The notes beneath the pieces were generated by a model that saw nothing but the letters and a program-made list of their open reading frames with translations, did not search any database and was not told where the DNA came from. Made by a program: the position numbers and the translations under genes. This document shows, one piece after another, positions 1-64,000 of a stretch of 64,000 nt of DNA. The DNA is from Streptomyces umbrinus (GTDB lineage Bacteria; Actinomycetota; Actinomycetes; Streptomycetales; Streptomycetaceae), in assembly GCF_030817415.1 (NCBI RefSeq), contig NZ_JAUSZI010000002.1, positions 4,340,001-4,404,000 on the forward strand, given 5' to 3'. The first letter of the stretch is position 1. Each line of letters begins with the position of its first letter.

Positions 1-1097
1 AGGGCGTCGGCCCCGACGGCTCCGGCGAGGCCTGGCGTGTCATCCCCTCGGGCCTGCACGGCCCGGCGACGGTCGACGTCGGCAACGCCGGCACGGTGAT
101 GCGGTTCCTGCCCCCGGTCGCCGCCCTCGCGGACGGCCCCATCCGGTTCGACGGCGACCCGCGTTCGTACGAGCGCCCCCTGCACGGAGTGATCGACGCG
201 CTGCGCGCCCTCGGCGCCCGTATCGACGACGACAGCCGCGGCGCGCTGCCGCTGACCGTGCACGGCTCCGGGGCGCTGGAGGGCGGCCCGGTGGAGATCG
301 ACGCGTCCTCGTCGTCCCAGTTCGTGTCGGCGCTCCTGCTGTCCGGCCCGCGCTTCAACCAGGGCGTGGAGGTCCGGCACACCGGTTCGAGGCTCCCCTC
401 CATGCCGCACATCCGGATGACCGTCGACATGCTGCGCTCGATCGGTGCCCAGGTGGACACCCCGGAGTCGGGCGGCGAGCCGAACGTCTGGCGGGTCACA
501 CCGGGCGCGCTCCTCGGCCGCGACCTCACCGTCGAGCCGGACCTGTCGAACGCCCAGCCCTTCCTTGCGTCCGCCCTGGTCACCGGCGGCAGGGTCGTCA
601 TCCCGGACTGGCCGCTGCGCACCACCCAGCCCGGTGACAAGCTGCGTGAGATCTTCACCGAGATGGGCGGTTCCTGCGAACTGACCGACCGGGGCCTGGA
701 GTTCACCGGCTCCGGCTCGATCCACGGCATCGACGTGGACCTCGGCGAGGTCGGCGAACTGACGCCGGGCATCGCGGCGGTCGCGGCCCTCGCCGACTCC
801 CCCTCCACCCTCCGCGGCGTGGCCCATCTGCGTCTGCACGAGACGGACCGGCTGGCCGCGCTCACCAAGGAGATCAACGAACTGGGCGGCGACGTCACCG
901 AGACCGCCGACGGCCTCCACATCCGCCCGCGCCGGCTGCACGGCGGGGTCTTCCACACGTACGACGACCACCGCATGGCCACCGCGGGCGCGATCATCGG
1001 CCTCGCGGTCGACGACGTACAGATCGAGAACGTGGCGACGACGGCGAAGACCCTGCCGGACTTCCCCGATCTGTGGACCGGAATGCTCGGGAACTGA
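1..1097 (+). CDS. aroA: 3-phosphoshikimate 1-carboxyvinyltransferase (EPSP synthase), 5' truncated
   Basis: The reading frame is open from base 3 of the window, so the N-terminus lies upstream. EPSP synthase joins PEP to shikimate-3-phosphate in the cytosolic shikimate pathway. The visible part carries the N-terminal family signature NAGTVMRF (bases 87-110), the second signature RLHETDR near base 831, and the C-terminal YDDHRMATAGA stretch. An in-frame GTG at 96 lies inside the first signature and is not the start. The stop at 1095-1097 is 16 nt before the rsgA start, so the two genes are probably co-transcribed; the aroA-rsgA order is common in actinobacteria. Nothing looks damaged apart from truncation by the window edge. 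Confidence 0.95.
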   Translation, partial: GVGPDGSGEAWRVIPSGLHGPATVDVGNAGTVMRFLPPVAALADGPIRFDGDPRSYERPLHGVIDALRALGARIDDDSRGALPLTVHGSGALEGGPVEIDASSSSQFVSALLLSGPRFNQGVEVRHTGSRLPSMPHIRMTVDMLRSIGAQVDTPESGGEPNVWRVTPGALLGRDLTVEPDLSNAQPFLASALVTGGRVVIPDWPLRTTQPGDKLREIFTEMGGSCELTDRGLEFTGSGSIHGIDVDLGEVGELTPGIAAVAALADSPSTLRGVAHLRLHETDRLAALTKEINELGGDVTETADGLHIRPRRLHGGVFHTYDDHRMATAGAIIGLAVDDVQIENVATTAKTLPDFPDLWTGMLGN

Positions 1098-1113
1098 CGG
1101 GCGGACCGGGATC

Positions 1114-2124
1114 ATGCGCCGTTACGGCAAGCACACCGACGAGGACGACATCCGCCAGCGCCCGAACCGCAAGGGCAACCGGCCTCGTACGAACATCCGC
1201 CCCAAGCACGAGGAGGCGGTCGAGGGCATGGTCCTCACCGTCGACCGGGGCCGCCTGACCTGCCTGGTGGACGACCGGGTCGTCATGGCGATGAAGGCCC
1301 GCGAACTGGGCCGCAAGGCCGCGGTCGTCGGCGACCGGGTGGCCATCGTCGGCGACCTGTCCGGCGAGAAGGACACCCTGGCCCGCATCGTCCGCATCGA
1401 GCCGCGCACCTCCGTGCTGCGCCGCACGGCCGACGACGACGATCCGTACGAGCGTGTGGTCGTCGCCAACGCCGACCAGCTGGCCATCGTCACGGCCCTG
1501 GCCGACCCCGAGCCCCGCCCGCGCCTCATCGACCGCTGCCTGGTGGCGGCGTACGACGGCGGTCTGGACCCCCTGCTGGTCCTGACGAAGTCGGACCTGG
1601 CCCCGCCCGACGAACTCCTGGAGATGTACGGGGCGTTGGGCGTCCCGTACATCGTGACGAGCCGTCAGGAGCTGGAGAGCGGCGAGGCACTGGACCGCGT
1701 GCACAAGCAACTGGACGGCAAGATCACAGCGTTCGTGGGCCACTCGGGCGTCGGCAAGACGACACTCGTCAACGCGCTCGTGTCGCGGGAGCGACGACGC
1801 TCGACGGGCGTGGTCAACGCGGTCACCGGCCGAGGCAGGCACACCACGACATCGGCGCGGGCGATCCCCCTGCCCGACAACGACGGCTGGGTCGTCGACA
1901 CGCCGGGCGTACGGTCCTTCGGCCTGCACCATGTGGACCCGTCCCGCGTCATCAAGGCCTTCCCCGACCTGGAACCCGGCACCGAGGGCTGTCCGCGCGC
2001 GTGCAGCCACGACGAACCGGACTGCGCACTGGACGCCTGGGTGGCCGAGGGGCACGCGGACCCGGCCCGCCTCTACTCGCTGCGCCGGCTGCTCTCCACG
2101 CGCGAACGGCGCGAGGGGGACTGA
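1114..2124 (+). CDS. rsgA: Ribosome small-subunit-dependent GTPase A
   Basis: Late 30S-maturation GTPase of 336 aa with the family's circular permutation. An OB-fold-type N-terminus precedes G4 (TKSD, 158-161), then G1 (GHSGVGKTT, 209-217), G2 Thr residues at 244-246 and G3 (DTPG, 262-265). A C-terminal zinc site is formed by C293, C297, H299 and C304. The order G4-G1-G2-G3 is diagnostic for RsgA/YloQ/YjeQ. ATG 1114 follows aroA by 16 nt with only a weak purine-rich ribosome site, so it is probably translated from the aroA message. Intact and of normal length. Confidence 0.95.
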   Translation: MRRYGKHTDEDDIRQRPNRKGNRPRTNIRPKHEEAVEGMVLTVDRGRLTCLVDDRVVMAMKARELGRKAAVVGDRVAIVGDLSGEKDTLARIVRIEPRTSVLRRTADDDDPYERVVVANADQLAIVTALADPEPRPRLIDRCLVAAYDGGLDPLLVLTKSDLAPPDELLEMYGALGVPYIVTSRQELESGEALDRVHKQLDGKITAFVGHSGVGKTTLVNALVSRERRRSTGVVNAVTGRGRHTTTSARAIPLPDNDGWVVDTPGVRSFGLHHVDPSRVIKAFPDLEPGTEGCPRACSHDEPDCALDAWVAEGHADPARLYSLRRLLSTRERREGD

Positions 2125-2180
2125 TCTGCGGCTGATCTCCAGCCGATCTCCGACCGATCTTCGTTTGACCTCAGTGTTGT

Positions 2181-2231
2181 TTGCATCCCCGCTGCGACGG
2201 TAAAGGCATAATCGCACCAAGCGGGATGCAA
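2181..2231 (+). promoter_or_regulatory. Long inverted repeat upstream of the SMR exporter gene
   Basis: Left arm TTGCATCCCCGCT (2181-2193) and right arm AGCGGGATGCAA (2220-2231) pair over 12 bp with one bulged C. An inner GCGA/TCGC stem lies in the loop. A CATAAT hexamer at 2207-2212 sits in the loop and could be a -10 box with TTGCAT as a long-spaced -35. The element ends 38 nt before the start codon. It could be an RNA fold or an operator; I could not match it to the conserved core of a known guanidine riboswitch class. Confidence 0.5.
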
Positions 2232-2269
2232 GCGAGACGAAGCGGTCACGGAGCGTGGGAGGGCATCAC

Positions 2270-2593
2270 ATGGCGTGGCTGCTGGTTGTCGTCGCGGGGC
2301 TCCTGGAGACGGGTTTCGCCGTCTGCCTCAAGCTCTCCCACGGCTTCACGAGACTCTGGCCCACAGTGGCCTTCTGTATCTTCGCCCTGGGCAGCTTCGG
2401 CCTCCTCACCCTGTCCCTCAAGAAGCTCGACGTGGGACCCGCGTACGCGGTCTGGACAGGCATCGGGGCCGCCGGCACCGCCATCTACGGCATGATCTTC
2501 CTCGACGACCTGGTCTCGACCCTGAAGATCATCTCGATCTCCCTGGTGATCATAGGAGTCATCGGCCTGCAGCTGTCGGGCTCGTCCCACTAG
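2270..2593 (+). CDS. SMR-family exporter, Gdx/SugE guanidinium-type
   Basis: Small multidrug resistance protein of 107 aa with four hydrophobic helices. The essential membrane-embedded glutamate is E13 (AGLLETGF). The sequence resembles SugE/Gdx more than EmrE: the LKLSHGF segment and the block PAYAVWTGIGAAG are typical of guanidinium exporters, which work as dual-topology H+-coupled antiporters. A GTG five codons upstream is in frame, but the GGGAGGG ribosome site at 2258-2263 favours ATG 2270. The gene stands alone between rsgA and a convergent TetR gene. Substrate is inferred from family resemblance; a quaternary-ammonium specificity is possible. Confidence 0.85.
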   Translation: MAWLLVVVAGLLETGFAVCLKLSHGFTRLWPTVAFCIFALGSFGLLTLSLKKLDVGPAYAVWTGIGAAGTAIYGMIFLDDLVSTLKIISISLVIIGVIGLQLSGSSH

Positions 2594-2598
2594 GACCG

Positions 2599-2654
2599 CC
2601 GGTCACTGACCACCGGTCACTGGCCACCGGTCACTGGCCACCGGTCACTGGCCA
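2599..2654 (+). repeat. Four tandem 14-bp repeats
   Basis: Four copies of CCGGTCACTGGCCA follow head to tail; the first has one substitution (GACCA for GGCCA). They lie between the convergent SMR and TetR genes, just after the SMR stop. No coding function is apparent; they could form slipped structures or act in termination. Confidence 0.85.
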
Positions 2655-2698
2655 CCGCTCACCGGTCCTTGGTTTGTGCCCACCCACCCGCAGCCGCA

Positions 2699-3310
2699 TC
2701 AACTCACGGATCGCACAGTCGTCAAAGCGTCCCGAACCATCCCCGCCGTACCCCCCTCCCCGGCAGGGGCCAGCACGCACGACACCCCCAACCGCACCAC
2801 GAGCTCACAGGCCCGGGCCAGCTCCGCGGCCTCGGACTTCGACACACCCGGCACGGTCAGCGAGGCGACGGCCCGGTCCCGTACCAACCCCACGAAGTCC
2901 CCCGGCGACGGCAACGGCCCATCGGCCCTCCGCTGAGCGGGCACGGCCGACGAGGACGGCACCGCGGACAGGGTGGGCGAGGGCAGCCGCTCCGCCCAGC
3001 ACCCCGTGAGCATCGCCCGCACCAGCGCGTTCCCCCGGGCCGCCGACACCGTCCACTCCGCCGCCGCGGCCAACCGCTCCCGAGGCTCCGCACGGCTCAC
3101 CAGAGCCCGCTCGACCCCCGCGAGATACGCATCGGCCTCCCGCCGTACGAGCGCACGCGCAAGCCCCTCCTTGCTCCCGAACTCGTTGTAGAGGGTCTGC
3201 CGGGAAACCCCGGCCGCGGCGGCCACGTCGACCATCCGCACGGCGGACCACGGACGGCGTCCGAGCGCCGTGGAGGCGGCGTCCAGTAGGGATTCCCGCG
3301 CTGCAGGCAT
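2699..3310 (-). CDS. TetR/AcrR-family transcriptional regulator
   Basis: Regulator of 203 aa. The N-terminal helix-turn-helix is clear ([20 protein letters not shown], about residues 26-45), followed by a variable alpha-helical ligand domain. The frame stays open upstream, but ATG 3310 has a GGGAGG site 6 nt before it, so the longer version is rejected. A TTGACA -35 hexamer lies at 3368-3373 on this strand. It is convergent with the SMR exporter and divergent from hisN. Because TetR proteins often control neighbours, the SMR gene or hisN are possible targets, but nothing in the sequence proves this. Confidence 0.85.
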
Positions 3311-3561
3311 CGTCGCCTCCCTGGGGCGATCGGCTCTGCGCTTCAGAGTTGACGCGCACGGAGGCACTGTCAAGGGTTCGCGGCATGACCCGGGGGCGCC
3401 AAGCGCCGCCAAGGGGCGCGCGGCTGTGCCGAACCGCGGCCCGTCGCGGGGCGCGACCGGCTGCGGCGGAGTGCGACCGGCTACATCCGACCCGCACCTG
3501 TAACACAACCCCCGGTCTCCCCCCGTTCCCCGCGGAGCGACCCGGAAGATACGGTTCGCTC

Positions 3562-4362
3562 ATGCCCGACTATCGCGATGACCTGCGCCTCGCCCATGTC
3601 CTGGCGGACGCCGCCGACGCCGCGACGATGGACCGGTTCAAGGCGCTCGACCTCAAGGTCGAGACCAAGCCGGACATGACCCCGGTGAGCGAGGCCGACA
3701 AGGCCGCCGAGGAGCTGATCCGCGGCCACCTCCAACGGGCACGGCCGCGGGACGCGATCCTCGGCGAGGAGTACGGCGTCGAGGGCACCGGCCCCCGCCG
3801 CTGGGTGATCGACCCGATCGACGGCACCAAGAACTACGTACGCGGCGTACCCGTCTGGGCCACGCTCATCGCGCTGATGGAGGCGAGCGAGGGCGGTTAC
3901 CAGCCGGTCGTCGGCGTGGTCTCCGCGCCCGCGCTGAGCCGCCGCTGGTGGGCGGCGAAGAGCCACGGCGCGTTCACCGGCCGCAGCCTGTCGTCCGCGT
4001 CCCGGCTCAAGGTCTCGCAGGTCTCGCGCATGAAGGACGCGTCCTTCGCGTACTCCTCCCTGGGCGGCTGGGAGGAGCGCAGCCTGCTCGACGGCTTCCT
4101 CGACCTGACCCGCGAGGTGTGGCGCACGCGCGCGTACGGCGACTTCTGGCCGTACATGATGGTCGCCGAGGGCGCGGTCGACATCTGCGCGGAGCCCGAA
4201 CTGTCGCTGTGGGACATGGCGGCGACCGCGATCATCGTGACCGAGGCGGGCGGCTCCTTCACGGGCCTCGACGGCCGCCCGGGCCCGCACAGCGGCAACG
4301 CGGCCGCGTCGAACGGCATCCTCCACGACGAGCTGCTGGGTTATCTGAACCAGCGCTACTGA
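3562..4362 (+). CDS. hisN: Histidinol-phosphatase, inositol-monophosphatase-fold type
   Basis: Enzyme of 266 aa from the Mg2+-dependent inositol monophosphatase superfamily, of the type that dephosphorylates histidinol phosphate in actinobacterial histidine biosynthesis. Metal ligands are visible as LGEEYG (E69/E70), the DPIDGTKN block with D84 and D87, and SLWDMAA (D218). The open frame extends upstream, but ATG 3562 has a TACGGT box at 3550-3555 ending 6 nt before it and no Shine-Dalgarno, which fits a leaderless mRNA. HisN is chosen over a general phosphatase because of the aroA/rsgA neighbourhood known in Streptomyces; inositol phosphatase activity cannot be excluded. Confidence 0.85.
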
Positions 4363-4472
4363 GGCGCCTGGGGGCAGTTGAGGCACTGACAGGTGGGAAA
4401 GCGCCCCAAATATCGCCTGCACGCGCCCTCTTGTTGACCGTCTCTTTAACTGCGACTCTGAGAGTCCCCCCA

Positions 4473-4507
4473 CTTGTGAACTTGTGAATCCGTTAACTAA
4501 CGGATTC
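4473..4507 (+). promoter_or_regulatory. Perfect 22-bp palindrome with preceding direct repeat
   Basis: GAATCCGTTA (4486-4495), two spacer bases, then TAACGGATTC (4498-4507) form a perfect inverted repeat of 10-bp arms. Directly before it CTTGTGAA occurs twice in tandem (4473-4480, 4481-4488). A TTGACC hexamer lies at 4434-4439. The palindrome ends 3 nt before the GGAGG ribosome site of the CBS-domain gene. Its position suggests a dimeric repressor operator or a 5'UTR hairpin. Confidence 0.6.
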
Positions 4508-4526
4508 GTAGGAGGTGGCTCCGTCC

Positions 4527-4919
4527 ATGCTCGTCCGCGACGCCATGAGCACGGTGGTCCTCACCATCGGACCCGCTCACACCCTCCGGCAGGCCGCCGC
4601 GCTGATGTCCGCACGCCGCGTCGGCGCGGCCGTGGTTCTCGATCCCGACGAAGGCGGGCTCGGCATTCTCACCGAGCGCGACATCCTCAACTCCGTAGGC
4701 CTGGGCCAGAGCCCGGACGCCGAGCGGGCCCACGCCCACACGACCACCGACGTGGTGTTCGCCGCCCCGACCTGGACGCTGGAGGAGGCGTCGCTCGCCA
4801 TGACCCACGGCGGTTTCCGCCACCTCGTCGTCCTCGACCGCGGCGAGCCGGTCGGCATCGTCTCGGTCCGCGACATCATCCGCTGCTGGGCACCGCTGCG
4901 ACAGCACGCCCCGGCCTGA
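4527..4919 (+). CDS. CBS-domain-pair protein
   Basis: Stand-alone protein of 130 aa made of two CBS motifs, roughly residues 1-62 and 68-128. Each contains the typical hydrophobic-Gly pattern (LGILTERDIL and VGIVSVRDII). Such proteins bind adenine nucleotides and sense energy state, but the partner here is unknown. ATG 4527 is preceded by TAGGAGG at 4509-4515; an in-frame GTG at 4515 overlaps that site and is unlikely to be used. The gene is monocistronic, followed by a strong bidirectional terminator, and its upstream palindrome implies dedicated control. Confidence 0.8.
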   Translation: MLVRDAMSTVVLTIGPAHTLRQAAALMSARRVGAAVVLDPDEGGLGILTERDILNSVGLGQSPDAERAHAHTTTDVVFAAPTWTLEEASLAMTHGGFRHLVVLDRGEPVGIVSVRDIIRCWAPLRQHAPA

Positions 4920-4970
4920 GCGCAGCTCCGCCTGAGCACGGCTCTGCACGTAACCGACCCGGAAAGCGAA

Positions 4971-5004
4971 CGGGCCGGATCTCCGGTACGGGAGATCCGG
5001 CCCG
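4971..5004. terminator. Bidirectional hairpin between CBS gene and catalase
   Basis: Perfect 14-bp arms CGGGCCGGATCTCC and GGAGATCCGGCCCG with a 6-nt loop, between two convergent genes. Followed by CTCTTCG rather than a U tract, as is usual in Streptomyces. Confidence 0.85.
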
Positions 5005-5035
5005 CTCTTCGACGACAAGCGTTCCAGTGCTGGCG

Positions 5036-6490
5036 TCAGCCGCGCAGGGCCTGGACCGCGGCTTCCAGCCGCTTGCCGAAGTCTCCGTCGGCCTGACGGA
5101 AGTTGTCGATCGCGCGCTCGGCGATGTCGTCGCGCGAGACCTTGGCGATGAAGCCCGCGAGGTTGTCGATCAGACGGCCCTTCTCGTCCTCGGACATCAG
5201 GCGGTAGAGGTTGCCCGCCTGCACGAAGTCGTCGTCCTCGGAGTGGACCGGGGCCTCGTGGTTGCCGGTGCCGGCCGTGAAGTTCGCGGTCGACTGCCAC
5301 AGCGGCCGCTCGGTCTGGAACGGGCCGCCGAAGCTGTTCGGCTCGTAGTTCCTGGCACCCTTGTGGCGGCCGTCGTACAGGAAACCGTCACGGGAGTGCG
5401 TACGCGCCTCGGTGGCGTGCGGACGGTTCACCGGCAGGTGGTCGGCGTTGACGCCGACGCGGTAGCGGTGGGCGTCGCCGTACGCGAACAGGCGGCCCTG
5501 GAGCATCTTGTCGGGCGAGGGTCCGATGCCGGGCACGAAGTGCGCGGGCGAGAAGACGCTCTGCTCGACCTCCGCGAAGACGTTCTCCGGATTGCGGTTG
5601 AGCTCCAGCCTGCCGATCTCGATCGGCGGGTAGTCCTCGTGCGGCCACACCTTGGTGAGGTCGAACGGATTGAAGCGGTACGTCGCCGCGTCGGCCGCCG
5701 GCATGATCTGCACCTGCACGGTCCAGGTCGGGAAGTCGCCGCGCTCGATCGACTCGCGCAGATCGCGCTGGTGCGAGTCGGCGTCCTCACCGGCGATCCT
5801 CGCGGCCTCTGCCGATGTCAGGTTCTTGATGCCCTGGTCGGTCTTGAAGTGGTACTTGACCCAGAAGACCTCGCCGGCCTCGTTGCTCCACTGGTAGGTG
5901 TGCGAGCCGTACCCGTTCATGTGGCGGTACGAGGCGGGGATGCCGCGGTCGCCGAAGAGCCAGGTCACCTGGTGGGTGCTCTCCGGGCTGAGCCCCCAGA
6001 AGTCCCAGACGTTGTCGGCCTCCTGGGAGCCCGTGTACGGGTCGCGCTTCTGCGTGTGGATGAAGTCGGGGAACTTGATGGCGTCCTTGATGAAGAACAC
6101 CGGAGTGTTGTTGCCGACGAGGTCGTAGTTGCCCTCCTCGGTATAGAACTTCAGCGCCCAGCCGCGCGGGTCACGGACGGCGTCGGCCGAACCGAGGTTG
6201 CCGGCCACGGTGGAGAAGCGCAGGAACGTCTCGGTCTGCTTGCCGACCTCGGAGAGGAAGTGGGCGCGCGTGTACCGGCTGACGTCCGCGGTGACGGTGA
6301 AGGTGCCGTAGGCGCCGGCGCCACGGGCGTGCACCACACGCTCCGGGATGCGCTCCCGGTTGAAGTGCGCGAGCTTCTCCAGGAGGAGCTGGTCCTGGAC
6401 GAGAACAGGGCCGCCGATGCCCGCGGTCTCGCTGTTCTGGTTGTCGGCCACCGGCGCGCCGGCCTCCGTCGTAAGCGGTCCCTGAGTCAC
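5036..6490 (-). CDS. katA: Monofunctional heme catalase (small-subunit type)
   Basis: Catalase of 484 aa that dismutates H2O2. Catalytic His is H54 in [12 protein letters not shown]; distal Asn lies in GNNTPVFF (127-128); proximal heme Tyr is Y337 in [12 protein letters not shown]. Length fits clade-3 small-subunit enzymes without a flavodoxin-like tail. An ATG six codons upstream is in frame, but GTG 6490 has GCAGGAGG placed 6 nt before it and gives the usual N-terminus [10 protein letters not shown]. It is divergent from a Fur-type regulator, the arrangement of the S. coelicolor catA-catR pair, where CatR represses catalase until peroxide oxidises it. Promoter and operator are annotated separately. 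Confidence 0.95.
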
Positions 6491-6556
6491 GCACGCCTCC
6501 TGCGTCATTCCTTGCTGATCCTGGCCGTTCCTGTCCCTCAGCCAAGGCCGAACTCG

Positions 6557-6584
6557 ATCCTACAATAGACAATGTCTAAGTCAA
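6557..6584 (-). promoter_or_regulatory. Catalase promoter with embedded CatR-type operator
   Basis: On the minus strand TTGACT (6579-6584) and TAGGAT (6557-6562) are separated by 16 bp, a near-consensus vegetative promoter for the catalase gene. The spacer contains the perfect palindrome TAGACA-A-TGTCTA (6566-6578). Placement between -35 and -10 is ideal for repression. By analogy with S. coelicolor the Fur-family product of the divergent gene is the likely ligand; the binding itself is inferred. Confidence 0.7.
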
Positions 6585-6645
6585 GGAATGCTCCAAAGTC
6601 ACACCTGTTCGGAAACTGGGCCTACCTGCTGCTAGGCTTGGTGGT

Positions 6646-7062
6646 ATGAGCGACCTGTTGGAACGACTGCGCGGACGCGGCTGGCGCATGACCGCGCAAC
6701 GGCGTGTCGTGGCCGAGGTCCTCGACGGCGATCACGTCCACCTGACGGCCGACGAGGTCCACGCGAGGGCCGTGGCCAAGCTGCCCGAGATCTCCAGGGC
6801 GACCGTCTACAACACGCTGGGTGAGCTGGTCTCGCTCGGCGAGGTGCTGGAAGTCGCCACGGACAAGCGCGCGAAGCGGTACGACCCGAACGCGCACAGT
6901 CCGCACCACCACCTGGTCTGCGCCCAGTGCGGCGCGATCAAGGACGTCCACCCGGGCGGCAACCCGCTGGCGGACCTCCCCGACTCCGAGCGCTTCGGCT
7001 TCACGGTCTCGGGCGTCGAGGTCACGTACCGCGGCGTATGCCCGAACTGCGCGGCGGCCTGA
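6646..7062 (+). CDS. catR: Fur-family peroxide-sensing repressor
   Basis: Regulator of 138 aa of the Fur/PerR group. The winged-helix recognition region is ISRATVYNTLGEL (about 49-61). The structural zinc site is CAQC (C92, C95) and CPNC (C132, C135). A His-rich metal region HSPHHHL (84-90) and D80 are the candidates for the regulatory metal site. ATG 6646 lies 7 nt after TAGGCT (6633-6638) with no clear ribosome site, so the message may be leaderless. It is divergent from catalase and shares a 155-bp control region with it; it probably represses both the catalase gene and itself. Confidence 0.9.
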   Translation: MSDLLERLRGRGWRMTAQRRVVAEVLDGDHVHLTADEVHARAVAKLPEISRATVYNTLGELVSLGEVLEVATDKRAKRYDPNAHSPHHHLVCAQCGAIKDVHPGGNPLADLPDSERFGFTVSGVEVTYRGVCPNCAAA

Positions 7063-7084
7063 CGACCGGCCCCACACACCCCCG

Positions 7085-7113
7085 AAGCCCCGGCCACAAG
7101 AAGGCCGGGGCTT
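7085..7113 (+). terminator. Terminator of catR
   Basis: Perfect 11-bp arms AAGCCCCGGCC and GGCCGGGGCTT, 7-nt loop, followed by TCAACAT, 22 nt after the catR stop. Confidence 0.85.
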
Positions 7114-7152
7114 TCAACATCCCGACCCCTCTACCCCTTACCCCCGAACACA

Positions 7153-7187
7153 CCGAAGGCCCGGAACCATTGGTTCCGGGCCTTCGG
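7153..7187 (-). terminator. Terminator of the first initiator tRNA gene
   Basis: Perfect 17-bp arms (7153-7169 and 7171-7187, CCGAAGGCCCGGAACCA and its complement) around one base, 7 nt beyond the 3' end of the minus-strand tRNA. It can also serve as a second stop for catR on the plus strand. Confidence 0.8.
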
Positions 7188-7194
7188 CCTTCAG

Positions 7195-7268
7195 TAGCGG
7201 GGACAGGATTTGAACCTGCGACCTCTGGGTTATGAGCCCAGCGAGCTACCGAGCTGCTCCACCCCGCG
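7195..7268 (-). tRNA. Initiator tRNA-fMet (CAT), copy 1
   Basis: Reading the minus strand, the sequence folds as a tRNA of 74 nt starting CGCGGGG and ending CCCCGCTA. The anticodon is CAT. Initiator hallmarks are the three G-C pairs in the anticodon stem (GGGCTCATAACCC) and an unpaired position 1-72 (C1 against U72). CCA is not encoded. The sequence is identical to the copy at 9659-9732. Confidence 0.95.
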
Positions 7269-7311
7269 GCGATGTCTGAACAGTACGTCACCGGCGCCGA
7301 CCAGTGCAAAT

Positions 7312-7328
7312 CAGTTCCCCGCGCCCCT
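7312..7328 (-). repeat. Dispersed intergenic repeat, GGGCGCGGGGAACTG type
   Basis: The minus strand reads AGGGGCGCGGGGAACTG, matching copies at 19131-19160 and 59181-59212. All three are intergenic. Confidence 0.6.
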
Positions 7329-7363
7329 GAATGCGGCGCCTTCGCAGCCCGGGCCGACACCTT

Positions 7364-7528
7364 CAGCCCGTCCGGCGCTTGAGGACGAGGCCGCCAGGCC
7401 GACTTCCCACCCACCCCGGTCAACCCACCCACCCACGCCAGCCCGCACCCACCCAGCCCGTCCGGCGCTTGAGGACGAGCGCGGCAGCGCGATACGGGGG
7501 TTCGGGGGCGGAGCCCCTGAAAGGGACG
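7364..7528. repeat. Two copies of a dispersed CCCGTCCGGCG..TTGAGGACGAG repeat
   Basis: A 26-bp core starting CAGCCCGTCCGGCG and ending GAGGACGAG occurs at 7364-7389 and 7454-7479. The second copy continues through GCGCGATACGGGGG and a GGGGGCGGAGCCCC stem to about 7528. A third full copy lies at 15681-15759. The rest of the 343-bp gap between the tRNA and the Sel1 gene holds low-complexity CCCACC runs and no credible gene. Confidence 0.75.
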
Positions 7529-7578
7529 ATGGGGGTCCCCCCGCTCGAGCGAAGCCGAGAGTGGGGGAGGGTAAGGGC

Positions 7579-7605
7579 GGCGGGGGCGAAAAACCCACCC
7601 CCGCC
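7579..7605 (-). terminator. Terminator of the Sel1-repeat gene
   Basis: Arms GGCGGGGG (7579-7586) and CCCCCGCC (7598-7605) directly after the stop of the minus-strand Sel1 gene. The loop carries the A/T run GCGAAAAACCCA; nearly the same module occurs after the SDR gene at about 15772-15797. Confidence 0.6.
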
Positions 7606-7611
7606 ACCCCG

Positions 7612-9418
7612 TCAGGCCGACAACTCCTGCCGCAACGCATCCCGCAACCGAGCCGCCCGCTCAGAAACCTCCTCGGGCCCGAGCGACACGGCCCGATCAG
7701 CCCACCGCTGCCCCTCCGCCAGCTCACCACGACGCGCGTAGACGAGAGCAAGCCGCAACGCCGCCCGCCCATGCCCCGCATCAGCGGCCCGAGTCCACCA
7801 CAGGGCAGCCTCCGGCTCACTCCCCTCCCGGGCGAGCAACAGCCCAAGATTGAACGCCCCGTTCCGAGACCCCGCCTCCGCGGCCTCCCGGTACCACCGA
7901 GCCGCATCCACGACATCCCCGCGCGCGGAGGCAAGCATCCCCACCCGAACCTGAGCCCGCCGATGCCCCTGGGAAGCGGCCCGCTCGTACCACTCCCTCG
8001 CACTCACTCTTCTCGGTAGCCGGTTCCCCCAACTCGTGCGCGGGCGCAGGCGGCCGCCGCGCGTCGAGCACGGTGGCCAGCCGATAGGCGGCCTCAGCGC
8101 TACCCCCACCCGCGGCACACCGAAGGTGCCGCTCGGCAGCCCGCTCGTCCCCGTCCCGAAGACGCGCGATCCCCACCTGCAGCGCGGCCTCGGTGTGCCC
8201 GGCGGCAGCGGCCCGCTCGTACCACCGCAGCGCCGCCGCGTCCTCGCCCCGCCCGGCGTGCAGGATCCCGAGGTTGAAGGCGGCGTCCACACTCCCGGCC
8301 TCCGCGGCCTTGGAGAACCACGGCTCGGCCCCGGACGCGTCACCGACCTGCAGCAGCAGAATGGCCAGCGCGTTCGCGGCCTCCCGGTGCCCCGCGTACG
8401 CCGCACGCCGGTACCACTGCTCGGCCTGCGCGGTCCGCGCCTGCTCGGCGCAGAGCAGCCCGAGGTTGTACGCACCGTTCACATCGCCCGCGTCCATCGC
8501 GGCCCGGTACCACCGCTCGGCGGTCTGGGTCTCGCCCCGCTCGGCATGCAGCGCGCCGAGCGCGTTGGCGGCGTTCCCGTCGCCGTCCTGGGCGGCCCGC
8601 AGCCACCACACGGCGGCGCTCTCGGTGTCGCCGGCGTCCCGCAGCAGGAACCCGAGCGCGCAGGCGGCCCGCGCCTCGCCGTCCTTGGCGGAGGTCAGAT
8701 ACCAGCGCCCGGCCTCCTTGAGCTCCCCGCGCCTCTCCAGGATCGCTCCGAGGTGCAGCGCGGCACGGCGGTGACCGCGCGCGGCCGCCTGCCGGTACCA
8801 CTGCTCGGCCTGCGCCGCGACGGTCGCCGCGACACCGTTGTCACCCTCGTCCTCGCCCGCCTGCACGGCCTTGCGGTCCAGTGTTCGCGCGAGCCGGTAC
8901 GCCGCCTCGCGGTGCCCCCGCTCGGCGGCAGCCCGCATCCAGTCCACGGCACCGGCGTCGCCGCGGTGCTCCAGGAGGTCGGCGAGCGCGTACGCACCGA
9001 GGGCGTGGCCCTGCTCGGCGGACTGGCGCAGCCAGTACTCGGCGGCGGGCTCGTCCCCGCGCTCGCGGTGGTGGCGGCCAAGCGCGTGCGCGGCGGCCGC
9101 GGATCCGGCGACGGCGGCGATCCGCCACCAGCCGGCCGCCTCCTCGGCGTAGCCGCGCTGGTGCAGGAGGACACCCAGGTTGTTGGCGGCGGCCCGGTCA
9201 CCGGCCGCCGTGGCAGCGCGGAGCTGAGGCTCGGCCCCGTCGAGATCACCGCGGCGGAGCAGCATGGCTCCGAGAACGCTCATCGCCTCGACGTCGCCCG
9301 CCTCCGCGGCGAGTCGTCGGCGCGCCTCCTCCGCAGCCTCGCCGGTCTCGTCCCGGTCGGAAGGCTGCACAAACCGCCCTGTCTCCAACAGAGTTGCCTT
9401 GTCCCCCATAACGTCCAT
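7612..9418 (-). pseudogene. Sel1/TPR-repeat protein gene, interrupted by a frameshift
   Basis: The gene encodes a soluble alpha-solenoid of Sel1-like/TPR repeats (pattern A..WYR.AA..GH..AA..LG). About 14 repeats of 36 residues run from residue 45 onward. The frame opened by ATG 9418 (site AGGTGG 7 nt upstream) reads repeats until about base 8007, then continues as unrelated sequence to a stop at 7817. From about 8006 repeats continue in another frame (SAREWYERAASQGH and four more units) to a stop at 7612. The switch point contains AGTGAGTG on the coding strand (8001-8008); removing one AGTG restores a continuous 600-aa protein through KSAREWYERAA. It is annotated as frameshifted. It may be a true null allele, a switching site or a sequence error. 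The function of such proteins is protein-protein scaffolding; no partner is evident. Confidence 0.85.
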
Positions 9419-9614
9419 CGTCGCACCACCTGCAACCTGGGTACACCTGGTATACCGCAGCCAGTGAGGTCACTTCAGCGTTTTGTCGACATGCCCACAG
9501 AGAGACAAGTGAAACACAGAATTCCTAACTCCAGGCGGATGGCGCAGCCTTCGTCGCAGCAGCACTGATGAGCGATGGGCGCACGCACGCGATCCCGGCA
9601 CGGTCCGCACACGT

Positions 9615-9651
9615 AGAAGGACCCGGATCCTTTGAGGATCCGGGTCCTTCT
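9615..9651 (-). terminator. Terminator of the second initiator tRNA gene
   Basis: Perfect 16-bp arms AGAAGGACCCGGATCC and GGATCCGGGTCCTTCT around loop TTTGA, 7 nt beyond the tRNA 3' end. The preceding 9419-9614 holds the Sel1 promoter region and an A/T-richer patch at 9475-9545 without a convincing gene. Confidence 0.85.
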
Positions 9652-9658
9652 ATTTCAG

Positions 9659-9732
9659 TAGCGGGGACAGGATTTGAACCTGCGACCTCTGGGTTATGAG
9701 CCCAGCGAGCTACCGAGCTGCTCCACCCCGCG
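9659..9732 (-). tRNA. Initiator tRNA-fMet (CAT), copy 2
   Basis: Identical over all 74 nt to the copy at 7195-7268, with the CAT anticodon, GGG/CCC anticodon stem and 1-72 mismatch. Identity also includes the five bases TTCAG just 3' of the gene. The two genes are direct repeats 2,464 bp apart. The gene lies 41 nt beyond the end of the UPF0182 gene. Confidence 0.95.
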
Positions 9733-9773
9733 CCGTTGTGTTGCAACCGTACCACGGCGCGGGGTGGGACTAC

Positions 9774-12701
9774 TCAACTGCCCTGGTCACCGTCCTGTTG
9801 ACCGCTCTTTTCCTTGTCGGCGTCGCCGTTGGCACCACTGGCCGAGCTGGCCTTCTGCTCGGCCTCGGAGGCGCGCTGGAGCGCGTCCTGAAGGTCCTCC
9901 TGGGCCTTGCCGTACGCCTCCCAGTCGCCCTTCTTGAGCGCTTCCTCGCCGGCCGTGTAGGCGTCCTCGGCGTCGGCGATGGCCTTCGCCAGGTCGGTGT
10001 CGCCCGTCGTCGGTGGCTTCGGGGTCTCACCGTCCTTGGGTGGTGGCTCGGTGGTGTCCTCGCCGTCCACTCCGAAGACCGTGTTCAGCCCTTCGGCGAG
10101 GGTGTCCTTGAAGACGGTCTGGTCGCCGTAGGCGACGCCCACCTTCCTCAGCAGCGGGTAGTTGGACGTGCCGCCGCGCGCGTACACCGGCTCGATGTAC
10201 AGGAACCCGCCGTTGAGTGGCACGGTCAGCAGGTTTCCGTACTCGATGTCGGAGTCCGTACCTCTGAGGTTGCGGACGAACTCGGCGACGTCGGCGTTGC
10301 TGTTGAGCTCGCTCTGCACCTGTTGTGGACCTCTCACCGTGGAGGTCACTCTCAACAGCCTTATCGTGCCGTAGTCCTTACTGGCCGCGTCGGCGTCCAC
10401 CGCCATGAACGCCCCTAGGTTCGGGCGCCCGTTGGGCGTGAAGGTCGTGGTCAGCGAGAACTGCTGCGCGTTCTGCCCCGGCATCTTCAGGCTCAGGTAG
10501 TACGGCGGGACCGCACTGCTGTCCTTGTTGGTCGGGTCGTCCGGCACCTGCCAGGCGTCACTGCCGCTGTAGAACTGGGCGGCGTCGGTGACGTGGTAGC
10601 GGGTGAGCAGCTCGCGCTGGACCTTGAACAGGTCCTGCGGGTAGCGCAGGTGCTCCATCAGCGAGTCGCTGATGTCGGTCTTCGGCTTCACCGTGTCGGG
10701 GAACGCCTTCATCCAGGTCTTGAGGACCGGGTCCTTGGTGTCCCACTGGTAGAGCTTGACCGAGCCGTCGTACGCGTCGACGGTCGCCTTCACCGAGTTG
10801 CGGATGTAGTTGACGCGGTTCTGCTGCGCCACCACCGCCCGCTGGTTGTCGGTCAGCGAGTCCGCCGTGGTGTCCCCCAGCGTCGTACGGGAGGCGTAGG
10901 GGTACCCGTTGGTCGTCGTGTAGGCGTCGACGATCCACTGGATCTTGCCGTCCACGATCGCCGGATAGGCGTCGCCGTCGATGGTCAGCCACGGGGCCAC
11001 GGCCTCGACGCGCTCCTTGGGCGTGCGGTTGTAGAGGATTCGGGAACCCTCGCCGATCGCGCCCGAGTAGAACATCTGCGGCTCGCCGAACGCGACCGCG
11101 TACGCGGCGCGGTTGATCGGGTTGGCGAGGTTGACGCCGCTCTTGCCCTTGTAGCTGGTGGTCTTCTCGCCGTTCTCCTCGTAGTCGAGCTCCTTCTGCG
11201 GGCCGCCCACGATGGAGTACTGCTCGGTCTTCTCCCCGTAGTAGATCCGCTGCTCGTACTTGCCGAGGTCACCGGTGGTCGGCAGCCCCGACTCGGAGAA
11301 GTCCGGAGAACCCGGCGGATCGGAACCGGTCGCCGTGCCCCTGGCCGCGACCGCGCCGTAGCCGTGGGTGTACGTGAAGTGGTCGTTGATCCAGTTGCTC
11401 TTCGGGATGCCGTTCAGGTTCAGCTCGCGCAGACCGATGACGGTGTCCTGCTCCTTGCCGTTGGCGTCCGTGTACCGGTCGACATCGAGCGTGGAGGGGA
11501 ACTGGTAGTACTTGCGCTCCTGCTGGAGCTGCTGGAAGGCGGGCGAGACGACGTTCGGGTCGATCAGCCGGTAACTGGCCGCCGACTCGGCGTCCTTGCG
11601 GATCTGCTCCGCGTTCTCCGTGCCGCCCTTGCCGGAGTAGTCCGTCACCTTGGCGTCGTCGATGCCGTAGGCCTCGCGCGTCGCCTTGATGTTCTTGTCG
11701 ACGTACGGCGCTTCCTTGGCCTGCTCGTTCGGCTGGACCTGGAACTTCTGGACGATCGCCGGGTACAGACCGCCGATCAGGATCGCCGAGAGCACCATCA
11801 GGCCGAAGCCGATGACGGGCAGCTGCCAGGTGCGCCGCCACAGGGTGGCGAAGAACAGCAGGGCGCAGATGACGGCGATGCAGAACAGGATCGTCTTGGC
11901 GGGCAGATACGCGTTCGCGTCGACGTACCTGAGGCCCGTCCAGTTGTCCGTCGCCTTGAAGTCACTGGACTTCACCGCGAGGCCGTACCGGTCGAGCCAG
12001 TACGCGACCGCCTTCAGGGCGACGAAGAGACCGAGCAGCACGGAGAGATGCCCGGTGGCCGCGGCCGTGGCGCGCGCTCCGGGGCTGGTGATGCGCAGCC
12101 CGCCGTACAGGTAGTGGGTCAGCGCGGCGGCGATCACCGAAAGGATCGCGGCAGCGAATCCGAAGCCCAGCAGGAAGCGGTACCAGGGCAGATCGAAGGC
12201 GTAGAAGGCGATGTCCAGGTGGAACTGGGGGTCCTTCTGGTTGAAGGGCACTCCGTTCACCCAGAGCAGCCACGTACGCCACTGGCCCGCCGCGGAGGCG
12301 CCCGCGATCAGCCCGACCAGGGCGGTGATCCCGAGAAGAATCCACTTCTTGTACGGGGCCACGCCCATGCGGTAGCGGTCGAGGCTCTGTTGCTCCATCG
12401 ACATGGCGCTCAGTGGCGGCCGCAACCTGTGGGCCAGCCAGATGTTCACACCGACGGCCGTGGCCATCAGCAGTCCGAAGACGAAGAACAGGCCGATCTT
12501 GGTCCACAGGGTGGTCGTGAAGACGGACGAATACTTGACCGATCGATACCAGAGCCAGTCCGTCCAGAACCCCGCGAACATGACGAAGGCCATGGCCAGC
12601 ACGGCCAGTACACCCAGTGTCATGAGCAGGGTCCGGACGCGCCGGGACGGTCGGCCCACTCTGATCCGTGGCCCCGTCGGGCCTCCGCCGCGGTCCGGCA
12701 T
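9774..12701 (-). CDS. UPF0182-family large membrane protein
   Basis: Protein of 975 aa of the uncharacterised UPF0182/COG1615 family found throughout actinobacteria. About seven transmembrane helices lie in the first 320 residues, among them [15 protein letters not shown] and [15 protein letters not shown] large extracytoplasmic domain follows, with a charged Ala/Glu/Lys C-terminal tail. The frame extends 55 codons further upstream, but [12 protein letters not shown] at 12701 is the natural family start; no strong ribosome site is visible. It is divergent from the PPA1309-type gene. Function is unknown; a role in the cell envelope is only inferred from topology. Confidence 0.85.
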
Positions 12702-12838
12702 CTGGAAAGCCAAGGTGCGCACCTCGAAGTTCGCTGTTGGTATCTGGGGGCCCCGCAAACGCCGGGCCACATCTATGCAACTTACTGATGCTTTACTCGG
12801 TTCCCGCTTCGGGGGCCGAACGAGGCAGGATTGTGACC

Positions 12839-13396
12839 ATGTCCAACACCGCCTCCTCAGGCACACCCATGGCGGCCGGGCCCCTCACCCGTGCCGTCCT
12901 CGAGATCGACGAGTACGTAGCGGGGCTCGGCTGGGACCAGCCCGCCCGCCTCTTCGCCCTGGTCGACACCGGCCGGCTGCGCTCCCAGGAACCGGGGCTC
13001 GCCGAGCGCCTCGGCCTGACCGAAGACGCCCCAGAGGGCACCCTTACCCCGATTGAGCAGGACGAACTCCCCGCGGGCAGCCCGCTGGACGAGTTCCTCG
13101 GCACCATCGCCTGGCCGGACGCTGTGGTCGGCTGCGCCCTGTCCGTGGAGCGGCTGATGCTCCCGCCGTCCGCGGAGGCGTCCGTACCGGACGGCCTCGA
13201 CGAGAAGCGGCTGGCGAAGTGGGTCGCCGAGCACCCGGAGCGCCAGGAGGTCCGGATGACCGTCGCGGTGCTGCGCGGCGGGAAGCGCGAGTCGGCGCTG
13301 CGGCTGCGCGAGAAGGACGCGGCGACGGACGTGCTCACCGGCTCCGACCTCGTGCCGGGCCTGGCCGACGCCCTGACGGCGACGTTCGCGGAGTAG
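12839..13396 (+). CDS. PPA1309-family conserved actinobacterial protein
   Basis: Soluble acidic protein of 185 aa resembling the actinobacterial PPA1309 family. The opening [20 protein letters not shown] and the block [17 protein letters not shown] are its most recognisable parts. No catalytic motif is seen. ATG 12839 has GGCAGGA 8 nt upstream; the frame is open further upstream but crosses the UPF0182 promoter region. The 137-bp divergent gap to the UPF0182 gene must hold both promoters. Function unknown. Confidence 0.75.
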
Positions 13397-13425
13397 CGCG
13401 GAGCGGGCCGGCCCGCCGGGTGCGG

Positions 13426-13630
13426 TAGGGCCTGTCCGGCAATTCCCGTCGTCGCCCGGAGGGCGGCCTGGCGGCGTCAGGTGCGTGCTCTCGGTGCGCC
13501 GGGCGTAGATCCTCGTACTGGACGTACTTGGGTCTGCGCCCGGTGCGGCGAGAGTGCATGCATGGCGTCGCGAGGCTGGGGGCACCTCCCGGCCGGAGGC
13601 TGGGGGGAGGGAATTGCCAGACAGGCCCTA
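13426..13630. mobile_element. MITE-like palindromic element, about 205 bp
   Basis: The left end (13426-13447, TAGGGCCTGTCCGGCAATTC onward) is the near-perfect inverse of the right end (13609-13630, ending AATTGCCAGACAGGCCCTA), with one mismatch in about 21 bp. The interior is itself an imperfect palindrome: GTGCTCTCGGTGCGCCGGGCG on one side and CGCCCGGTGCGGCGAGAGTGC on the other, around CGTACTGGACGTAC. No ORF is present. The right terminus overlaps the stop codon of the YlbL-type gene. Size, terminal repeats and lack of coding content fit a non-autonomous element or an extended intergenic hairpin. Confidence 0.7.
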
Positions 13631-14722
13631 GCTCTTGGTGCAATTCGGCAGGTCGGCCGTCTTGCCGCCGCGGATGTCCTTCAGGGCGCTCATCGCGTCG
13701 TCGATGGTGTCGACCTTGACGAGGGTGAGCCCCTCGGGGACGTCACGGGAGGCGGCCGCGCAGTTGTCCTTGGGCGTCAGGAAGTACTGGGCGCCCTTGT
13801 CGCGGGCGCCGACAGTCTTCATCTCGATGCCGCCGATCGGTCCGACCTTGCCGTCGTCGGTGATCATGCCAGTGCCGGCGACGAACTTGCCGCCGGTGAG
13901 GTTGCCCGGCGTCAGCTTGTCGACGATGCCGAGGGCGAACATCAGGCCGGCACTCGGGCCGCCTACGTCGGCGAGCTTGATGTCGATGGCGAACGGAAGC
14001 GTGTGGTCGGTCCCGGCCGAGATGCCGACGATCGCACGCTGCTCGCCGGTGTCGTCGGACTTGGCGGTGGTGATCGTGATCTCCTCGGTTTTGGTCGCCG
14101 TCCGGTTCTCCTTCTCGGCGGCGGCCTGTTCCTTGGCAGGCACGATCGTGAAGACGACCTTCTCACCGGGCTTGTGCTTGGTGACCAGCTTCGCGACGTC
14201 GTCGGGCGCCTTCACCGTCGTACCGTCGACGGCCTTGATGACGTCACCGGCGTGCAGCCTGCCCTCGGCGGGGGTGTCCTTGACGACGGTGGAGACGATC
14301 ACCCAGGACTTCACCGGGATCTTCAGTTCCTTGAGGGCCGCCACCTTGGCGCTCTCCTGGGACTGGCTGAACTCCTCGGCGTTCTCCTGTGTCGACTGCT
14401 CCTCCGTCTTGCCGTTCGGATAGAGGGTGTCGTGCGGAACGACCTTGTTGTCGTGGGCCAGCCACCCGTACACGGCCTCGACGAGGTTCATCTTGTAGTC
14501 GGCGCTGGTGACCCGGACGGTGGTCATGTTCAGATGCCCGGTCGTCGCGTAGGTCTTGCGACCTGAGATCTGGAGCACCGGCTCGCCGTCGTGCTCACCG
14601 AGCGTGTTCACCGTCGGACCCGGTGACATCTCCGAATACGGCACATTGATGAAGACTCCCGCGCACAGGAGCGCGATCAGCATCAGGGTGGAGGCGAGCA
14701 TCGTCGCGGTGCGGCGTGGCAT
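13628..14722 (-). CDS. PDZ-domain Lon-like serine protease (YlbL family)
   Basis: Membrane-anchored protease of 364 aa. An N-terminal signal-anchor covers residues 8-27 (MLASTLMLIALLCAGVFINV). A PDZ domain spans about 140-205, including AEGRLHAGDVIKAVDG. A C-terminal Lon-type proteolytic domain carries the catalytic Ser in GGPSAGLMFALGIV and the Lys in GARDKGAQYFL. The active site should face outside. TACTGT (14729-14734) ends 6 nt before ATG 14722 and no ribosome site is present, so translation is probably leaderless. The stop codon lies in the terminal repeat of the MITE-like element. Homologues sit beside UPF0182 genes in mycobacteria. Confidence 0.85.
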   Translation of the reverse strand: MPRRTATMLASTLMLIALLCAGVFINVPYSEMSPGPTVNTLGEHDGEPVLQISGRKTYATTGHLNMTTVRVTSADYKMNLVEAVYGWLAHDNKVVPHDTLYPNGKTEEQSTQENAEEFSQSQESAKVAALKELKIPVKSWVIVSTVVKDTPAEGRLHAGDVIKAVDGTTVKAPDDVAKLVTKHKPGEKVVFTIVPAKEQAAAEKENRTATKTEEITITTAKSDDTGEQRAIVGISAGTDHTLPFAIDIKLADVGGPSAGLMFALGIVDKLTPGNLTGGKFVAGTGMITDDGKVGPIGGIEMKTVGARDKGAQYFLTPKDNCAAASRDVPEGLTLVKVDTIDDAMSALKDIRGGKTADLPNCTKS

Positions 14723-14790
14723 GGAACGACAGTACGGGACCGGTCTGTCAGCGCACCGTCAGGGCCGTCCGTCCGGGGAATCCGGGCCGG

Positions 14791-14982
14791 TCAGGCATCC
14801 GTGCGCAATTGCTCCGACTTCTCCGGGTTCTCCGACTTCTCCATGGCCTCGCGGAAGCGTGTGTAGCCCGCGAGCTCGCTGCCGTCTCCGAGGGTCTTTC
14901 GGTTCCGTCCGGCCCAACTGCCCCACAGTCCGGCGCCGATCGCGGCCAAAAGCGGAATCAGCAACCAGGCGAGCGCCGCCAT
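14791..14982 (-). CDS. Small single-span membrane protein
   Basis: Hypothetical protein of 63 aa. One transmembrane helix (residues 3-23, ALAWLLIPLLAAIGAGLWGSW) is followed by a basic/acidic cytoplasmic tail ending KSENPEKSEQLRTDA. GGGAGG lies 5 nt before ATG 14982, a strong translation signal for so short a gene. It sits 68 bp upstream of the YlbL-type protease on the same strand. No family function is recognised; it could be a small partner of that protease. Confidence 0.7.
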   Translation of the reverse strand: MAALAWLLIPLLAAIGAGLWGSWAGRNRKTLGDGSELAGYTRFREAMEKSENPEKSEQLRTDA

Positions 14983-15128
14983 GCCGACCTCCCAACCCCA
15001 TGAGCGACCGCAACTGACTGATCAGCAGATTAACCATCCGCATGTTCAACGCTCACGGCAGGGGTCGGGTTACGCAACCGGAACGACGGACAGAAGTGGC
15101 ACCTGCGTCTCAGGTGACCAGTGTGACC

Positions 15129-15590
15129 TCAACAGGCCCCGACCCACTCCTCCGTACCGTCGGAAAACGTCTGGTGTTTCCAGATCGGTACCTCGTGCTT
15201 GAGATCGTCGATCAGCTTCCGGCAGGCCTCGAACGCCTCGCCCCGATGCGGACAGGAAACGGCGACGACCACCGCGAGATCACCCACCCGAAGGTCACCG
15301 ATTCGGTGCACCGCGGCGAGCGCCCGCACCGGATACTCGGCGACGACCTTCTCGGCGACCCGCCGCATCTCCGCCTCGGCACTCGGATGGCACGAGTAGC
15401 CGAGCGCGTCGACATCGGCTCCCCCGTCATGATTCCGCACGGTCCCCACGAACAGCGCGGTTCCCCCGGAGGCATCGTCCCCGACAGCCCGGAAAACCTC
15501 GTCCAAGGAGAGAGCGGTCTCCCGAATCGCCAGCAGCTTGATGGGCTCCTGAGCGGCCTGCTCACCGGGATGATCATTCATGGGTGCCAT
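15129..15590 (-). CDS. moaE: Molybdopterin synthase catalytic subunit
   Basis: About 153 aa. MoaE transfers sulfur from thiocarboxylated MoaD onto precursor Z to make molybdopterin. Family features are TALFVGTVRNHDGG, AVHRIGDLRVGD, SCPHRGEAFEACR and the catalytic-lysine segment KHEVPIWKHQ. ATG 15590 and ATG 15581 are both possible and no ribosome site decides; the frame stays open upstream into a repeat region. No moaD lies nearby. Together with MoeZ at 47384 it points to sulfur-carrier chemistry encoded in the same region but in separate transcripts. Confidence 0.85.
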   Translation of the reverse strand: MAPMNDHPGEQAAQEPIKLLAIRETALSLDEVFRAVGDDASGGTALFVGTVRNHDGGADVDALGYSCHPSAEAEMRRVAEKVVAEYPVRALAAVHRIGDLRVGDLAVVVAVSCPHRGEAFEACRKLIDDLKHEVPIWKHQTFSDGTEEWVGAC

Positions 15591-15680
15591 ACCCCCATCG
15601 TGCCCCACTCCGCCAACCCCACGGAATACGGATTTCCTCCCGCACACGCGCGTGCACGATTGGAGCCTCCTACAGGGGCT

Positions 15681-15797
15681 CAGCCCGTCCGGCGTTTGAG
15701 GACGAGCGCGTTCAGCGCGATACGGGGGCCTGGGGGCGGAGCCCCCAGAAAGGGACGGGAATGGGAAGGGGCGGCGGGGGCGAAAAACCCCCACGCC
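15681..15797. repeat. Dispersed CCCGTCCGGCG repeat plus terminator-like stem
   Basis: 15681-15759 repeats the module seen at 7454-7528: the 26-bp core (CAGCCCGTCCGGCGTTTGAG onward), then GCGATACGGGGG and a GGGGGCGGAGCCCCC stem. It is followed at about 15772-15797 by a GGCGGGGGCGAAAAACCCCCACGCC hairpin-type sequence. This again lies just beyond a minus-strand gene end, here that of the SDR gene. Confidence 0.7.
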
Positions 15798-15812
15798 GAC
15801 AACCCCACCGTC

Positions 15813-16925
15813 TCAGATCCGCCGCCGAGCCTTCCGAGCCCGCCGCACCAACGCAGCCGTACCCAACAGAGCAACAGTCGCCCCCGCGGCCCCCGCGGCA
15901 GTGGCATCCTTCCGCCCGAGCCGCCGCCCGGCCAGCGTGTGCCGCCCGGCAACCTCCTCCAGAAGCTCCGCAAGGACCTCCTCATTGGTCCACTGCGGCC
16001 GCCACCCGGCATCATGCAGCCGGCTCCCGCTCACCACCCAGGGATACATCGTGTAGGCGAGATCCCCCGCCGGAGACGGCGTGAGCCCGATCCGGTGCAG
16101 CCGAGCCGCGGCCCCCAGCGCGACGGCCGACGGCAACTCCATCCGCCGGATCCCGCTGAGCTCCTCGACCTCCTCCTGCTCCAGCCACCCCTCGCACCCG
16201 ACGGCCAGCTCCCCTTCGACCTTCTCCAGAACGGCGTACTCCAGAGCCCCGCACAGATCCTCGACATGGCAGAACTGCCAGGCGGGCCGGGACCCGGCGA
16301 CGACCAGCAGCCGGGGCGACTCGAAGTACCGGGTGAGCGCCGTGTCGGTGCCTCCGACCAGCACGGCAGGCCGTACGACGGTGACGTTGAGCCCGGGATG
16401 CGCACGCGGCGCCCGCCGCGCGAGCCGCTCGACCTCCAGGAGGTCCCCCACGCCTGTGGCCTCCGCGGTCGCCTGCAGTTCGGCGTCTTCGGAGAGGGGC
16501 AGTTCGTTGTCGGGCAGGGCTCCGTAGACCATCGCCGAGGTGCACAGCACGACACGGTGCACCCCGGCCGCGGCGGCGGCCGTCAGCACGGTCTGTGTCC
16601 CCCGCACGTTGTAGGCCGTACGTGCGGCCGGATCCGTCTCCAGGTCGAGATCGAGCGCGAGGTGCACCACGACGTCCGCGCCGCGCAGCTTCTCGGCGAT
16701 CGCCGGATCCCGGACATCCAGGATGTGCCACTGCGCGGCGGCGCACTCCCCGCGCCGCTCGTCGATGGCGATGACCTGCTTGATCTCGTCGCTGGCGGCG
16801 AGCCGCTCGGTGAGCATCGCGCCGATTCCGGCCGCGGCGCCGGTGATCGCGACGACTGGGCCGCGTAGGGCCGGATTGGTTGAAGGGTTTCGCGCTGCGC
16901 GAACCTGTGGATCTGGGGAACTCAC
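15813..16925 (-). CDS. Atypical extended SDR (NAD-dependent epimerase/dehydratase family) with C-terminal anchor
   Basis: Protein of 370 aa. The N-terminal Rossmann motif is VVAITGAAAGIGAML with a following acidic residue (IAIDER); YNVRGTQTVLTAA is typical of extended SDRs. The usual Tyr-xxx-Lys pair is not evident: the Tyr in CTSAMVYGALPDN has no Lys four residues later, so catalysis is uncertain. The last 35 residues form a hydrophobic helix followed by an Arg-rich end, suggesting a membrane tail. GTG 16925 is chosen because GGAGA precedes it by 6 nt; the frame is open for 32 codons more. Divergent from the zincin_2 gene. Substrate unknown. Confidence 0.75.
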   Translation of the reverse strand: MSSPDPQVRAARNPSTNPALRGPVVAITGAAAGIGAMLTERLAASDEIKQVIAIDERRGECAAAQWHILDVRDPAIAEKLRGADVVVHLALDLDLETDPAARTAYNVRGTQTVLTAAAAAGVHRVVLCTSAMVYGALPDNELPLSEDAELQATAEATGVGDLLEVERLARRAPRAHPGLNVTVVRPAVLVGGTDTALTRYFESPRLLVVAGSRPAWQFCHVEDLCGALEYAVLEKVEGELAVGCEGWLEQEEVEELSGIRRMELPSAVALGAAARLHRIGLTPSPAGDLAYTMYPWVVSGSRLHDAGWRPQWTNEEVLAELLEEVAGRHTLAGRRLGRKDATAAGAAGATVALLGTAALVRRARKARRRI

Positions 16926-17115
16926 CGGGCGTCTCCAGCGGTTGTCTTCAGTAAGAACGCGCGTGACGCGTACGTACCAGGTGGCATCCATCCTGCCGCA
17001 GCCGCTGAGTCGGCGAAGCACCGAGGCCCGAACCGGTTGTGGTGTCTACGCTGGGTGGTGATGTAGGGCAGCCGCCGTCGGAGCGAACCGGCGGCCTTAA
17101 CAGCCGAGGAATCCC

Positions 17116-18555
17116 GTGAGTGACACCCCATTCGGATTCGGCCTTCCGCCGGAGGAGCCGGACGACGGCGACGAGGGCAAGAAGAAGGACCAGCAGAGCG
17201 GTGGTGGTCAGGGACCTGCCAACCCGTTCGGTTTCGGGCCCGGAGGACCGGGTGGCGACAACCCGCTCGCAGCCATGTTCGGTTCGCTGAACCCCAACGA
17301 CCTGGGCGCCGCGTTCCAGCAGCTCGGCCAGATGCTCTCGTACGAGGGCGGGCCGGTGAACTGGGACATGGCCAAGCAGATCGCCCGCCAGACGGTGTCC
17401 CAGGGCACTCCCGACGGCACCAAGGACGCGAGCATCGGCCCCGCCGAGCGCACCCAGGTCGACGAGGCGGTGCGCCTGGCCGACCTGTGGCTGGACGACG
17501 CGACGTCGCTGCCGTCCGGCGCCGGCTCCGCTGTGGCCTGGAGCCGCGCGGAGTGGGTCGAGGCGACCCTGCCGGTGTGGAAGGAGCTCGTCGACCCGGT
17601 CGCCGAGCGGGTCGGCGCGGCCATGGGCGACGTACTGCCCGAGGAGATGCAGGCCATGGCGGGCCCGCTCCTCGGGATGATGCGCTCCATGGGCGGGGCC
17701 ATGTTCGGCACGCAGATCGGGCAGGCTGTCGGCGTGCTCGCGGGCGAGGTCGTCGGCTCGACCGACATCGGCCTGCCGCTCGGCCCGGTCGGCAAGGCCG
17801 CGCTGCTGCCGCTGAACATCGAGTCGTTCGGCAAGGACCTGAGCGTCCCCCAGGAGGAGGTGCGGCTCTACCTCGCCCTGCGCGAGGCCGCCCACCAGCG
17901 GCTCTTCGCCCACGTGCCGTGGCTGCGCTCGCACCTGTTCGGCGCGGTCGAGGGGTACGCGCGCGGGATCAAGGTCGACACGGCGAAGCTGGAGGACGTG
18001 GTCGGCCAGTTCGACCCGCAGAACCCGGAGGAGCTGCAGCAGGCACTCCAGCAGGGCATGTTCCAGCCGGAGGACACGCCCGAGCAGAAGGCCGCCCTGG
18101 CCCGCCTGGAGACGGCGCTCGCGCTCGTCGAGGGCTGGGTGGACGCGGTGGTCCACTCGGCCGCGAAGCCGCGTCTGTCGTCCGCCGACGCGCTGCGGGA
18201 GACGCTGCGCCGCCGCCGTGCCACGGGCGGCCCCGCCGAGCAGACCTTCGCCACACTGATCGGCCTGGAGCTGCGCCCGCGCCGCCTGCGGGACGCCTCG
18301 CGCCTGTGGGCCTCGCTCACGGACGCGCGCGGTGTCGACGGCCGCGACGGCCTGTGGGCGCACCCGGACATGCTGCCGACCGCCTCCGACCTGGACGACC
18401 CGGACGGCTTCGTGCACCGCGAGCAGCTGGACTTCTCCGAGCTCGACAAGATGCTCGGCGAGGCCGCGAGCGGCCCCTCCGAGAAGCCGAACCTCACGAA
18501 GGACGAGCCCAGGGACGACGAAAAGGGCGAGGAAAAGGGCGACGACGACAAGTGA
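17116..18555 (+). CDS. Zincin_2 (DUF2342) family protein
   Basis: Protein of 479 aa. The N-terminus is disordered and Gly/Pro-rich (FGFGPGGPGG); an alpha-helical middle leads to LREAAHQRLFAHVPWLRSHL, the region that gives the family its zincin-like label. The C-terminus is a charged tail of Lys/Asp/Glu. The motif is ExxH rather than HExxH, so peptidase activity is unproven; the family is also listed as associated with F420 biosynthesis. GTG 17116 has GAGGA upstream. The terminal TGA overlaps the NUDIX gene start (GTGA), so the two are translationally coupled. Homologues occur beside the ABC1 kinase/whiB7 genes in mycobacteria. Confidence 0.75.
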   Translation: MSDTPFGFGLPPEEPDDGDEGKKKDQQSGGGQGPANPFGFGPGGPGGDNPLAAMFGSLNPNDLGAAFQQLGQMLSYEGGPVNWDMAKQIARQTVSQGTPDGTKDASIGPAERTQVDEAVRLADLWLDDATSLPSGAGSAVAWSRAEWVEATLPVWKELVDPVAERVGAAMGDVLPEEMQAMAGPLLGMMRSMGGAMFGTQIGQAVGVLAGEVVGSTDIGLPLGPVGKAALLPLNIESFGKDLSVPQEEVRLYLALREAAHQRLFAHVPWLRSHLFGAVEGYARGIKVDTAKLEDVVGQFDPQNPEELQQALQQGMFQPEDTPEQKAALARLETALALVEGWVDAVVHSAAKPRLSSADALRETLRRRRATGGPAEQTFATLIGLELRPRRLRDASRLWASLTDARGVDGRDGLWAHPDMLPTASDLDDPDGFVHREQLDFSELDKMLGEAASGPSEKPNLTKDEPRDDEKGEEKGDDDK

Positions 18556-19073
18556 GCCTGTACGACGACGCCGTCCTGGTCCTGAAGGGCATCGAGGGCC
18601 AGGAGGAGCTGCGCCAGGCCTATCTCGACCATCTGGAGGCGCATCCGGACGGTATGTGGAAGGCCTGCACGGCCGGGCACGTCACCGCGAGCGCCCTGGT
18701 GATCGATCCCGGGCACGGCAGGGTGCTGCTGACGCTTCACAAAAAGCTGCGGATGTGGCTCCAGATGGGTGGCCACTGCGAGCCCGGTGACGCCACGCTG
18801 GAGGCCGCGGCCCTGCGCGAGGCCACGGAGGAGTCGGGCATCGCGGGCCTGACCCTGCTCCCGGGCGGTCCCGTACGACTGGACCGGCACCCCATCCCGC
18901 CGCCCTGCCACTGCCACTTCGACGTCCAGTACGCGGTCGTGGCCGAGCCGGGCGCCGTCCAGGAGATCAGCGACGAGTCCCTCGACCTGCGCTGGTTCCC
19001 GTACGACGAGGTGGCGAAGGTGGCGGACGACTCGGTCGTACGCCTGCTGAGTGCAACACGAGCAAGGCTCTGA
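18552..19073 (+). CDS. NUDIX hydrolase
   Basis: Enzyme of 173 aa. The Nudix box is complete: GGHCEPGDATLEAAALREAT followed by EESGI, with the REATEESG catalytic core at about 92-99. It hydrolyses a nucleoside diphosphate linked to another moiety; the substrate cannot be told from the sequence. GTG 18552 overlaps the stop of the zincin_2 gene by 3 nt and is preceded by the purine-rich GAGGAAAAGGG. The tight coupling suggests a shared pathway with that protein. It ends in an 18-bp terminator. Confidence 0.85.
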   Translation: MSLYDDAVLVLKGIEGQEELRQAYLDHLEAHPDGMWKACTAGHVTASALVIDPGHGRVLLTLHKKLRMWLQMGGHCEPGDATLEAAALREATEESGIAGLTLLPGGPVRLDRHPIPPPCHCHFDVQYAVVAEPGAVQEISDESLDLRWFPYDEVAKVADDSVVRLLSATRARL

Positions 19074-19080
19074 AGAGGCA

Positions 19081-19120
19081 TGTGTAAGGGGCGGCCGCAA
19101 TAGCGGCCGCCCCTTACACA
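19081..19120. terminator. Bidirectional terminator after the NUDIX gene
   Basis: Perfect 18-bp arms TGTGTAAGGGGCGGCCGC (19081-19098) and its complement (19103-19120) around AATA, between convergent transcripts. Confidence 0.9.
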
Positions 19121-19130
19121 CACGCTGACA

Positions 19131-19160
19131 AGGGCGCGGGGAACTGCGCGCCCAGCCACG
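19131..19160 (+). repeat. Dispersed intergenic repeat, GGGCGCGGGGAACTG type
   Basis: AGGGCGCGGGGAACTGCGCG followed by CCCAGCCACG. It matches 59181-59212 and, inverted, 7312-7328. Confidence 0.65.
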
Positions 19161-19230
19161 GCGGACCCGCGGCCAACCCCCGGCCCCGGAGCTTTCGCGG
19201 GGCACTCCGAAGAGTGCCGGGCGAAAGGTC

Positions 19231-19986
19231 CTAACTCCAGGCGTTGCCCTGGTTCTGCCCCCGGGCCCCCTGCTGCCCCATCCCGTACTGGGCAGAAAGG
19301 CCCGACCCGATCGCCGCGTTCTGCGGCGGCAGCATCTCACTGGGCTGGACGAGCGCGTACCCCTGGCCCATGAAACTGAGCTCCCAGCCCTCACCGGTGT
19401 TGCCGCGGCGCCGGAACACGCCGGAGGAGTGGGTCTGGGCCTGCATCTGTACGCGCAGACTCGTCGACCAGGCGACGATCGCGTCGGCGTCGCAGTTGAC
19501 GTACCGGTCCGGCGTGACCTGAAGCATCAGCGGCATGCCCGACGTCATCAGGGCGACCTTGCCGCGCCCGGTGATGTTGAGCTGGTACTTGCCGGAGCCG
19601 GAGATCCCGTACTGGCTGTCCACGGCGATCACCTCGTGGTGCAGCGAGGAGTCCATCGCGAGGACGTAGCTGCTGTCCACGGTGAGGCCGTCCTGGTCCA
19701 CGTCCACCACATGGATGTGCTGGGCGAGGTTGGCCAGGTAGACGGTGCCCTGCCCGTGGCAGCGCATCAGGTCGAGGCCCTCTCCGGTGTGCGCGCGTGA
19801 ACGCTGCTGACCGGAGTTCTGGTACTCGGCGTCGAACTCCACAAGGCCCTGGTAGGCGACCATGGTGCCCTTGCGGGCCAGCATGTCGTCGTGGCCCTCC
19901 AGGACGACGCGCAGCATCTGCTTGTTCTGCAGGCTGTAGCGCTCCTGGGACTGCTGGTCGTTGTAGGCGAAAAGCGGGCTCTGCAT
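19231..19986 (-). CDS. AIM24-family protein (third of three)
   Basis: Protein of 251 aa of the AIM24/DUF124 beta-sandwich family, with typical phrases LMRCHGQGTVYLANL, LAMDSSLHHEV and GSGKYQLNITGRG. The C-terminus is a Gln/Gly-rich tail. Roles proposed for the family include membrane or mitochondrial organisation in fungi and association with tellurite-resistance proteins in bacteria; the biochemical activity is unknown. ATG 19986 follows GGGGGAG at about 10 nt and lies 17 bp behind the second AIM24 gene. It is the last gene of the operon read from 22408. Confidence 0.8.
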   Translation of the reverse strand: MQSPLFAYNDQQSQERYSLQNKQMLRVVLEGHDDMLARKGTMVAYQGLVEFDAEYQNSGQQRSRAHTGEGLDLMRCHGQGTVYLANLAQHIHVVDVDQDGLTVDSSYVLAMDSSLHHEVIAVDSQYGISGSGKYQLNITGRGKVALMTSGMPLMLQVTPDRYVNCDADAIVAWSTSLRVQMQAQTHSSGVFRRRGNTGEGWELSFMGQGYALVQPSEMLPPQNAAIGSGLSAQYGMGQQGARGQNQGNAWS

Positions 19987-20003
19987 GGTGTGTGTGCTCC
20001 CCC

Positions 20004-20684
20004 TCAGCCCCGTACCCGGAGGCGGTCGGTGCTGTCCTCGCTGGGCTGGACGACGACGATGCCCTGTCCGGAGAAGGCCATCTGGAAGGCCTCGCCGCTG
20101 CCCCGCCCGATCAGGGACTGCGCCTTGAAGCTGCGCTTGCCCTTCACCTTGAGGTTCGGGGACCAGGCGACGAGCGCGTCCGGGTCGACGTACGTCTCGT
20201 CCTCGCCGCCGCCGCAGTCGACGACGATGGGCTTGCCCCGGGAGGTCAGGGCGACCCAGCCCTGCCCGGAGATCTTGGTGTTCCACAGGCCCTGTCCGGC
20301 GAACTTCGCCAGCCCCTTGACGCGCTCGACGCCCCAGGTGAGGTGCGCGTCGAAGGCGAGCAGGTTGGTGGCGTTGACGGAGATCGCGTCGCCGTTGAGG
20401 TTGATGACGACGACGTTCGCCCCGTAGTCGGAGAGGTACAGCAGACCGTCTCCGGAGCACTTCATCAGGGGTGCGCCCTCGCCGGTCATCCAGTCCTTGG
20501 CGATCTGGCGCACGGCCGGCGGATTCGGCTCGTACTGGACGAAGCCTTCGTAGGCGACCATCGACCCCACGCGCGCGAGGAGGTCGTTTCCGGTCTGCAT
20601 GGCGACCTTGAGCATGTGGTTGCCGTGGTTCTCCATGCGTGCGGCAACGGGTGCCGGGGCGAAGCCCGCGAGCTGCTGGTTCAT
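20004..20684 (-). CDS. AIM24-family protein (second of three)
   Basis: Protein of 226 aa, AIM24 family. It begins MNQQLAGFAPAPVAARMENHG and contains LMKCSGDGLLYLSDYGANV and LLAFDAHLTWGVERV. It is shorter than its neighbours, with no extra domain. ATG 20684 is preceded by AGGGAG at 9 nt and lies only 14 bp after the TerD-AIM24 stop. The three paralogues clearly arose by duplication and are probably co-translated in order, so they may form a hetero-oligomer; that is inference. Confidence 0.8.
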   Translation of the reverse strand: MNQQLAGFAPAPVAARMENHGNHMLKVAMQTGNDLLARVGSMVAYEGFVQYEPNPPAVRQIAKDWMTGEGAPLMKCSGDGLLYLSDYGANVVVINLNGDAISVNATNLLAFDAHLTWGVERVKGLAKFAGQGLWNTKISGQGWVALTSRGKPIVVDCGGGEDETYVDPDALVAWSPNLKVKGKRSFKAQSLIGRGSGEAFQMAFSGQGIVVVQPSEDSTDRLRVRG

Positions 20685-20698
20685 TAGGACGGGCTCCC

Positions 20699-22408
20699 TC
20701 AGACCTCGTACGGCTGGACGACGATGAAATTGCCGGGCGCGCCGCGGAACTGGAGGTTCACGCTCTCGCCGGTGTCGCCCGGGTAGGCGTTCCTGCGCAT
20801 CCTCACCTGGCTGGAGACGATCACCTGGGAGGCTGCGGACCACGCGACGACGGCGTTGCAGTCGGCGAACGTCGTCGGCGTCACGGGCAGGACCACGGGC
20901 ACGCCACGCGTCTTCACGACGACCGTGCCGGTGCCCTGGAACTGCATCGTGAACAGAGCTCCGCCGGGGATGCCGTGTCCTTCGACGCGACGCACCTCGT
21001 ACTGCAGCGTCTCGTCGAAGGCCAGGACGTTCTCCGCGGAGACACAGACGGCGTCTCCTTGCAGCTCGATGGGGTGCAGCATGGCGCCGTTCTCCGCGAG
21101 GAAGACCTGGCCGCGGCCCGAACAGCGCATGAGCTGCATCTCCTGGCCGGTCGCGTTGCCCACGATCCGCCCGGAGAATCCGGCGCCCTTGTAGCTGAAG
21201 TCGACCTTGCCCTGGTAGAGCACCATGCTGCCCTGGCGGGCCAGCACGGCCTGGTCGCCGCCCATGCCGAGGTCGACACGGACCATCTTCTTGTTCTGCT
21301 GGGTCCAGCGCTGCCCGGTGGGCGTCTCCTTGTACGCCTGCAGCGCCGCGGTGACACCGGCGCCTCCCTGGGGAGCGCCTTGAGGGACTCCGTAGGCGGT
21401 GGGCGCACCCGGCGCGCCGGGCTGACCGGGCACGTGGCCGAACGGCGGCTGCTGACCGTAGCCCGGAGGCGGGGTCGGCTGGCCGTAGCCCGGGGGCGGG
21501 GCGGGTGCCTGAGGTGCCTGGGGCTGGCCGTAGCCGGGCGGCAGGGGTGCGGTCTGGCCGGGGGCCTGGCCGTACGGAGGCTGCTGCTGGCCGGGCTGCC
21601 CGTAGGGCGCCGGGGCGGGAGCCGGAGGCGGTACCGGGGCGCCGCCGGGCGGGGTCATGGGCGCGATGATGGTCGGCGCCGCGTGTACCGACGGCGCGGG
21701 GGCCGGCGGTGGCGTGGCTCCCTGGGGCGGTGCGAAACCCTGGGCGGCAGGCTGCGGAGCAGGTGTTGGAGCCGGCACGGCGGGGCCTGCCGGGGCGCCG
21801 AACGCGGGCGGTGCGGCGCCCTGGGCGGGCGGCGCGAACGAGGGCGCGGCGGCCCCCGGTGCCGGAGCCGCAGGCTCCTCCTCGGCGACCTCGCCGCCGA
21901 AGTTCTTCAGCAGCGCGTCGAGCCCGCCGTCGAAGCCCTGTCCGACCGCGGCGAACCGCCATACGTCCTTGAGGTAGAAGTCGCCCAGCATCACGGCGCG
22001 TTCGGTGGAGAACTCGCCACCGTTGAACGAGTAGCGGGCCACCTCCTCGCCGCCCGCGACGATGCGGAGGTACCCGGGGGCAACCTGCGACATCTGTCCG
22101 GCGCCGTCGATCGTCGCCGTGAAGGACAGCTTCTGGATCTGCGACGGGATCCTGTCGAGCGTGACGCGGAAGGACTCCGTGTCACCCGCCTGCGCACCGA
22201 GAAGCTGGATGGACTCTTCGGGGGTCTTCGGCTGGTTGAAGAAGACGAAGAACCGGTCGTCCGAAAGCTGTTCGTCGGCGTCGAGACCGAAGCAGCTGAT
22301 GTCGAAGCTCAGTCCGGGGCCGGTGATCTGCACACCCACGTACAGATCGGTGCCCGCGGTGAGGTCACTGATCTTGGCCTTGTGGCCGCGTTGGAATTCC
22401 CTGGCCAT
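20699..22408 (-). CDS. TerD-domain/AIM24 fusion protein
   Basis: Protein of 569 aa with three parts. Residues 1-175 are a TerD domain: GTDLYVGVQITGPGLSFDIS, the acidic loop GLDADEQLSDDRFFVFFNQP, and FNGGEFSTERAVMLGDFY. TerD domains bind Ca2+ and belong to chemical-stress (tellurite) operons. Residues about 176-350 are a Pro/Ala/Gly/Gln-rich linker with PPGYGQP-type repeats. Residues about 352-569 are an AIM24 domain (LMRCSGRGQVFLAENGA). It is the first gene of a three-gene operon with two more AIM24 proteins. ATG 22408 has GGGGGA about 12 nt upstream. The fusion directly links TerD and AIM24 functions. Confidence 0.85.
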   Translation of the reverse strand: MAREFQRGHKAKISDLTAGTDLYVGVQITGPGLSFDISCFGLDADEQLSDDRFFVFFNQPKTPEESIQLLGAQAGDTESFRVTLDRIPSQIQKLSFTATIDGAGQMSQVAPGYLRIVAGGEEVARYSFNGGEFSTERAVMLGDFYLKDVWRFAAVGQGFDGGLDALLKNFGGEVAEEEPAAPAPGAAAPSFAPPAQGAAPPAFGAPAGPAVPAPTPAPQPAAQGFAPPQGATPPPAPAPSVHAAPTIIAPMTPPGGAPVPPPAPAPAPYGQPGQQQPPYGQAPGQTAPLPPGYGQPQAPQAPAPPPGYGQPTPPPGYGQQPPFGHVPGQPGAPGAPTAYGVPQGAPQGGAGVTAALQAYKETPTGQRWTQQNKKMVRVDLGMGGDQAVLARQGSMVLYQGKVDFSYKGAGFSGRIVGNATGQEMQLMRCSGRGQVFLAENGAMLHPIELQGDAVCVSAENVLAFDETLQYEVRRVEGHGIPGGALFTMQFQGTGTVVVKTRGVPVVLPVTPTTFADCNAVVAWSAASQVIVSSQVRMRRNAYPGDTGESVNLQFRGAPGNFIVVQPYEV

Positions 22409-22490
22409 GCGTAACGACCGTCCCCCATCCCGATACGAGTGCGTCGCGTCAGGCTAACGGCAAAATCCGGCCGCGGACGAAGCCGGTACA

Positions 22491-22511
22491 GACCCGGTAC
22501 AGAATCCCTGC
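22491..22511 (-). promoter_or_regulatory. Tandem direct repeat upstream of the TerD-AIM24 operon
   Basis: CCGGTACAGA occurs at 22491-22500 and again at 22502-22511, about 85-100 bp before the operon start. It may be an activator or repressor site; no consensus is recognised. Confidence 0.35.
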
Positions 22512-22560
22512 TTCGAGCGGTCCTGGCAGGGTTTCGGCGCGGACGGGCGTCAGGCCGACG

Positions 22561-23157
22561 TCACTCGCCCCGGGTGGCGGGCAGGTGGGGCAGCCGGTCG
22601 GCGGCGACAACCCCTTCGAGGTAGCCGCGGGCCCGCTCGGTCCGCGGATAGGCCTCCAGGAGCCGCCAGAAATCGGGGCCGTGGCCGGGAACGAGCAGAT
22701 GCGCGAGTTCATGGACGAGGACGTAGTCGACGACGTATTCGGGCATGCCCTGCAGCCGGTGCGAAAGACGGATACTGCCCTCGGCGGGGGTGCACGAGCC
22801 CCAGCGGGTGTTCTGATTGGTGACCCAGCGGACCGAAGTGGGCCGGGCCCGGCCGTCGAAGTACAGATCGGAGAGGCGCGCGGCCCGCTCGGACAGCTCC
22901 GTGTCGCCGAGGACCCGCTTGTTCTCCTGGGCGGCCAGCTTGTCGAGCATGACGCTCACCCAGCGCTGCTCCTCCGCCTCGGACATGCGGGCGGGGATGA
23001 GCACGACGGTGCGATCGCCTTCACGGTACGCGGAGACCGTTCTGCGCCGTCGCGCGCTCCTGCGGACCTCGATCGCGCTCGCCCCCGAGCCGCTTGGCGG
23101 CTGGCTCGTCGTGCTGCGCTGTGGGTTTCCGGCGCGGTGCAGTGGGTCGGCGGGCAC
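22561..23157 (-). CDS. YgjP/DUF45-type zinc metallopeptidase
   Basis: Protein of 198 aa. The zinc motif HELAH in YVLVHELAHLLVPGHGPDFW supplies two His and the catalytic Glu; GHGPDFW provides the third ligand region. The WGSCTPAEGSIRLSHRL segment upstream is characteristic of YgjP/SprT-like peptidases. The N-terminus is basic and Ser-rich. The start is GTG 23157: TAACGT (23164-23169) ends 6 nt before it with no Shine-Dalgarno, fitting a leaderless message. Divergent from the ThiF-like gene. Substrate unknown. Confidence 0.8.
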   Translation of the reverse strand: MPADPLHRAGNPQRSTTSQPPSGSGASAIEVRRSARRRRTVSAYREGDRTVVLIPARMSEAEEQRWVSVMLDKLAAQENKRVLGDTELSERAARLSDLYFDGRARPTSVRWVTNQNTRWGSCTPAEGSIRLSHRLQGMPEYVVDYVLVHELAHLLVPGHGPDFWRLLEAYPRTERARGYLEGVVAADRLPHLPATRGE

Positions 23158-23367
23158 GCCCCGACGTTACCCGTTGCACACGGGGGAAGTCCCGCCTCCG
23201 GGACGCATCGATGCCGAACCGCACCCCACGCGCTCGATTTGTACGACGAATATCCACCGCCTGTGGACAACTTTCGGCACGCGCCGGGCAATGCGGGCAT
23301 GCTGACATCCGACCGGCGGAGCAGGACGAACAGCCGTCGGCACAACGGGGACGTACGGGGGTCGGTC

Positions 23368-24561
23368 ATGCATCCGATGGTGAAACCCGCGCTGCGGCGC
23401 GGTTGGCGGGATCTCAACACCGTGCAGTTCGGGATGGCACCCGCACACGCGATGGTGCTCGGCCCGATGGACACGGCGACGGGCAGCCTCCTGACCTTGT
23501 TCGACGGCACCCGCGGACTGCCGCTGTTACGCGACGAGGGGCGCCGCATGGGTCTGCCCGACGGCCATGTCGACGGTCTGGTGGAGCGGCTGGCCCAGGC
23601 GGGACTGCTGGACGACGCGACGGGCGGCGGCGCGGCCGCCGACGCTTTGCGCAAGAAACCGGCGGTCCTGGACCGGCTGCGGCCCGACGTCGCATCGCTC
23701 TCCCTGGTCACTCCCGGACCGGGCGAGGCCATGCGCCGACTGGCGGCCCGCCGCTCGCTGCGCGTACAGGTACGGGGCGCGGGCCGGGTGGGAGTGGTAC
23801 TGGCCGCGGCGCTGGCGGGAGCCGGCGTGGGCCAGGTCGACGTGCAGGACGGCGGCTGCGTCGAGCCGTGGGACGTGGCTCCGGGCGGGCTGCCCGTCGA
23901 ATCCATCGGCGAGCGCAGGGACGAGGCCGCACGCCGTGCGGTGCGCCGTGCGGCACCGAACCGCCCGCCCCGGCGCGGCAGCGCACGCCCGGCCGCCGAA
24001 GAAGAGGATCCGGGCCTCTCCCTCGTGATCGTCACCCCCCGGGACGGTCTCGCCGTCCACGCGCCCGACCCGTCGGCCACCGAGCCGCTGATCGGCTCCG
24101 GAACACCCCATCTGTACGCCGGGGTGGTGGAGGGCACGGGAGTCGTCGGCCCGCTCGTCCTGCCGGGCGACACGGCCTGCGCGGGCTGCCTGGATCTGGG
24201 ACGCACCGACCGGGACCCGACCTGGCCACGCCTGCTGGCGCAGTGGCGTTCCGCCCAGTCCCGTCACGTACAGGCGTGTGATCTGGCGCTGTCCACGGCG
24301 GTCGCCGGTCTGGCCGCGGGGCATGCCCTCGCTTTTCTGGACGGGGAACTGCCGTCGAGTGCGGGGGCCCGCTGGGAGGTCTCGGTGCCTGGTTTCGACT
24401 GGCACTCGACGCCGGTGTGGGAGCATCCCGCATGCCGTTGCGGGGCCGCGGAGAAAGGTAAGGGGGAGCAGACCTCGGACGACGAAGGGCCGCACGAGAC
24501 AATGGCCGGGCAACAGCCGCACGCGGCACGGCTGTCCGGTACTTGGAGGGCGCATGTCTGA
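23368..24561 (+). CDS. ThiF/E1-like protein with a TTA codon
   Basis: Protein of 397 aa of the ThiF/HesA/E1 adenylyltransferase superfamily. A Rossmann-type start RVQVRGAGRVGVVLAAALAG lies at about 131-150 (GxGxxG). Cys pairs CAGC (about 270-273) and CRC near the end may bind zinc. Related proteins activate carrier proteins or peptides, but the catalytic Arg/Asp of active E1 enzymes is not obvious, so activity is uncertain. ATG 23368 follows GGGG by 7 nt. Codon 54 (23527-23529) is TTA, the rare leucine codon read by bldA tRNA in Streptomyces; I found no other in-frame TTA in the genes I checked. The 3' end overlaps the ABC1 kinase start by 8 nt, so the two are coupled. Confidence 0.75.
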   Translation: MHPMVKPALRRGWRDLNTVQFGMAPAHAMVLGPMDTATGSLLTLFDGTRGLPLLRDEGRRMGLPDGHVDGLVERLAQAGLLDDATGGGAAADALRKKPAVLDRLRPDVASLSLVTPGPGEAMRRLAARRSLRVQVRGAGRVGVVLAAALAGAGVGQVDVQDGGCVEPWDVAPGGLPVESIGERRDEAARRAVRRAAPNRPPRRGSARPAAEEEDPGLSLVIVTPRDGLAVHAPDPSATEPLIGSGTPHLYAGVVEGTGVVGPLVLPGDTACAGCLDLGRTDRDPTWPRLLAQWRSAQSRHVQACDLALSTAVAGLAAGHALAFLDGELPSSAGARWEVSVPGFDWHSTPVWEHPACRCGAAEKGKGEQTSDDEGPHETMAGQQPHAARLSGTWRAHV

Positions 24562-25966
24562 TCTTCCCCGGAAGGCGGTCACCCGAACCGCCAAGCTCGC
24601 CGCACTACCGCTCGGCTTCGCCGGGCGGGCGACCTGGGGACTCGGCAAACGAATCGGCGGCAAGTCCGCCGAGCTCGTGGGTCGCGAGCTGCAACAGCGC
24701 ACGGCGGAGCAGCTTTTCAAGGTGCTCGGCGAGCTCAAGGGCGGCGCCATGAAGTTCGGGCAGGCCATGTCCGTCTTCGAATCGGCGCTGCCCGAGGAGG
24801 TCGCGGGTCCCTACCGCGCGGCGCTGACGAAACTCCAGGAAGCGGCTCCGCCGATGCCGACCCGCACGGTGCACTCCGTGCTGGCGGAGCGGCTCGGCGA
24901 GGACTGGCACGACCTGTTCCTGGAGTTCGAGGACACGCCCGCCGCGGCGGCCTCGATCGGCCAGGTGCACCGGGCGGTGTGGCACGACGGCCGGGAGGTC
25001 GCGGTCAAGGTGCAGTACCCCGGGGCGGGTGAGGCTCTACTGTCCGATCTGAACCAATTGAGACGTTTTGCCCGCCTCCTGGGACCGCTGATTCCCGGCA
25101 TGGACATCAAGCCGCTCATCGCGGAGCTGCGCGACCGGGTGTCCGAGGAGCTCGACTACGCCCTGGAGGCACAGGCACAGCGGGCGCACGCGGAGGAGTT
25201 CGCGGACGACCCGGACGTCCTCGTGCCGGCGGTGGTCCATCAGTGCGAGCAGGTCCTGGTGACGGAGTGGATCGACGGGATCCCCCTGTCCGAGGTGATC
25301 ACCGACGGTACGCAGGAGCAGCGGGACCGGGCAGGCCAGCTCCTGGCCCGCTTCCTCTTCTCGGGCCCGTCCCGCACCGGCCTGCTGCACGCCGACCCTC
25401 ACCCGGGCAACTTCCGTCTCCTGCCGGACGACCCCGAGGACGCCGAAGTCGCCGAAGACGCCGAGGGCTCCGGCGGCAAGGGCGGCTGGCGGCTCGGCGT
25501 CCTGGACTTCGGCACGGTGGACCGCCTGCCGGGCGGCCTTCCTGCGACGATCGGCGACTCGCTCCGCATGACCCTCGACGGCGACGCCGAGGCGGTCTAC
25601 GACCTGCTCCGCGAGGAGGGCTTCGTCAAGGAGTCCATAGAGCTCGACCCGGACGCCGTACTGGACTACCTGCTCCCCATCATCGAGCCGGCCCAGGCCG
25701 ACGAGTTCACCTTCACCCGCGGCTGGATGCGCAGCCAGGCGGCCCGCATCGCCGACCCCCGCTCCCCCGCCCACCAACTCGGCAAACAACTCAACCTGCC
25801 CCCGGCGTACCTGCTGATACACCGAGTGACCTTGAGCACCATCGGCGTGCTGTGCCAGCTGGGAGCGACAGTACGACTGCGGGACGAGCTGGAGGAGTGG
25901 CTGCCGGGATTCGTCCTGGACGACGACCAGACACTGACGGAGGAGGACTCAGCGGCTGGGGCGTGA
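24554..25966 (+). CDS. ABC1/UbiB-family atypical kinase
   Basis: Protein of 470 aa. Family hallmarks in order: the KxGQ motif KFGQAMS (about 74-80), the Ala-rich loop AAAASIGQVHRA, the lysine in VAVKVQYPG, the catalytic HADPHPGNFR and the metal-binding DFGTVDR. The fold has protein-kinase ancestry and usually shows ATPase activity linked to isoprenoid lipids or quinones. An acidic insert (DDPEDAEVAEDAE) separates HADPHPGN from DFG. ATG 24554 has GGAGGG just upstream and overlaps the ThiF-like gene. In mycobacteria the homologue lies next to whiB7, as here, and has been tied to drug tolerance; that link is from memory. Confidence 0.9.
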   Translation: MSDLPRKAVTRTAKLAALPLGFAGRATWGLGKRIGGKSAELVGRELQQRTAEQLFKVLGELKGGAMKFGQAMSVFESALPEEVAGPYRAALTKLQEAAPPMPTRTVHSVLAERLGEDWHDLFLEFEDTPAAAASIGQVHRAVWHDGREVAVKVQYPGAGEALLSDLNQLRRFARLLGPLIPGMDIKPLIAELRDRVSEELDYALEAQAQRAHAEEFADDPDVLVPAVVHQCEQVLVTEWIDGIPLSEVITDGTQEQRDRAGQLLARFLFSGPSRTGLLHADPHPGNFRLLPDDPEDAEVAEDAEGSGGKGGWRLGVLDFGTVDRLPGGLPATIGDSLRMTLDGDAEAVYDLLREEGFVKESIELDPDAVLDYLLPIIEPAQADEFTFTRGWMRSQAARIADPRSPAHQLGKQLNLPPAYLLIHRVTLSTIGVLCQLGATVRLRDELEEWLPGFVLDDDQTLTEEDSAAGA

Positions 25967-25983
25967 GCTTGGGACTCCGGAGC

Positions 25984-26193
25984 TCACCACCAAGTCGAGT
26001 CCAGTCGGCCCTCGATCGCTCTGAGGTTGGCCCGGGCGCAGCCGTCGCAGATGTAGTGGCGGGTGCCGTTCTCCACGGAGAAGGTCCAGGTGAGTGGCGG
26101 TTCCTCCGCCGTCGCGCCGCAGCGGGCGCACGCGATGGGCCGGGGCTCCGGGGTGGAGCCGCCGCTGTCACTGTCCCCGGGAAGACTCGTCAC
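25984..26193 (-). CDS. Small zinc-ribbon protein
   Basis: About 69 aa. Two Cys pairs, CARC and CDGC, about 29 residues apart form a likely zinc ribbon; the remainder includes WTFSVENGTRHYIC. GTG 26193 is preferred because TATCGT (26200-26205) ends 6 nt upstream, as in other leaderless genes here; an upstream in-frame start at 26235 exists. It is convergent with the ABC1 kinase, ending 17 bp away. No function is assigned; small ribbons of this kind may bind nucleic acid or protein. Confidence 0.65.
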   Translation of the reverse strand: MTSLPGDSDSGGSTPEPRPIACARCGATAEEPPLTWTFSVENGTRHYICDGCARANLRAIEGRLDSTWW

Positions 26194-26241
26194 GTGGTGA
26201 CGATAACTCCGGGATCCACGGTTGGTGAGGCACAACGCACC

Positions 26242-26273
26242 GCGGGGGCCGGTCCGTTCGGACCGGCCCCCGC
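26242..26273. terminator. Terminator of the wblC operon
   Basis: Perfect 15-bp arms GCGGGGGCCGGTCCG (26242-26256) and CGGACCGGCCCCCGC (26259-26273) with a two-base centre, downstream of the minus-strand wblC operon. No U tract. Confidence 0.85.
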
Positions 26274-26310
26274 ATCAGCTGTTGCTTCTGTCGCCGTTGC
26301 GAAAACGGCT

Positions 26311-26634
26311 CTACTGCATGACCGCCATGGCCAGTGCGCGGCGGGCGCGGCGTGAGGCGCGCTCGGCACGGCGCTGCATGCGGCGGGCGGTCACCAGGCG
26401 CATCGCCCGGCGTTCCTGCTCCGCCTCATGCAGCCGGTCGTGCATATGCGCACGAGCCAGGGCTTCTGGGATGAGTTGCATCTCTCGGGTCCTGTTCTGG
26501 CGCGTGTCGTTCGCGCCGGTGGAGGTGAAGTCTGGGGTCGCGGAGCCGGCGGGCTCGCTGGTGGACGGCTTCATCGGGACCTGCTTCTTGGGGTCGTGCG
26601 TCAGGGGGCGATCGATCGTTCCTAGGGTGTTCAT
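26311..26634 (-). CDS. Basic hypothetical protein coupled to wblC
   Basis: Protein of 107 aa with no recognised domain. The first half is polar and Thr/Ser/Pro-rich; the second half is a strongly basic, helix-forming Arg/Ala segment (RRMQRRAERASRRARRALAM). The ATG at 26634 overlaps the wblC stop as ATGA, and no separate ribosome site is present, so it is made by translational coupling. That places it in the antibiotic-inducible WblC unit. A nucleic-acid or ribosome contact is plausible from its charge but unproven. A later start at Met21 is possible. Confidence 0.7.
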   Translation of the reverse strand: MNTLGTIDRPLTHDPKKQVPMKPSTSEPAGSATPDFTSTGANDTRQNRTREMQLIPEALARAHMHDRLHEAEQERRAMRLVTARRMQRRAERASRRARRALAMAVMQ

Positions 26635-26999
26635 GCCGAAACCGGGTTCTTGCGCGGGCGGCCACGCGGCCGCTTCCGGGCGACAACGACACCCTGGACG
26701 AAGAGCTCGCCACCCCAGACGCCCCAGGGCTCACGCCGCTCCTTGGCGCCGGCGAGGCAGGCCTCGATCAGCGGGCAGGTGCGGCAGAGGGACTTGGCGT
26801 ACTCGACGTCGGCCGGCGACTCGGCGAAGAAGACCTCCGGGTCGTAGGAGCGGCAGGGGACGGGTACGCCGAGGTTCTCGATGGCGTCGTCGAGCGCGGT
26901 GAGCGCAGTGAGCGGGATCAAGGTGGAGTCCTCCGTGAGGCCGGGCGGGGGGATCGTTTCGGAAGGCGGTACGGACGGGGCGTGCGCTTCGAGTTGCAC
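26631..26999 (-). CDS. wblC: WhiB7-type Fe-S transcriptional regulator
   Basis: WhiB-family activator of 122 aa. The four Fe-S cysteines are C49, C72, C75 and C81; the GVWGG turn is 93-97. A C-terminal AT-hook RGRPRK (112-117) identifies the WhiB7/WblC subclass, which binds AT-rich DNA beside -35 boxes with the vegetative sigma factor and turns on intrinsic antibiotic resistance. GTG 26999 is selected: GAGGAA lies 8 nt upstream and it gives the expected length; the frame continues upstream through the leader. Control appears to be double: an AT-rich autoregulated-type promoter and an upstream ORF plus terminator, annotated separately. Confidence 0.95.
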   Translation of the reverse strand: MQLEAHAPSVPPSETIPPPGLTEDSTLIPLTALTALDDAIENLGVPVPCRSYDPEVFFAESPADVEYAKSLCRTCPLIEACLAGAKERREPWGVWGGELFVQGVVVARKRPRGRPRKNPVSA

Positions 27000-27116
27000 G
27001 GTTGGTCTTCCTCGTCTGGTCGTGCCGGCCGGGTCGGCCGGTTGGCGGCTGGTACCGGGTTCTTTTCTTGTCCCGAGGCCCCTTCGCTCTGTCGTCCCTG
27101 TTCGGGGACAAACAGA

Positions 27117-27151
27117 AGGGCCGCGGATCCCGGGTGGGGTTCCGCGGCCCT
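27117..27151 (-). terminator. Leader terminator (attenuator) of wblC
   Basis: On the minus strand a perfect 11-bp stem AGGGCCGCGGA/TCCGCGGCCCT (27141-27151 with 27117-27127) is followed by TCTGTTTGT, a U-rich tract. It lies after the upstream ORF and 118 nt before the wblC start. This is a classical intrinsic terminator inside a leader. Confidence 0.8.
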
Positions 27152-27161
27152 GAAGGCGCCG

Positions 27162-27180
27162 GCCTGATCGTCGATCAGGC
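27162..27180 (-). promoter_or_regulatory. Leader hairpin covering the upstream-ORF stop codon
   Basis: GCCTGATC/GATCAGGC with a 3-nt loop. The TGA stop of the 104-codon upstream ORF (27175-27177) is inside the stem, so a ribosome ending or stalled there would open it. It is a candidate switching element for the adjacent terminator. Confidence 0.6.
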
Positions 27181-27489
27181 TGGATCACTCCAGGGTTCAG
27201 GCCCACGGAAGGCCCACATCGTGTGGTGCGTCTGCTTGGCGGCTCCGGCACCGGTGGCCGCAAAGGCATAGGCCTGCGCCTGTGCCTCTACTGCTTCCAG
27301 TGCCTTCATCGGTCGCTCATTGCGCTCACGGACAGGGAGACCCGAGAGAGACACGGAGGACGCCGGCCGGACGGCAGGAATGCCGGACAGACCGGTGCCC
27401 AGGTTCGAGAAGCCGAGCAGGCACGTGGAGACGACCGAGCGATCGGTCAATTTGGCGGTGCTGACGGAGCTGCTGTTGATGCTGATCAC
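27175..27489 (-). CDS. 104-codon upstream ORF in the wblC leader
   Basis: An ORF of 104 codons starts at GTG 27489 behind a strong GAGGAGG site 8 nt upstream. The peptide (MISINSSSVSTAKLTDRSVV at the start, Ala-rich middle, WSDPA at the end) matches no family I know. It is translated before the leader terminator, and its stop codon sits in the hairpin at 27162-27180. WhiB7 genes are known to be controlled by leader translation and antitermination, so this is the likely sensing ORF: ribosome inhibition would change leader folding and allow read-through into wblC. The peptide sequence itself may not matter. Confidence 0.7.
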   Translation of the reverse strand: MISINSSSVSTAKLTDRSVVSTCLLGFSNLGTGLSGIPAVRPASSVSLSGLPVRERNERPMKALEAVEAQAQAYAFAATGAGAAKQTHHTMWAFRGPEPWSDPA

Positions 27490-27598
27490 TGGAATCGCCT
27501 CCTCTCGGCGTCTCTGGGACCGGGCGAGCCGGTCCGACGGTTATTAAGTACAGCACGGAACCAGGGCCTTCGAGAAGGCCGCCGTTTCCGTGCTTTAG

Positions 27599-27636
27599 AA
27601 CCTATGGGGATTGCTGGGGCATGCGCAAACTATTTT
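27599..27636 (-). promoter_or_regulatory. WblC-type promoter of the wblC transcript
   Basis: On the minus strand TTGCGC (27623-27628) and TAGGTT (27599-27604) are 18 bp apart. Directly upstream of the -35 is the A/T-rich AAAATAG (27630-27636), the signature of WhiB7-dependent promoters. Transcription should begin near 27592, giving a leader of about 590 nt. A further long stem (27552-27595, AGCACGGAA pairing with TTCCGTGCT) would form at its 5' end. Confidence 0.7.
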
Positions 27637-27651
27637 CTCGACGAGTTTGAA

Positions 27652-29856
27652 TCAGTCCTCGTCTGCACCATCCTCAAGTTCCTGACCTGCGCAGATGGCG
27701 AGTACGTCGGCCCCGTAGCGGTTGAGCTTGCGGGCGCGGACCCCCGGGATGCGGGACAGCTCGACCGGAGTGGACGGCACCGCTTCCGCGATGGCCATCA
27801 GGGTCTTGTCCGTGAAGACGCAGAAGTCCGGCTGCCCGCTGCGCTCCGCCTGGACCGCCCGCCAGTCGCGCAACCGCTCGTAGAGGCCTTCGTCCATGTC
27901 GGACGGGCAGTCCTCGCAGCGCATCAGTTTCATCTCGCCGGCCTCGTTGAGGGTGCGGCCGCAGACCCGGCAGCGGGCGGGGGTGCGGTTCGCCCGTCGG
28001 GTGACGCCCGGAGCGCTGCCGGGAGCGCCGCGCTCGATGCCGCCCGAGCCGAGGGGGCCTGCCGCGCCGCCGCGGTTCGCCGTGGTGACGGAGCCGGGGC
28101 GCAGTCCGTCGAGGAAGCGGCTGGGGCGCCGGTTGGGCCGGCCGCCGGGTGAGCGGGACAGCGCCCAGGAGACGGAGAGGTGCTCTCTGGCCCGGGTGAC
28201 GCCGACGTAGAGGAGGCGGCGCTCCTCCTCGATCTGTTCCTCGGTCTTCGCGTAGGTGATCGGCATCATGCCTTCGGCGACGCCGACCAGGAACACGACG
28301 TCCCACTCCAGGCCCTTGGCGGAGTGGAGGGAGGCCAGGGTGACGCCCTGGACGGTCGGGGCGTGCTGGGCGCCGGCGCGTTCGTCGAGTTCGGCCACGA
28401 GGTCGCCGAGGGTGGCGTCGGGCTTGGCGGCGGCGAAGTCCTGGGCCAGGTGGGCGAGGGCGGCGAGGGACTCCCAGCGCTCTCTGACGGCCCCGGAGCC
28501 CGCGGGGGGCTGGTGGGTCCAGCCGTCTCCTGAGAGGACGGCTCGCACCTGCGAGGGCAGGTCCGGGGCGTCGTCGAGGAGTGAGTCGTTGCCCCCGAAG
28601 CGGGCCGCACCGCGCAGGGCGTGGATGGCTCTCTTCACCTCGGGCCGGTCGAAGAAGCGCTCGGCTCCGCGCAGTTGGTAGGGCACCGCGACGTCGGCTA
28701 GGGCCTGTTCGTAGATCTCGGACTGCGAGTTCGTACGGAAGAGGATCGCGATCTCGCTCGCGGGGATGCCGGAGGCGATGAGGTCGCGGATGCGGCGGGC
28801 GGCTCCTTCGGCCTCGGCGGGCTCGTCGGTGTATTCGGCGTAGCCGGGTTCGGGGCCCGCGGTGCGCTGGGAGATCAGCTCCAGGCGGTGGTCGGCGGCG
28901 CGGCCGCGGGCCTGGGCGAGCAGGCCGTTGGCGAGGTGGACGACCTGGGGGGTGGAGCGGTAGTCCCGGACGAGTTTGACGACCGTGGCTCCGGGGTGGC
29001 GGGTGCGGAAGTCGAGGAGGTGGTCGGGGGTCGCGCCGGTGAAGGAGTAGATGGTCTGGCTGGCGTCGCCGACGACACAGAGGCTGTCGCGCTCGCCGAG
29101 CCACAGTTCGAGGAGGCGCTGCTGGAGGGGGCTGACGTCCTGGTACTCGTCGACCACGAAGTGCTGGTACTGGGCGCGGACCGCCTCGGCGATGTCGTGC
29201 TGGTCCTGGAGGATGGCGACGGTCAGCAGCAGGACGTCCTCGAAGTCGATGACGCTGCGGTCGCGCTTGAGATCCTCGTACGCGGCGTAGAGCTGGGCGA
29301 TCTCGGCGCGGTCGCGGGGGGCCTCGCGGCCGGCCTTGGCCGCGGCGGCGGCGTAGTCGGAGGGGACGGTCTGGGTGACCTTGGACCATTCGATCTCGGC
29401 GGTGACGTCCCGCAGCTCGCCGCGGTCGAGGCGCACGCGGCAGGTGGCCGCGGCGTCGGCGACGAGCTGGATCTTGCGGTCGACGATCCGCGGCAGGCTG
29501 CCTCCGACGGCTTTCGGCCAGAAGTACTGGAGCTGACGCAGGGCGGCGGAGTGGAAGGTGCGGGCCTGGACTCCGGAGGCGCCGAGCTGGCGGAGCCGGC
29601 CGCGCATCTCTCCGGCGGCGCGGTTGGTGAAGGTGACGGCGAGCACGCTGGAGGGCTGGAGGATCCCCGCGCGCACTCCGTAGGCGATGCGGTGGGTGAT
29701 GGCGCGGGTCTTGCCCGTACCGGCTCCCGCCAGCACGCACACCGGGCCGTGCAGGGCGGTGGCGACCTCGCGCTGCTCGGGGTCGAGCCCTTCCAGTACC
29801 GCGTCGGCCGTGTCAGGGGCCTGCGGGAAGAGGGTGGAATGCGTTGCTGCTGTCAC
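27652..29856 (-). CDS. uvrD2: UvrD2-type superfamily 1 DNA helicase
   Basis: Helicase of 734 aa. Motif I is AGAGTGKT in the N-terminal part; motif II is VVDEYQDVSP; motif III is VVGDASQTIYSF; motif V/VI appears as SLHSAKGLEWD and LLYVGVTRARE. After the motor come a tetracysteine segment (CRVC..CEDC, near 640-670) and a C-terminal HRDC domain (FTDKTLMAIAEAVPSTPVEL). This architecture defines actinobacterial UvrD2, a 3'-5' helicase of DNA repair. GTG 29856 is the most likely start; a longer version from 29952 is possible and no clear ribosome site decides. Divergent from mrx1 and from wblC's promoter end. Confidence 0.9.
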   Translation of the reverse strand: MTAATHSTLFPQAPDTADAVLEGLDPEQREVATALHGPVCVLAGAGTGKTRAITHRIAYGVRAGILQPSSVLAVTFTNRAAGEMRGRLRQLGASGVQARTFHSAALRQLQYFWPKAVGGSLPRIVDRKIQLVADAAATCRVRLDRGELRDVTAEIEWSKVTQTVPSDYAAAAAKAGREAPRDRAEIAQLYAAYEDLKRDRSVIDFEDVLLLTVAILQDQHDIAEAVRAQYQHFVVDEYQDVSPLQQRLLELWLGERDSLCVVGDASQTIYSFTGATPDHLLDFRTRHPGATVVKLVRDYRSTPQVVHLANGLLAQARGRAADHRLELISQRTAGPEPGYAEYTDEPAEAEGAARRIRDLIASGIPASEIAILFRTNSQSEIYEQALADVAVPYQLRGAERFFDRPEVKRAIHALRGAARFGGNDSLLDDAPDLPSQVRAVLSGDGWTHQPPAGSGAVRERWESLAALAHLAQDFAAAKPDATLGDLVAELDERAGAQHAPTVQGVTLASLHSAKGLEWDVVFLVGVAEGMMPITYAKTEEQIEEERRLLYVGVTRAREHLSVSWALSRSPGGRPNRRPSRFLDGLRPGSVTTANRGGAAGPLGSGGIERGAPGSAPGVTRRANRTPARCRVCGRTLNEAGEMKLMRCEDCPSDMDEGLYERLRDWRAVQAERSGQPDFCVFTDKTLMAIAEAVPSTPVELSRIPGVRARKLNRYGADVLAICAGQELEDGADED

Positions 29857-30095
29857 CCCGCCATGCTGCCAGGTCGGCGGAGACGGGTGCGCCGGTTGTC
29901 CACAGGGAGGCGCTCGCAGTCGTACTAATGCGGCAGTCGCTCGGTTCGGCACCAGCGTCAGCGCGCCTTTCGCCGGAGCCGTCCTCCGCCGTGTGGACCG
30001 GCTCTCTCCCCTGCCCCGTATGGGAATGGCGGCCAGGTCGCGTACGTTCCATCACTGCGAACACGCACTCCCTGCAGCGAAGGAGCATGAGAGAC

Positions 30096-30338
30096 ATGCT
30101 GGGCACTGTGACGATGTACAGCACCACGTGGTGTGGCTACTGCCGCCGGTTGAAGGGCCAGATGGACCGCGAGGGCATCACGTACAACGAGATCAACATC
30201 GAGCAGGACCCGGCGTCCGCGGCCTTCGTGGAGAAGGCGAACGGCGGGAACCAGACGGTTCCCACCGTCCTCTTCCCGGACGGTTCGACGCTGACGAACC
30301 CTTCGCTGGCGCAGGTCAAGCAGAAGATCGGCGCGTAG
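30096..30338 (+). CDS. mrx1: Mycoredoxin-1 (glutaredoxin-like)
   Basis: Redox protein of 80 aa with the thioredoxin-fold active site CGYC (C13, C16) and the cis-Pro segment QTVPTVLF. It reduces mycothiol mixed disulfides in the cytosol of actinobacteria. AAGGAG (30080-30085) is 10 nt before ATG 30096; another ATG at 30087 is too close to that site. It sits between uvrD2 and nudC, as in mycobacteria. Length matches the family. Confidence 0.9.
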   Translation: MLGTVTMYSTTWCGYCRRLKGQMDREGITYNEINIEQDPASAAFVEKANGGNQTVPTVLFPDGSTLTNPSLAQVKQKIGA

Positions 30339-30350
30339 TCGGTACGTGCC

Positions 30351-31298
30351 TCAGGCGGCCGTTCCGCGCGTCGGCAGGGGCTTGCCGTACCAGAGCTCGA
30401 TCAGGCGGGCCGCAATCGAGATGCCGTACGGAGGCAGGACCTCCCCGGACTCGAAGGCGGCCCGCAGGTCTTCGCGGGAGAACCAGCGGGCTTCCTGGAT
30501 CTCCTCGCCGTCGACGTTGATCTCCGCCGAGGTGGCGCGGGCCATGAAGCCCAGCATGAGGCTGGAGGGGAAGGGCCAGGGCTGGCTGGCGATGTACTCG
30601 ACCTCTCCGACGGTGACCCCGGCCTCCTCGAAGACCTCGCGCCGGACCGACTGCTCGATGGACTCACCGGGCTCGACGAATCCGGCAAGGGTGGAGAAGC
30701 GCCCTTCGGGCCAGTGGACCTGCCGGCCGAGGAGGATGCGGTCCTCATGGTCGGTGACGGCCATGATCACAGCGGGGTCCGTGCGCGGGTAGTGCTCGGC
30801 GCCGCAGGCGGGGCAGCGGCGGATGTGACCGGCCGCCGCGATCACCGTACGTTCGCCGCAGCGGGAGCAGAAGCGGTGCAGGCGCTGCCAGTTCTCCAGG
30901 GCGACCGCGTGCACCATCAGGCCGGCGTCGCGCTGTGAGAGGAGCAGGCCGGCTTCGCGCAGGCCTGCCGCGCGCGCGGACTGGTCCATACGGCCCGGAA
31001 GGGCGTCCTTCTGGAGTGCGAAGTAGCTGACGCCGTCGTCGTCGGTGCCCAGGAAGTAGCGGTGTGCTTCGGTGAGGGGCGCTTCGAAGGACGGGGTCAT
31101 GACGAGCTCGGTGGTGCCGTCCGCCGTCTCGTCGATGAGGACCTGGCCGCCGGAGACCACGAAGGCGCGGGTGGTGGGGTGGCTCCACGCCGCGGCGAGC
31201 CAGGCCTCGTCGAGCCGGTGGTGGGCGGCCCGGTCGATGCCGCTCGGGGCGGTGAGCGAGATGGGACGGTCGGCGGTGTGGTCGGTCCAGGTGGTCAC
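30351..31298 (-). CDS. nudC: NADH pyrophosphatase / RNA deNADding enzyme
   Basis: NUDIX enzyme of 315 aa. A zinc ribbon C144-C147/C162-C165 precedes the Nudix box GFVEPGESIEQSVRREVFEE (about 206-225), and SQPWPFP (238-244) is the diagnostic NudC motif. It cleaves NAD(H) to NMN(H) and AMP and can remove NAD caps from RNA. GTG 31298 is preferred; an ATG at 31394 is also in frame but would overlap the M20 dipeptidase end. It is convergent with mrx1, 12 bp apart, without room for a long terminator. Confidence 0.9.
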   Translation of the reverse strand: MTTWTDHTADRPISLTAPSGIDRAAHHRLDEAWLAAAWSHPTTRAFVVSGGQVLIDETADGTTELVMTPSFEAPLTEAHRYFLGTDDDGVSYFALQKDALPGRMDQSARAAGLREAGLLLSQRDAGLMVHAVALENWQRLHRFCSRCGERTVIAAAGHIRRCPACGAEHYPRTDPAVIMAVTDHEDRILLGRQVHWPEGRFSTLAGFVEPGESIEQSVRREVFEEAGVTVGEVEYIASQPWPFPSSLMLGFMARATSAEINVDGEEIQEARWFSREDLRAAFESGEVLPPYGISIAARLIELWYGKPLPTRGTAA

Positions 31299-31383
31299 GG
31301 GTGCTTCCAACTCCCCCGGTGGAACGGTTGTTTCGGCGGGTGGTTCAGCGGCTGTACGGCAGGACGTGTGCGACGGGGCTTTT

Positions 31384-32787
31384 TCAGTGTGCATCGCGCC
31401 AGTTCTCGGCCAGGTCGCCCCACAGGTAGGCGGTGGTTTCGACGCCCTTGAGAAGCAGGTCGAGTTCGACCTTCTCGTTGGGTGCGTGCCAGCCGTCGGA
31501 CGGTACGGAGATGCCGAGGAACAGCACGGGTGCGACGAGGACGTCCTGGAGGTCCGCGGCGGGCCCTGATCCTCCCTCGCGGGTGAAGCGGATCTCCTGC
31601 TCGAAGGCGCGGCCCATGGCGCGTGCGACGGACTGCAGTGCCGGGTGGTCGAGCGGTGTGAGGCACGGGCGCGTGGCGGCGGCGAAGGTGATCTCGTGGC
31701 GAATTCCGGCGGGTATCCGCTCTGCGGTCCAGGCCCGGACGATCTTCTCGATGTGGTCGGGGTCCTGTCCGGCGACGAGCCGGAAGGAGAGCTTCACCAT
31801 CGCCGATGAGGGGATGATCGTCTTGCTGCCGGGGCCTTGGTAGCCGCCTCCGATGCCGTTGACCTCTGCGGTCGGCCGGGCCCAGATCCGCTCCAGGGTG
31901 GTCCGTCCGGCCTCTCCGTGGGTGGCCGTCGACCTGGCGGTGCGCAGCCACTCCTGCTCGTCGAAGGGCAGTTCGGCGAAGAGTTCGCGCTCGCGGTCGG
32001 TGAGTTCGGTGACGCCTTCGTAGAAGCCGGGGACGGCCACGCGCGCGTGCTCGTCGTGCAGGTCCGCGACGAGGCGTGCCGCGGCGGTGGCCGGATTGGG
32101 TACGGCGCCGCCGAAGGCGCCGGAGTGGATGTCCTGGTCGGGCCCGTGAAGCTCGATCTCGCATTCGGCGAGACCGCGCATGCCGGTGCACACGGTGGGG
32201 GTGTCCTCGGACCACATGCTGGTGTCGGAGACGATCACGGCGTCGGCGGCGAGGCGGTCCTGCCGCTCTTCGACGAGTGCGCGGAAGTGCGGGGAGCCGG
32301 ACTCCTCCTCGCCCTCGATGAGCAGCTTCAGATGGACGGCGGGGGCGGTGCGGCCGGTGGCGGCGAGGTGTGCGCGGACGCCGAGTGTGTGGAAGAACAC
32401 CTGGCCCTTGTCGTCGGCCGCCCCGCGCGCGTGGAGGCGGTTTCCGCGGACGACGGGCTCGAAGGGGTCGCTGTCCCAGCCGTCCTCACGAGCCGCGGGC
32501 TGGACGTCGTGATGTCCGTAGACGAGGACCGTGGGTGCCTGCGGGTCGTCGGAGGGCCATTCGGCGAAGACGGCCGGGGCACCTGGTGTCGCCCAGACCT
32601 CGCAGGTCGGGAAGCCGGTCTCCTGGAGTTTGGCGGCGAGCCAGTCGGCGCTGCGCCGTACATCCGCGGCGTGTTCGGGCTGGGCCGACACGGACGGGAT
32701 GCGCAGCCACTCGGCGAGGTCGTCGAGGAAGGCGGCGCGGTGCTGCTCGATGTACGCGCGGACGGCGCTGTCCGGAGTCTTGCTCAT
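31384..32787 (-). CDS. M20-family dipeptidase
   Basis: Metallopeptidase of 467 aa. Di-zinc ligands are seen in YGHHDVQPA (H92/H93, D94), RGAADDKGQ (D125/D126) and IEGEEESGSP (E159-E161); DTSMW, IHSGAFGG and GWHAPNE complete the M20 pattern. It resembles cytosolic carnosinase-like dipeptidases that act on many dipeptides. TAGGCT (32795-32800) ends 7 nt before ATG 32787 and no ribosome site exists, so it may be leaderless, with the -10 overlapping the adnB stop codon. Read-through from adnB, whose stop is 10 nt away, is the alternative. Confidence 0.9.
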   Translation of the reverse strand: MSKTPDSAVRAYIEQHRAAFLDDLAEWLRIPSVSAQPEHAADVRRSADWLAAKLQETGFPTCEVWATPGAPAVFAEWPSDDPQAPTVLVYGHHDVQPAAREDGWDSDPFEPVVRGNRLHARGAADDKGQVFFHTLGVRAHLAATGRTAPAVHLKLLIEGEEESGSPHFRALVEERQDRLAADAVIVSDTSMWSEDTPTVCTGMRGLAECEIELHGPDQDIHSGAFGGAVPNPATAAARLVADLHDEHARVAVPGFYEGVTELTDRERELFAELPFDEQEWLRTARSTATHGEAGRTTLERIWARPTAEVNGIGGGYQGPGSKTIIPSSAMVKLSFRLVAGQDPDHIEKIVRAWTAERIPAGIRHEITFAAATRPCLTPLDHPALQSVARAMGRAFEQEIRFTREGGSGPAADLQDVLVAPVLFLGISVPSDGWHAPNEKVELDLLLKGVETTAYLWGDLAENWRDAH

Positions 32788-32797
32788 GGTCACGAGC

Positions 32798-35700
32798 CTA
32801 GCCGTCCACGCGCGCGTGCTGGTCCGGCGGTTCCTCGGGGACCCCATCGGGTGGTTCTTCGAGGAGGAGCCGCTCCAGTGCGGCCCGGTCGGGCAGGCTC
32901 CCGGGACGTACGACCTCGCCGCTGCGCACGTACAGGAAGGCGGCCCGTACTGATTCCAGGGGTACGCCGTGCTGCTCGGCCCAGGCGAGCCGGTAGAGGG
33001 CGAGCTGGAGGGGGTCGGCGTTGCGGGCGCGGCTGGTCTTCCAGTCGACGATCTCGTACGTCGTCCCGTTGCCGTCGTCTTCTTTGTAGACGGCGTCGAT
33101 GCGGCCCCGTACGACGCGTCCGGCGATCGCGAGCTGGAAGGGTGCCTCGACGCGGTAGGGGGTGCGGTGGGCGTACGGGGTGCGTTCGAAGGCGTCCTTG
33201 AGGGCTTCCAGGTCGCGTTCGTCGGCGATCTCGGCCTCGCTGCCGGGCAGTTCCTCCGGTTCCAGCATCGGCAGTCGCAGCTCTTCGAAGCGGGCCTCGA
33301 CCCAGGCGTGGAAGCGGGTGCCTCGGCGGGCGGCCGGCTGGGGCGGGCGCGGCATGGGGCGCGCCAGTTCCTGTGCGAAGTCGTCCGGGTCGGCGGCAAG
33401 GCGCAGCAGCTGGGAGGCGGTCAGGGAGGCCGGCAGAGTGACGTCCGTGACGCGTTCGCGGGCCCGCAGGAGCTCTCCGGTGAGGGCGTCCAGGTCGCGG
33501 TCCCAGGAGGCGATGGTGCGGGCTTCCTCCGGGGTGAGGTGCCTGGTCTCGGAGACGGGGCGCGGCGTCTCCGTAGGGTGTGGGCGCGCGTCCGGTGAGC
33601 GGATGGGGTGCGCGTCCGGAGACTGGGTGGGGTGCGGAACCCTGGGACGGTTCGTGGTCCACGAGTCCCAGTCTCCGCGGGCCGCCTCGTCTGTGAAGTC
33701 GGTCTCTTCGTGGAGGTCGTCCCCGTAGGGAAGCTCATCGGGGAAGTCGTCCTCCCCGTAAGGGGGCTCGTCGTAAGGCGGTTCGTCGTCCTCGGGCGGA
33801 GGCGGCCAGTCCGGGTCGTCGTACGAGTCCGGGGCGTCGTGGGACGAGGGATGGGCCGTCTCGTGGGAGTGGCCGGACTCCAGGTGGGCCAGGACCGTCT
33901 GGGCGGCCGCGCGTCGGCGGGCCATGGCCGCGTCGTCGAGCGGGAGCGGCCAGGCGTGGTCGCCGCGGGCCTCGTGCAGCGCGGGGTTCTCCTCGGTCTC
34001 CTCGGGTTCGTCCGCCCAGGCCTCGATCTCGCCGTGCCCGGCCTCGCAGTGCGCGTACAGCTCGTGCAGGAAGTCGGAAGGTCCGCGGGGCTTCTTCTGG
34101 GAGGGGCCCCACCAGTGGCCCGAGCCGAGCAGCAGGGAGCGGGGGCGGGTGAACGTGACGTAGCCGAGGCGGAGTTCCTCGGTGTGCTGGTGCTCCTTCA
34201 TGGCCTCGTGGAAGGCCTTCATGCTGCGGGAGTCCCAGGCGCCGATGTCCGGCAGGGTGTCGGCGTCACCGCGGAGCTCGTGCGGCAGGACCTTGCCCTG
34301 GGCCGTCCATTTCTCGCGGCCCTGGCTGCTGGGGAAGGTGCCGGTGACTAGCCCGGGGACCGCGACGACGTCCCACTCCAGGCCCTTGGACTTGTGCGCG
34401 GTGAGCACCTTGACGGTGTTCTCGCCGCCCGGCAGGGCGTTGTCGAGGCCCTTCTCGTACTGGACGGCGGTGCGCAGGAAGCCGAGGAAGGCGAGGAGGC
34501 TGGCCTCGCCTTCGTTGGCGGCGAAGGACGCGGCGATGTCCAGGAAGTTGGAGAGGGTCTCGCGGCGGCGGGCGGCCAGGGCGTGCGGGGACGCGGAGAG
34601 CTCCACCTCCAGGCCGGTGGTGGCGAGGACCCGGTGCAGGACGTCCATGAGCGGGTCGGAGAGCGAGCGGCGCAGGTCGCGCAGTTCGGTGGCGAGGCGT
34701 GCGAACCGTACGCGGGCGTCGGCGGAGAAGGGCAGTCCGTCGTCGTCCCCGTGGCCTCCGAGGGGTGTCTCCAGGAACGTGTCGAGGGCGTCCGCGAGCG
34801 AGATGATCTCGGCCGGGTCGATGCCCTCGACGGCGGCGGCGAGCCGCCGGTCGGGGTCGTCGTCGGCCCCCACGCGCGCGTGCGACACGAGAAGACGGGC
34901 CCGGCGTCCCAGGAGGGCGAGGTCGCGGGCGCCGATGCGCCAGCGCGGGCCGGTGAGCAGGCGGACCAGCGAGGCGTTGGCGCCCGGGTCCTGGAGGACC
35001 TCGCAGACGGCGACCAGGTCGGCGACCTCGGGCAGGTGCAGCAGCCCGGAGAGGCCGACGACCTCGACGGGGATGTCGCGGGCCACGAGAGCGCCCTGGA
35101 TCTCGGCGAAATCGGTCGCTGTACGGCACAGGACGGCGATCTCGCCGGGCGCCTTTCCGGTGCGTACGAGATGGGCGATGGAGTCGGCGAGCCAGTCCAT
35201 CTCCTCGGCGTGGGTGCGCAGCAGGGCGCAGCGGACCATGCCGTCCCGCTCGGCGCCCGGGGCCGGGCGGAGGGCCTCCACGCCCGCGTGCAGGGCGCGC
35301 AGGGGTTCGGCGAGGCCGTTGGCGAGGTCGAGGAGGCGGCCGCCGCTGCGGCGGTTCTCGCTGAGCGACTGGCGGGTCGCGGGACGGCCGTCGGCGTGGG
35401 CGAAGTGCTCGGGGAAGTCGTCGAGGTTGGCCACGGAGGCGCCGCGCCAGCCGTAGATCGCCTGGCAGGGGTCGCCGACGGCGGTCACCGGGTGGCCCGT
35501 GCCGCTGCCGAACAGGCCCGCCAGGAGGATGCGCTGGGCCACGGAGGTGTCCTGGTACTCGTCGAGCAGGACCACTCGGAACTCGTCGCGCAGGATGCCG
35601 CCGACCTCGGGGCGCGTGCTGGCGAGCGTCGCAGAGAGGGCGATCTGGTCACCGAAGTCGAGGAGGTCGCGCTCGCGTTTGGCGGCCCTGTAGCGGCTCA

Positions 35701-36373
35701 CCAGTTCGGCCAGTTCACGCCGGGCGGCGGCCGTCTCGGGGACCTTGCGCAGGTCGGCGTTGGTGAGCTTGACGCTCGCCAGGTCGCGCAGCAGCGCGGC
35801 GTCGTAGGCGCGCAGGTCCTGGGGGTGTACGAGGTGTTCGGCGAGCTCGGCGTCGAGCGTGAGAAGGTCGCTGACCAGGTCGGGAAAGGAGCGGGTGAGC
35901 GCGGGGTAGGGCCCCGGTGCCTCCCTAAGGACGCGTGCGGCGAGCTGGTAGCGGGTCGCGTCGGCGAGGAGACGCGCGGTGGGTTCGAGCCCGATGCGCA
36001 GTCCGTGGTCGGTCAGCAGGCGGCCCGCGAAGGCGTGGTAGGTGGAGATGACCGGCTCGCCGGGCGGGTTGTCCGGATCGATCACGTCCGGATCGGTGAC
36101 GCCCGCCTTGATGAGGGCTTTCCGTACGCGCTCGGCGAGTTCGCCCGCCGCCTTGTTGGTGAACGTCAGTCCGAGGACCTGTTCGGGGGCGACCTGTCCG
36201 GTGCCGACCAGCCACACCACGCGCGCGGCCATCACCGTGGTCTTGCCGGAGCCTGCGCCGGCCACGATCACCTGCGGGGCTGGCGGTGCGGTGATGCAGG
36301 CCGTCTGCTCCGGGGTGAACGGGATGCCGAGGAGCTCCTTGAGCTGCTCGGGGTCAGAGATACGGGCTGGCAC
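32798..36373 (-). CDS. adnB: AdnB-type helicase-nuclease subunit
   Basis: Subunit of 1191 aa of the actinobacterial AdnAB double-strand-break resection machine. Walker A is GAGSGKT (39-45); VVLLDEYQDTS is motif II; VGDPCQAIYGWRGA motif III; LTAHKSKGLEWD motif V. A disordered Asp/Glu/Pro-rich linker (around 830-930) precedes the RecB-type nuclease, whose active site appears as GRIDAVYKEDD and VDWKTSRA. GTG 36373 is chosen because TAGCCT (36381-36386) ends 7 nt before it, giving a leaderless start; a GTG eight codons upstream is in frame. It lies 230 bp after adnA. The adnAB locus has been reported essential in Streptomyces. Confidence 0.9.
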   Translation of the reverse strand: MPARISDPEQLKELLGIPFTPEQTACITAPPAPQVIVAGAGSGKTTVMAARVVWLVGTGQVAPEQVLGLTFTNKAAGELAERVRKALIKAGVTDPDVIDPDNPPGEPVISTYHAFAGRLLTDHGLRIGLEPTARLLADATRYQLAARVLREAPGPYPALTRSFPDLVSDLLTLDAELAEHLVHPQDLRAYDAALLRDLASVKLTNADLRKVPETAAARRELAELVSRYRAAKRERDLLDFGDQIALSATLASTRPEVGGILRDEFRVVLLDEYQDTSVAQRILLAGLFGSGTGHPVTAVGDPCQAIYGWRGASVANLDDFPEHFAHADGRPATRQSLSENRRSGGRLLDLANGLAEPLRALHAGVEALRPAPGAERDGMVRCALLRTHAEEMDWLADSIAHLVRTGKAPGEIAVLCRTATDFAEIQGALVARDIPVEVVGLSGLLHLPEVADLVAVCEVLQDPGANASLVRLLTGPRWRIGARDLALLGRRARLLVSHARVGADDDPDRRLAAAVEGIDPAEIISLADALDTFLETPLGGHGDDDGLPFSADARVRFARLATELRDLRRSLSDPLMDVLHRVLATTGLEVELSASPHALAARRRETLSNFLDIAASFAANEGEASLLAFLGFLRTAVQYEKGLDNALPGGENTVKVLTAHKSKGLEWDVVAVPGLVTGTFPSSQGREKWTAQGKVLPHELRGDADTLPDIGAWDSRSMKAFHEAMKEHQHTEELRLGYVTFTRPRSLLLGSGHWWGPSQKKPRGPSDFLHELYAHCEAGHGEIEAWADEPEETEENPALHEARGDHAWPLPLDDAAMARRRAAAQTVLAHLESGHSHETAHPSSHDAPDSYDDPDWPPPPEDDEPPYDEPPYGEDDFPDELPYGDDLHEETDFTDEAARGDWDSWTTNRPRVPHPTQSPDAHPIRSPDARPHPTETPRPVSETRHLTPEEARTIASWDRDLDALTGELLRARERVTDVTLPASLTASQLLRLAADPDDFAQELARPMPRPPQPAARRGTRFHAWVEARFEELRLPMLEPEELPGSEAEIADERDLEALKDAFERTPYAHRTPYRVEAPFQLAIAGRVVRGRIDAVYKEDDGNGTTYEIVDWKTSRARNADPLQLALYRLAWAEQHGVPLESVRAAFLYVRSGEVVRPGSLPDRAALERLLLEEPPDGVPEEPPDQHARVDG

Positions 36374-36603
36374 GTCAGAGAGGCTAGCCGCGCCCACTGA
36401 CAGCCGGTGCCGAATCGGTGGCCGGGCCGGAGGATGCGCTGGTCAGCACCCGTGGTGCCGTACGTCACTTCGCGTACGGCAGGGGCCCTTCGAACGGCGG
36501 AGCCTCCGGTACGGCGGATGTCCGCACGCCCTCCAGGAGCAGCCCGCGCCCTGTCACTCGACCGTGGCCATCACCCGACCCGACCACTTGCCGCCCTTCC
36601 GGC

Positions 36604-39600
36604 TCACTCGATCACCTGCCGCCCCTCCGGCCGCGCGCTGCACGAGGCCCGGAACGCGCAGTGCGTGCAGTGCTGTCCGGTCGTCGGCGTGAACCGTTCG
36701 TCGAGGACCTTGCCCGCCGCGGTGGCAAGGAGGTCGCCGACCCACTCCCCCTCCAGCGGCTCCTGTGCCTGCACCTTGGGCAGGGTCTCGCCGCCGTCCT
36801 TCTTGGGTGCGCCCTGCCGGAGTTGGACGAGTTCGGCGCCGCCCGCGTCGGGGCGCTCGCCCTCGAAGGCCTCGTCGACCGCGCCTTCACGGACTGCGAG
36901 CTGGTAGACGGCGAGCTGCGGGTGGTGGGCCACGTCGGCCGCGCTCGGTGCCTGTTTGCCGGTCTTGAAGTCGACTACGTAGGCGCGGCCTTCGGCGTCC
37001 TGCTCGACGCGGTCCATGGAGCCGCGGATGCGTACTTCGTAGGAGCCCGCTTCGAGGGTGACGTCGAAGTCGTGCTCGCTCGCCACCGGCGTGCGGCCCG
37101 TGCGGTCCATGACGTGCCACTTCAGGAAACGTTCGAGCGCCACGCGCGCGTGCTCCTTCTCCTGCGCCGACTTCCAGGGTGCGTCGAAGGCGAGCGCGTC
37201 CCACACGGAGTCGAGGCGCTCCATGAGGACGGCGAGGTCCGCGGGGGTGCGGCCGGAGGCGACCTCGTCGGCCAGGACGTGCACCACGTTGCCGAAGCCC
37301 TGGGCGACGGTCGCGGGGGCGTCGGCCTTCACCTCGCGGCCCAGGAACCACTGCAGGGCGCAGGTGTTGGCGAGTTGGTCGAGGGCGCTCCCGGACAGCA
37401 CCACGGGATGGTCGCGGTCGCGCAGCGGCACCTTGCTCTCGGTCGGCTCGTACATGCCCCACCAGCGGTAGGGGTGGGCGGACGGCACGAGAGGGCGGCC
37501 GTCCTCGTCGCCGAGCGCGGCGAGCCTGGCCAGCCGGCGGGCCGCGGCCTCCCTGAGCCGGTCCGAGACGCGTGGGTCGACCGTCGTGGCGCGCAGTTCG
37601 GCGACGAGCGCGGCGACGGACAGGGGGCGGCGGGGACGGCCCGTCGTGTCCTTGGGCTCCACGCCGAGTTCGGTGAGGAAGCGCGAGGGCTGGTCGCCGT
37701 CGTCGGCCGGGGCCTTCACGGCGGTGACGACGAGGCGCTCACGCGCACGCGTGGCGGCCACATAGAACAAGCGGCGCTCTTCGGAGAGGAGCGCTCCGGG
37801 GGTCAGCGGCTCCGCGAGGCCGTCGCGCCCGATGCGGTCGGCCTCCAGGAGGGAACCGCGGCGGCGCAGGTCGGGCCACAGACCCTCCTGGACGCCCGCG
37901 ACGACCACGAGGCGCCACTCCAGGCCCTTGGAGCGGTGCGCGGTCATCAGACGTACGGCGTCGGGGCGTACGGCCCTGCGGGTCAGCGTGTCGGCGGCGA
38001 TGTCCTCGGCGTCGATCTCCTCCAGGAAGTTGAGCGCGCCGCGGCCTCCGGTGCGTTCCTCCGCGCGGGACGCCGTGGCGAACAGCGCGCACACGGCGTC
38101 GAGGTCACGGTCCGCGTTGCGGCCGGCCGCGCCGCCGCGCCGGGCGGCCCGCTCCAGGCGCTGCGGCCAGGGCGTGCCGTCCCACAGCTCCCAGAGCGCC
38201 TCCTCGGCCGTACCGCCGCCCGCGAGGCGCTCCCGTGCCTTCCGCAGCAGAGCACCCAGACGCTGGGCTCCGCGCGCGTACGACGGGTCGTGGGCCACCA
38301 GCCGCTCCGGCTCGGCCAGGGCTCGCGCCAGCAACTCGTCGGAGGGCGGCGGCACATGGTTGCCCGCGGCGCGCTCCTCCTCGCGCAGGGCACGGCCCAG
38401 GCGGCGCAGATCGGCGGCGTCCATGCCTGCCAGCGGGGACGCGAGGAGGCTGAGCGCGGTCTCGGTGTCGAGCCAGGGCCTGTCGGGCGAGGGCACTTCC
38501 GGCGCGGATTCCTCGGAGGGGCCGACGGCGCCATCGGGCTCCTCGTCGGGCGCGCCGGCTTCTTCGGGTGGCGCGCCGACGCCTTCGGAGGGTGCGTCCT
38601 GGTGGTCCGCCTCCGCGGGTTCATCCGTCTCGACTCGTACGCCCTCGTCGAGACGCACCTCGTCGTTGAGACCCGCATCGTCGTCGGCCCGTACATCCCC
38701 GTCAGCCGGTACACCCTCGTCGGCCTGTGCGTCTGCCGCCGCGCCCGCGGCCCCCGCGGCTCCCGCGGTCTCCGCGGTCCCCACAGTCCCCGAGGTCTCC
38801 GCCGCGGCCACCGCCCTGAGTGCCGTCAGGAGCGGCGACACGGCCGGTTCGTGCCGCAGTGCCAGGTCGTCGCCGTCGATGTCGAGGGGGACGCCGGCCG
38901 CGGTCAGGGTGCGGCGGATCGTCGGGATGGTGCGGGAGCCCGCGCGCACCAGAACGGCCATCTCGTTCCAGGGGACGCCGTCCTCCAGGTGGGCGCGGCG
39001 CAGGATGTCCGCGATGTTGTCCAGCTCCGTGCCGGGCGTCGGGTACGTGTGGACCTCGACGCTGCCGCCGTCCCGTACGGGGGCCAGTTCCCTGTGGGCG
39101 CGTACCTTCTCCGCGGGCAGGCGCGTCAGGGGCATGCGCTGGGTCAGCAGCCGGGTGGCCGCCAGGAGGCCGGCGCCGGACCGGCGTGAGGTCCTCAGGA
39201 CCTCCATCGGTGCCGATGTACCGTCCGCGCGCGGGAAGGCCTCCGGGAACTGGAGGATGCCGTTCACGTCGGCGCCCCGGAACGTGTAGATCGACTGGTC
39301 GGGGTCGCCGAAGGCCACGAGGGTGCGGCCACCGCCCGCGAGGGCGTGCAGCAGCCGTACCTGTGCCGGATCGGTGTCCTGGTACTCGTCCACGAAGACG
39401 GCGTCGTACTGGGCGGCGAGGCGCTCGGCGACCTCGGGGCGCCGGGCGAGGAGCACTGCTCGGTGCACCAGTTCCGCGTAGTCGAGGACTCCTTGCATGT
39501 CGAGGACGTCGAGATACTCGGCGAGGAAGGCGGAGGCGGCGAGCCAGTCGGGGCGGCCGATGTGCCGCGCGAAGGCCTGGAGGGCGTCGGGACCGAGGCC

Positions 39601-40188
39601 CAGTTCGCGGCTGCGGGCGAGGACCGCGCGGACCTCGTCGGCGAAGCCGCGCGTGGTCAGGCCTGCCCGGAGCTCGTCCGGCCAGCGCACATGGGCGAGG
39701 CCGAGCCGCTCCAGGCCCGGCTGGCCGGCGAGCAGTTCCCGTACCGCCACGTCCTGTTCGGGGCCGGAGAGCAGCCGCAGCGGCTCCACGAACAGGTCGC
39801 TGTCCTGGTGGGCTCGGACCAGGGCGTAGCAGAAGGAGTGGAAGGTCGTCGCCTGGGGCGCGCGGGCCGCTCCTATGCGCAGCGCCATGCGGTCGCGCAG
39901 TTCCACGGCGGCCTTGCGGCTGAACGTGAGCACCAGGATCCGCTCGGGGGCCGCGCCGCGCGCGATCCGCGCCGCGACGGACTCCACGAGTGTGGTCGTC
40001 TTGCCGGTGCCCGGACCTGCGAGGACGAGCAGCGGGCCGTGCTCGTGGTCAACCGCCGCACGCTGCCCTGCGTCCAGCAGAGGGGGAGCCACCCTGGCCG
40101 GCGGGGTACGCACCAGTCGGTAAGCGCCACGGGCCCCCTGTCGCCCCTGGGGGTGCGACAGGCGCCTGGTGGAGAAAGAGGAGCTCAC
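36604..40188 (-). CDS. adnA: AdnA-type helicase-nuclease subunit
   Basis: Subunit of 1194 aa. Walker A is GPGTGKT (58-64) and motif II DEYQD (267-271); FGDPDQSIYTFRGADV and MTAHRSKGLEW are further SF1 motifs. The C-terminal nuclease has VVDFKTGKQ and ends with CTHCAFRASC, which together with the Cys in LANTCALQW resembles the Fe-S staple of AddB-type nucleases. An Ala/Asp/Glu/Pro-rich insert of about 110 residues (461-570) interrupts the helicase domain. GTG 40188 gives a sensible N-terminus, although the frame is open 80 codons upstream and the ribosome site is weak. With AdnB it resects DNA ends for recombination. Confidence 0.9.
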   Translation of the reverse strand: MSSSFSTRRLSHPQGRQGARGAYRLVRTPPARVAPPLLDAGQRAAVDHEHGPLLVLAGPGTGKTTTLVESVAARIARGAAPERILVLTFSRKAAVELRDRMALRIGAARAPQATTFHSFCYALVRAHQDSDLFVEPLRLLSGPEQDVAVRELLAGQPGLERLGLAHVRWPDELRAGLTTRGFADEVRAVLARSRELGLGPDALQAFARHIGRPDWLAASAFLAEYLDVLDMQGVLDYAELVHRAVLLARRPEVAERLAAQYDAVFVDEYQDTDPAQVRLLHALAGGGRTLVAFGDPDQSIYTFRGADVNGILQFPEAFPRADGTSAPMEVLRTSRRSGAGLLAATRLLTQRMPLTRLPAEKVRAHRELAPVRDGGSVEVHTYPTPGTELDNIADILRRAHLEDGVPWNEMAVLVRAGSRTIPTIRRTLTAAGVPLDIDGDDLALRHEPAVSPLLTALRAVAAAETSGTVGTAETAGAAGAAGAAADAQADEGVPADGDVRADDDAGLNDEVRLDEGVRVETDEPAEADHQDAPSEGVGAPPEEAGAPDEEPDGAVGPSEESAPEVPSPDRPWLDTETALSLLASPLAGMDAADLRRLGRALREEERAAGNHVPPPSDELLARALAEPERLVAHDPSYARGAQRLGALLRKARERLAGGGTAEEALWELWDGTPWPQRLERAARRGGAAGRNADRDLDAVCALFATASRAEERTGGRGALNFLEEIDAEDIAADTLTRRAVRPDAVRLMTAHRSKGLEWRLVVVAGVQEGLWPDLRRRGSLLEADRIGRDGLAEPLTPGALLSEERRLFYVAATRARERLVVTAVKAPADDGDQPSRFLTELGVEPKDTTGRPRRPLSVAALVAELRATTVDPRVSDRLREAAARRLARLAALGDEDGRPLVPSAHPYRWWGMYEPTESKVPLRDRDHPVVLSGSALDQLANTCALQWFLGREVKADAPATVAQGFGNVVHVLADEVASGRTPADLAVLMERLDSVWDALAFDAPWKSAQEKEHARVALERFLKWHVMDRTGRTPVASEHDFDVTLEAGSYEVRIRGSMDRVEQDAEGRAYVVDFKTGKQAPSAADVAHHPQLAVYQLAVREGAVDEAFEGERPDAGGAELVQLRQGAPKKDGGETLPKVQAQEPLEGEWVGDLLATAAGKVLDERFTPTTGQHCTHCAFRASCSARPEGRQVIE

Positions 40189-40499
40189 GTGGTTCGCCGG
40201 TCCTGGTGGGTGTGCTTGGGTCTGTCTCTGTCGACGCGGAACGCCGTCATTCAGCGGTGGTCGTGGGGCGACGGGTGGAGGGCCCCTCGCGCGGTCAGGC
40301 GCGGTGGCCGCGGGATGAACGGGATGTGCGCCGTCGACGCTACGCCGGTGGATGTGGTGGAAGCAGCGCTTCCTCTTGTTCCCACCAGGCACACGCGTCT
40401 CCCGCCTCACGAACGTACGGCATGTCACGGATGTGCCCCGCTTCCCCCGTACGGGCCACCGCGCCCCCTCCTGACAGCTCGATGCCGGATGCTGTCAGG
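40189..40499. other. 306-bp gap between adnA and the alkyltransferase-like gene
   Basis: No credible gene is seen. It should contain the adnA promoter. At the distal end a hairpin CCTGACAGC/GCTGTCAGG (40470-40478, 40491-40499) includes the stop codon of the alkyltransferase-like gene and probably terminates it. Confidence 0.5.
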
Positions 40500-40860
40500 T
40501 GTGACCCTCCGTGCGCCCGCCGCCGTCCCACCGGGCCCGTTTCATGTCGACCCGCGGGAGATGGCCCTCGGAGGCCCTGCTCGCCTCCTTCAGGGGCGTT
40601 TCCTCGGCGCGGTAGTGCCCCAGCGCCTCCAGCTCGTGGCCGGGGAGCAGCTTGCCGTCCGCGCGTATGACCCGCCACCAGGGAACGGCTCCTCCGTAGA
40701 GGGCCATGACCCGGCCGACCTGCCGGGGTCCGCCCTCCTCCAGCCACTCGGCGACATCTCCGTACGTCATGACACGCCCGGGCGGGATCAGCTCGGCGAC
40801 GTCGAGGACCCGCTCCGCGTACTCCGGCAGGGCGTCCGCCGGAAGGCTCTGCTCGCTCAT
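40495..40860 (-). CDS. Alkyltransferase-like protein (MGMT-fold, no active Cys)
   Basis: Protein of 121 aa with the O6-alkylguanine transferase DNA-binding fold: IPPGRVMTYGDVAEWL and RQVGRVMALYGGAVPWWRVI. The acceptor cysteine of MGMT (PCHR) is replaced by Trp (PWWR), as in the ATL group, which flags alkylated bases for nucleotide excision repair instead of repairing them. ATG 40860 has AGGA 8 nt upstream; an earlier ATG at 40869 is possible. It lies downstream of a divergent large membrane-protein gene and next to adnA, consistent with a repair neighbourhood. Confidence 0.85.
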   Translation of the reverse strand: MSEQSLPADALPEYAERVLDVAELIPPGRVMTYGDVAEWLEEGGPRQVGRVMALYGGAVPWWRVIRADGKLLPGHELEALGHYRAEETPLKEASRASEGHLPRVDMKRARWDGGGRTEGHT

Positions 40861-41045
40861 CCGGCCCATCCTGCCCCAGAGCACCGACATCGTGACGCGG
40901 TGGCGACTGTGCGTATCCCTCGCCCCGGAGCAGCGCTTCAGGCAGACTGTGCGACCCCGCATTGCACCCTGATGCCCCTCTGTGTCGGCGGGGCATGCCA
41001 CCATCGTGCGGGCGGTTACTGGTGATACGAGATCAAGAAGAGACG

Positions 41046-43865
41046 ATGAAACAGCAGGGCGTGCACCCCGAAGACGCGGAGGGTACCTCTGAGGTTTCGT
41101 CGCGCCCGGACACCGGCGACGACTCGGACGAGCGCCCCGAGAACCCGTCCGAGAAGGCCGGTCCGACCAAGAACACGGACCCCGACGGTCGAGCCGACGG
41201 ACAGGCGGACGCGCACAAGGAGAGGGGCGACGAGGCGGCGGACTGCGCCGACGACGACGCCCACAGCGAAGAGGTCGAGGGCGACGAACCGCTGCTCCCC
41301 GCGCGCGTGCACCGCCCTTCCGACCTGATGCGTCTCCTGGTGGGCGTGCTCGCGATCGCCCTGTTGCTGGCGATCGCCGCGTTCGCGCACGGCACGACGT
41401 CAGGGCTGGCACAGGACATCAACAAGGGCACCGACGAGGCACCCGACCTGCTGATCAAGATCGCGGGGCTCGCGTCAAGCATCGCGATCCTCCTGGTGCC
41501 GGTCGCGTTCGCCATCGAGCGGCTGATCAAACGCGACGGATTGCGCATCGCCGACGGCGTACTGGCCGCCGTCCTCGCACACGGAGTGACACTCGCCACC
41601 GATCTGTGGGTCGCCAAGGCGGCACCGGACTCGATCCAGAAGGCGCTCACCCAGCCCTCCCCCGGCGACATCCAAGCCCTCACCGACCCGGTGCACGGCT
41701 ATCTCGCGCCGGTCATCGCGTACATGACGGCCGTCGGCATGTCGCGCCGGCCACGCTGGCGCGCGGTGCTGTGGGTCGTGCTGATGCTCGACGCCTTCTC
41801 CATGCTGGTCACCGGCTACACGACCCCGTTCTCGATCATCCTGACCGTGCTGATCGGCTGGAGCGTGGCGTACGGGACGCTGTACGCGGTCGGCTCGCCG
41901 AACGTGCGGCCCACGGGACGGACCCTGATGGCGGGCCTGCGGCACGTCGGCTTCCACCCGGTGAGCGCGGCCAGGGACGAAACTCCGGAGGCCCTGGACG
42001 GTGACCGTGGCCGCCGGTACTTCGTGACGCTCCAGGACGGTCCACCGCTGGACGTCACGGTGGTCGACCGCGAGCAGCAGGCGCAGGGCTTCTTCTACCG
42101 CGTGTGGCGCCGTCTGACGCTGCGCGGCATCACCACGCGTCGCAGCCTCCAGTCACTGCGCCAGGCCCTGGAGCAGGAGGCCCTCCTCGCGTACGCGGCC
42201 ATCGCGGCCGGAGCCAACGCGCCCAAACTGATCGCGACCTCCGAGCTCGGCCCGGACGCCGTGATGCTGGTCTACGAGCACACCGGTGGTCGCACGCTCG
42301 ACTCGCTGCCGGACGAGGACATCACCGACGACCTGCTCCGGGACACCTGGCACCAGGTGCAGGCGCTGCAGTCCCGGCGCATCGCGCACCGCAGGCTCGC
42401 CGGCGACGCCATCCTGGTGGATCGTTCCGGCACCGTGATCCTCACGGACCTGCGCAACGGCGAGATCGCGGCCGGTGAGCTGCTGCTGCGCATGGACGTC
42501 GCCCAGCTGGTGACCACGCTCGGCCTGCGGGTCGGCGCGGAGCGCGCGGTGGCGTCGGCCGTCGGGGTGCTCGGCCCGGACGCGGTCGCGGACTGTCTGC
42601 CCATGCTGCAGCCCATCGCGCTCACCCGCTCCCACCGCGCGACGCTGCGGAAGCTGGCCCGGGAGCGGTCGGAGCGCGAGCGCGAGGCCGTCCTGGAGGC
42701 CTCCCGGCAGGCCAAACTGGCCCGCGCCGAGGAGCACGAGCACACCCCCGAGGCGACCAGACCCGTCCTGGAGAAGCCCGACAAGAAGGCCGTACGCGCC
42801 GAACAACGGGCCGAGAAGCGCGCCATCGACGACGCCCTTGAGGAGGCGCGCGAGGAGGATCTGCTCACCCAGATCCGTCACCAGGTGCTCCTGATCAGGC
42901 CGCAGGCACCGGTCGAACCGGCCCGTCTGGAGCGCATCCGGCCGCGCACGCTGATCAGTTTCATCGCGGGCGCGTTCGGCGCGTACTTCCTGCTGACGCA
43001 GCTCACGCACATCGAGTTCGGCACGCTCTTCGACAACGCCGAGTGGGGCTGGGTCGCCGCGGCCGTGCTCTTCTCGATGCTGAGCTACTTCGCGGCGGCC
43101 ATGAGCCTGCTGGGCTTCGTGCCCGAACGGGTGCCGTTCATGCGGACGGTGGCCGCGCAGGTCGCCGGGTCCTTCGTGAAGATCGTGGCGCCCGCGGCGG
43201 TGGGCGGTGTCGCCCTCAACACGCGGTTCCTCCAGCGCTCGGGGGTACGGCCGGGGCTCGCGGTGGCGAGTGTCGGCGCGTCGCAGCTGTTCGGACTCGG
43301 CTGCCACATCCTGATGCTGCTCTCCTTCGGCTATCTGACGGGTACCGAGAAGACGCCCTCCTTGTCGCCGTCCAGGACCGTCATCGCGGGTCTGCTGACG
43401 GTCGCGGTCCTCGTCCTCGTGGTGACGTCGGTGCCGTTCCTGCGGAAATTCGTCGTCACGCGCGTGAGGTCGCTGTTCGCGGGAGTCGTGCCGCGCATGC
43501 TGGATGTGCTGCAACGGCCGCAGAAGCTCCTCACCGGCATCGGCGGCATGCTTCTGCTGACGGCCTGCTTCGTGATGTGCCTCGACGCGTCGGTCCGGGC
43601 GTTCGGGACCGAGGGCATGCCCTCGCTGAGCATCGCCAGCGTCGCCGTGGTCTTCCTCGCCGGAAACGCGCTCGGCTCCGCGGCGCCGACCCCGGGTGGC
43701 GTGGGTGCGGTCGAGGCGACCCTGACGGTCGGTCTGATCGCCGTCGGGCTCCCCAGCGAGGTCGCGGCGCCCGCCGTCCTCCTGTACCGACTGCTCACTC
43801 TGTGGCTGCCCGTGCTGCCGGGGTGGCTGTTCTTCAACCACCTCACACGCAAGGGCGCGCTCTGA
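41046..43865 (+). CDS. Membrane protein: TM block, kinase-like domain and LPG-synthase-like transmembrane domain
   Basis: Protein of 939 aa with unusual architecture. Residues 1-85 are acidic and disordered. Several transmembrane helices follow (about 95-310). A soluble domain (about 320-560) looks like a degenerate APH/Rio-type kinase: VMLVYEHTGGRTLDSLP as hinge, AHRRLAGDAIL in place of HRD and VILTDL in place of DFG. An Arg/Glu-rich coiled segment (590-650) leads to a C-terminal block of about eight helices of the lysylphosphatidylglycerol-synthase/YbhN type, including VGGVALNTRFLQRSG and APTPGGVGAVEA. ATG 41046 is preceded by AAGAAGAGACG. No catalytic transferase domain is attached; a lipid transport or flipping role is inferred. 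Confidence 0.8.
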   Translation: MKQQGVHPEDAEGTSEVSSRPDTGDDSDERPENPSEKAGPTKNTDPDGRADGQADAHKERGDEAADCADDDAHSEEVEGDEPLLPARVHRPSDLMRLLVGVLAIALLLAIAAFAHGTTSGLAQDINKGTDEAPDLLIKIAGLASSIAILLVPVAFAIERLIKRDGLRIADGVLAAVLAHGVTLATDLWVAKAAPDSIQKALTQPSPGDIQALTDPVHGYLAPVIAYMTAVGMSRRPRWRAVLWVVLMLDAFSMLVTGYTTPFSIILTVLIGWSVAYGTLYAVGSPNVRPTGRTLMAGLRHVGFHPVSAARDETPEALDGDRGRRYFVTLQDGPPLDVTVVDREQQAQGFFYRVWRRLTLRGITTRRSLQSLRQALEQEALLAYAAIAAGANAPKLIATSELGPDAVMLVYEHTGGRTLDSLPDEDITDDLLRDTWHQVQALQSRRIAHRRLAGDAILVDRSGTVILTDLRNGEIAAGELLLRMDVAQLVTTLGLRVGAERAVASAVGVLGPDAVADCLPMLQPIALTRSHRATLRKLARERSEREREAVLEASRQAKLARAEEHEHTPEATRPVLEKPDKKAVRAEQRAEKRAIDDALEEAREEDLLTQIRHQVLLIRPQAPVEPARLERIRPRTLISFIAGAFGAYFLLTQLTHIEFGTLFDNAEWGWVAAAVLFSMLSYFAAAMSLLGFVPERVPFMRTVAAQVAGSFVKIVAPAAVGGVALNTRFLQRSGVRPGLAVASVGASQLFGLGCHILMLLSFGYLTGTEKTPSLSPSRTVIAGLLTVAVLVLVVTSVPFLRKFVVTRVRSLFAGVVPRMLDVLQRPQKLLTGIGGMLLLTACFVMCLDASVRAFGTEGMPSLSIASVAVVFLAGNALGSAAPTPGGVGAVEATLTVGLIAVGLPSEVAAPAVLLYRLLTLWLPVLPGWLFFNHLTRKGAL

Positions 43866-43999
43866 CCCTGAGGCGCCCCCGGGCTGCTCCTGAGCTGCCC
43901 CTGGGACACGAGAGCGCGCTCCACAGAGGGACGTAGAGGCTCTCACCCGCACGGCCCGTGCCCCGAGCGTCCCGCCCTGGGCGACCTCAGGATGGGAGC

Positions 44000-45550
44000 A
44001 TGCCGAACCCTTCCCCGCTGCGGGCCGCCGCCCTGACCGCCACCGCCGTTCTGCTGTCGGCGGGCCTCGCCGGCTGCGGCGGCGACGGTGACTCCAAGGA
44101 CGAGGACCTGTCGGCGCAGAAGCTGAGCTGGAAGGACTGCCCCGAGCCTTCCGAGTCCGAGGGCGGCGGAGACGCCCCGTCGCCCCTGCCGGACGGTGAC
44201 ACGTGGAAGTGCGCGACCCTCAAGGCGCCCCTCGACTGGGACAAGCCCAAAGGGGACACGATCGGGCTCGCGCTGATCCGCGCGGAGGCGAGCGGCGCCA
44301 AGGACAAGCGCATCGGCTCACTGATCTTCAACTTCGGCGGCCCGGGCGGCTCGGGCGTGACCACGCTCCCCGCGTTCGGCCAGGACTACGAGCAACTGCG
44401 CACCCGCTACGACCTGGTCAGCTTCGACCCCCGGGGCGTCGGCCGCAGCGCGGGCGTGAAGTGCGAGAACAACGAACAGCTCGACGAGTACTTCCAGCAG
44501 GACGCCACCCCCGACGACACAGCCGAACAGAAGACGCTCCTGGACGACACCAAGGAGTTCAACGCGGCCTGCGAGAAGAACTCCGGCAAGACCCTCCCGT
44601 ACGTACGCACCACGGACGCGGCCCGCGACGTGGACCTGATGCGGCAGGTCCTCGGCGACGACAAGATGCACTACTTCGGCATCTCGTACGGCACGGAACT
44701 GGGCGGTGTGTACGCCCACTTGTTCCCCAGGAAGGTGGGGCGGGCCGTCTTCGACGCGGTCGTGGACCCGACGCAGAACTCGGAGCAGGGGTCGCTCGGG
44801 CAGGCCAAGGGCTTCCAGCTCGCGCTCGACAACTTCGCCGAGGACTGCACGTCGAAGACGGAGGACTGCCCGCTCGGCGACAGCGCCCAGGACGTCAAGG
44901 ACCGGATCGCCAAACTGCTCACGGACCTCGACAGCAAGCCCATCCCGGGCGTCTTCCCCCGTCAGCTGACCCAGACCGCCGCCACCAGCGGCATCGCGCA
45001 GTCCCTGTACTCGCAGGACTTCTGGGAGTACCTCACCGAGGGACTCCAGCAGGCGTACGACGGCGACGGCAGGGTGTTGATGCTGCTGGCCGACTCGATG
45101 AACGGGCGCAACCAGGACGGCGAGTACAGCAACATCGCCGCCGCCAACGTCTCCATCAACTGCGCCGACGACAAGCCGCGCTACACCACCGCCGACGTGC
45201 AGGCGAAGCTTCCGGAGTTCCGCGAGGCCTCGCCCCTCTTCGGCGACTATCTGGCGTGGGGCCTGGTCGGCTGCACCGACTGGGCCGTGGCGGGTGCCGC
45301 CGACCACCCGGACGTGAGCGCGCCCGGCTCGGCGCCGATCCTCGTGGTCGGGAACACCGGCGACCCGGCGACGCCTTACGAGGGCGCCCGCAAGATGGTG
45401 GACTCGCTGGGCAAGGGCGTCGGGGTGGAGCTGACGTACAAGGGCCAGGGGCACGGGTCGTACGACAGCGGAAACAAGTGCGTGCGCGACGCCGTGAACG
45501 GCTACCTGCTGAACGGCAAGGTCCCGCCGACCGGCAAGGTCTGCTCGTGA
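44000..45550 (+). CDS. Secreted lipoprotein alpha/beta-hydrolase, Tap/SlpD family (copy 1)
   Basis: Exported hydrolase of 516 aa. The signal peptide ends in the lipobox LAGC with Cys26. The oxyanion-type FGGPGGSG lies at 112-119, the nucleophile S229 in GISYG (227-231), the acid in GNTGDPATP and the His in GQGHGSYD. This matches the S33 tripeptidyl-aminopeptidase family that includes Streptomyces Tap and SlpD/SlpE, so it likely trims peptides at the cell surface. ATG 44000 has AGGA 7 nt upstream. It is followed at 118 bp by a paralogue. Confidence 0.9.
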   Translation: MPNPSPLRAAALTATAVLLSAGLAGCGGDGDSKDEDLSAQKLSWKDCPEPSESEGGGDAPSPLPDGDTWKCATLKAPLDWDKPKGDTIGLALIRAEASGAKDKRIGSLIFNFGGPGGSGVTTLPAFGQDYEQLRTRYDLVSFDPRGVGRSAGVKCENNEQLDEYFQQDATPDDTAEQKTLLDDTKEFNAACEKNSGKTLPYVRTTDAARDVDLMRQVLGDDKMHYFGISYGTELGGVYAHLFPRKVGRAVFDAVVDPTQNSEQGSLGQAKGFQLALDNFAEDCTSKTEDCPLGDSAQDVKDRIAKLLTDLDSKPIPGVFPRQLTQTAATSGIAQSLYSQDFWEYLTEGLQQAYDGDGRVLMLLADSMNGRNQDGEYSNIAAANVSINCADDKPRYTTADVQAKLPEFREASPLFGDYLAWGLVGCTDWAVAGAADHPDVSAPGSAPILVVGNTGDPATPYEGARKMVDSLGKGVGVELTYKGQGHGSYDSGNKCVRDAVNGYLLNGKVPPTGKVCS

Positions 45551-45567
45551 AACAGCAGGTCAGAAGG

Positions 45568-45576
45568 TTATCCACA
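45568..45576 (+). other. DnaA-box consensus match
   Basis: TTATCCACA, a perfect match to the general DnaA box, in the gap between the two hydrolase genes. It is single, so not an origin. Confidence 0.4.
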
Positions 45577-45668
45577 GGGCTTCACGGCGCTCGCGGCCAT
45601 CTGCCTACTATTGCCTGACTGTCATCCGCGGCATCCGGCGGACGACGCCCGCGAGGGGGGAAGTGTTC

Positions 45669-47213
45669 ATGGCGCGTATCGCACGGTGGACGGCTGCGGC
45701 CGCCGCCGCGTTGCTGGTGGCCGGCTGCAGCGGCTCGTCCGGGAGCGACGGGGACGAGAGCAAGGACGACGGAAGGCCGCCTGCCGCGGCGCCCTCCGAC
45801 ACCACCGGGCTGCCCGCTTCCCTCACTTCGCAGAAGCTCGACTGGGAGGGCTGCAAAGCCACGGAGACGGGCCCCGCGCCGGGCGGCGACTGGAGGTGCG
45901 CGACGCTCAAGGTGCCGCTGGACTGGTCGAAGCCGACGGGCGAGACCATCGGCATAGCGCTGATCCGCAGCGAGTCGAGCGGCTCCTCGGACGAGCGCAT
46001 CGGCTCGCTGTTGTTCAACTTCGGCGGCCCGGGCGGCTCGGGCGTCGACTATCTGCCGCCGTACGGGCCCACGTTCGCCGAGCTCCACAAGCGGTACGAC
46101 CTGGTGAGCTGGGACCCGCGTGGCGTCGCGGCCAGCGAGGGCGTGCGCTGTCGCGACAACAAGGAGATCCAGAAGGCCGAGTCGGTCGACACCACACCGG
46201 ACACCTCCGCCGAGGAGACCACGTTCCTCAAGGACGCGGCCGACTTCGGCAAGGGCTGCCAGGAGTCGGCGGGCAAGCTCATGGATCACGTCTCGACGAC
46301 CGACACGGCCCGGGACATGGACCTGATGCGCCATGTCCTCGGCGACCAGAAGATGCACTACTTCGGCATCTCGTACGGCACGGAACTGGGCGGCGTGTAC
46401 GCCCACTTGTTCCCCAAGAACGTGGGGCGTCTGCTCCTCGACGCGGTCGTCGACCCGAGCGCGGGCACGGTCGGCCACGCCAAGAACCAGGCCAAGGGCT
46501 TCCAGCGCGCCCTGGAGGACTACCTCAAGTCGACGGGCCAGGACCCGCAGGAGGGTTCCCAGAAGATCGTGGATCTGCTGAAGCGGATCGACTCCGAGCC
46601 GCTGCCGACGGCGAGCGGCCGCGACCTCACCCAGCAGCTGGCCCTCACGGGCGTCATCTACCCGCTCTACAGCAAGTCGTCCTGGCCCGCGCTCACCAGC
46701 GCGCTCGAAGCGGCCGAGGACGGCGACGGTACGGAGCTGCTCGCGCAGGCGGACGGCTACAACGACCGTGACGCGTCGGGGCGCTACGGCACGACGACGC
46801 ATTCACAACGGGTCATATCGTGCTTGGACGACAAGGAGCGGCCGACGCCCGAGGAGGCGAAGGCGCTGCTCCCCGAGTTCCGGAAGATCTCGCCCGTCTT
46901 CGGCGATTCGATGGGCTGGGACACCGCGGGCTGGTGCCACGACTGGCCGGTGGCCGGCCAGTACGAGACCGCGGAGGTGAGCGCGCCCGGCGCGGAGCCC
47001 GTCCTGGTGGTGGGCAACACCGGCGACCCGGCGACGCCGTACGAGGGCGCCCGCAAGATGGCCGACGAGCTGGGCAAGGGCGTCGGTGTGCAGCTCACCT
47101 GGAAGGGCGAGGGACACGGGGCGTACGGGAGCGGGAGCGACTGTGTCGACAGCACGGTGAACGACTACCTGCTGGACGGGAAGGTGCCGGACGACGGCAA
47201 GGTCTGCGAGTAG
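45669..47213 (+). CDS. Secreted lipoprotein alpha/beta-hydrolase, Tap/SlpD family (copy 2)
   Basis: Paralogue of the preceding gene, 514 aa. The lipobox is VAGC with Cys20. Shared landmarks are FGGPGGSGVDYLPP, GISYGTELGGVYAHLFP, GNTGDPATPYEGARKM and EGHGAYGSG. The long conserved blocks show a local tandem duplication. ATG 45669 is preceded by GAGGGGGGA at 7 nt; a GTG two codons earlier is weaker. Differences lie mainly in the lid region, so substrate range may have diverged. Confidence 0.9.
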   Translation: MARIARWTAAAAAALLVAGCSGSSGSDGDESKDDGRPPAAAPSDTTGLPASLTSQKLDWEGCKATETGPAPGGDWRCATLKVPLDWSKPTGETIGIALIRSESSGSSDERIGSLLFNFGGPGGSGVDYLPPYGPTFAELHKRYDLVSWDPRGVAASEGVRCRDNKEIQKAESVDTTPDTSAEETTFLKDAADFGKGCQESAGKLMDHVSTTDTARDMDLMRHVLGDQKMHYFGISYGTELGGVYAHLFPKNVGRLLLDAVVDPSAGTVGHAKNQAKGFQRALEDYLKSTGQDPQEGSQKIVDLLKRIDSEPLPTASGRDLTQQLALTGVIYPLYSKSSWPALTSALEAAEDGDGTELLAQADGYNDRDASGRYGTTTHSQRVISCLDDKERPTPEEAKALLPEFRKISPVFGDSMGWDTAGWCHDWPVAGQYETAEVSAPGAEPVLVVGNTGDPATPYEGARKMADELGKGVGVQLTWKGEGHGAYGSGSDCVDSTVNDYLLDGKVPDDGKVCE

Positions 47214-47223
47214 CGGCCCGGGC

Positions 47224-47313
47224 GGTCTCGACGGGAGCGATCCCGACCGGGACAGTCCCGACCGGAGCAATCCTGCACGGGACGGTCCTGACCGGGGCGG
47301 TCCTGACCGGGGC
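47224..47313 (+). repeat. Six tandem 15-bp repeats
   Basis: Six imperfect units of the type GGTCCTGACCGGGGC lie head to tail right after the second hydrolase gene. The last two are identical. The period is three codons times five, but the stretch lies after a stop and has no start, so it is noncoding. Confidence 0.85.
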
Positions 47314-47321
47314 AACGGAAA

Positions 47322-47350
47322 GGGGCCCGGCACACCTGGTGCCGAGCCCC
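47322..47350. terminator. Bidirectional terminator between hydrolase and moeZ
   Basis: GGGGCCCGGCAC (47322-47333) pairs with GTGCCGAGCCCC (47339-47350) with one mismatch, between convergent genes. Confidence 0.8.
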
Positions 47351-47383
47351 TCGTCGCAAGGCCTGTGCCTGCGAAGCCTGCTC

Positions 47384-48562
47384 CTAGTAGACGGGCTTCT
47401 CCGGCTCGATCTGGTTGACCCAGCCGATCACGCCGCCGCCCACATGCACGGCGTCCGCGAAACCAGCCGACTTGAGGACCGCGAGGACCTCCGCGCTGCG
47501 GACACCCGTCTTGCAGTGCAGGACGATCTTCTTGTCCTGCGGGAGGGTCTCCAGGGCGGTGCCCATGAGGAACTCGTTCTTCGGGATCAGCTTGGCGCCG
47601 GGGATCGAGACGATCTCGTACTCGTTGATCTCGCGGACGTCGATGATCTCGATGTTCTCGCCGTCGTCGATCCACTCCTTGAGCTGCTTGGGAGTGATCG
47701 TCGAGCCGGCGGCCGCCTCCTGGGCCTCCTCGGAGACGACGCCGCAGAAGGCCTCGTAGTCGATGAGCTCGGTGACGGTGGGGTTCTCGCCGCAGACCGC
47801 GCAGTTCGGGTCCTTGCGGACCTTGACCTGGCGGTACTGCATCTCCAGGGCGTCGTAGATCATCAGGCGGCCGAGGAGCGGCTCGCCGATGCCCGCGAGA
47901 AGCTTGATGGCCTCGTTGACCTGGATGGAACCGATGGACGCGCACAGCACGCCCAGGACGCCGCCCTCGGCGCAGGAGGGGACCATGCCCGGCGGCGGGG
48001 GCTCCGGGTAGAGGCAGCGGTAGCAGGGGCCGTGCTCGGACCAGAAGACGGAAGCCTGGCCGTCGAAGCGGTAGATCGAGCCCCACACGTACGGCTTGTT
48101 GAGCAGCACGCACGCGTCGTTGACCAGGTAGCGGGTCGCGAAGTTGTCCGTGCCGTCGACGATCAGGTCGTACTGGCTGAAGATGTCCATCACGTTCTCG
48201 GCCTCGAGCCGCTCTTCGTGAAGGACCACGTTCACGTACGGGTTGATGCCCAGCACGCTGTCTCGAGCCGACTCGGCCTTGGAGCGGCCGATGTCCGCCT
48301 GGCTGTGGATGATCTGGCGCTGCAGGTTCGACTCGTCGACCTCGTCGAACTCCACGATGCCGAGCGTGCCGACGCCGGCGGCGGCCAGGTACATCAGCGC
48401 CGGCGAGCCCAGGCCGCCGGCGCCCACACAGAGCACCTTGGCGTTCTTCAGCCGCTTCTGCCCGTCCATGCCCACGTCGGGGATGATCAGGTGGCGGGAG
48501 TACCTGCGGACCTCGTCTACGGTGAGCTCAGCAGCTGGCTCGACCAGGGGTGGCAGCGACAC
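47384..48562 (-). CDS. moeZ: Adenylyltransferase/sulfurtransferase MoeZ
   Basis: Protein of 392 aa joining a MoeB/ThiF-type E1 domain to a rhodanese. The nucleotide loop GAGGLGSP is at 47-54; zinc ligands are C180/C183 and C254/C257; the rhodanese active cysteine is C350 in HCKTGVRS. It adenylates and thiocarboxylates small sulfur-carrier proteins for molybdopterin, cysteine or secondary-metabolite sulfur. GTG 48562 follows GGAG by 5 nt. In mycobacteria it is adjacent to a DUF3152 gene; here the Pel-like genes lie in between. It is likely to serve the MoaE pathway also present in this window. Confidence 0.95.
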   Translation of the reverse strand: MSLPPLVEPAAELTVDEVRRYSRHLIIPDVGMDGQKRLKNAKVLCVGAGGLGSPALMYLAAAGVGTLGIVEFDEVDESNLQRQIIHSQADIGRSKAESARDSVLGINPYVNVVLHEERLEAENVMDIFSQYDLIVDGTDNFATRYLVNDACVLLNKPYVWGSIYRFDGQASVFWSEHGPCYRCLYPEPPPPGMVPSCAEGGVLGVLCASIGSIQVNEAIKLLAGIGEPLLGRLMIYDALEMQYRQVKVRKDPNCAVCGENPTVTELIDYEAFCGVVSEEAQEAAAGSTITPKQLKEWIDDGENIEIIDVREINEYEIVSIPGAKLIPKNEFLMGTALETLPQDKKIVLHCKTGVRSAEVLAVLKSAGFADAVHVGGGVIGWVNQIEPEKPVY

Positions 48563-48625
48563 GGGGACTCCGTTGGTCGGTCAATCACTACAGTTGTTCT
48601 CCCCGTAACACTGCCACGCCCTTCT

Positions 48626-49384
48626 TCATTCCGAGACACCCGTTCCGATCCGCGAGACGATTTCGTCCCAGTAGCCGGGCATGCTCTCCCAGGGGTCGGC
48701 CGAACCCCCGCGATCCGTGCGGTCGGTGAAGTAGATCGTCGAGGCGCCCTGCCAGCGCGCGATGCGCAGCGCCTCGTCGAGATGGCCGCGGGGCACGCTG
48801 TGCACGAAGTGGCAGAAGCGCTCGGGCGGGTACTCGGCGGTCCACTCGGCCACCTGCGACCAGCGGTAATCGCTCCAGGGCCCGGCGAAGGTCACCAACT
48901 GGTCGGCGGCCTCGGCATATCCGGGATACGGGTGGGTGCCGTGGCCGAGGACGATGTGGCCCTCGCGGCCCGCGCCGAAGAGCGCGCGCAGGGTGGTGGC
49001 CGTGCGCCGGATCTCGGGCAGCGCTGTCCGCTCCGTGGGACAGCGGTCCAGGAGGAAGCCGTCGACCTGGTACCAGTCGCGATAGCGGTGTGCGTCGGAG
49101 ACGAGCTCGCCGAAGGCTCGTGCGCCGTATGTCACATCCAGGTGGCCGAGGACACGGACGCCCGCGTTGCGCAGGCGTCCGGCCGCCTCCAGGCAGCGGG
49201 GGTCGGGGCGGGTGCCGGGGCCGTCGGCGACGTTCAGGACGACCCAGTGCAAGGGGGTTCCGGGGCGGGTGAGTTCGCCCCATTCGACCGGGGCGACAAG
49301 GGGGTGCGCATAGCCGGGGATACCGAATCCGGCCCGTAAGCCGGTGCTCGCGGTGCCCGTTGCGGTGCTGGTCAGATGCGGCAT
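48626..49384 (-). CDS. Spherulation-specific family 4 protein (GH135-like)
   Basis: Protein of 252 aa of the spherulin-4 family, which includes TIM-barrel glycoside hydrolases acting on galactosamine-rich polysaccharides. Recognisable parts are FGIPGYAHPL, VLNVADGPGTRPD, LGHLDVTYGAR and DGFLLDRCPTE, the last holding a likely catalytic acid. No signal peptide is evident, so location is unclear. ATG 49384 overlaps the epimerase gene by 13 nt behind GGAGG, showing coupling. Fourth gene of the Pel-like group; a polymer-trimming role is inferred from context. Confidence 0.8.
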   Translation of the reverse strand: MPHLTSTATGTASTGLRAGFGIPGYAHPLVAPVEWGELTRPGTPLHWVVLNVADGPGTRPDPRCLEAAGRLRNAGVRVLGHLDVTYGARAFGELVSDAHRYRDWYQVDGFLLDRCPTERTALPEIRRTATTLRALFGAGREGHIVLGHGTHPYPGYAEAADQLVTFAGPWSDYRWSQVAEWTAEYPPERFCHFVHSVPRGHLDEALRIARWQGASTIYFTDRTDRGGSADPWESMPGYWDEIVSRIGTGVSE

Positions 49385-50334
49385 GCCGCCTCCATCCAGA
49401 TGTCGGCGAGGGATTCCTCGAGGTTGATCCGGGGGCGCCAGCCGAGCCGGTCGCGTGCGGTGCGCACGTCGGCCTGCTGCCAGCTGCCGCAGCCGTCCGG
49501 GTAGGGGTAGGCGGCAGCCGGGGCCGTGTGCTCCGTCTCGGAGCGGGGGTGGCCGATGGACGGCCTGACCGGGATGGGCGGTCCGTCGAGTTCGTGCAGA
49601 GCACCGCCGTAGCCGGCGACGCGTGCGAGGACGGAGGCGGCGTCGCGGAGGCGTACGGCACGACCGGAGCCGATGTTGATGACGCCCTGTGCGGCGGAGA
49701 GGGAGGCGGCATGGACGGCACGGGCGACGTCGCGTACGTCGATGAAGTCGCGTTGGACGCCGAGGCCACCGAGTTTGAGTTCGCCGTCGCCGGACTGCAT
49801 CGCGCGGCGCATGGCCTCGGCGAGGCGGCCGAGGGGCGAACCGGCCGGGGTGCCGGGTCCGGCGGGCGAGAACACCCGCAGGACGACGGCGTCGAGGCCG
49901 GACCCGAGGACCAGTTCGGTGGCGGCGAGCTTGCTGACGCCGTACGGGCCGCCGGGGCGGGGCACGGCGTCCTCGGCCGTGGAGGAGCCGGGCTGGCTGG
50001 GGCCGTACTCCGCGCCGCAGCCGATCTGCACGAGCCGTGCTCCGCAGCCGCTGCGGCGCAGGGCTTCGCAGACGGTGGCGACGGCGACGGTGTTGTGCCG
50101 GGTCAGCTCGCGGGCGCCGCCACGGGTGGCTCCGGCGCAGTTGACGACCACGCCGGGGTGCACCGCGTCCAGGAAGCGGGTGAGCGCGCCCGGGCTGCCG
50201 CTGGCGAGGTCGAAGCGCACGTCCGCGTCGTCGCCCCGGCCGAGCGCGGTGAGCTGCACGGCGGGGTCGGCGAGGAGGCGGTCGGCGACGAACCGGCCCA
50301 GGTATCCGTTGGCTCCGATCAGCAGCACCCTCAT
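49372..50334 (-). CDS. NAD-dependent sugar epimerase/dehydratase (extended SDR)
   Basis: Enzyme of 320 aa. The Rossmann motif GANGYLGRF lies at 8-16, and the catalytic Tyr-Lys pair is in YGVSKLAATE. LRVFSPAGPG and QRDFIDVRDVARAV are typical of UDP-sugar epimerases. It probably makes or interconverts a nucleotide sugar used by the nearby glycosyltransferase, for example a GalNAc-type precursor; this is inferred. ATG 50334 has GGGAG 7 nt upstream and overlaps the stop of a 15-codon ORF (ATGA). It is coupled to the spherulin-4 gene. Confidence 0.85.
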   Translation of the reverse strand: MRVLLIGANGYLGRFVADRLLADPAVQLTALGRGDDADVRFDLASGSPGALTRFLDAVHPGVVVNCAGATRGGARELTRHNTVAVATVCEALRRSGCGARLVQIGCGAEYGPSQPGSSTAEDAVPRPGGPYGVSKLAATELVLGSGLDAVVLRVFSPAGPGTPAGSPLGRLAEAMRRAMQSGDGELKLGGLGVQRDFIDVRDVARAVHAASLSAAQGVINIGSGRAVRLRDAASVLARVAGYGGALHELDGPPIPVRPSIGHPRSETEHTAPAAAYPYPDGCGSWQQADVRTARDRLGWRPRINLEESLADIWMEAACRI

Positions 50335-50378
50335 CGGGCGGCTCCCGGGGCGGATTCTCCGATGCGGAGGGTGATCAT
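50331..50378 (-). CDS. 15-codon ORF overlapping the epimerase start
   Basis: ATG 50378 stands 8 nt behind a perfect AAGGAG site and encodes MITLRIGESAPGAAR, whose TGA overlaps the epimerase ATG (ATGA). A near-ideal ribosome site on so small a frame suggests it is translated. It could be a leader peptide that loads ribosomes onto the epimerase, or the remnant of a longer gene. The remaining gap to the membrane-protein gene (50379-50481) shows nothing else. Confidence 0.5.
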   Translation of the reverse strand: MITLRIGESAPGAAR

Positions 50379-50481
50379 CTGGCGTTCTCCTTCAGGGTGT
50401 TGCCGTGGGTCGTACGGAAGGCCCGCAGTGTCGGCCCCGCGGGAAGGGCGCTCGGCGCGGAGGCCGGGCGCCGGGGGCGGT

Positions 50482-52083
50482 TCACGGTGTGTCGCCGTGT
50501 GCCGCGTGGGCCGAGGCCCGGGTGAGGGTCCTGGTCGCGTGGATCAGGAGGACGAGTGCCGCGCCCCCGCACACGAGGGCGGGGACGGATCCCGGCCCCC
50601 AGGCGGCGGCCACGGTCTCGACGGGCCGGGCCAGGAGCGAGCAGCCGGGCAGGCGGCCGGCGAAGACGCTCACCAGTGCCAGCGCCTCGGCCGTGCCCGC
50701 GGCCGCGAGGATGACGGCGGGAGCGTGGGTGAAACCGTGCACGGTGAGGAGCCGGGCGAGCAGCAGAAGCGCGCCGAGGGCACCGGCCGCGGCGTACGCG
50801 GGAGGCTCGCCCAGCCATGCCCCGCTGCCGGCGAGCAGGCCGCCCAGGGCGCAGAGGAACAGTCCGAACACGCCCAGGAGCAGGGGCCTCACGGAGGAGG
50901 CGAACTCCTCCAGGCCCCGGCTGGTGGCGAGTCGGCGCCGGGCGCGTACAGCGAAGAGATGGGCGCACCAGGTCGCCGGGGCGACGGCCAGGGTGAGGGC
51001 GAGGACGGACGCGAGGGCTATCGGCCAGGGGCTGTCGGAGCCTCCGGTGGGCGGTCCGGCGGGGCCGCCCTCGATGCCCGCGGCGAGCAGGCCGTCGCCC
51101 AGGAGTGCGTAGGCGAGGAGCCCGCACGTCCACGCACGCGTGGACGTGGTCGGGTGCCACGCGCGTGCGGCGCGCAGGGGGCCGCGGCGTACGGCCGCGC
51201 GCAGGCCCATGGAGATGGCGAACACGCCGACGACGGCCACCGCGAGACGCGGCCGTCCCTCCGTGAGCCGGAGTCCGGTCACGGTCGCCGCGCAGAGGGC
51301 GCCCGGCAGCAGGGTGAGCAGGGCCCAGTCGGCGCGCACCCTGGGTGTGTCGGGCGCCTCGGACTGCGGTGCCGTGTCACCGGCGCGGGGCACGCGCGCG
51401 TACATCTCCTCGGCGAGCGAGAACACGTCCCGGTGCCGGAAGCGCGTGGCGGTCCGGTCGGTCACACCGTGGGCCTCCAGCCCCGCGGCGATCTCCAGCG
51501 GGTCCACCGCGCGCTCGCACAGTTCGCGGTGGCGGTGCATCAGGGCCTTCACGGGGTCGACGGCACCGCGCCGGGCGGAGGGCTTGCGGTCCCCGGCAGC
51601 GCCTACCCCGGCGAAGGCGGACACCTCGCGGTCCGAGTCGGCCGGTTCGCTCCCGTGGGCGGAAGCCCCGCGGGCGGCGGAAGCGGCCTCGCCCGCGTGA
51701 GCCGACGGCTTCCGGCCGGAAGCCGGAACCACGCCCGCACCCAAACCCGCACCCAAACCGCCATCGCCACCGCCACCGCCACCGGAAGCGGCACCGGCAC
51801 CGGCACCGGCACCGGCAGCGACATCCCACCCGCGCCGGGCATCCGCCACGCTCGACGCCTCGCGCCGGGCATCCGCCACCCTCGACTCCCCCAACTGCAC
51901 ATCCACCACGCGGACTTCTCCCGGCTGGACGTCGACCACCCTCGTCTCGCCCACCTCGGCGTCCGGGATCGTCCTCGGCTCCTCGGCGCCCATCAGCCAC
52001 TCCTCGGACCTTGCGTCCCATGCCTCGGGGCTTCCCGGCGCCCGGGTGGCGTCCGCACGCCCCGTCCGTCGTCGTCCGTTCAC
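50482..52083 (-). CDS. Polytopic membrane protein with long disordered N-terminus
   Basis: Protein of 533 aa. The first 180 residues are low-complexity: repeated VDVQxGExRV and VADARRE phrases and a Gly/Ala run. Residues about 185-235 form a soluble segment (LCERAVDPLEIAAGLEAHGV, FRHRDVFSLAEEMYARV). Roughly ten transmembrane helices follow to the C-terminus. GTG 52083 overlaps the pelF stop as GTGA, so the two are coupled. It has no recognised catalytic motif. Its position beside PelF makes a polymer-export role like that of PelG conceivable, but sequence similarity to PelG was not established. Confidence 0.7.
   Translation of the reverse strand: MNGRRRTGRADATRAPGSPEAWDARSEEWLMGAEEPRTIPDAEVGETRVVDVQPGEVRVVDVQLGESRVADARREASSVADARRGWDVAAGAGAGAGAASGGGGGGDGGLGAGLGAGVVPASGRKPSAHAGEAASAARGASAHGSEPADSDREVSAFAGVGAAGDRKPSARRGAVDPVKALMHRHRELCERAVDPLEIAAGLEAHGVTDRTATRFRHRDVFSLAEEMYARVPRAGDTAPQSEAPDTPRVRADWALLTLLPGALCAATVTGLRLTEGRPRLAVAVVGVFAISMGLRAAVRRGPLRAARAWHPTTSTRAWTCGLLAYALLGDGLLAAGIEGGPAGPPTGGSDSPWPIALASVLALTLAVAPATWCAHLFAVRARRRLATSRGLEEFASSVRPLLLGVFGLFLCALGGLLAGSGAWLGEPPAYAAAGALGALLLLARLLTVHGFTHAPAVILAAAGTAEALALVSVFAGRLPGCSLLARPVETVAAAWGPGSVPALVCGGAALVLLIHATRTLTRASAHAAHGDTP
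51759..51820 (-). repeat. Simple-sequence repeats in the membrane-protein gene
   Basis: GGCACC repeated four times (about 51790-51817) and CCACCG-type hexamers (about 51760-51784) encode the Gly/Ala-rich stretch. Unit length is a multiple of three, so slippage would change length without breaking frame. Confidence 0.7.
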
Positions 52084-53915
52084 CGCGCCCCCTCCCCCGC
52101 GGGCACGGGCTCACCAGAAGCGGCCTCAGAGGCGGACCCGAGTGGGACACCCCGGACGGGTGGTCCCGCGGCCCATCCCGGCCCGGGTCTGCCCGCGACC
52201 AGTCGGGTGCCGGAGTCGGCCCACCGCCCCGGCACATGGACCTCGGCCGGTATGGCGAACGGCAGGGGCTCGCCCGAGGCGTCGACGAGGACCCGCCGGA
52301 CCGGACAGCGCGCGACGATCTCCAGGTAAATGCCGTGAAATGCCGTGATGTTCTGCTCGACGGTGAACAGTTCGAGCGCACGCGCGCGTGCCGCCGCGCC
52401 GAGGCGTGCACGACGCTCCGAGTCGCGCAGCAGGGAGACGCATGCCTCGGCGAGCGCCCGCGGATTGCGCGGCGGCACCACGAGACCCGTACCGCCGATG
52501 ACCTCCACGACCGCGCCGACATCGGTGGACACCGTGGCGCGTCCGCAGAACATCGCCTCGACGAGGCTGATCGGGAAGCCCTCGACGACGCTGGACAGGA
52601 CGACGACGGCGCCCGCCTCGTACGCCTCGGGGAGGGTCGGTACCTCCGGTCCGCCGATCTCCTCGAAGGAGACGGGGTTGTCGCCGACGGTGTGGACGCC
52701 GTCCGCCTCGTCGGGGAAGAGCTGCGCGGCGAGCGCCTTGCAGTGCGACAGATAGATCGCGCCCTCCAGCCCCTCGGCCGGCGCGCCGACGATCCGCAAC
52801 CGCGTCTTCGGCTCGTCCTTGCGGATCTCGGCGAAGGCGTGCAGCAGCGAGATCAGGTCCTTGGCCGGCTCGATGCGCCCGACCCACACCAGGGTGTCCG
52901 CGTCGGCGGCCTCGGCGCTCTCGCCCACGTCCGAGAAGCGGGACGCCTCCATGCCGGGATAGACCGTACGGATCCTGGCGCGGTCGGCGCCGCAGCGCTC
53001 CTGCCAGCGGCGGGCGTGTGTGTTGCCGGGCGTGATGATCTCGGCCTGCCGGTACGCCTCGGCGGCGAGCCGGCCGTGGAACGCGGCGAGCAGCGCCCGC
53101 GCCGAGGACGAGGCCGCACGGCCCTCCAGGTCCTCCCGCGCACCCAGATAGTGCGCCCGCAACTGCACGCCGTACTCGGTGACCAGCAGGGGCACGCCCG
53201 TGAAGTGCCGCGCCAGCAGCCCGGGCAGGGCCGCCGCGCCGCCGGAGGTTGCGTGGCACAGGTCGACCGAGCCGAGCCCGTCGTCCTCGTACCAGTCGAG
53301 GGACAGCGGTCTCAGCGTGCGCTCCACCTGGGCGGCGACGGTGAGCAGATCCGGTACGCGTGCGCCGCGGGCGGCACGAAGTGCGCCGGGCGCGCGGCAG
53401 GCGCACTCCAGAGCGCGCACAGCGGTCTCGGAGCGCAGGGCGCCGACCAGTCCGCCCTCGTCCCGGGCGAGTTCCGCGAGTCCGTACAGGGCATTGCCGA
53501 AACGGTCCGCCACAGCCGCGGAGGCACCCCCGGCCGTTCCTCCGCCCTCAGCCGTTTCCGCGGATCCGGCTGCCACAGCAGACCCGGCCGACCCCTCGAA
53601 CGCGGCGGATCCCACGGGCGCGTCCCCGGCGCACACGGCCGCCGCCAACTCCTCGTAGCACTCGGCGAACCGCCGCCGCGCCCGTCGCCCGTAACCGACA
53701 CCGTCGTCGTCGGCGGTCCACAGCGGTGCGGTGCGTACGCGGCTGACCTGGGGCGGGAGCTCGATCCAGCCCTCGTCCTCCTGTTGCTCGCTGCGGCTGA
53801 GCGCGTAGATGTCGAACTCGTGCTGCCCGAGCCCGCGCACGAGCCGGTCGCACCAGAGCCTGGCGTCACCGCTCACATACGGATAGCCACCCTCCGTAAG
53901 CAGTCCGATGCGCAC
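52080..53915 (-). CDS. pelF: GT4 glycosyltransferase, PelF type (DUF3492)
   Basis: Cytosolic glycosyltransferase of 611 aa. The N-terminal DUF3492 region begins RIGLLTEGGYPYVSGDARLW; the GT4 part has TEYGVQLR, EIITPGNTHARRW, WVGRIEPAKD and the nucleotide-sugar site EGFPISLVEAMFCGRATVST (two Glu spaced seven apart). PelF uses UDP-activated hexosamine in Pel polysaccharide synthesis. An Ala/Gly/Ser-rich insert occurs near 115-140. GTG 53915 is chosen, with GGGGG 7 nt upstream; the frame is open further. First gene of the Pel-like group, behind its own 200-bp leader region. Confidence 0.85.
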   Translation of the reverse strand: MRIGLLTEGGYPYVSGDARLWCDRLVRGLGQHEFDIYALSRSEQQEDEGWIELPPQVSRVRTAPLWTADDDGVGYGRRARRRFAECYEELAAAVCAGDAPVGSAAFEGSAGSAVAAGSAETAEGGGTAGGASAAVADRFGNALYGLAELARDEGGLVGALRSETAVRALECACRAPGALRAARGARVPDLLTVAAQVERTLRPLSLDWYEDDGLGSVDLCHATSGGAAALPGLLARHFTGVPLLVTEYGVQLRAHYLGAREDLEGRAASSSARALLAAFHGRLAAEAYRQAEIITPGNTHARRWQERCGADRARIRTVYPGMEASRFSDVGESAEAADADTLVWVGRIEPAKDLISLLHAFAEIRKDEPKTRLRIVGAPAEGLEGAIYLSHCKALAAQLFPDEADGVHTVGDNPVSFEEIGGPEVPTLPEAYEAGAVVVLSSVVEGFPISLVEAMFCGRATVSTDVGAVVEVIGGTGLVVPPRNPRALAEACVSLLRDSERRARLGAAARARALELFTVEQNITAFHGIYLEIVARCPVRRVLVDASGEPLPFAIPAEVHVPGRWADSGTRLVAGRPGPGWAAGPPVRGVPLGSASEAASGEPVPAGEGAR

Positions 53916-53995
53916 GAGCGCACCCCCGATCTCCCGTATGGGGAGCCGCCGTTGACCCGGCGGCTCGCAGCGGGACGAACGTATGCGGACATGAC

Positions 53996-54029
53996 GGTGG
54001 CGCGATGGACGGTTGTCCATCGCGCCACC
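53996..54029. terminator. Perfect 15-bp hairpin upstream of pelF
   Basis: GGTGGCGCGATGGAC (53996-54010) and its exact complement (54015-54029) around GGTT. It lies 133 nt after the DUF3152 stop and 80 nt before the pelF start. It may end the hydrolase-DUF3152 transcript or act on pelF expression. Confidence 0.6.
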
Positions 54030-54161
54030 AAAAGGGGTGAACGGTCGTAACTTTCGCGTGCGGGTCGCGTTCTGTCGCGCTAAGAGATCAACCGAACACG
54101 TTTCGTCATGTCACGGCCCGCCGGTCTCCGGCGAAATGCCGTCGGTTCCCGGGGAAAGGCG

Positions 54162-56033
54162 TCAGCTCCCGGAAAACGCCCAGGGGTTGGGCCGGCAGCG
54201 GATTCCGTCGTGGTCGAGGAACTTGGTCTGCTGCTGCATGACGGGGGCGAGCGCGCCGTCCACACTGCAGCTCACATGGCCGAAGCCGAGCCGGTGGCCG
54301 ATCTCGTGGTTGATCAGCATCTGGCGGTACGCGTACATCTTGTCGCCGTACGTCTCGGAACCCTGGGCCCAGCGGTACGCGTTGATCATCACGCGTTCGG
54401 TGGCGGCCGAGTCGCAGGAGACGTTGTCCTCGGTGGTGTCGAGGCCCGATTTGGCACACCAGAACGCCGTCGTCCCAGGACTCGCGAGGGTGATGACGAA
54501 GTCGGGCTTCCCGGACGAGACCCGCTCGAAGGTACGTCCGCCGTCGTGAGCCCAGCTCCGGTCGTCGTTCAGGGTCTTCTGCACGGCCTCCGCGAAGAGC
54601 CCGCCGTCGAGGCCGAGGTCCTTCTCGACGTCGACACGGTAGGTGTATTTCCGCCCGGTCCCCGGCGCCTTGGCGAATCCGGGGACCGCGTCGAATTCCC
54701 CGGAGCCCTTGAGATCGGCCGCCAGGGGATACTTCTTCGCCATCTGCTGGGAGTACGACAGCGTGACCGCACCCTCGCCCGCCGACGCGGACGGGACCGG
54801 ACGGCTGTCGGTGCGCGACGCCGAGTCCTTGCCCTCCCGGTCGGCGCCGCTCGCGGACTGCGGGCGCACGGAGTCGTCCTCGCGCCCGCCGGTGACCTGC
54901 CCGGCCACGACAACGGCAAGCACGGTGGTGACGGCGGCGGCCGCGATACCGGTGAAGGCCCGGCCCTTGCCTCCCCTGGCCTTCTCGGGCCGCGCGTCCG
55001 GGCGTTCCTGATCGCCCGGGGCCACCTTGTGCTCGACCTCGTCGTCCCAGACGGTGACGGAGGCGTAGGGGCCCGAGCGAAGCGTCGCCGTGGCGGCCGG
55101 ACGGGGCGCGAAGGAGTCGTCGCCCTGGTCGAAGGCGTCGACGTACGCCTGCCGGGGACCGCCGGCTCCCGACCGGGGCGGCGCGAACCGCTGCCGGGGA
55201 ACCGTCGGGCCGGGCCGGCCGGGCGGCCCGCCCTGACCTTGTCCGGGCCCGGGCCGCACTGCCCCGGGAGGCCCTTGCGGGGATGCCTGCGGTCCGCCGT
55301 ACCCGGCGCCCGCGCGCGTCCCACCCCTCAACTCGCCCCACGCACCGCCGGTTTCGCGCTGCTCGGGGTGCCCACCGCGGACCCGCGGTACGCCGTGAGC
55401 GGGGGTTCCGTCGGGGTAACGCGGCGTGCCACGGACCGGAGCCCCGTCGGGCAGCCCGGGAAACCCGTGCGCCGGAGTCCCGTCGGGCAACCGCGGAAAG
55501 CCGTGGGCAGGGGTGCCGTCCTGCGGGCGCGGAACCCCACGAGCGGGCGTTCCGTCCTGCATCCGCCCGTCCTGCGGCCGCCCGTCCTGCATCCGCGGAA
55601 AGCCGTGAGCCGGAGTTCCGTCGGGAAGGCGCGGAAACCCGTACGCGGGTGTGCCGTCGGGAAGCCGCCCGGCGGGCGCTCCCCCACCGGCCGCTCCTCC
55701 CGTCGGCGGGCCGCCGGAGAACCGCGAAGGTCCCCCCGTCGGCGCGCCACCCGCGAATCCCGGGGCCCCGCCCGGAGGCATCCCGCCCCGCGGAGCTCCC
55801 TGCCCCTGTACGCCCTCGGGCCCTCGGGGTGCCCACCCCTCGGGCAGCCGGGGCACACCCTGGGCCGGCGGCCCGCCCCTCGGCGGCTGAGTCGCCTGCT
55901 GCTCAGCAGACCCCCGCCGGCGCCCGGCCCGTTTCCTCTTCTCCGGCTCCGGTTCCGACCGGGCAGCGGGAACCACGTGTATGTCGGCGGTGTCGCCCTT
56001 GGGGGCCGGCCCGCGGCGGCTGTGACGTCCCAC
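54162..56033 (-). CDS. DUF3152 membrane-anchored metzincin-like protein with N-terminal repeats
   Basis: Protein of 623 aa. A cytoplasmic Pro/Gly-rich N-terminus carries about seven 12-residue repeats of LPDGTPAHGFPR type (123-217). A transmembrane helix is at 361-381. The external DUF3152 domain ends with HEIGHRLGFGH (576-586), the HExxHxxGxxH zinc signature of metzincins. It should be a surface protease or a zinc-binding relative. GTG 56033 has GAGG 6 nt upstream and is 8 bp after the alpha/beta-hydrolase stop, so both form an operon. A homologue next to moeZ is found in mycobacteria. Confidence 0.85.
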   Translation of the reverse strand: MGRHSRRGPAPKGDTADIHVVPAARSEPEPEKRKRAGRRRGSAEQQATQPPRGGPPAQGVPRLPEGWAPRGPEGVQGQGAPRGGMPPGGAPGFAGGAPTGGPSRFSGGPPTGGAAGGGAPAGRLPDGTPAYGFPRLPDGTPAHGFPRMQDGRPQDGRMQDGTPARGVPRPQDGTPAHGFPRLPDGTPAHGFPGLPDGAPVRGTPRYPDGTPAHGVPRVRGGHPEQRETGGAWGELRGGTRAGAGYGGPQASPQGPPGAVRPGPGQGQGGPPGRPGPTVPRQRFAPPRSGAGGPRQAYVDAFDQGDDSFAPRPAATATLRSGPYASVTVWDDEVEHKVAPGDQERPDARPEKARGGKGRAFTGIAAAAVTTVLAVVVAGQVTGGREDDSVRPQSASGADREGKDSASRTDSRPVPSASAGEGAVTLSYSQQMAKKYPLAADLKGSGEFDAVPGFAKAPGTGRKYTYRVDVEKDLGLDGGLFAEAVQKTLNDDRSWAHDGGRTFERVSSGKPDFVITLASPGTTAFWCAKSGLDTTEDNVSCDSAATERVMINAYRWAQGSETYGDKMYAYRQMLINHEIGHRLGFGHVSCSVDGALAPVMQQQTKFLDHDGIRCRPNPWAFSGS

Positions 56034-56041
56034 GTCCCGCC

Positions 56042-57031
56042 TCAGCTCCTCGCGCTGGTAGGGCCGGTGTCGGCCAACTCGCCGGTGTCCGCGAGGAGTT
56101 CGCGGAAGGCCGTGGCCACGGTCTCCGGGTACTCCATCATCGCCACATGTCCCGCGTCAGGCAACGTCAGCAGCCGCGAGTCGCGAAAGGCGCGTGCCGC
56201 GCGCTGGGCCATACGGTACGAGACGAGCTGGTCGCGACCCCCGTAGACGAGGAGTGTCGGCGCGAGCACCCGCTCGGCCTGGCGCCACAGTCCGTGCTGG
56301 CCACCCAGTGTGTACGCGTTCACGATGCCGCGTGCCGAGCGTGCCATGGCGTCCCAGAAGTAGGGGAGGGCGAGCCGCCGCTCCATCTCCTCGACCGCGT
56401 TGCGGAATCCCTCGGGCGTGACCATGCCGGGGTCGCCGTAACAGAGCGCCGTGACCCCTCGTACGCGCTGTTCGGCCGACCAGTCCTTGGTGAACCTGGT
56501 GAACAGGCCCGCGACACCGGGCAGGGCGAGCAGCGCTGTCGGCACGGCCGAGCGCTGCACCCGGATCTCCGGGAGCGCCGGCGAGACGAGGGTCAGCGTG
56601 CGCACGAGATCGGGCCGTACGGCCGCGACGCGCGTGGTGACCGCGCCGCCCAGCGAGTTCCCGAAAAGGTGCACGGGACCGCGCTCGGCCGCGTCGAGAA
56701 AACGGATGACCGCGCGCGCGTGCCCGGTCACCGAGTAGTCGCCGTCGTCCGGCGGCGGCGAGTCGCCGAAGCCCGGCAGATCGACGGCCTCGCTGTCCAC
56801 GAGGCCGTCCATGAGGGGCATCAGCGCCGACCAGTTCTGCGAGGAACCGCCCAGCCCGTGCACGTACAGCGCGGGCGGCAGTCCCTCCCGCACCGGCGGT
56901 CTCGACCGCACCGTCAGCGTGATCCCGGGGAGCCCGACCGTGCGCAGCCGCTCCCCCGCGGCCACCCTGACGGTCCCGACCTTCGGAGCGACTGAAGTGG
57001 CCAGTACGGACGGCAGTTCGGTCGAAGACAT
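56042..57031 (-). CDS. Alpha/beta-hydrolase
   Basis: Hydrolase of 329 aa. LYVHGLGGSSQNW holds the oxyanion region, FGNSLGGAV the nucleophile Ser, VYGGRDQLV the acid and DAGHVAMMEYPE the catalytic His. Similar proteins cleave esters or C-C bonds; the substrate is unknown. TAACAT (57038-57043) ends 6 nt before ATG 57031 and there is no ribosome site, so the message is probably leaderless. It is the first gene of a two-gene operon with the DUF3152 protein and is divergent from the small acidic gene. Confidence 0.85.
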   Translation of the reverse strand: MSSTELPSVLATSVAPKVGTVRVAAGERLRTVGLPGITLTVRSRPPVREGLPPALYVHGLGGSSQNWSALMPLMDGLVDSEAVDLPGFGDSPPPDDGDYSVTGHARAVIRFLDAAERGPVHLFGNSLGGAVTTRVAAVRPDLVRTLTLVSPALPEIRVQRSAVPTALLALPGVAGLFTRFTKDWSAEQRVRGVTALCYGDPGMVTPEGFRNAVEEMERRLALPYFWDAMARSARGIVNAYTLGGQHGLWRQAERVLAPTLLVYGGRDQLVSYRMAQRAARAFRDSRLLTLPDAGHVAMMEYPETVATAFRELLADTGELADTGPTSARS

Positions 57032-57224
57032 GCGGCAATGTTACGAGACGATCACGCGCTGGATCGTGTGTTCGCAGTCACAGGGCCCGGTGTCGCACGA
57101 CGGACTACGACCGGACGGCGGCGCGATCGCATAGCGTCCCGATCTCGACTCTCATACGCTTCATAGACGAGGGCACTCGTTACTCGCACAAGAGCGCACT
57201 CGCACCCACTCGGGAAGAGGACAC

Positions 57225-57440
57225 ATGACCGTCGACCCCACCGACCCCGAGACCATCGAGGAATCCGACGACACCGAGATCGGTGTCGAGGCCCCCGAAG
57301 CCGACGCGGCCGAACAGCACGCGGACCTGGCACCCCACCGCGACGAATCGCTGACCGATGCGGACAAGGACAGCGCCGACGAGGCGGACCTCGCGGAACA
57401 GGCGAGAGTCGTCGAACTCGACGAGGACGACTACCGCTGA
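57225..57440 (+). CDS. Small acidic protein
   Basis: Protein of 71 aa, almost a third Asp/Glu, with no hydrophobic core (ESDDTEIGVEAPEADAAEQH, ending VVELDEDDYR). It is probably disordered. ATG 57225 is preceded by GAAGAGGA at 3-4 nt. It stands alone between divergent operons. Nothing in the sequence gives a function; acidic proteins of this kind may mimic DNA or bind cations, but that is speculation. Confidence 0.7.
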   Translation: MTVDPTDPETIEESDDTEIGVEAPEADAAEQHADLAPHRDESLTDADKDSADEADLAEQARVVELDEDDYR

Positions 57441-57635
57441 GCCGAGGTGAGGCGAACCTGGCCGGGGCCGGAGAAGACCTGACCGCCCGGTATGCCCCTT
57501 CATCAAGCGTTATGCAGGGTTTTCACCGGCGTCCGGTCCGTGAAATTCTGCGCTCGCACCGCGCACACCACGGTTACCGAAAAGTACGATGGCCGCGCGG
57601 CGCTCACCGCAATGTGGACGATTTTGGGAGGCGGC

Positions 57636-58277
57636 GTGACAGCCATCGAGCAGACAGAGGCGGCGCGCCCGCGGGGCACACGCCTGCCGCGCCGTGCCCG
57701 ACGCAACCAGCTCCTCGGCGCTGCCCAGGAAGTGTTTGTCGCGCAGGGGTATCACGCGGCCGCGATGGACGACATCGCCGAACGCGCGGGCGTCAGCAAG
57801 CCGGTGCTCTACCAGCACTTTCCCGGCAAACTCGACCTCTACCTCGCGCTGCTGGACCAGCACTGCGAGTCACTGCTGCAGGCCGTGCGGGCCGCCCTGG
57901 CGTCCACCACGGACAACAAGCTGCGGGTGCGGGCGACCATGGACGCGTACTTCGCGTACGTGGAGGACGACGGCGGCGCGTTCCGCCTGGTCTTCGAGTC
58001 GGACCTGACGAACGAACCCGCCGTGCGCGAGCGGGTCGACAAGGTCACGTTCGAGTGCGCGGAGGCGATCTGCGAGGTCATCGCGGAGGACACCGGTCTG
58101 TCCAAGGCCGAGTCGATGCTGCTGGCCTCGGGTCTCGGCGGACTCGCCCAGGTGGTGGCCCGCTCCTGGCTGCACAGCGACCGCAGCGTGCCGCGCGACC
58201 AGGCGGTGCAGCTGCTGACCTCGCTGGCATGGCGGGGCATCGCCGGTTTCCCGCTGCACGGCAGCGAGCACCACTGA
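57636..58277 (+). CDS. TetR-family regulator
   Basis: Regulator of 213 aa. The HTH is MDDIAERAGVSKPVLYQHFP (about 42-61) and the ligand domain is helical. The C-terminus LAWRGIAGFPLHG is well conserved among Streptomyces homologues as I remember them. GTG 57636 has GGGAGG 4-5 nt upstream; the open frame extends further but lacks such a site. The order TetR, DUF3107, then ferritin-like and DEAD-box genes is shared with mycobacteria (Rv3208 region). Target genes are unknown. Confidence 0.85.
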   Translation: MTAIEQTEAARPRGTRLPRRARRNQLLGAAQEVFVAQGYHAAAMDDIAERAGVSKPVLYQHFPGKLDLYLALLDQHCESLLQAVRAALASTTDNKLRVRATMDAYFAYVEDDGGAFRLVFESDLTNEPAVRERVDKVTFECAEAICEVIAEDTGLSKAESMLLASGLGGLAQVVARSWLHSDRSVPRDQAVQLLTSLAWRGIAGFPLHGSEHH

Positions 58278-58342
58278 TCACGGGGATCGCGGCAGCACTG
58301 ATCCCGGGGATCACAGAGGTCACCACGGGGGATCACCACTGA
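58271..58342 (+). repeat. Short direct repeats after the TetR gene
   Basis: CACTGATC(A/C)CGGGGATC occurs at 58272-58288 and 58296-58312; related GGGGGATCACCACTGA follows. The first copy overlaps the TetR stop codon. Noncoding. Confidence 0.5.
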
Positions 58343-58477
58343 CCGCCACTTTGTTCCCACCGGATGTTCGCTCCTGGCGTTCTCGGGCGGAGCATGTACG
58401 TCCCCTCACCGGGCTAATGTGTGCTGCGTACGGCGCGGACGAACGCGCACATCAGTGACCGTCGGAGGGACATAGCC

Positions 58478-58705
58478 GTGGAGGTCAAGATCGGCGTGCA
58501 GCACGCGCCCCGCGAGATCGTTCTGGAGAGCGGTCAGACCCCGGAAGAGGTCGAGCGCGCGGTGTCCGAGGCGCTGGCCGGCAAGTCGCAGCTGCTCAGC
58601 CTCGTGGACGACCACGGCCGCAAGGTCCTGGTTCCGGCGGACCGCCTCGCCTACGTGGAGCTCGGCGAGCCGACGACCCGCAAGGTGGGCTTCAGCGCGC
58701 TGTAA
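58478..58705 (+). CDS. DUF3107 family protein
   Basis: Protein of 75 aa beginning VEVKIGVQHAPREIVLESGQ, the full family domain, with a conserved DRLAYVELGEPTTRKVGF end. It is the counterpart of the small Rv3208A/TB9.4 protein of mycobacteria. Function is unknown. GTG 58478 has GGAGG 9 nt upstream. It is followed by a clear terminator. Confidence 0.85.
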   Translation: MEVKIGVQHAPREIVLESGQTPEEVERAVSEALAGKSQLLSLVDDHGRKVLVPADRLAYVELGEPTTRKVGFSAL

Positions 58706-58714
58706 GGCGAAGAG

Positions 58715-58748
58715 AAGGGGCTCGGTGGCAACTGCCGCCGAGCCCCTT
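58715..58748 (+). terminator. Intrinsic terminator of the DUF3107 gene
   Basis: AAGGGGCTCGGTGGC (58715-58729) pairs with GCCGCCGAGCCCCTT (58734-58748), one mismatch, followed by TTCC. Confidence 0.85.
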
Positions 58749-58885
58749 TTCCATGCTCTCGCCCCAGGTGTCCGTGCTTCACGGATGGAGCACAACTCGC
58801 TCACAGAGGAGGATTGCATTCCGCAGGTCACGGGTATGCAGGGCTACGACCGAAGTGCACACGGCCGTGCGGGAGGGACCCCCTG

Positions 58886-59155
58886 ATGTTCTTGGAAGCG
58901 CTCGGCTCCGCGATCCTCGGTCTGGCACTGGCCTGGGCTGCCGCGTATCGCCTGCCGCACCGCCTGCCCGCTCGCCGCCTCGTCCTCGGGACAGGCATCG
59001 CGGGAGGCCTTTTCGGCGCCTTCCTCACCCACACCGCCCTGGGCTCCGTCGGCTTCCTGCCCGTAATGCTCGGCGCGGTGGCGGTCTCGGCAGCCTCCGT
59101 CTCCCTGCTCCTGCGCCCCGCGGGAAGACTCGGCCGCCACTCGGCAACGGTGTAA
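58886..59155 (+). CDS. Small three-helix membrane protein
   Basis: Hypothetical protein of 89 aa with about three hydrophobic helices (LEALGSAILGLALAWAAAYR, LVLGTGIAGGLFGAFLTHTA, VMLGAVAVSAASVSLLL). ATG 58886 has GGGAGG about 9 nt upstream, so the longer frame from 58814 is rejected. No family is recognised. It lies between the DUF3107 gene and the convergent ferritin-like gene. Confidence 0.7.
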   Translation: MFLEALGSAILGLALAWAAAYRLPHRLPARRLVLGTGIAGGLFGAFLTHTALGSVGFLPVMLGAVAVSAASVSLLLRPAGRLGRHSATV

Positions 59156-59170
59156 GAGACGACGACTGAG

Positions 59171-59212
59171 GCGCCCCTTTAGGGGCGCGGGGAACTGCGC
59201 GACCAGCCCCCA
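59171..59212. repeat. Hairpin plus dispersed GGGCGCGGGGAACTG repeat
   Basis: GCGCCCC/GGGGCGC (59171-59188) with loop TTTA forms a likely terminator. The dispersed repeat AGGGGCGCGGGGAACTGCGC onward (59181-59212) overlaps its 3' arm. Confidence 0.65.
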
Positions 59213-59264
59213 CGCACCCGCAGAAAACAAACGAGCCCAGAAAACGAACCGGCGCCAAAAAGGG

Positions 59265-60002
59265 CTAGGCGGCCAAGCCCAGCGCAGCCATCCGCTTCGT
59301 GTGCGCCTCGGTGATCCGCGAGAACATCCGCCCCACCTCGGCGAGATCGAACCCATCGGCCACCCCACCGACGAGCATCGTCGACAGGGCGTCCCGGTCG
59401 GCAACCACCCGCTGGGACTGCGACAACGCCTCACCCATCAACCGCCGCGCCCACAGGGCGAGTCGACCGCCCACACGCGGATCCGCGTCGATGGCGGCCC
59501 GCACCTTCTCGACGGCGAACGACGCGTGCCCGGTGTCGTCGAGCACGGCCAGTACGAGTCCCCGCGTATCGGAGTCGAGGCGGGCCGCGACCTCCCGGTA
59601 GAAGTCACTGGCGATCGAGTCGCCGACGTACGCCTTGACGAGCCCCTCCAGCCAGTCCGAGGGCGCGGTCTGCTTGTGGAAACCGTCGAGCGCGGCGACG
59701 AACGGCTCCATCGCCTGCGTCGGCTCCGCCCCGATCTCCGTGAGCCGGTCCCGCAACTGCTCGAAGTGGTGGAACTCCGCCGACGCCATCTTCGCCAGCT
59801 CCGCCTTGTCCGCGAGCGTCGGCGCCAGCTTCGCGTCCTCCGCGAGGCGCTCGAACGCCGCCAGCTCCCCGTACGCGAGCGCTCCGATCAGGTCCACGAC
59901 CGCGGCGCGGTACTGGGGGTCGACGGAGGCCTTGGCCCAGTCCTGGGCGGCGACTCCGGTGTGAGCGGCAGATGCGTCGGAAGCGTTGTCAGGCGTCGTC
60001 AT
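59265..60002 (-). CDS. Ferritin-like/MiaE-like protein
   Basis: Protein of 245 aa of the ferritin-like superfamily. Helices carry Glu/His pairs: ALAYGELAAFERLAED, MASAEFHHFEQLRDRL (ExxHHxE-type) and LDDTGHASFAVEKV, consistent with a di-iron four-helix bundle. Such proteins may be hydroxylases related to MiaE. ATG 60002 is 7 nt after TATTGT (60010-60015) without a ribosome site, suggesting a leaderless mRNA; the frame is open much further upstream. Divergent from the DEAD-box gene, as in mycobacteria. Confidence 0.8.
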   Translation of the reverse strand: MTTPDNASDASAAHTGVAAQDWAKASVDPQYRAAVVDLIGALAYGELAAFERLAEDAKLAPTLADKAELAKMASAEFHHFEQLRDRLTEIGAEPTQAMEPFVAALDGFHKQTAPSDWLEGLVKAYVGDSIASDFYREVAARLDSDTRGLVLAVLDDTGHASFAVEKVRAAIDADPRVGGRLALWARRLMGEALSQSQRVVADRDALSTMLVGGVADGFDLAEVGRMFSRITEAHTKRMAALGLAA

Positions 60003-60289
60003 GAAGCGCACAATAGCCCGCCCACCGTACGACGGAAGGCCCTGGTCAATCAGTGTGACGACGACTACGTGACCAAATCGGCCATCGCATATGCGCGATT
60101 CCGGGGTATGGTGGTAATGCGCTCGCTGAGTTGATCTACGTAACTCGACGGGCCGCACGAATGAGGATGCCCGGTCGGTGGCCCGATCGGCTCCGACCAG
60201 ACAGCCCTCCACGTCGGTACGGCACATTGCGTACGACACCCGGAGGGAACCCTCAGCGGCACGAGAGCTCGAGCGTCGGCAGTGGTCCC

Positions 60290-63001
60290 ATGCCACCCGG
60301 CCCGCTGGTCAAGAGCGGCCGACGTCCCCGGCACGGTCCCGACACGACCCCCGCGCTCGCCTCGCACCGCGTACACAGAAGAGGCAGCACCCTGACTACT
60401 TTCCGAGACCTCGGGATCCTTCCCGAGACTGCCGAGGCCCTTGAGGCGGTCGGCATCACGAGTCCCTTCCCCATCCAGGAGATGACGCTCCCCGTTGCCC
60501 TGACCGGCACCGACGTCATCGGCCAGGCCAAGACCGGCACCGGCAAGACGCTGGGCTTCGGCCTTCCGCTCCTGGAGCGCGTGACCGTTCCCGCGGACGT
60601 CGAGGCGGGCCGGGCCCAGCCCGAGCAGCTCACCGACGCCCCGCAGGCCCTCGTCGTCGTCCCGACGCGCGAGCTGTGCACGCAGGTCACGAACGACCTG
60701 CTGACCGCCGGCAAGGTCCGTAACGTACGCGTTCTGGCCATCTATGGCGGCCGGGCGTACGAGCCGCAGGTCGAGGCCCTCAAGAAGGGCGTCGACGTGA
60801 TCGTCGGCACCCCGGGCCGGCTGCTGGACCTGGCGGGCCAGCGGAAGCTCGACCTCAAGCACATCAAGTCCCTCGTCCTCGACGAGGCCGACGAGATGCT
60901 CGACCTGGGCTTCCTGCCCGACGTCGAGAAGATCATCAACATGCTGCCGGCCCGCCGTCAAACGATGCTGTTCTCGGCGACCATGCCGGGCGCGGTCATC
61001 GGTCTCGCGCGCCGCTACATGTCGCAGCCCACACACATCCGCGCCACGGCGCCGGACGACGAGGGCCAGACGGTCCGCAACACCAAGCAGTTCGTCTACC
61101 GCGCGCACAACATGGACAAGCCGGAGATGGTCTCGCGGATACTGCAGGCCGACGGCCGCGGTCTCGTGATGGTCTTCTGCCGCACCAAGCGGACGGCGGC
61201 GGATCTCGCCGACCAGTTGCAGCAGCGCGGTTTCGCCTCCGGCGCGGTCCACGGCGACCTCGGCCAGGGCGCCCGCGAGCAGGCGCTGCGCGCCTTCCGC
61301 AACGGCAAGGTGGACGTGCTCGTCTGCACCGACGTGGCCGCGCGCGGCATCGACGTCGAGGGCGTCACGCACGTCATCAACTACCAGTCCCCCGAGGACG
61401 AGAAGACGTACCTGCACCGCATCGGCCGTACGGGCCGCGCGGGTGCCAAGGGCATCGCGATCACCCTCGTCGACTGGGACGACATCCCGCGCTGGCAGCT
61501 CATCAACAAGGCGCTGGACCTCGGTCTGAGCGACCCGCCGGAGACGTACTCCACGTCCCCGCGCCTCTACGAGGAGCTGAGCATCCCGGCGGGCACCAAG
61601 GGCGTCCTGCCGCGTGCCGAGCGCACCCGCGCCGGTCTCTCCGCCGAGGTGGTCGAGGACCTCGGCGAGACCGGCGGGCGTGGCCCGCGCGGCCGCGGTG
61701 GCCGTTCCGGCGCCCCGGCCTCGGCCTCCGCCCCGGTCGCCGAGCGCGACCGCGAGCGCCCGGCCCGTACGCCGCGTCGCCGTCGCCGCACCCGCAACGG
61801 CACGCCGCTCGACGCCACGGAGCAGCAGACCACCCCTGAGACCACGGAGTCGGCGCCGGCCGCCGCGGCCACGGAGCCGCGCACGCCGCGTCGCCGTCGT
61901 CGTACGCGTTCCGGTGGCGCGTCGGAGGCCGCCGAGACGGCCGTCGCCACGGCCGAGGGCACGGTGGCGGACGCCGCCGGGCCGATCGCGTCGGCCGAAC
62001 CGGTCGCCGCGGAGCCCAGGTCGCGTCGCCGCCGTTCGCGCCGGACCGCGGAGGCCGCTCAGCCCGAGGTCGCCGTCGTCGAGGAGGCACCCACGGCTCC
62101 CGTGGCCCCCGTCGCCGAGGCGGTCGAGGTGTCCGAGCCGGCGTCCGAGACCAGGCCGCGCCGCCGGACCCGTAAGGCCGCCACGGCCGCCGAGACCGCG
62201 GTGGACACCGCCGAGGGCACGGTCGTCGAGGCGGCGGAGGTCACCGAGACGAAGCCGCGCCGCCGTACGCGGAAGGCCGCCCAGGCCCCCGAGGCCGTGG
62301 TGGAAGCCGCTGTCGAGCCGGTGGAGGCCGTCGAGGCCAAGCCGCGCCGCACTCGCAAGGCGACGACCACGGCGGCCGCGGAGGCCGCCCTGGACACCGC
62401 CGAGGCCGCGGAGGCCAAGCCGCGCCGCCGTACTCGTAAGGCCGCCGCTTCCGACGAGGTCGCCGCAGCCGTCGAAGCCGCCATCCCGGCCCAGGTGGCC
62501 GAGGAGGCCGAGGCCAAGCCGGGCCGCCGCACCCGCAAGGCCGTCACGGCCGCCACTGTCGCGGAGATCGCTCCGGTGGACGAGGCGCCCGTCGCGGAGG
62601 CCAAGCCGCGTCGGCGTACGCGCAAGGCCGCCGAGGTAGCGGTGGACACCGCTGAGGGCACCACAGTCGAGGCACCGGCGGCCGCGGCGACGAAGTCGCG
62701 CCGCACCCACAAGACCGCGGCAGCCGCAGAGGCCGCCGTGGACACCGCGGAGGCGACCGAGGCTGCCGAGACGAAGCCCCGCCGCCGCACCACCCGCAAG
62801 GTCGCGGTCGCCGAGGCCGACATCCCGGCCCAGGCCACCGAGGCCGCCCCGGCCGAGGCCCCGGTCAAGCCGCGCCGCACCCGCAAGACGGCGGCCACGG
62901 CCACCGTCGCGGACGCTGTCACGGCGGAGGCCGCCCCCGAGGCCAAGCCCCGCCGCCGTGCGCGCAAGACGGCAGCGGTCGCCGAGACGACGGAGAGCTG
63001 A
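60290..63001 (+). CDS. DEAD-box RNA helicase with long basic repeat tail
   Basis: RhlE-type helicase of about 903 aa. AKTGTGKT is motif I, PTRELC motif Ia, TPGRLLD Ib, DEAD in VLDEADEML motif II, SAT motif III, and HRIGRTGRAG motif VI. After about residue 470 comes a disordered tail of some 420 residues with a dozen KPRRRTRKA-type modules between Ala/Glu-rich spacers, a likely RNA-binding arm. The start is uncertain: ATG 60290 has no ribosome site. The family N-terminus TTFRDLGILPETAEA begins exactly at CTG 60392, which has AGAAGAGG about 7 nt upstream. The 287-bp gap 60003-60289 must hold the promoter and possibly a regulatory leader. Confidence 0.85.
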   Translation: MPPGPLVKSGRRPRHGPDTTPALASHRVHRRGSTLTTFRDLGILPETAEALEAVGITSPFPIQEMTLPVALTGTDVIGQAKTGTGKTLGFGLPLLERVTVPADVEAGRAQPEQLTDAPQALVVVPTRELCTQVTNDLLTAGKVRNVRVLAIYGGRAYEPQVEALKKGVDVIVGTPGRLLDLAGQRKLDLKHIKSLVLDEADEMLDLGFLPDVEKIINMLPARRQTMLFSATMPGAVIGLARRYMSQPTHIRATAPDDEGQTVRNTKQFVYRAHNMDKPEMVSRILQADGRGLVMVFCRTKRTAADLADQLQQRGFASGAVHGDLGQGAREQALRAFRNGKVDVLVCTDVAARGIDVEGVTHVINYQSPEDEKTYLHRIGRTGRAGAKGIAITLVDWDDIPRWQLINKALDLGLSDPPETYSTSPRLYEELSIPAGTKGVLPRAERTRAGLSAEVVEDLGETGGRGPRGRGGRSGAPASASAPVAERDRERPARTPRRRRRTRNGTPLDATEQQTTPETTESAPAAAATEPRTPRRRRRTRSGGASEAAETAVATAEGTVADAAGPIASAEPVAAEPRSRRRRSRRTAEAAQPEVAVVEEAPTAPVAPVAEAVEVSEPASETRPRRRTRKAATAAETAVDTAEGTVVEAAEVTETKPRRRTRKAAQAPEAVVEAAVEPVEAVEAKPRRTRKATTTAAAEAALDTAEAAEAKPRRRTRKAAASDEVAAAVEAAIPAQVAEEAEAKPGRRTRKAVTAATVAEIAPVDEAPVAEAKPRRRTRKAAEVAVDTAEGTTVEAPAAAATKSRRTHKTAAAAEAAVDTAEATEAAETKPRRRTTRKVAVAEADIPAQATEAAPAEAPVKPRRTRKTAATATVADAVTAEAAPEAKPRRRARKTAAVAETTES

Positions 63002-63013
63002 CGCTCACACCTG

Positions 63014-63047
63014 ACGGCCCGGTCCCCCTTCGGCGGGGCCGGGCCGT
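63014..63047 (+). terminator. Terminator of the DEAD-box gene
   Basis: ACGGCCCGGTCCCC (63014-63027) pairs with GGGGCCGGGCCGT (63035-63047) with one bulge, 13 nt after the stop. Confidence 0.8.
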
Positions 63048-63050
63048 CGG

Positions 63051-63307
63051 CGTTCCCGCACGCGGTCGCGGGTCTGTCGCGACGTTCCCGCACACGGTCG
63101 CAGGCCCGTCGTCGGCATTCCCGCACACAGTCGCAGGCCGTCGCCGGCATCCCCGCACACAGTCGCAGGCCGTCGCCGGCATTCCCGCACACGGTCGCGG
63201 GGCCCCTCGTCGGCGTCCCGCGCGACCGCCGGCCCATCGCGGCATTCCCGCACACGGCCACAGGCCGTCGTCGGCGTCCCCGCACACGGTCGTGGGCCGT
63301 GTCCCCG
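63051..63307. repeat. Minisatellite of about eight 32-bp units
   Basis: Units begin ATTCCCGCACACGGTCGCAG and continue GCCGTCGTCGGC, starting near 63052, 63084, 63117, 63149, 63181, 63215, 63244 and 63276. Units differ by a few substitutions and short indels. No unique spacers separate them, so it is not CRISPR. It fills most of the 371-bp gap after the DEAD-box gene. Confidence 0.85.
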
Positions 63308-63372
63308 GCCCGTCGTCCCTCGGCCGCCGCCCGGCATGCCGTTCGAAAGGTTCCCCGGATAGCCTCCTCCTC

Positions 63373-64000
63373 ATGAGCAGGCCCGCCACTTTCGTCCCGC
63401 CGTCCGGAGCCCGCGCGTATCGGCTCGCCACCGCGCGCGGGGAGTTCGCCGTGATCGAGGCGGGCAGCCCCGAGAAGGGCACCGCGCTCCTGCTGCCGGG
63501 GTTCACCGGCAGCAAGGAGGACTTCATCTCGCTGCACGAACCGCTGGCCGCGGCCGGATACCGGACCGTCGCCGTGGACGGGCGCGGTCAGTACGAGTCG
63601 CCGGGCCCGACAAACGACGAAGCGCCTTACGCGCAGGCCGAGTTGGCGCAGGACGTCCTCGCCCAGATCGACGCGCTGACCGGCGGTCCGACCGACGGCC
63701 CGCGGGAGCGCGTCCACCTCGTGGGCCACTCCTTCGGCGGGCAGGTCGCCCGGGCGGCCGTGCTGCTGGATCCGTCCCGTTTCCGGTCGCTCACCCTGAT
63801 GGCGTCGGGCCCCGCCGAGATCTCCCCCTCCCAGCAGCAGCGCGTGAAGCTCCTGCGGGACGCGCTCGCCGTGATGGACCTGGGTCAGGTGTGGGAGGCC
63901 ATCCAGGCGCTTGAGCCGCCGGAGGACGCCGAGGGCGACCTGGACGCGGGTCTGGACGACCAGGACGACCTGAAGCGGCGCTGGCTCGGCAACAGCCCGG
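63373..64000 (+). CDS. Alpha/beta-hydrolase, 3' truncated by the window
   Basis: At least 209 codons, open to the window end. The protein begins MSRPATFVPPSGARAYRLAT. LLLPGFTGSKEDF is the oxyanion region, VDGRGQYESPGP follows, and the nucleophile Ser is in LVGHSFGGQVARA. The catalytic Asp and His lie beyond the window. TAGCCT (63360-63365) ends 7 nt before ATG 63373 without a ribosome site, so a leaderless transcript is likely. Substrate unknown. Confidence 0.85.
   Translation, partial: MSRPATFVPPSGARAYRLATARGEFAVIEAGSPEKGTALLLPGFTGSKEDFISLHEPLAAAGYRTVAVDGRGQYESPGPTNDEAPYAQAELAQDVLAQIDALTGGPTDGPRERVHLVGHSFGGQVARAAVLLDPSRFRSLTLMASGPAEISPSQQQRVKLLRDALAVMDLGQVWEAIQALEPPEDAEGDLDAGLDDQDDLKRRWLGNSP

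What the first reader, a model, noticed from the sequence alone, without database searches (positions are those of the whole stretch)
26999..27636. wblC leader: upstream ORF, hairpin over its stop, terminator, and an AT-flanked promoter
The leader of about 590 nt carries a 104-codon ORF with a strong ribosome site, a hairpin containing its stop codon, and an intrinsic terminator before wblC. Together with AAAATAG at the -35 this gives both translation-sensing attenuation and autoactivation. The principle is known for WhiB7; the length and sequence of this ORF and its stop-in-stem geometry deserve attention.
Basis: partly seen in the sequence, partly recalled or inferred. Interest (0 to 1): 0.7.

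Follow-up and report, generated by a model that had tools for sequence, protein, structure and literature searches.

The report
Antibiotic-sensing leader of wblC/whiB7
The DNA ahead of a Streptomyces antibiotic-response gene carries a 104-codon reading frame whose translation most likely decides whether the gene's transcript is finished; this is a known kind of switch, and here the frame's amino-acid sequence appears hardly to matter while its being readable does.

Summary
On the minus strand, wblC (26999-26631) has a leader of about 592 nt: a WblC-type promoter, a 104-codon GTG-started uORF (27489-27175) with a strong Shine-Dalgarno, a hairpin containing its stop codon, and an intrinsic terminator (27150-27118). 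A detector for uORF plus terminator fires in 105 of 105 Streptomyces leaders and 3 of 105 of their reverse strands. Best explanation: ribosome-mediated transcription attenuation plus WblC autoactivation, already reported for whiB7/wblC (the primary paper could not be read). New detail: outside the antiterminator strand the uORF differs equally at all three codon positions (0.172, 0.162, 0.162 per site; dN/dS about 0.87), yet its indels favour multiples of three (59% against 13% in flanking leader). Selection seems to keep the frame open rather than keep the peptide. A covarying 5'-terminal hairpin was also found. Nothing was tested experimentally.

The parts
26631..26999 (-). wblC (WhiB7-type) coding sequence, GTG start; ends with RPRGRPRKN, an AT-hook-like motif (motif name recalled)
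27632..27637 (-). WblC box GAAAAT, 3 nt upstream of the -35
   Evidence: matches GAAAWY in PMC7157823; pattern in 105 of 105 Streptomyces leaders
27623..27628 (-). -35 TTGCGC
   Evidence: fits TKGMNN in PMC7157823
27599..27604 (-). -10 TAGGTT (TANNNT); +1 expected 7-8 nt downstream, 27592-27591
   Evidence: +1 not mapped here
27552..27594 (-). hairpin at the 5' end of the leader (begins about 2 nt before the predicted +1, within its uncertainty); role unknown, transcript stabiliser or polymerase pause guessed
   Evidence: fold; covariation
27498..27506 (-). Shine-Dalgarno GAGAGGAGG of the uORF
27175..27489 (-). uORF, 104 codons, GTG start, TGA stop 27177-27175
27238..27303 (-). Ala-rich segment of the uORF (codons 63-84, 11 of 22 Ala), upstream of the antiterminator strand
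   Evidence: translation; clustering test over genomes
27203..27210 (-). UUCCGUGG (in codons 94-96): antiterminator outer helix, 5' strand; an imperfect copy of the terminator's 3' arm
27188..27195 (-). CCCUGGAG (codons 99-101): antiterminator middle helix, 5' strand
27162..27180 (-). antiterminator inner hairpin GCCUGAUC/GAUCAGGC, contains the stop codon
27148..27155 (-). CUUCAGGG: 3' strand of the middle helix; its GGG is also the base of the terminator's 5' arm
27140..27147 (-). CCGCGGAA of the terminator's 5' arm, partner of UUCCGUGG in the antiterminator
27118..27150 (-). intrinsic terminator hairpin GGGCCGCGGAACCCCACCCGGGATCCGCGGCCC
   Evidence: (relatives)
27109..27117 (-). U-rich tract TTCTGTTTG

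Best explanation
This is a ribosome-mediated transcription attenuator. Transcription starts at a WblC-activated promoter and the uORF is translated. When ribosomes reach the stop codon promptly they cover the end of the uORF, so its last codons cannot pair with the terminator's 5' arm; the terminator forms and RNA polymerase stops before wblC. When translation is slow or blocked further upstream (ribosome-targeting drugs, amino-acid starvation), the uORF's last dozen codons plus the stop-codon hairpin fold into an antiterminator (27210-27203/27147-27140, 27195-27188/27155-27148, 27180-27173/27169-27162) that holds the terminator's 5' arm, and wblC is transcribed. WblC then activates its own promoter. 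Shown here: conservation, covariation and frame preservation. Inferred: translation of the uORF, ribosome position, read-through and autoactivation in this strain. The uORF probably senses by being a long stretch that must be read, not through a specific peptide.
For: Architecture in 105 of 105 Streptomyces leaders, controls 3 of 105; over all actinobacteria sampled 221 of 224 distinct loci have a hairpin the detector accepts and 210 of 224 also an SD-led ORF ending 8-50 nt before it. Antiterminator, Streptomyces (44 of 88 distinct segments): 97.6% of cells paired, slid versions at most 47.7%; 13 double-changed cells against 2.1 shuffled. Other actinobacteria (98 of 105 segments): 94 against 62.2 shuffled, slid at most 87; 69.2% paired, slid at most 51.7%. 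Terminator 43 against 16.0. Native uORF tails bind their own terminator region better than other loci's tails do (mean -26.3 against -22.5 kcal/mol; 85 of 100 beat the median swap, 23 of 100 beat 95% of swaps). Model folds of the stretch from 27219: the antiterminator is the best fold before the terminator's 3' arm is made, and the finished alternatives are nearly balanced (-59.5 against -58.8). Frame: indels in multiples of three 293 of 496 in the uORF body against 29 of 226 and 36 of 282 in flanking leader. An RNA model built only from loci outside the genus finds the window's element at E 8.2e-15 and all 80 of 80 named loci given to it, 79 Streptomyces and 1 Streptantibioticus. Papers, passages only: PMC10727445, PMC11550727, PMC12421871, PMC7157823.
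Against: No expression, ribosome-profiling or termination data for this strain. In Streptomyces the nascent leader's total folding energy is no lower than that of synonymous variants (mean z 0.08, 0 of 105 in the lowest 5%); elsewhere it is (mean z -1.82, 45 of 99). The count of pairs with a change on both sides does not exceed shuffles outside Streptomyces (12 against 10.5, 76 of 500 shuffles reach it; 13 against 12.9, 309 of 500), and for the terminator further pair types are reached by 59 of 500. Related sequences can beat these shuffles without any structure (tool's own warning). The outermost helix shows 1 double-changed cell in Streptomyces and 1 elsewhere because the terminator arm is nearly fixed. 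In 56 of 100 non-Streptomyces loci the tail-arm duplex is not in the best 5% of shuffled tails. 14 of 119 non-Streptomyces loci gave no terminator or no uORF, and some accepted hairpins there are weak.
Confidence: 0.9

Rival explanations
1. Arrest-peptide sensor: the nascent uORF peptide (conserved C-terminus MWAFRGPEPWSDPA here, WSPPV in many other genera) stalls the ribosome, as in Erm or TnaC leaders, and the stall sets the switch.
For: The C-terminal residues are the most conserved part of the uORF; dN/dS of the last 16 codons is 0.52.
Against: The conserved codons are fixed as nucleotides in Streptomyces: CCC 105 of 105, TGG 105 of 105, CCA 103 of 105, GAT 98 of 105, stop TGA 105 of 105. 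Other leaders keep the pairing while changing the residues, e.g. L133: PPRGP with CCTCGAG/CTCGAGG in place of AWSPP with CCTGGAG/CTCCAGG. The body shows no clear peptide constraint.
Confidence: 0.05
2. Amino-acid-specific attenuator: the Ala-rich segment makes the leader mainly an alanine-supply sensor.
For: Ala 17.4% in Streptomyces uORFs against 11.5% in the WblC stretch of the same loci, 17.3% against 11.8% elsewhere; Ala clusters more than in permuted uORFs in 75 of 105 Streptomyces, the richest 15 codons ending a median 25 codons before the stop, where a stall would leave the antiterminator strand free. Alanine starvation acts through WhiB7 in mycobacteria (Poulton 2024, not held; seen only as cited in passages).
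Against: Outside Streptomyces clustering is significant in only 12 of 99. The UvrD2-like protein in the window already has 14.3% Ala. [quoted passage not shown] The two views are compatible: alanine may be one input.
Confidence: 0.15
3. Rho-dependent polarity, or translational control of wblC, rather than intrinsic attenuation.
For: Untranslated leader stretches can be Rho targets (general knowledge); not examined here.
Against: A strong, covarying intrinsic terminator competes with a covarying antiterminator.
Confidence: 0.04
4. The ORF is a chance open frame in GC-rich DNA and only the terminator is functional.
For: No clear amino-acid constraint in its body; GC3 0.771 against 0.923 in the wblC core.
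Against: Indels favour multiples of three (59% against 13%), and the other two frames carry stops in 105 and 99 of 105 bodies; an SD-led start is found in 105 of 105; the control rate is 3 of 105.
Confidence: 0.02

Closest known systems
whiB7/wblC uORF attenuator of actinomycetes (Lee, Lee and Roe 2022, doi 10.1111/mmi.14834; not held; known here from passages of PMC10727445, PMC11550727, PMC12421871 and PMC13393426 that cite it)
   Same: Orthologous gene, uORF, intrinsic terminator, an antiterminator using sequence shared by uORF and terminator, autoactivated promoter.
   Different: Nothing functionally different was found. The details added here (frame-only selection, codon-level fixation, stop codon inside the antiterminator, 5' hairpin) could not be compared with that paper's own text.
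ilvB1 amino-acid attenuator of M. tuberculosis (passage of PMC13236596)
   Same: A ribosome at the stop codon blocks the antiterminator, so the terminator forms.
   Different: There a short uORF with four regulatory codons and a biosynthetic target; here a long uORF with little amino-acid constraint and a regulator of drug resistance.
Erm/TnaC-type arrest-peptide leaders (recalled)
   Same: Translation of a leader ORF in the presence of a drug or metabolite sets a downstream RNA structure.
   Different: Those depend on peptide sequence; here the peptide body is near neutral.

Membership tests
whiB7/wblC uORF attenuator | lies directly upstream of a WblC/WhiB7 gene | tested here: met
whiB7/wblC uORF attenuator | SD-led uORF ending just before an intrinsic terminator | tested here: met
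whiB7/wblC uORF attenuator | antiterminator formed by sequences shared by uORF and terminator | tested here: met
   structure prediction and covariation only
whiB7/wblC uORF attenuator | promoter with a WblC box 3 nt upstream of the -35 | tested here: met
whiB7/wblC uORF attenuator | antibiotic- or starvation-dependent read-through | not testable with these tools
   needs a reporter or RNA data
Arrest-peptide leader (Erm/TnaC type) | peptide-level selection on an arrest motif | tested here: not met
Amino-acid attenuator (trp/ilv type) | cluster of codons for the sensed amino acid before the antiterminator strand | tested here: inconclusive
   Ala cluster in 75 of 105 Streptomyces but 12 of 99 others
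Any Rfam 15 family | match at E up to 1 in window 26000-28500 | tested here: not met

The most novel reading that the evidence does not exclude
The uORF is a peptide-blind antenna: about 88 codons maintained only as an open, translated stretch, so that a slow ribosome anywhere along it leaves the antiterminator free; the conserved C-terminal 'peptide' is a shadow of an RNA strand that imitates the terminator's 3' arm. Length, not sequence, would set sensitivity to many unrelated translation inhibitors. A conserved 5' hairpin would add a further layer, by stabilising the leader or timing the polymerase.
Probability: 0.55. Interest if true: 0.5.

Novelty: new member of a known kind. Interest (0 to 1): 0.35.

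Why it matters
WblC/WhiB7 controls intrinsic resistance to ribosome-targeting antibiotics in actinomycetes. If its uORF is read as a length of translated RNA rather than as a peptide, that would explain how one leader responds to chemically unrelated drugs and to starvation, and it gives a simple prediction: recoding the body should not matter, shortening it should. The leader matched no Rfam family. A model built here has a match at E up to 0.01 in 122 of 148 sampled genomes of the class; that number includes the genomes the model was built from and some weak hits that are not at wblC.

Tried and rejected
Considered and rejected: an arrest peptide based on the C-terminal WSPPV/PWSDPA motif, dropped once codons and compensating changes pointed to RNA constraint. 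A second use of the element elsewhere: of the ten further own-genome matches at E up to 10 (one is the same hairpin on the other strand), I read the gene context of three (33.8, 31.8 and 28.6 bits); each lies at the 3' end of an ordinary gene and looks like a plain terminator. Eleven non-wblC hits from other genomes were fetched and only read by eye; I recognised no uORF-plus-terminator leader, but made no systematic test. An early reading of the antiterminator as GGGCCUGAA/UUCAGGGCC was dropped because the CTC codon at position -8 (45 of 105) breaks it; CCCUGGAG/CUUCAGGG pairs in nearly all (99.4% of cells). A strict Watson-Crick test of the outer strand against two terminator types was not informative: 80 of 104 Streptomyces leaders with the common arm have the version that pairs through G-U. 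The 'TERM forced' energy came from a mis-registered pairing and is not used. Whether uORF length itself is under selection was not tested.

Rows dropped: L112, L114 and L116 (duplicate genomes). Of the 105 non-Streptomyces segments with a uORF, seven (L188, L210, L218, L223, L230, L231, L233) were left out of alignment A2 by eye because terminator or uORF looked atypical; L188, L210, L223, L230, L231 and L233 were left out, and all of these but L223 out. A1 holds every second one of 88 distinct Streptomyces segments; A4 holds the 87 distinct 5' segments of 105 genomes. Codon-selection tests used 2696 and 1510 of 5460 genome pairs, chosen by identity; the indel count used 97 pairs, each genome with the most similar of 40 random others. 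The pairs are not independent.

Full report
WHAT IS THERE. wblC lies on the minus strand at 26999-26631. Upstream are, in order of transcription, GAAAAT (27637-27632), three bases, TTGCGC (27628-27623), an 18-nt spacer, TAGGTT (27604-27599), a 5' hairpin (27594-27552), GAGAGGAGG (27506-27498), a 104-codon GTG-started ORF ending in TGA (27489-27175), a hairpin that contains that stop, and a terminator hairpin (27150-27118) with a U-rich tract. Passages of PMC7157823 give GAAAWY 3 bp upstream of the -35, TKGMNN, 16-19 bp, TANNNT, and most start sites 7 or 8 bp further on, for WblC-activated promoters of S. coelicolor; this promoter fits each sequence item.

IS IT MORE THAN CHANCE. Each of 101 genus genomes has a WblC match; with four more of the genus that gives 105 genomes. 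The uORF is found by sequence in 108 of 108 loci, three of them duplicates. A detector blind to peptide sequence finds terminator plus SD-led ORF in 105 of 105 leaders, 3 of 105 reverse strands and 3 of 105 shuffles. The promoter pattern is in 105 of 105 Streptomyces leaders, 53 of 105 others and 1 of 4200 shuffles. In 119 further actinobacterial loci, 116 have a hairpin the detector accepts (a few are weak, e.g. L220, L227, L229) and 105 also such a uORF.

THE ANTITERMINATOR. The uORF's last codons (UUCCGUGG, then CCCUGGAG) and the stop-codon hairpin (GCCUGAUC/GAUCAGGC) can make one long helix with CUUCAGGGCCGCGGAA, the terminator's 5' arm and the bases before it. UUCCGUGG is in effect an imperfect copy of the terminator's 3' arm. 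In 44 Streptomyces segments 97.6% of cells pair, with 13 double-sided changes against 2.1 in shuffles, 12 of the 13 in the stop-codon hairpin. In 98 other segments the middle and inner helices have 93 double-sided changes against 57.5 shuffled and at most 74 slid; with the outer helix 94 against 62.2 and at most 87 slid, and sliding lowers pairing from 69.2% to 51.7% or less. The terminator itself covaries (43 against 16.0). Tails bind their own terminator regions better than other loci's tails do: 85 of 100 beat the median swap, 23 of 100 beat 95% of swaps; against shuffled tails 44 of 100, and 99 of 105 in Streptomyces, are in the best 5%. In minimum-energy folds of the nascent RNA the stop codon is enclosed by a helix reaching the terminator arm in 105 of 105 Streptomyces and 99 of 99 other loci, and itself has a paired base in 105 of 105 and 71 of 99; no shuffled control was made for that count.

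RESULTS THAT DO NOT HELP. In Streptomyces, folding energy is not lower than for synonymous variants (0 of 105 in the lowest 5%; 45 of 99 elsewhere). Outside Streptomyces the number of pairs with a change on both sides is no higher than in shuffles (12 against 10.5; 13 against 12.9), although the number of changed cells is. The outermost helix has almost no double-sided changes. Shuffles ignore relatedness. Rfam has no match, so no outside model supports the fold; model R1 was made here. It does recognise leaders not used to build it: the window at 74.6 bits and 80 of 80 named loci on the coding strand at 61.8 bits or more. Those 80 are the best kept of more than 514 relatives found, and several are the same genomes as unnamed ones above. 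R1 also gives 76 weak hits (31.5 bits or less) on the opposite strand of the same loci, as expected for a palindromic terminator.

PEPTIDE OR RNA. The C-terminal residues look conserved (WSPPV in many other loci, PWSDPA in Streptomyces), which first suggested an arrest peptide. But the codons themselves are fixed, and leaders with another helix sequence keep the pairing while the residues change. Upstream of this strand, differences per site are 0.172, 0.162 and 0.162 at codon positions 1, 2 and 3, against 0.010, 0.001 and 0.160 in the wblC core; dN/dS is 0.87 in frame (0.80-0.91 in subsamples) and 0.84 and 0.96 in the two wrong frames. By ten-codon windows it runs from 3.51 at the start, where synonymous differences are few, through 0.48-0.71 in codon windows 40-79, to 1.66 just after, so a weak constraint on part of the second half is not excluded. 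Yet indels are multiples of three in 293 of 496 cases, against 29 of 226 before the uORF and 36 of 282 after the terminator. Selection thus seems to keep a translatable frame of about 105 codons but hardly its meaning.

HOW IT MOST LIKELY WORKS. A ribosome that arrives at the stop covers most of the antiterminator's 5' strand; with 28 nt around the stop blocked in the model, the antiterminator cannot form and the terminator does (the first half follows from the blocking itself). A ribosome held back leaves the strand free, and in the model the antiterminator is the favoured fold before the terminator's 3' arm is made. The finished alternatives differ by only 0.7 kcal/mol, so order of folding and ribosome timing would decide. 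WblC made by read-through then raises initiation at its own promoter. Ribosome position, read-through and autoactivation are inferred. Passages of PMC10727445 and PMC11550727 state the same mechanism for whiB7/wblC, citing Lee, Lee and Roe 2022, which could not be read; a passage of PMC12421871 says the same of WblC in S. coelicolor.

ADDITIONS. The Ala-rich stretch lies a median 25 codons before the stop in Streptomyces and is more clustered than in permuted uORFs in 75 of 105, but in only 12 of 99 other loci; this suits reports of alanine starvation acting through WhiB7 but does not prove sensing here. A 5'-terminal hairpin in Streptomyces leaders covaries: 66 double-changed cells against 30.8 shuffled and at most 30 slid, 82.7% paired against at most 49.0% slid; the number of pairs with a change on both sides is less telling (10; 40 of 500 shuffles and one slid version, with 12, reach it). 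Its role is unknown. On what is in print: the passages read did not mention such a hairpin or frame-only selection on this uORF, and the capped listings of searches showed no title on either; none of these searches was aimed at the hairpin, and the key paper is not held, so no claim of priority is made.

VERDICT. A real, well-conserved and already understood kind of regulator, with a clear structural and evolutionary account of this copy. Interest is moderate to low as a discovery; the frame-without-peptide result is its most useful part.

Noticed in passing
window 27552-27594 (-): A hairpin at the 5' end of the predicted wblC transcript is conserved in Streptomyces with compensating changes, and TGTACT follows it in 81 of 87 distinct sequences.
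   Followed up: partly
L094 (an unnamed Streptomyces leader): Both terminator arms have changed (GCGAAACCC/GGGTTTCGC) and the uORF strand that pairs with the 5' arm carries a matching change at one pair.
   Followed up: partly
L169, L195, L199 and L209 (unnamed non-Streptomyces genomes): Short uORFs of 43 codons ending SPAWSPPQ or SPVWSPPQ, next to GGCCACGG-type terminators.
   Followed up: no
window 27652-29952 (-): A helicase-like gene (UvrD2-like by recalled sequence features) ends just upstream of the wblC promoter.
   Followed up: no
own genome, C2:8153582-8153679, 5819762-5819858 and 6650904-6651004: Weak hits of the leader model are GC-rich terminators at the 3' ends of ordinary genes; by recalled sequence features a transglycosylase-like, a purD-like and an inorganic pyrophosphatase-like gene.
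   Followed up: partly
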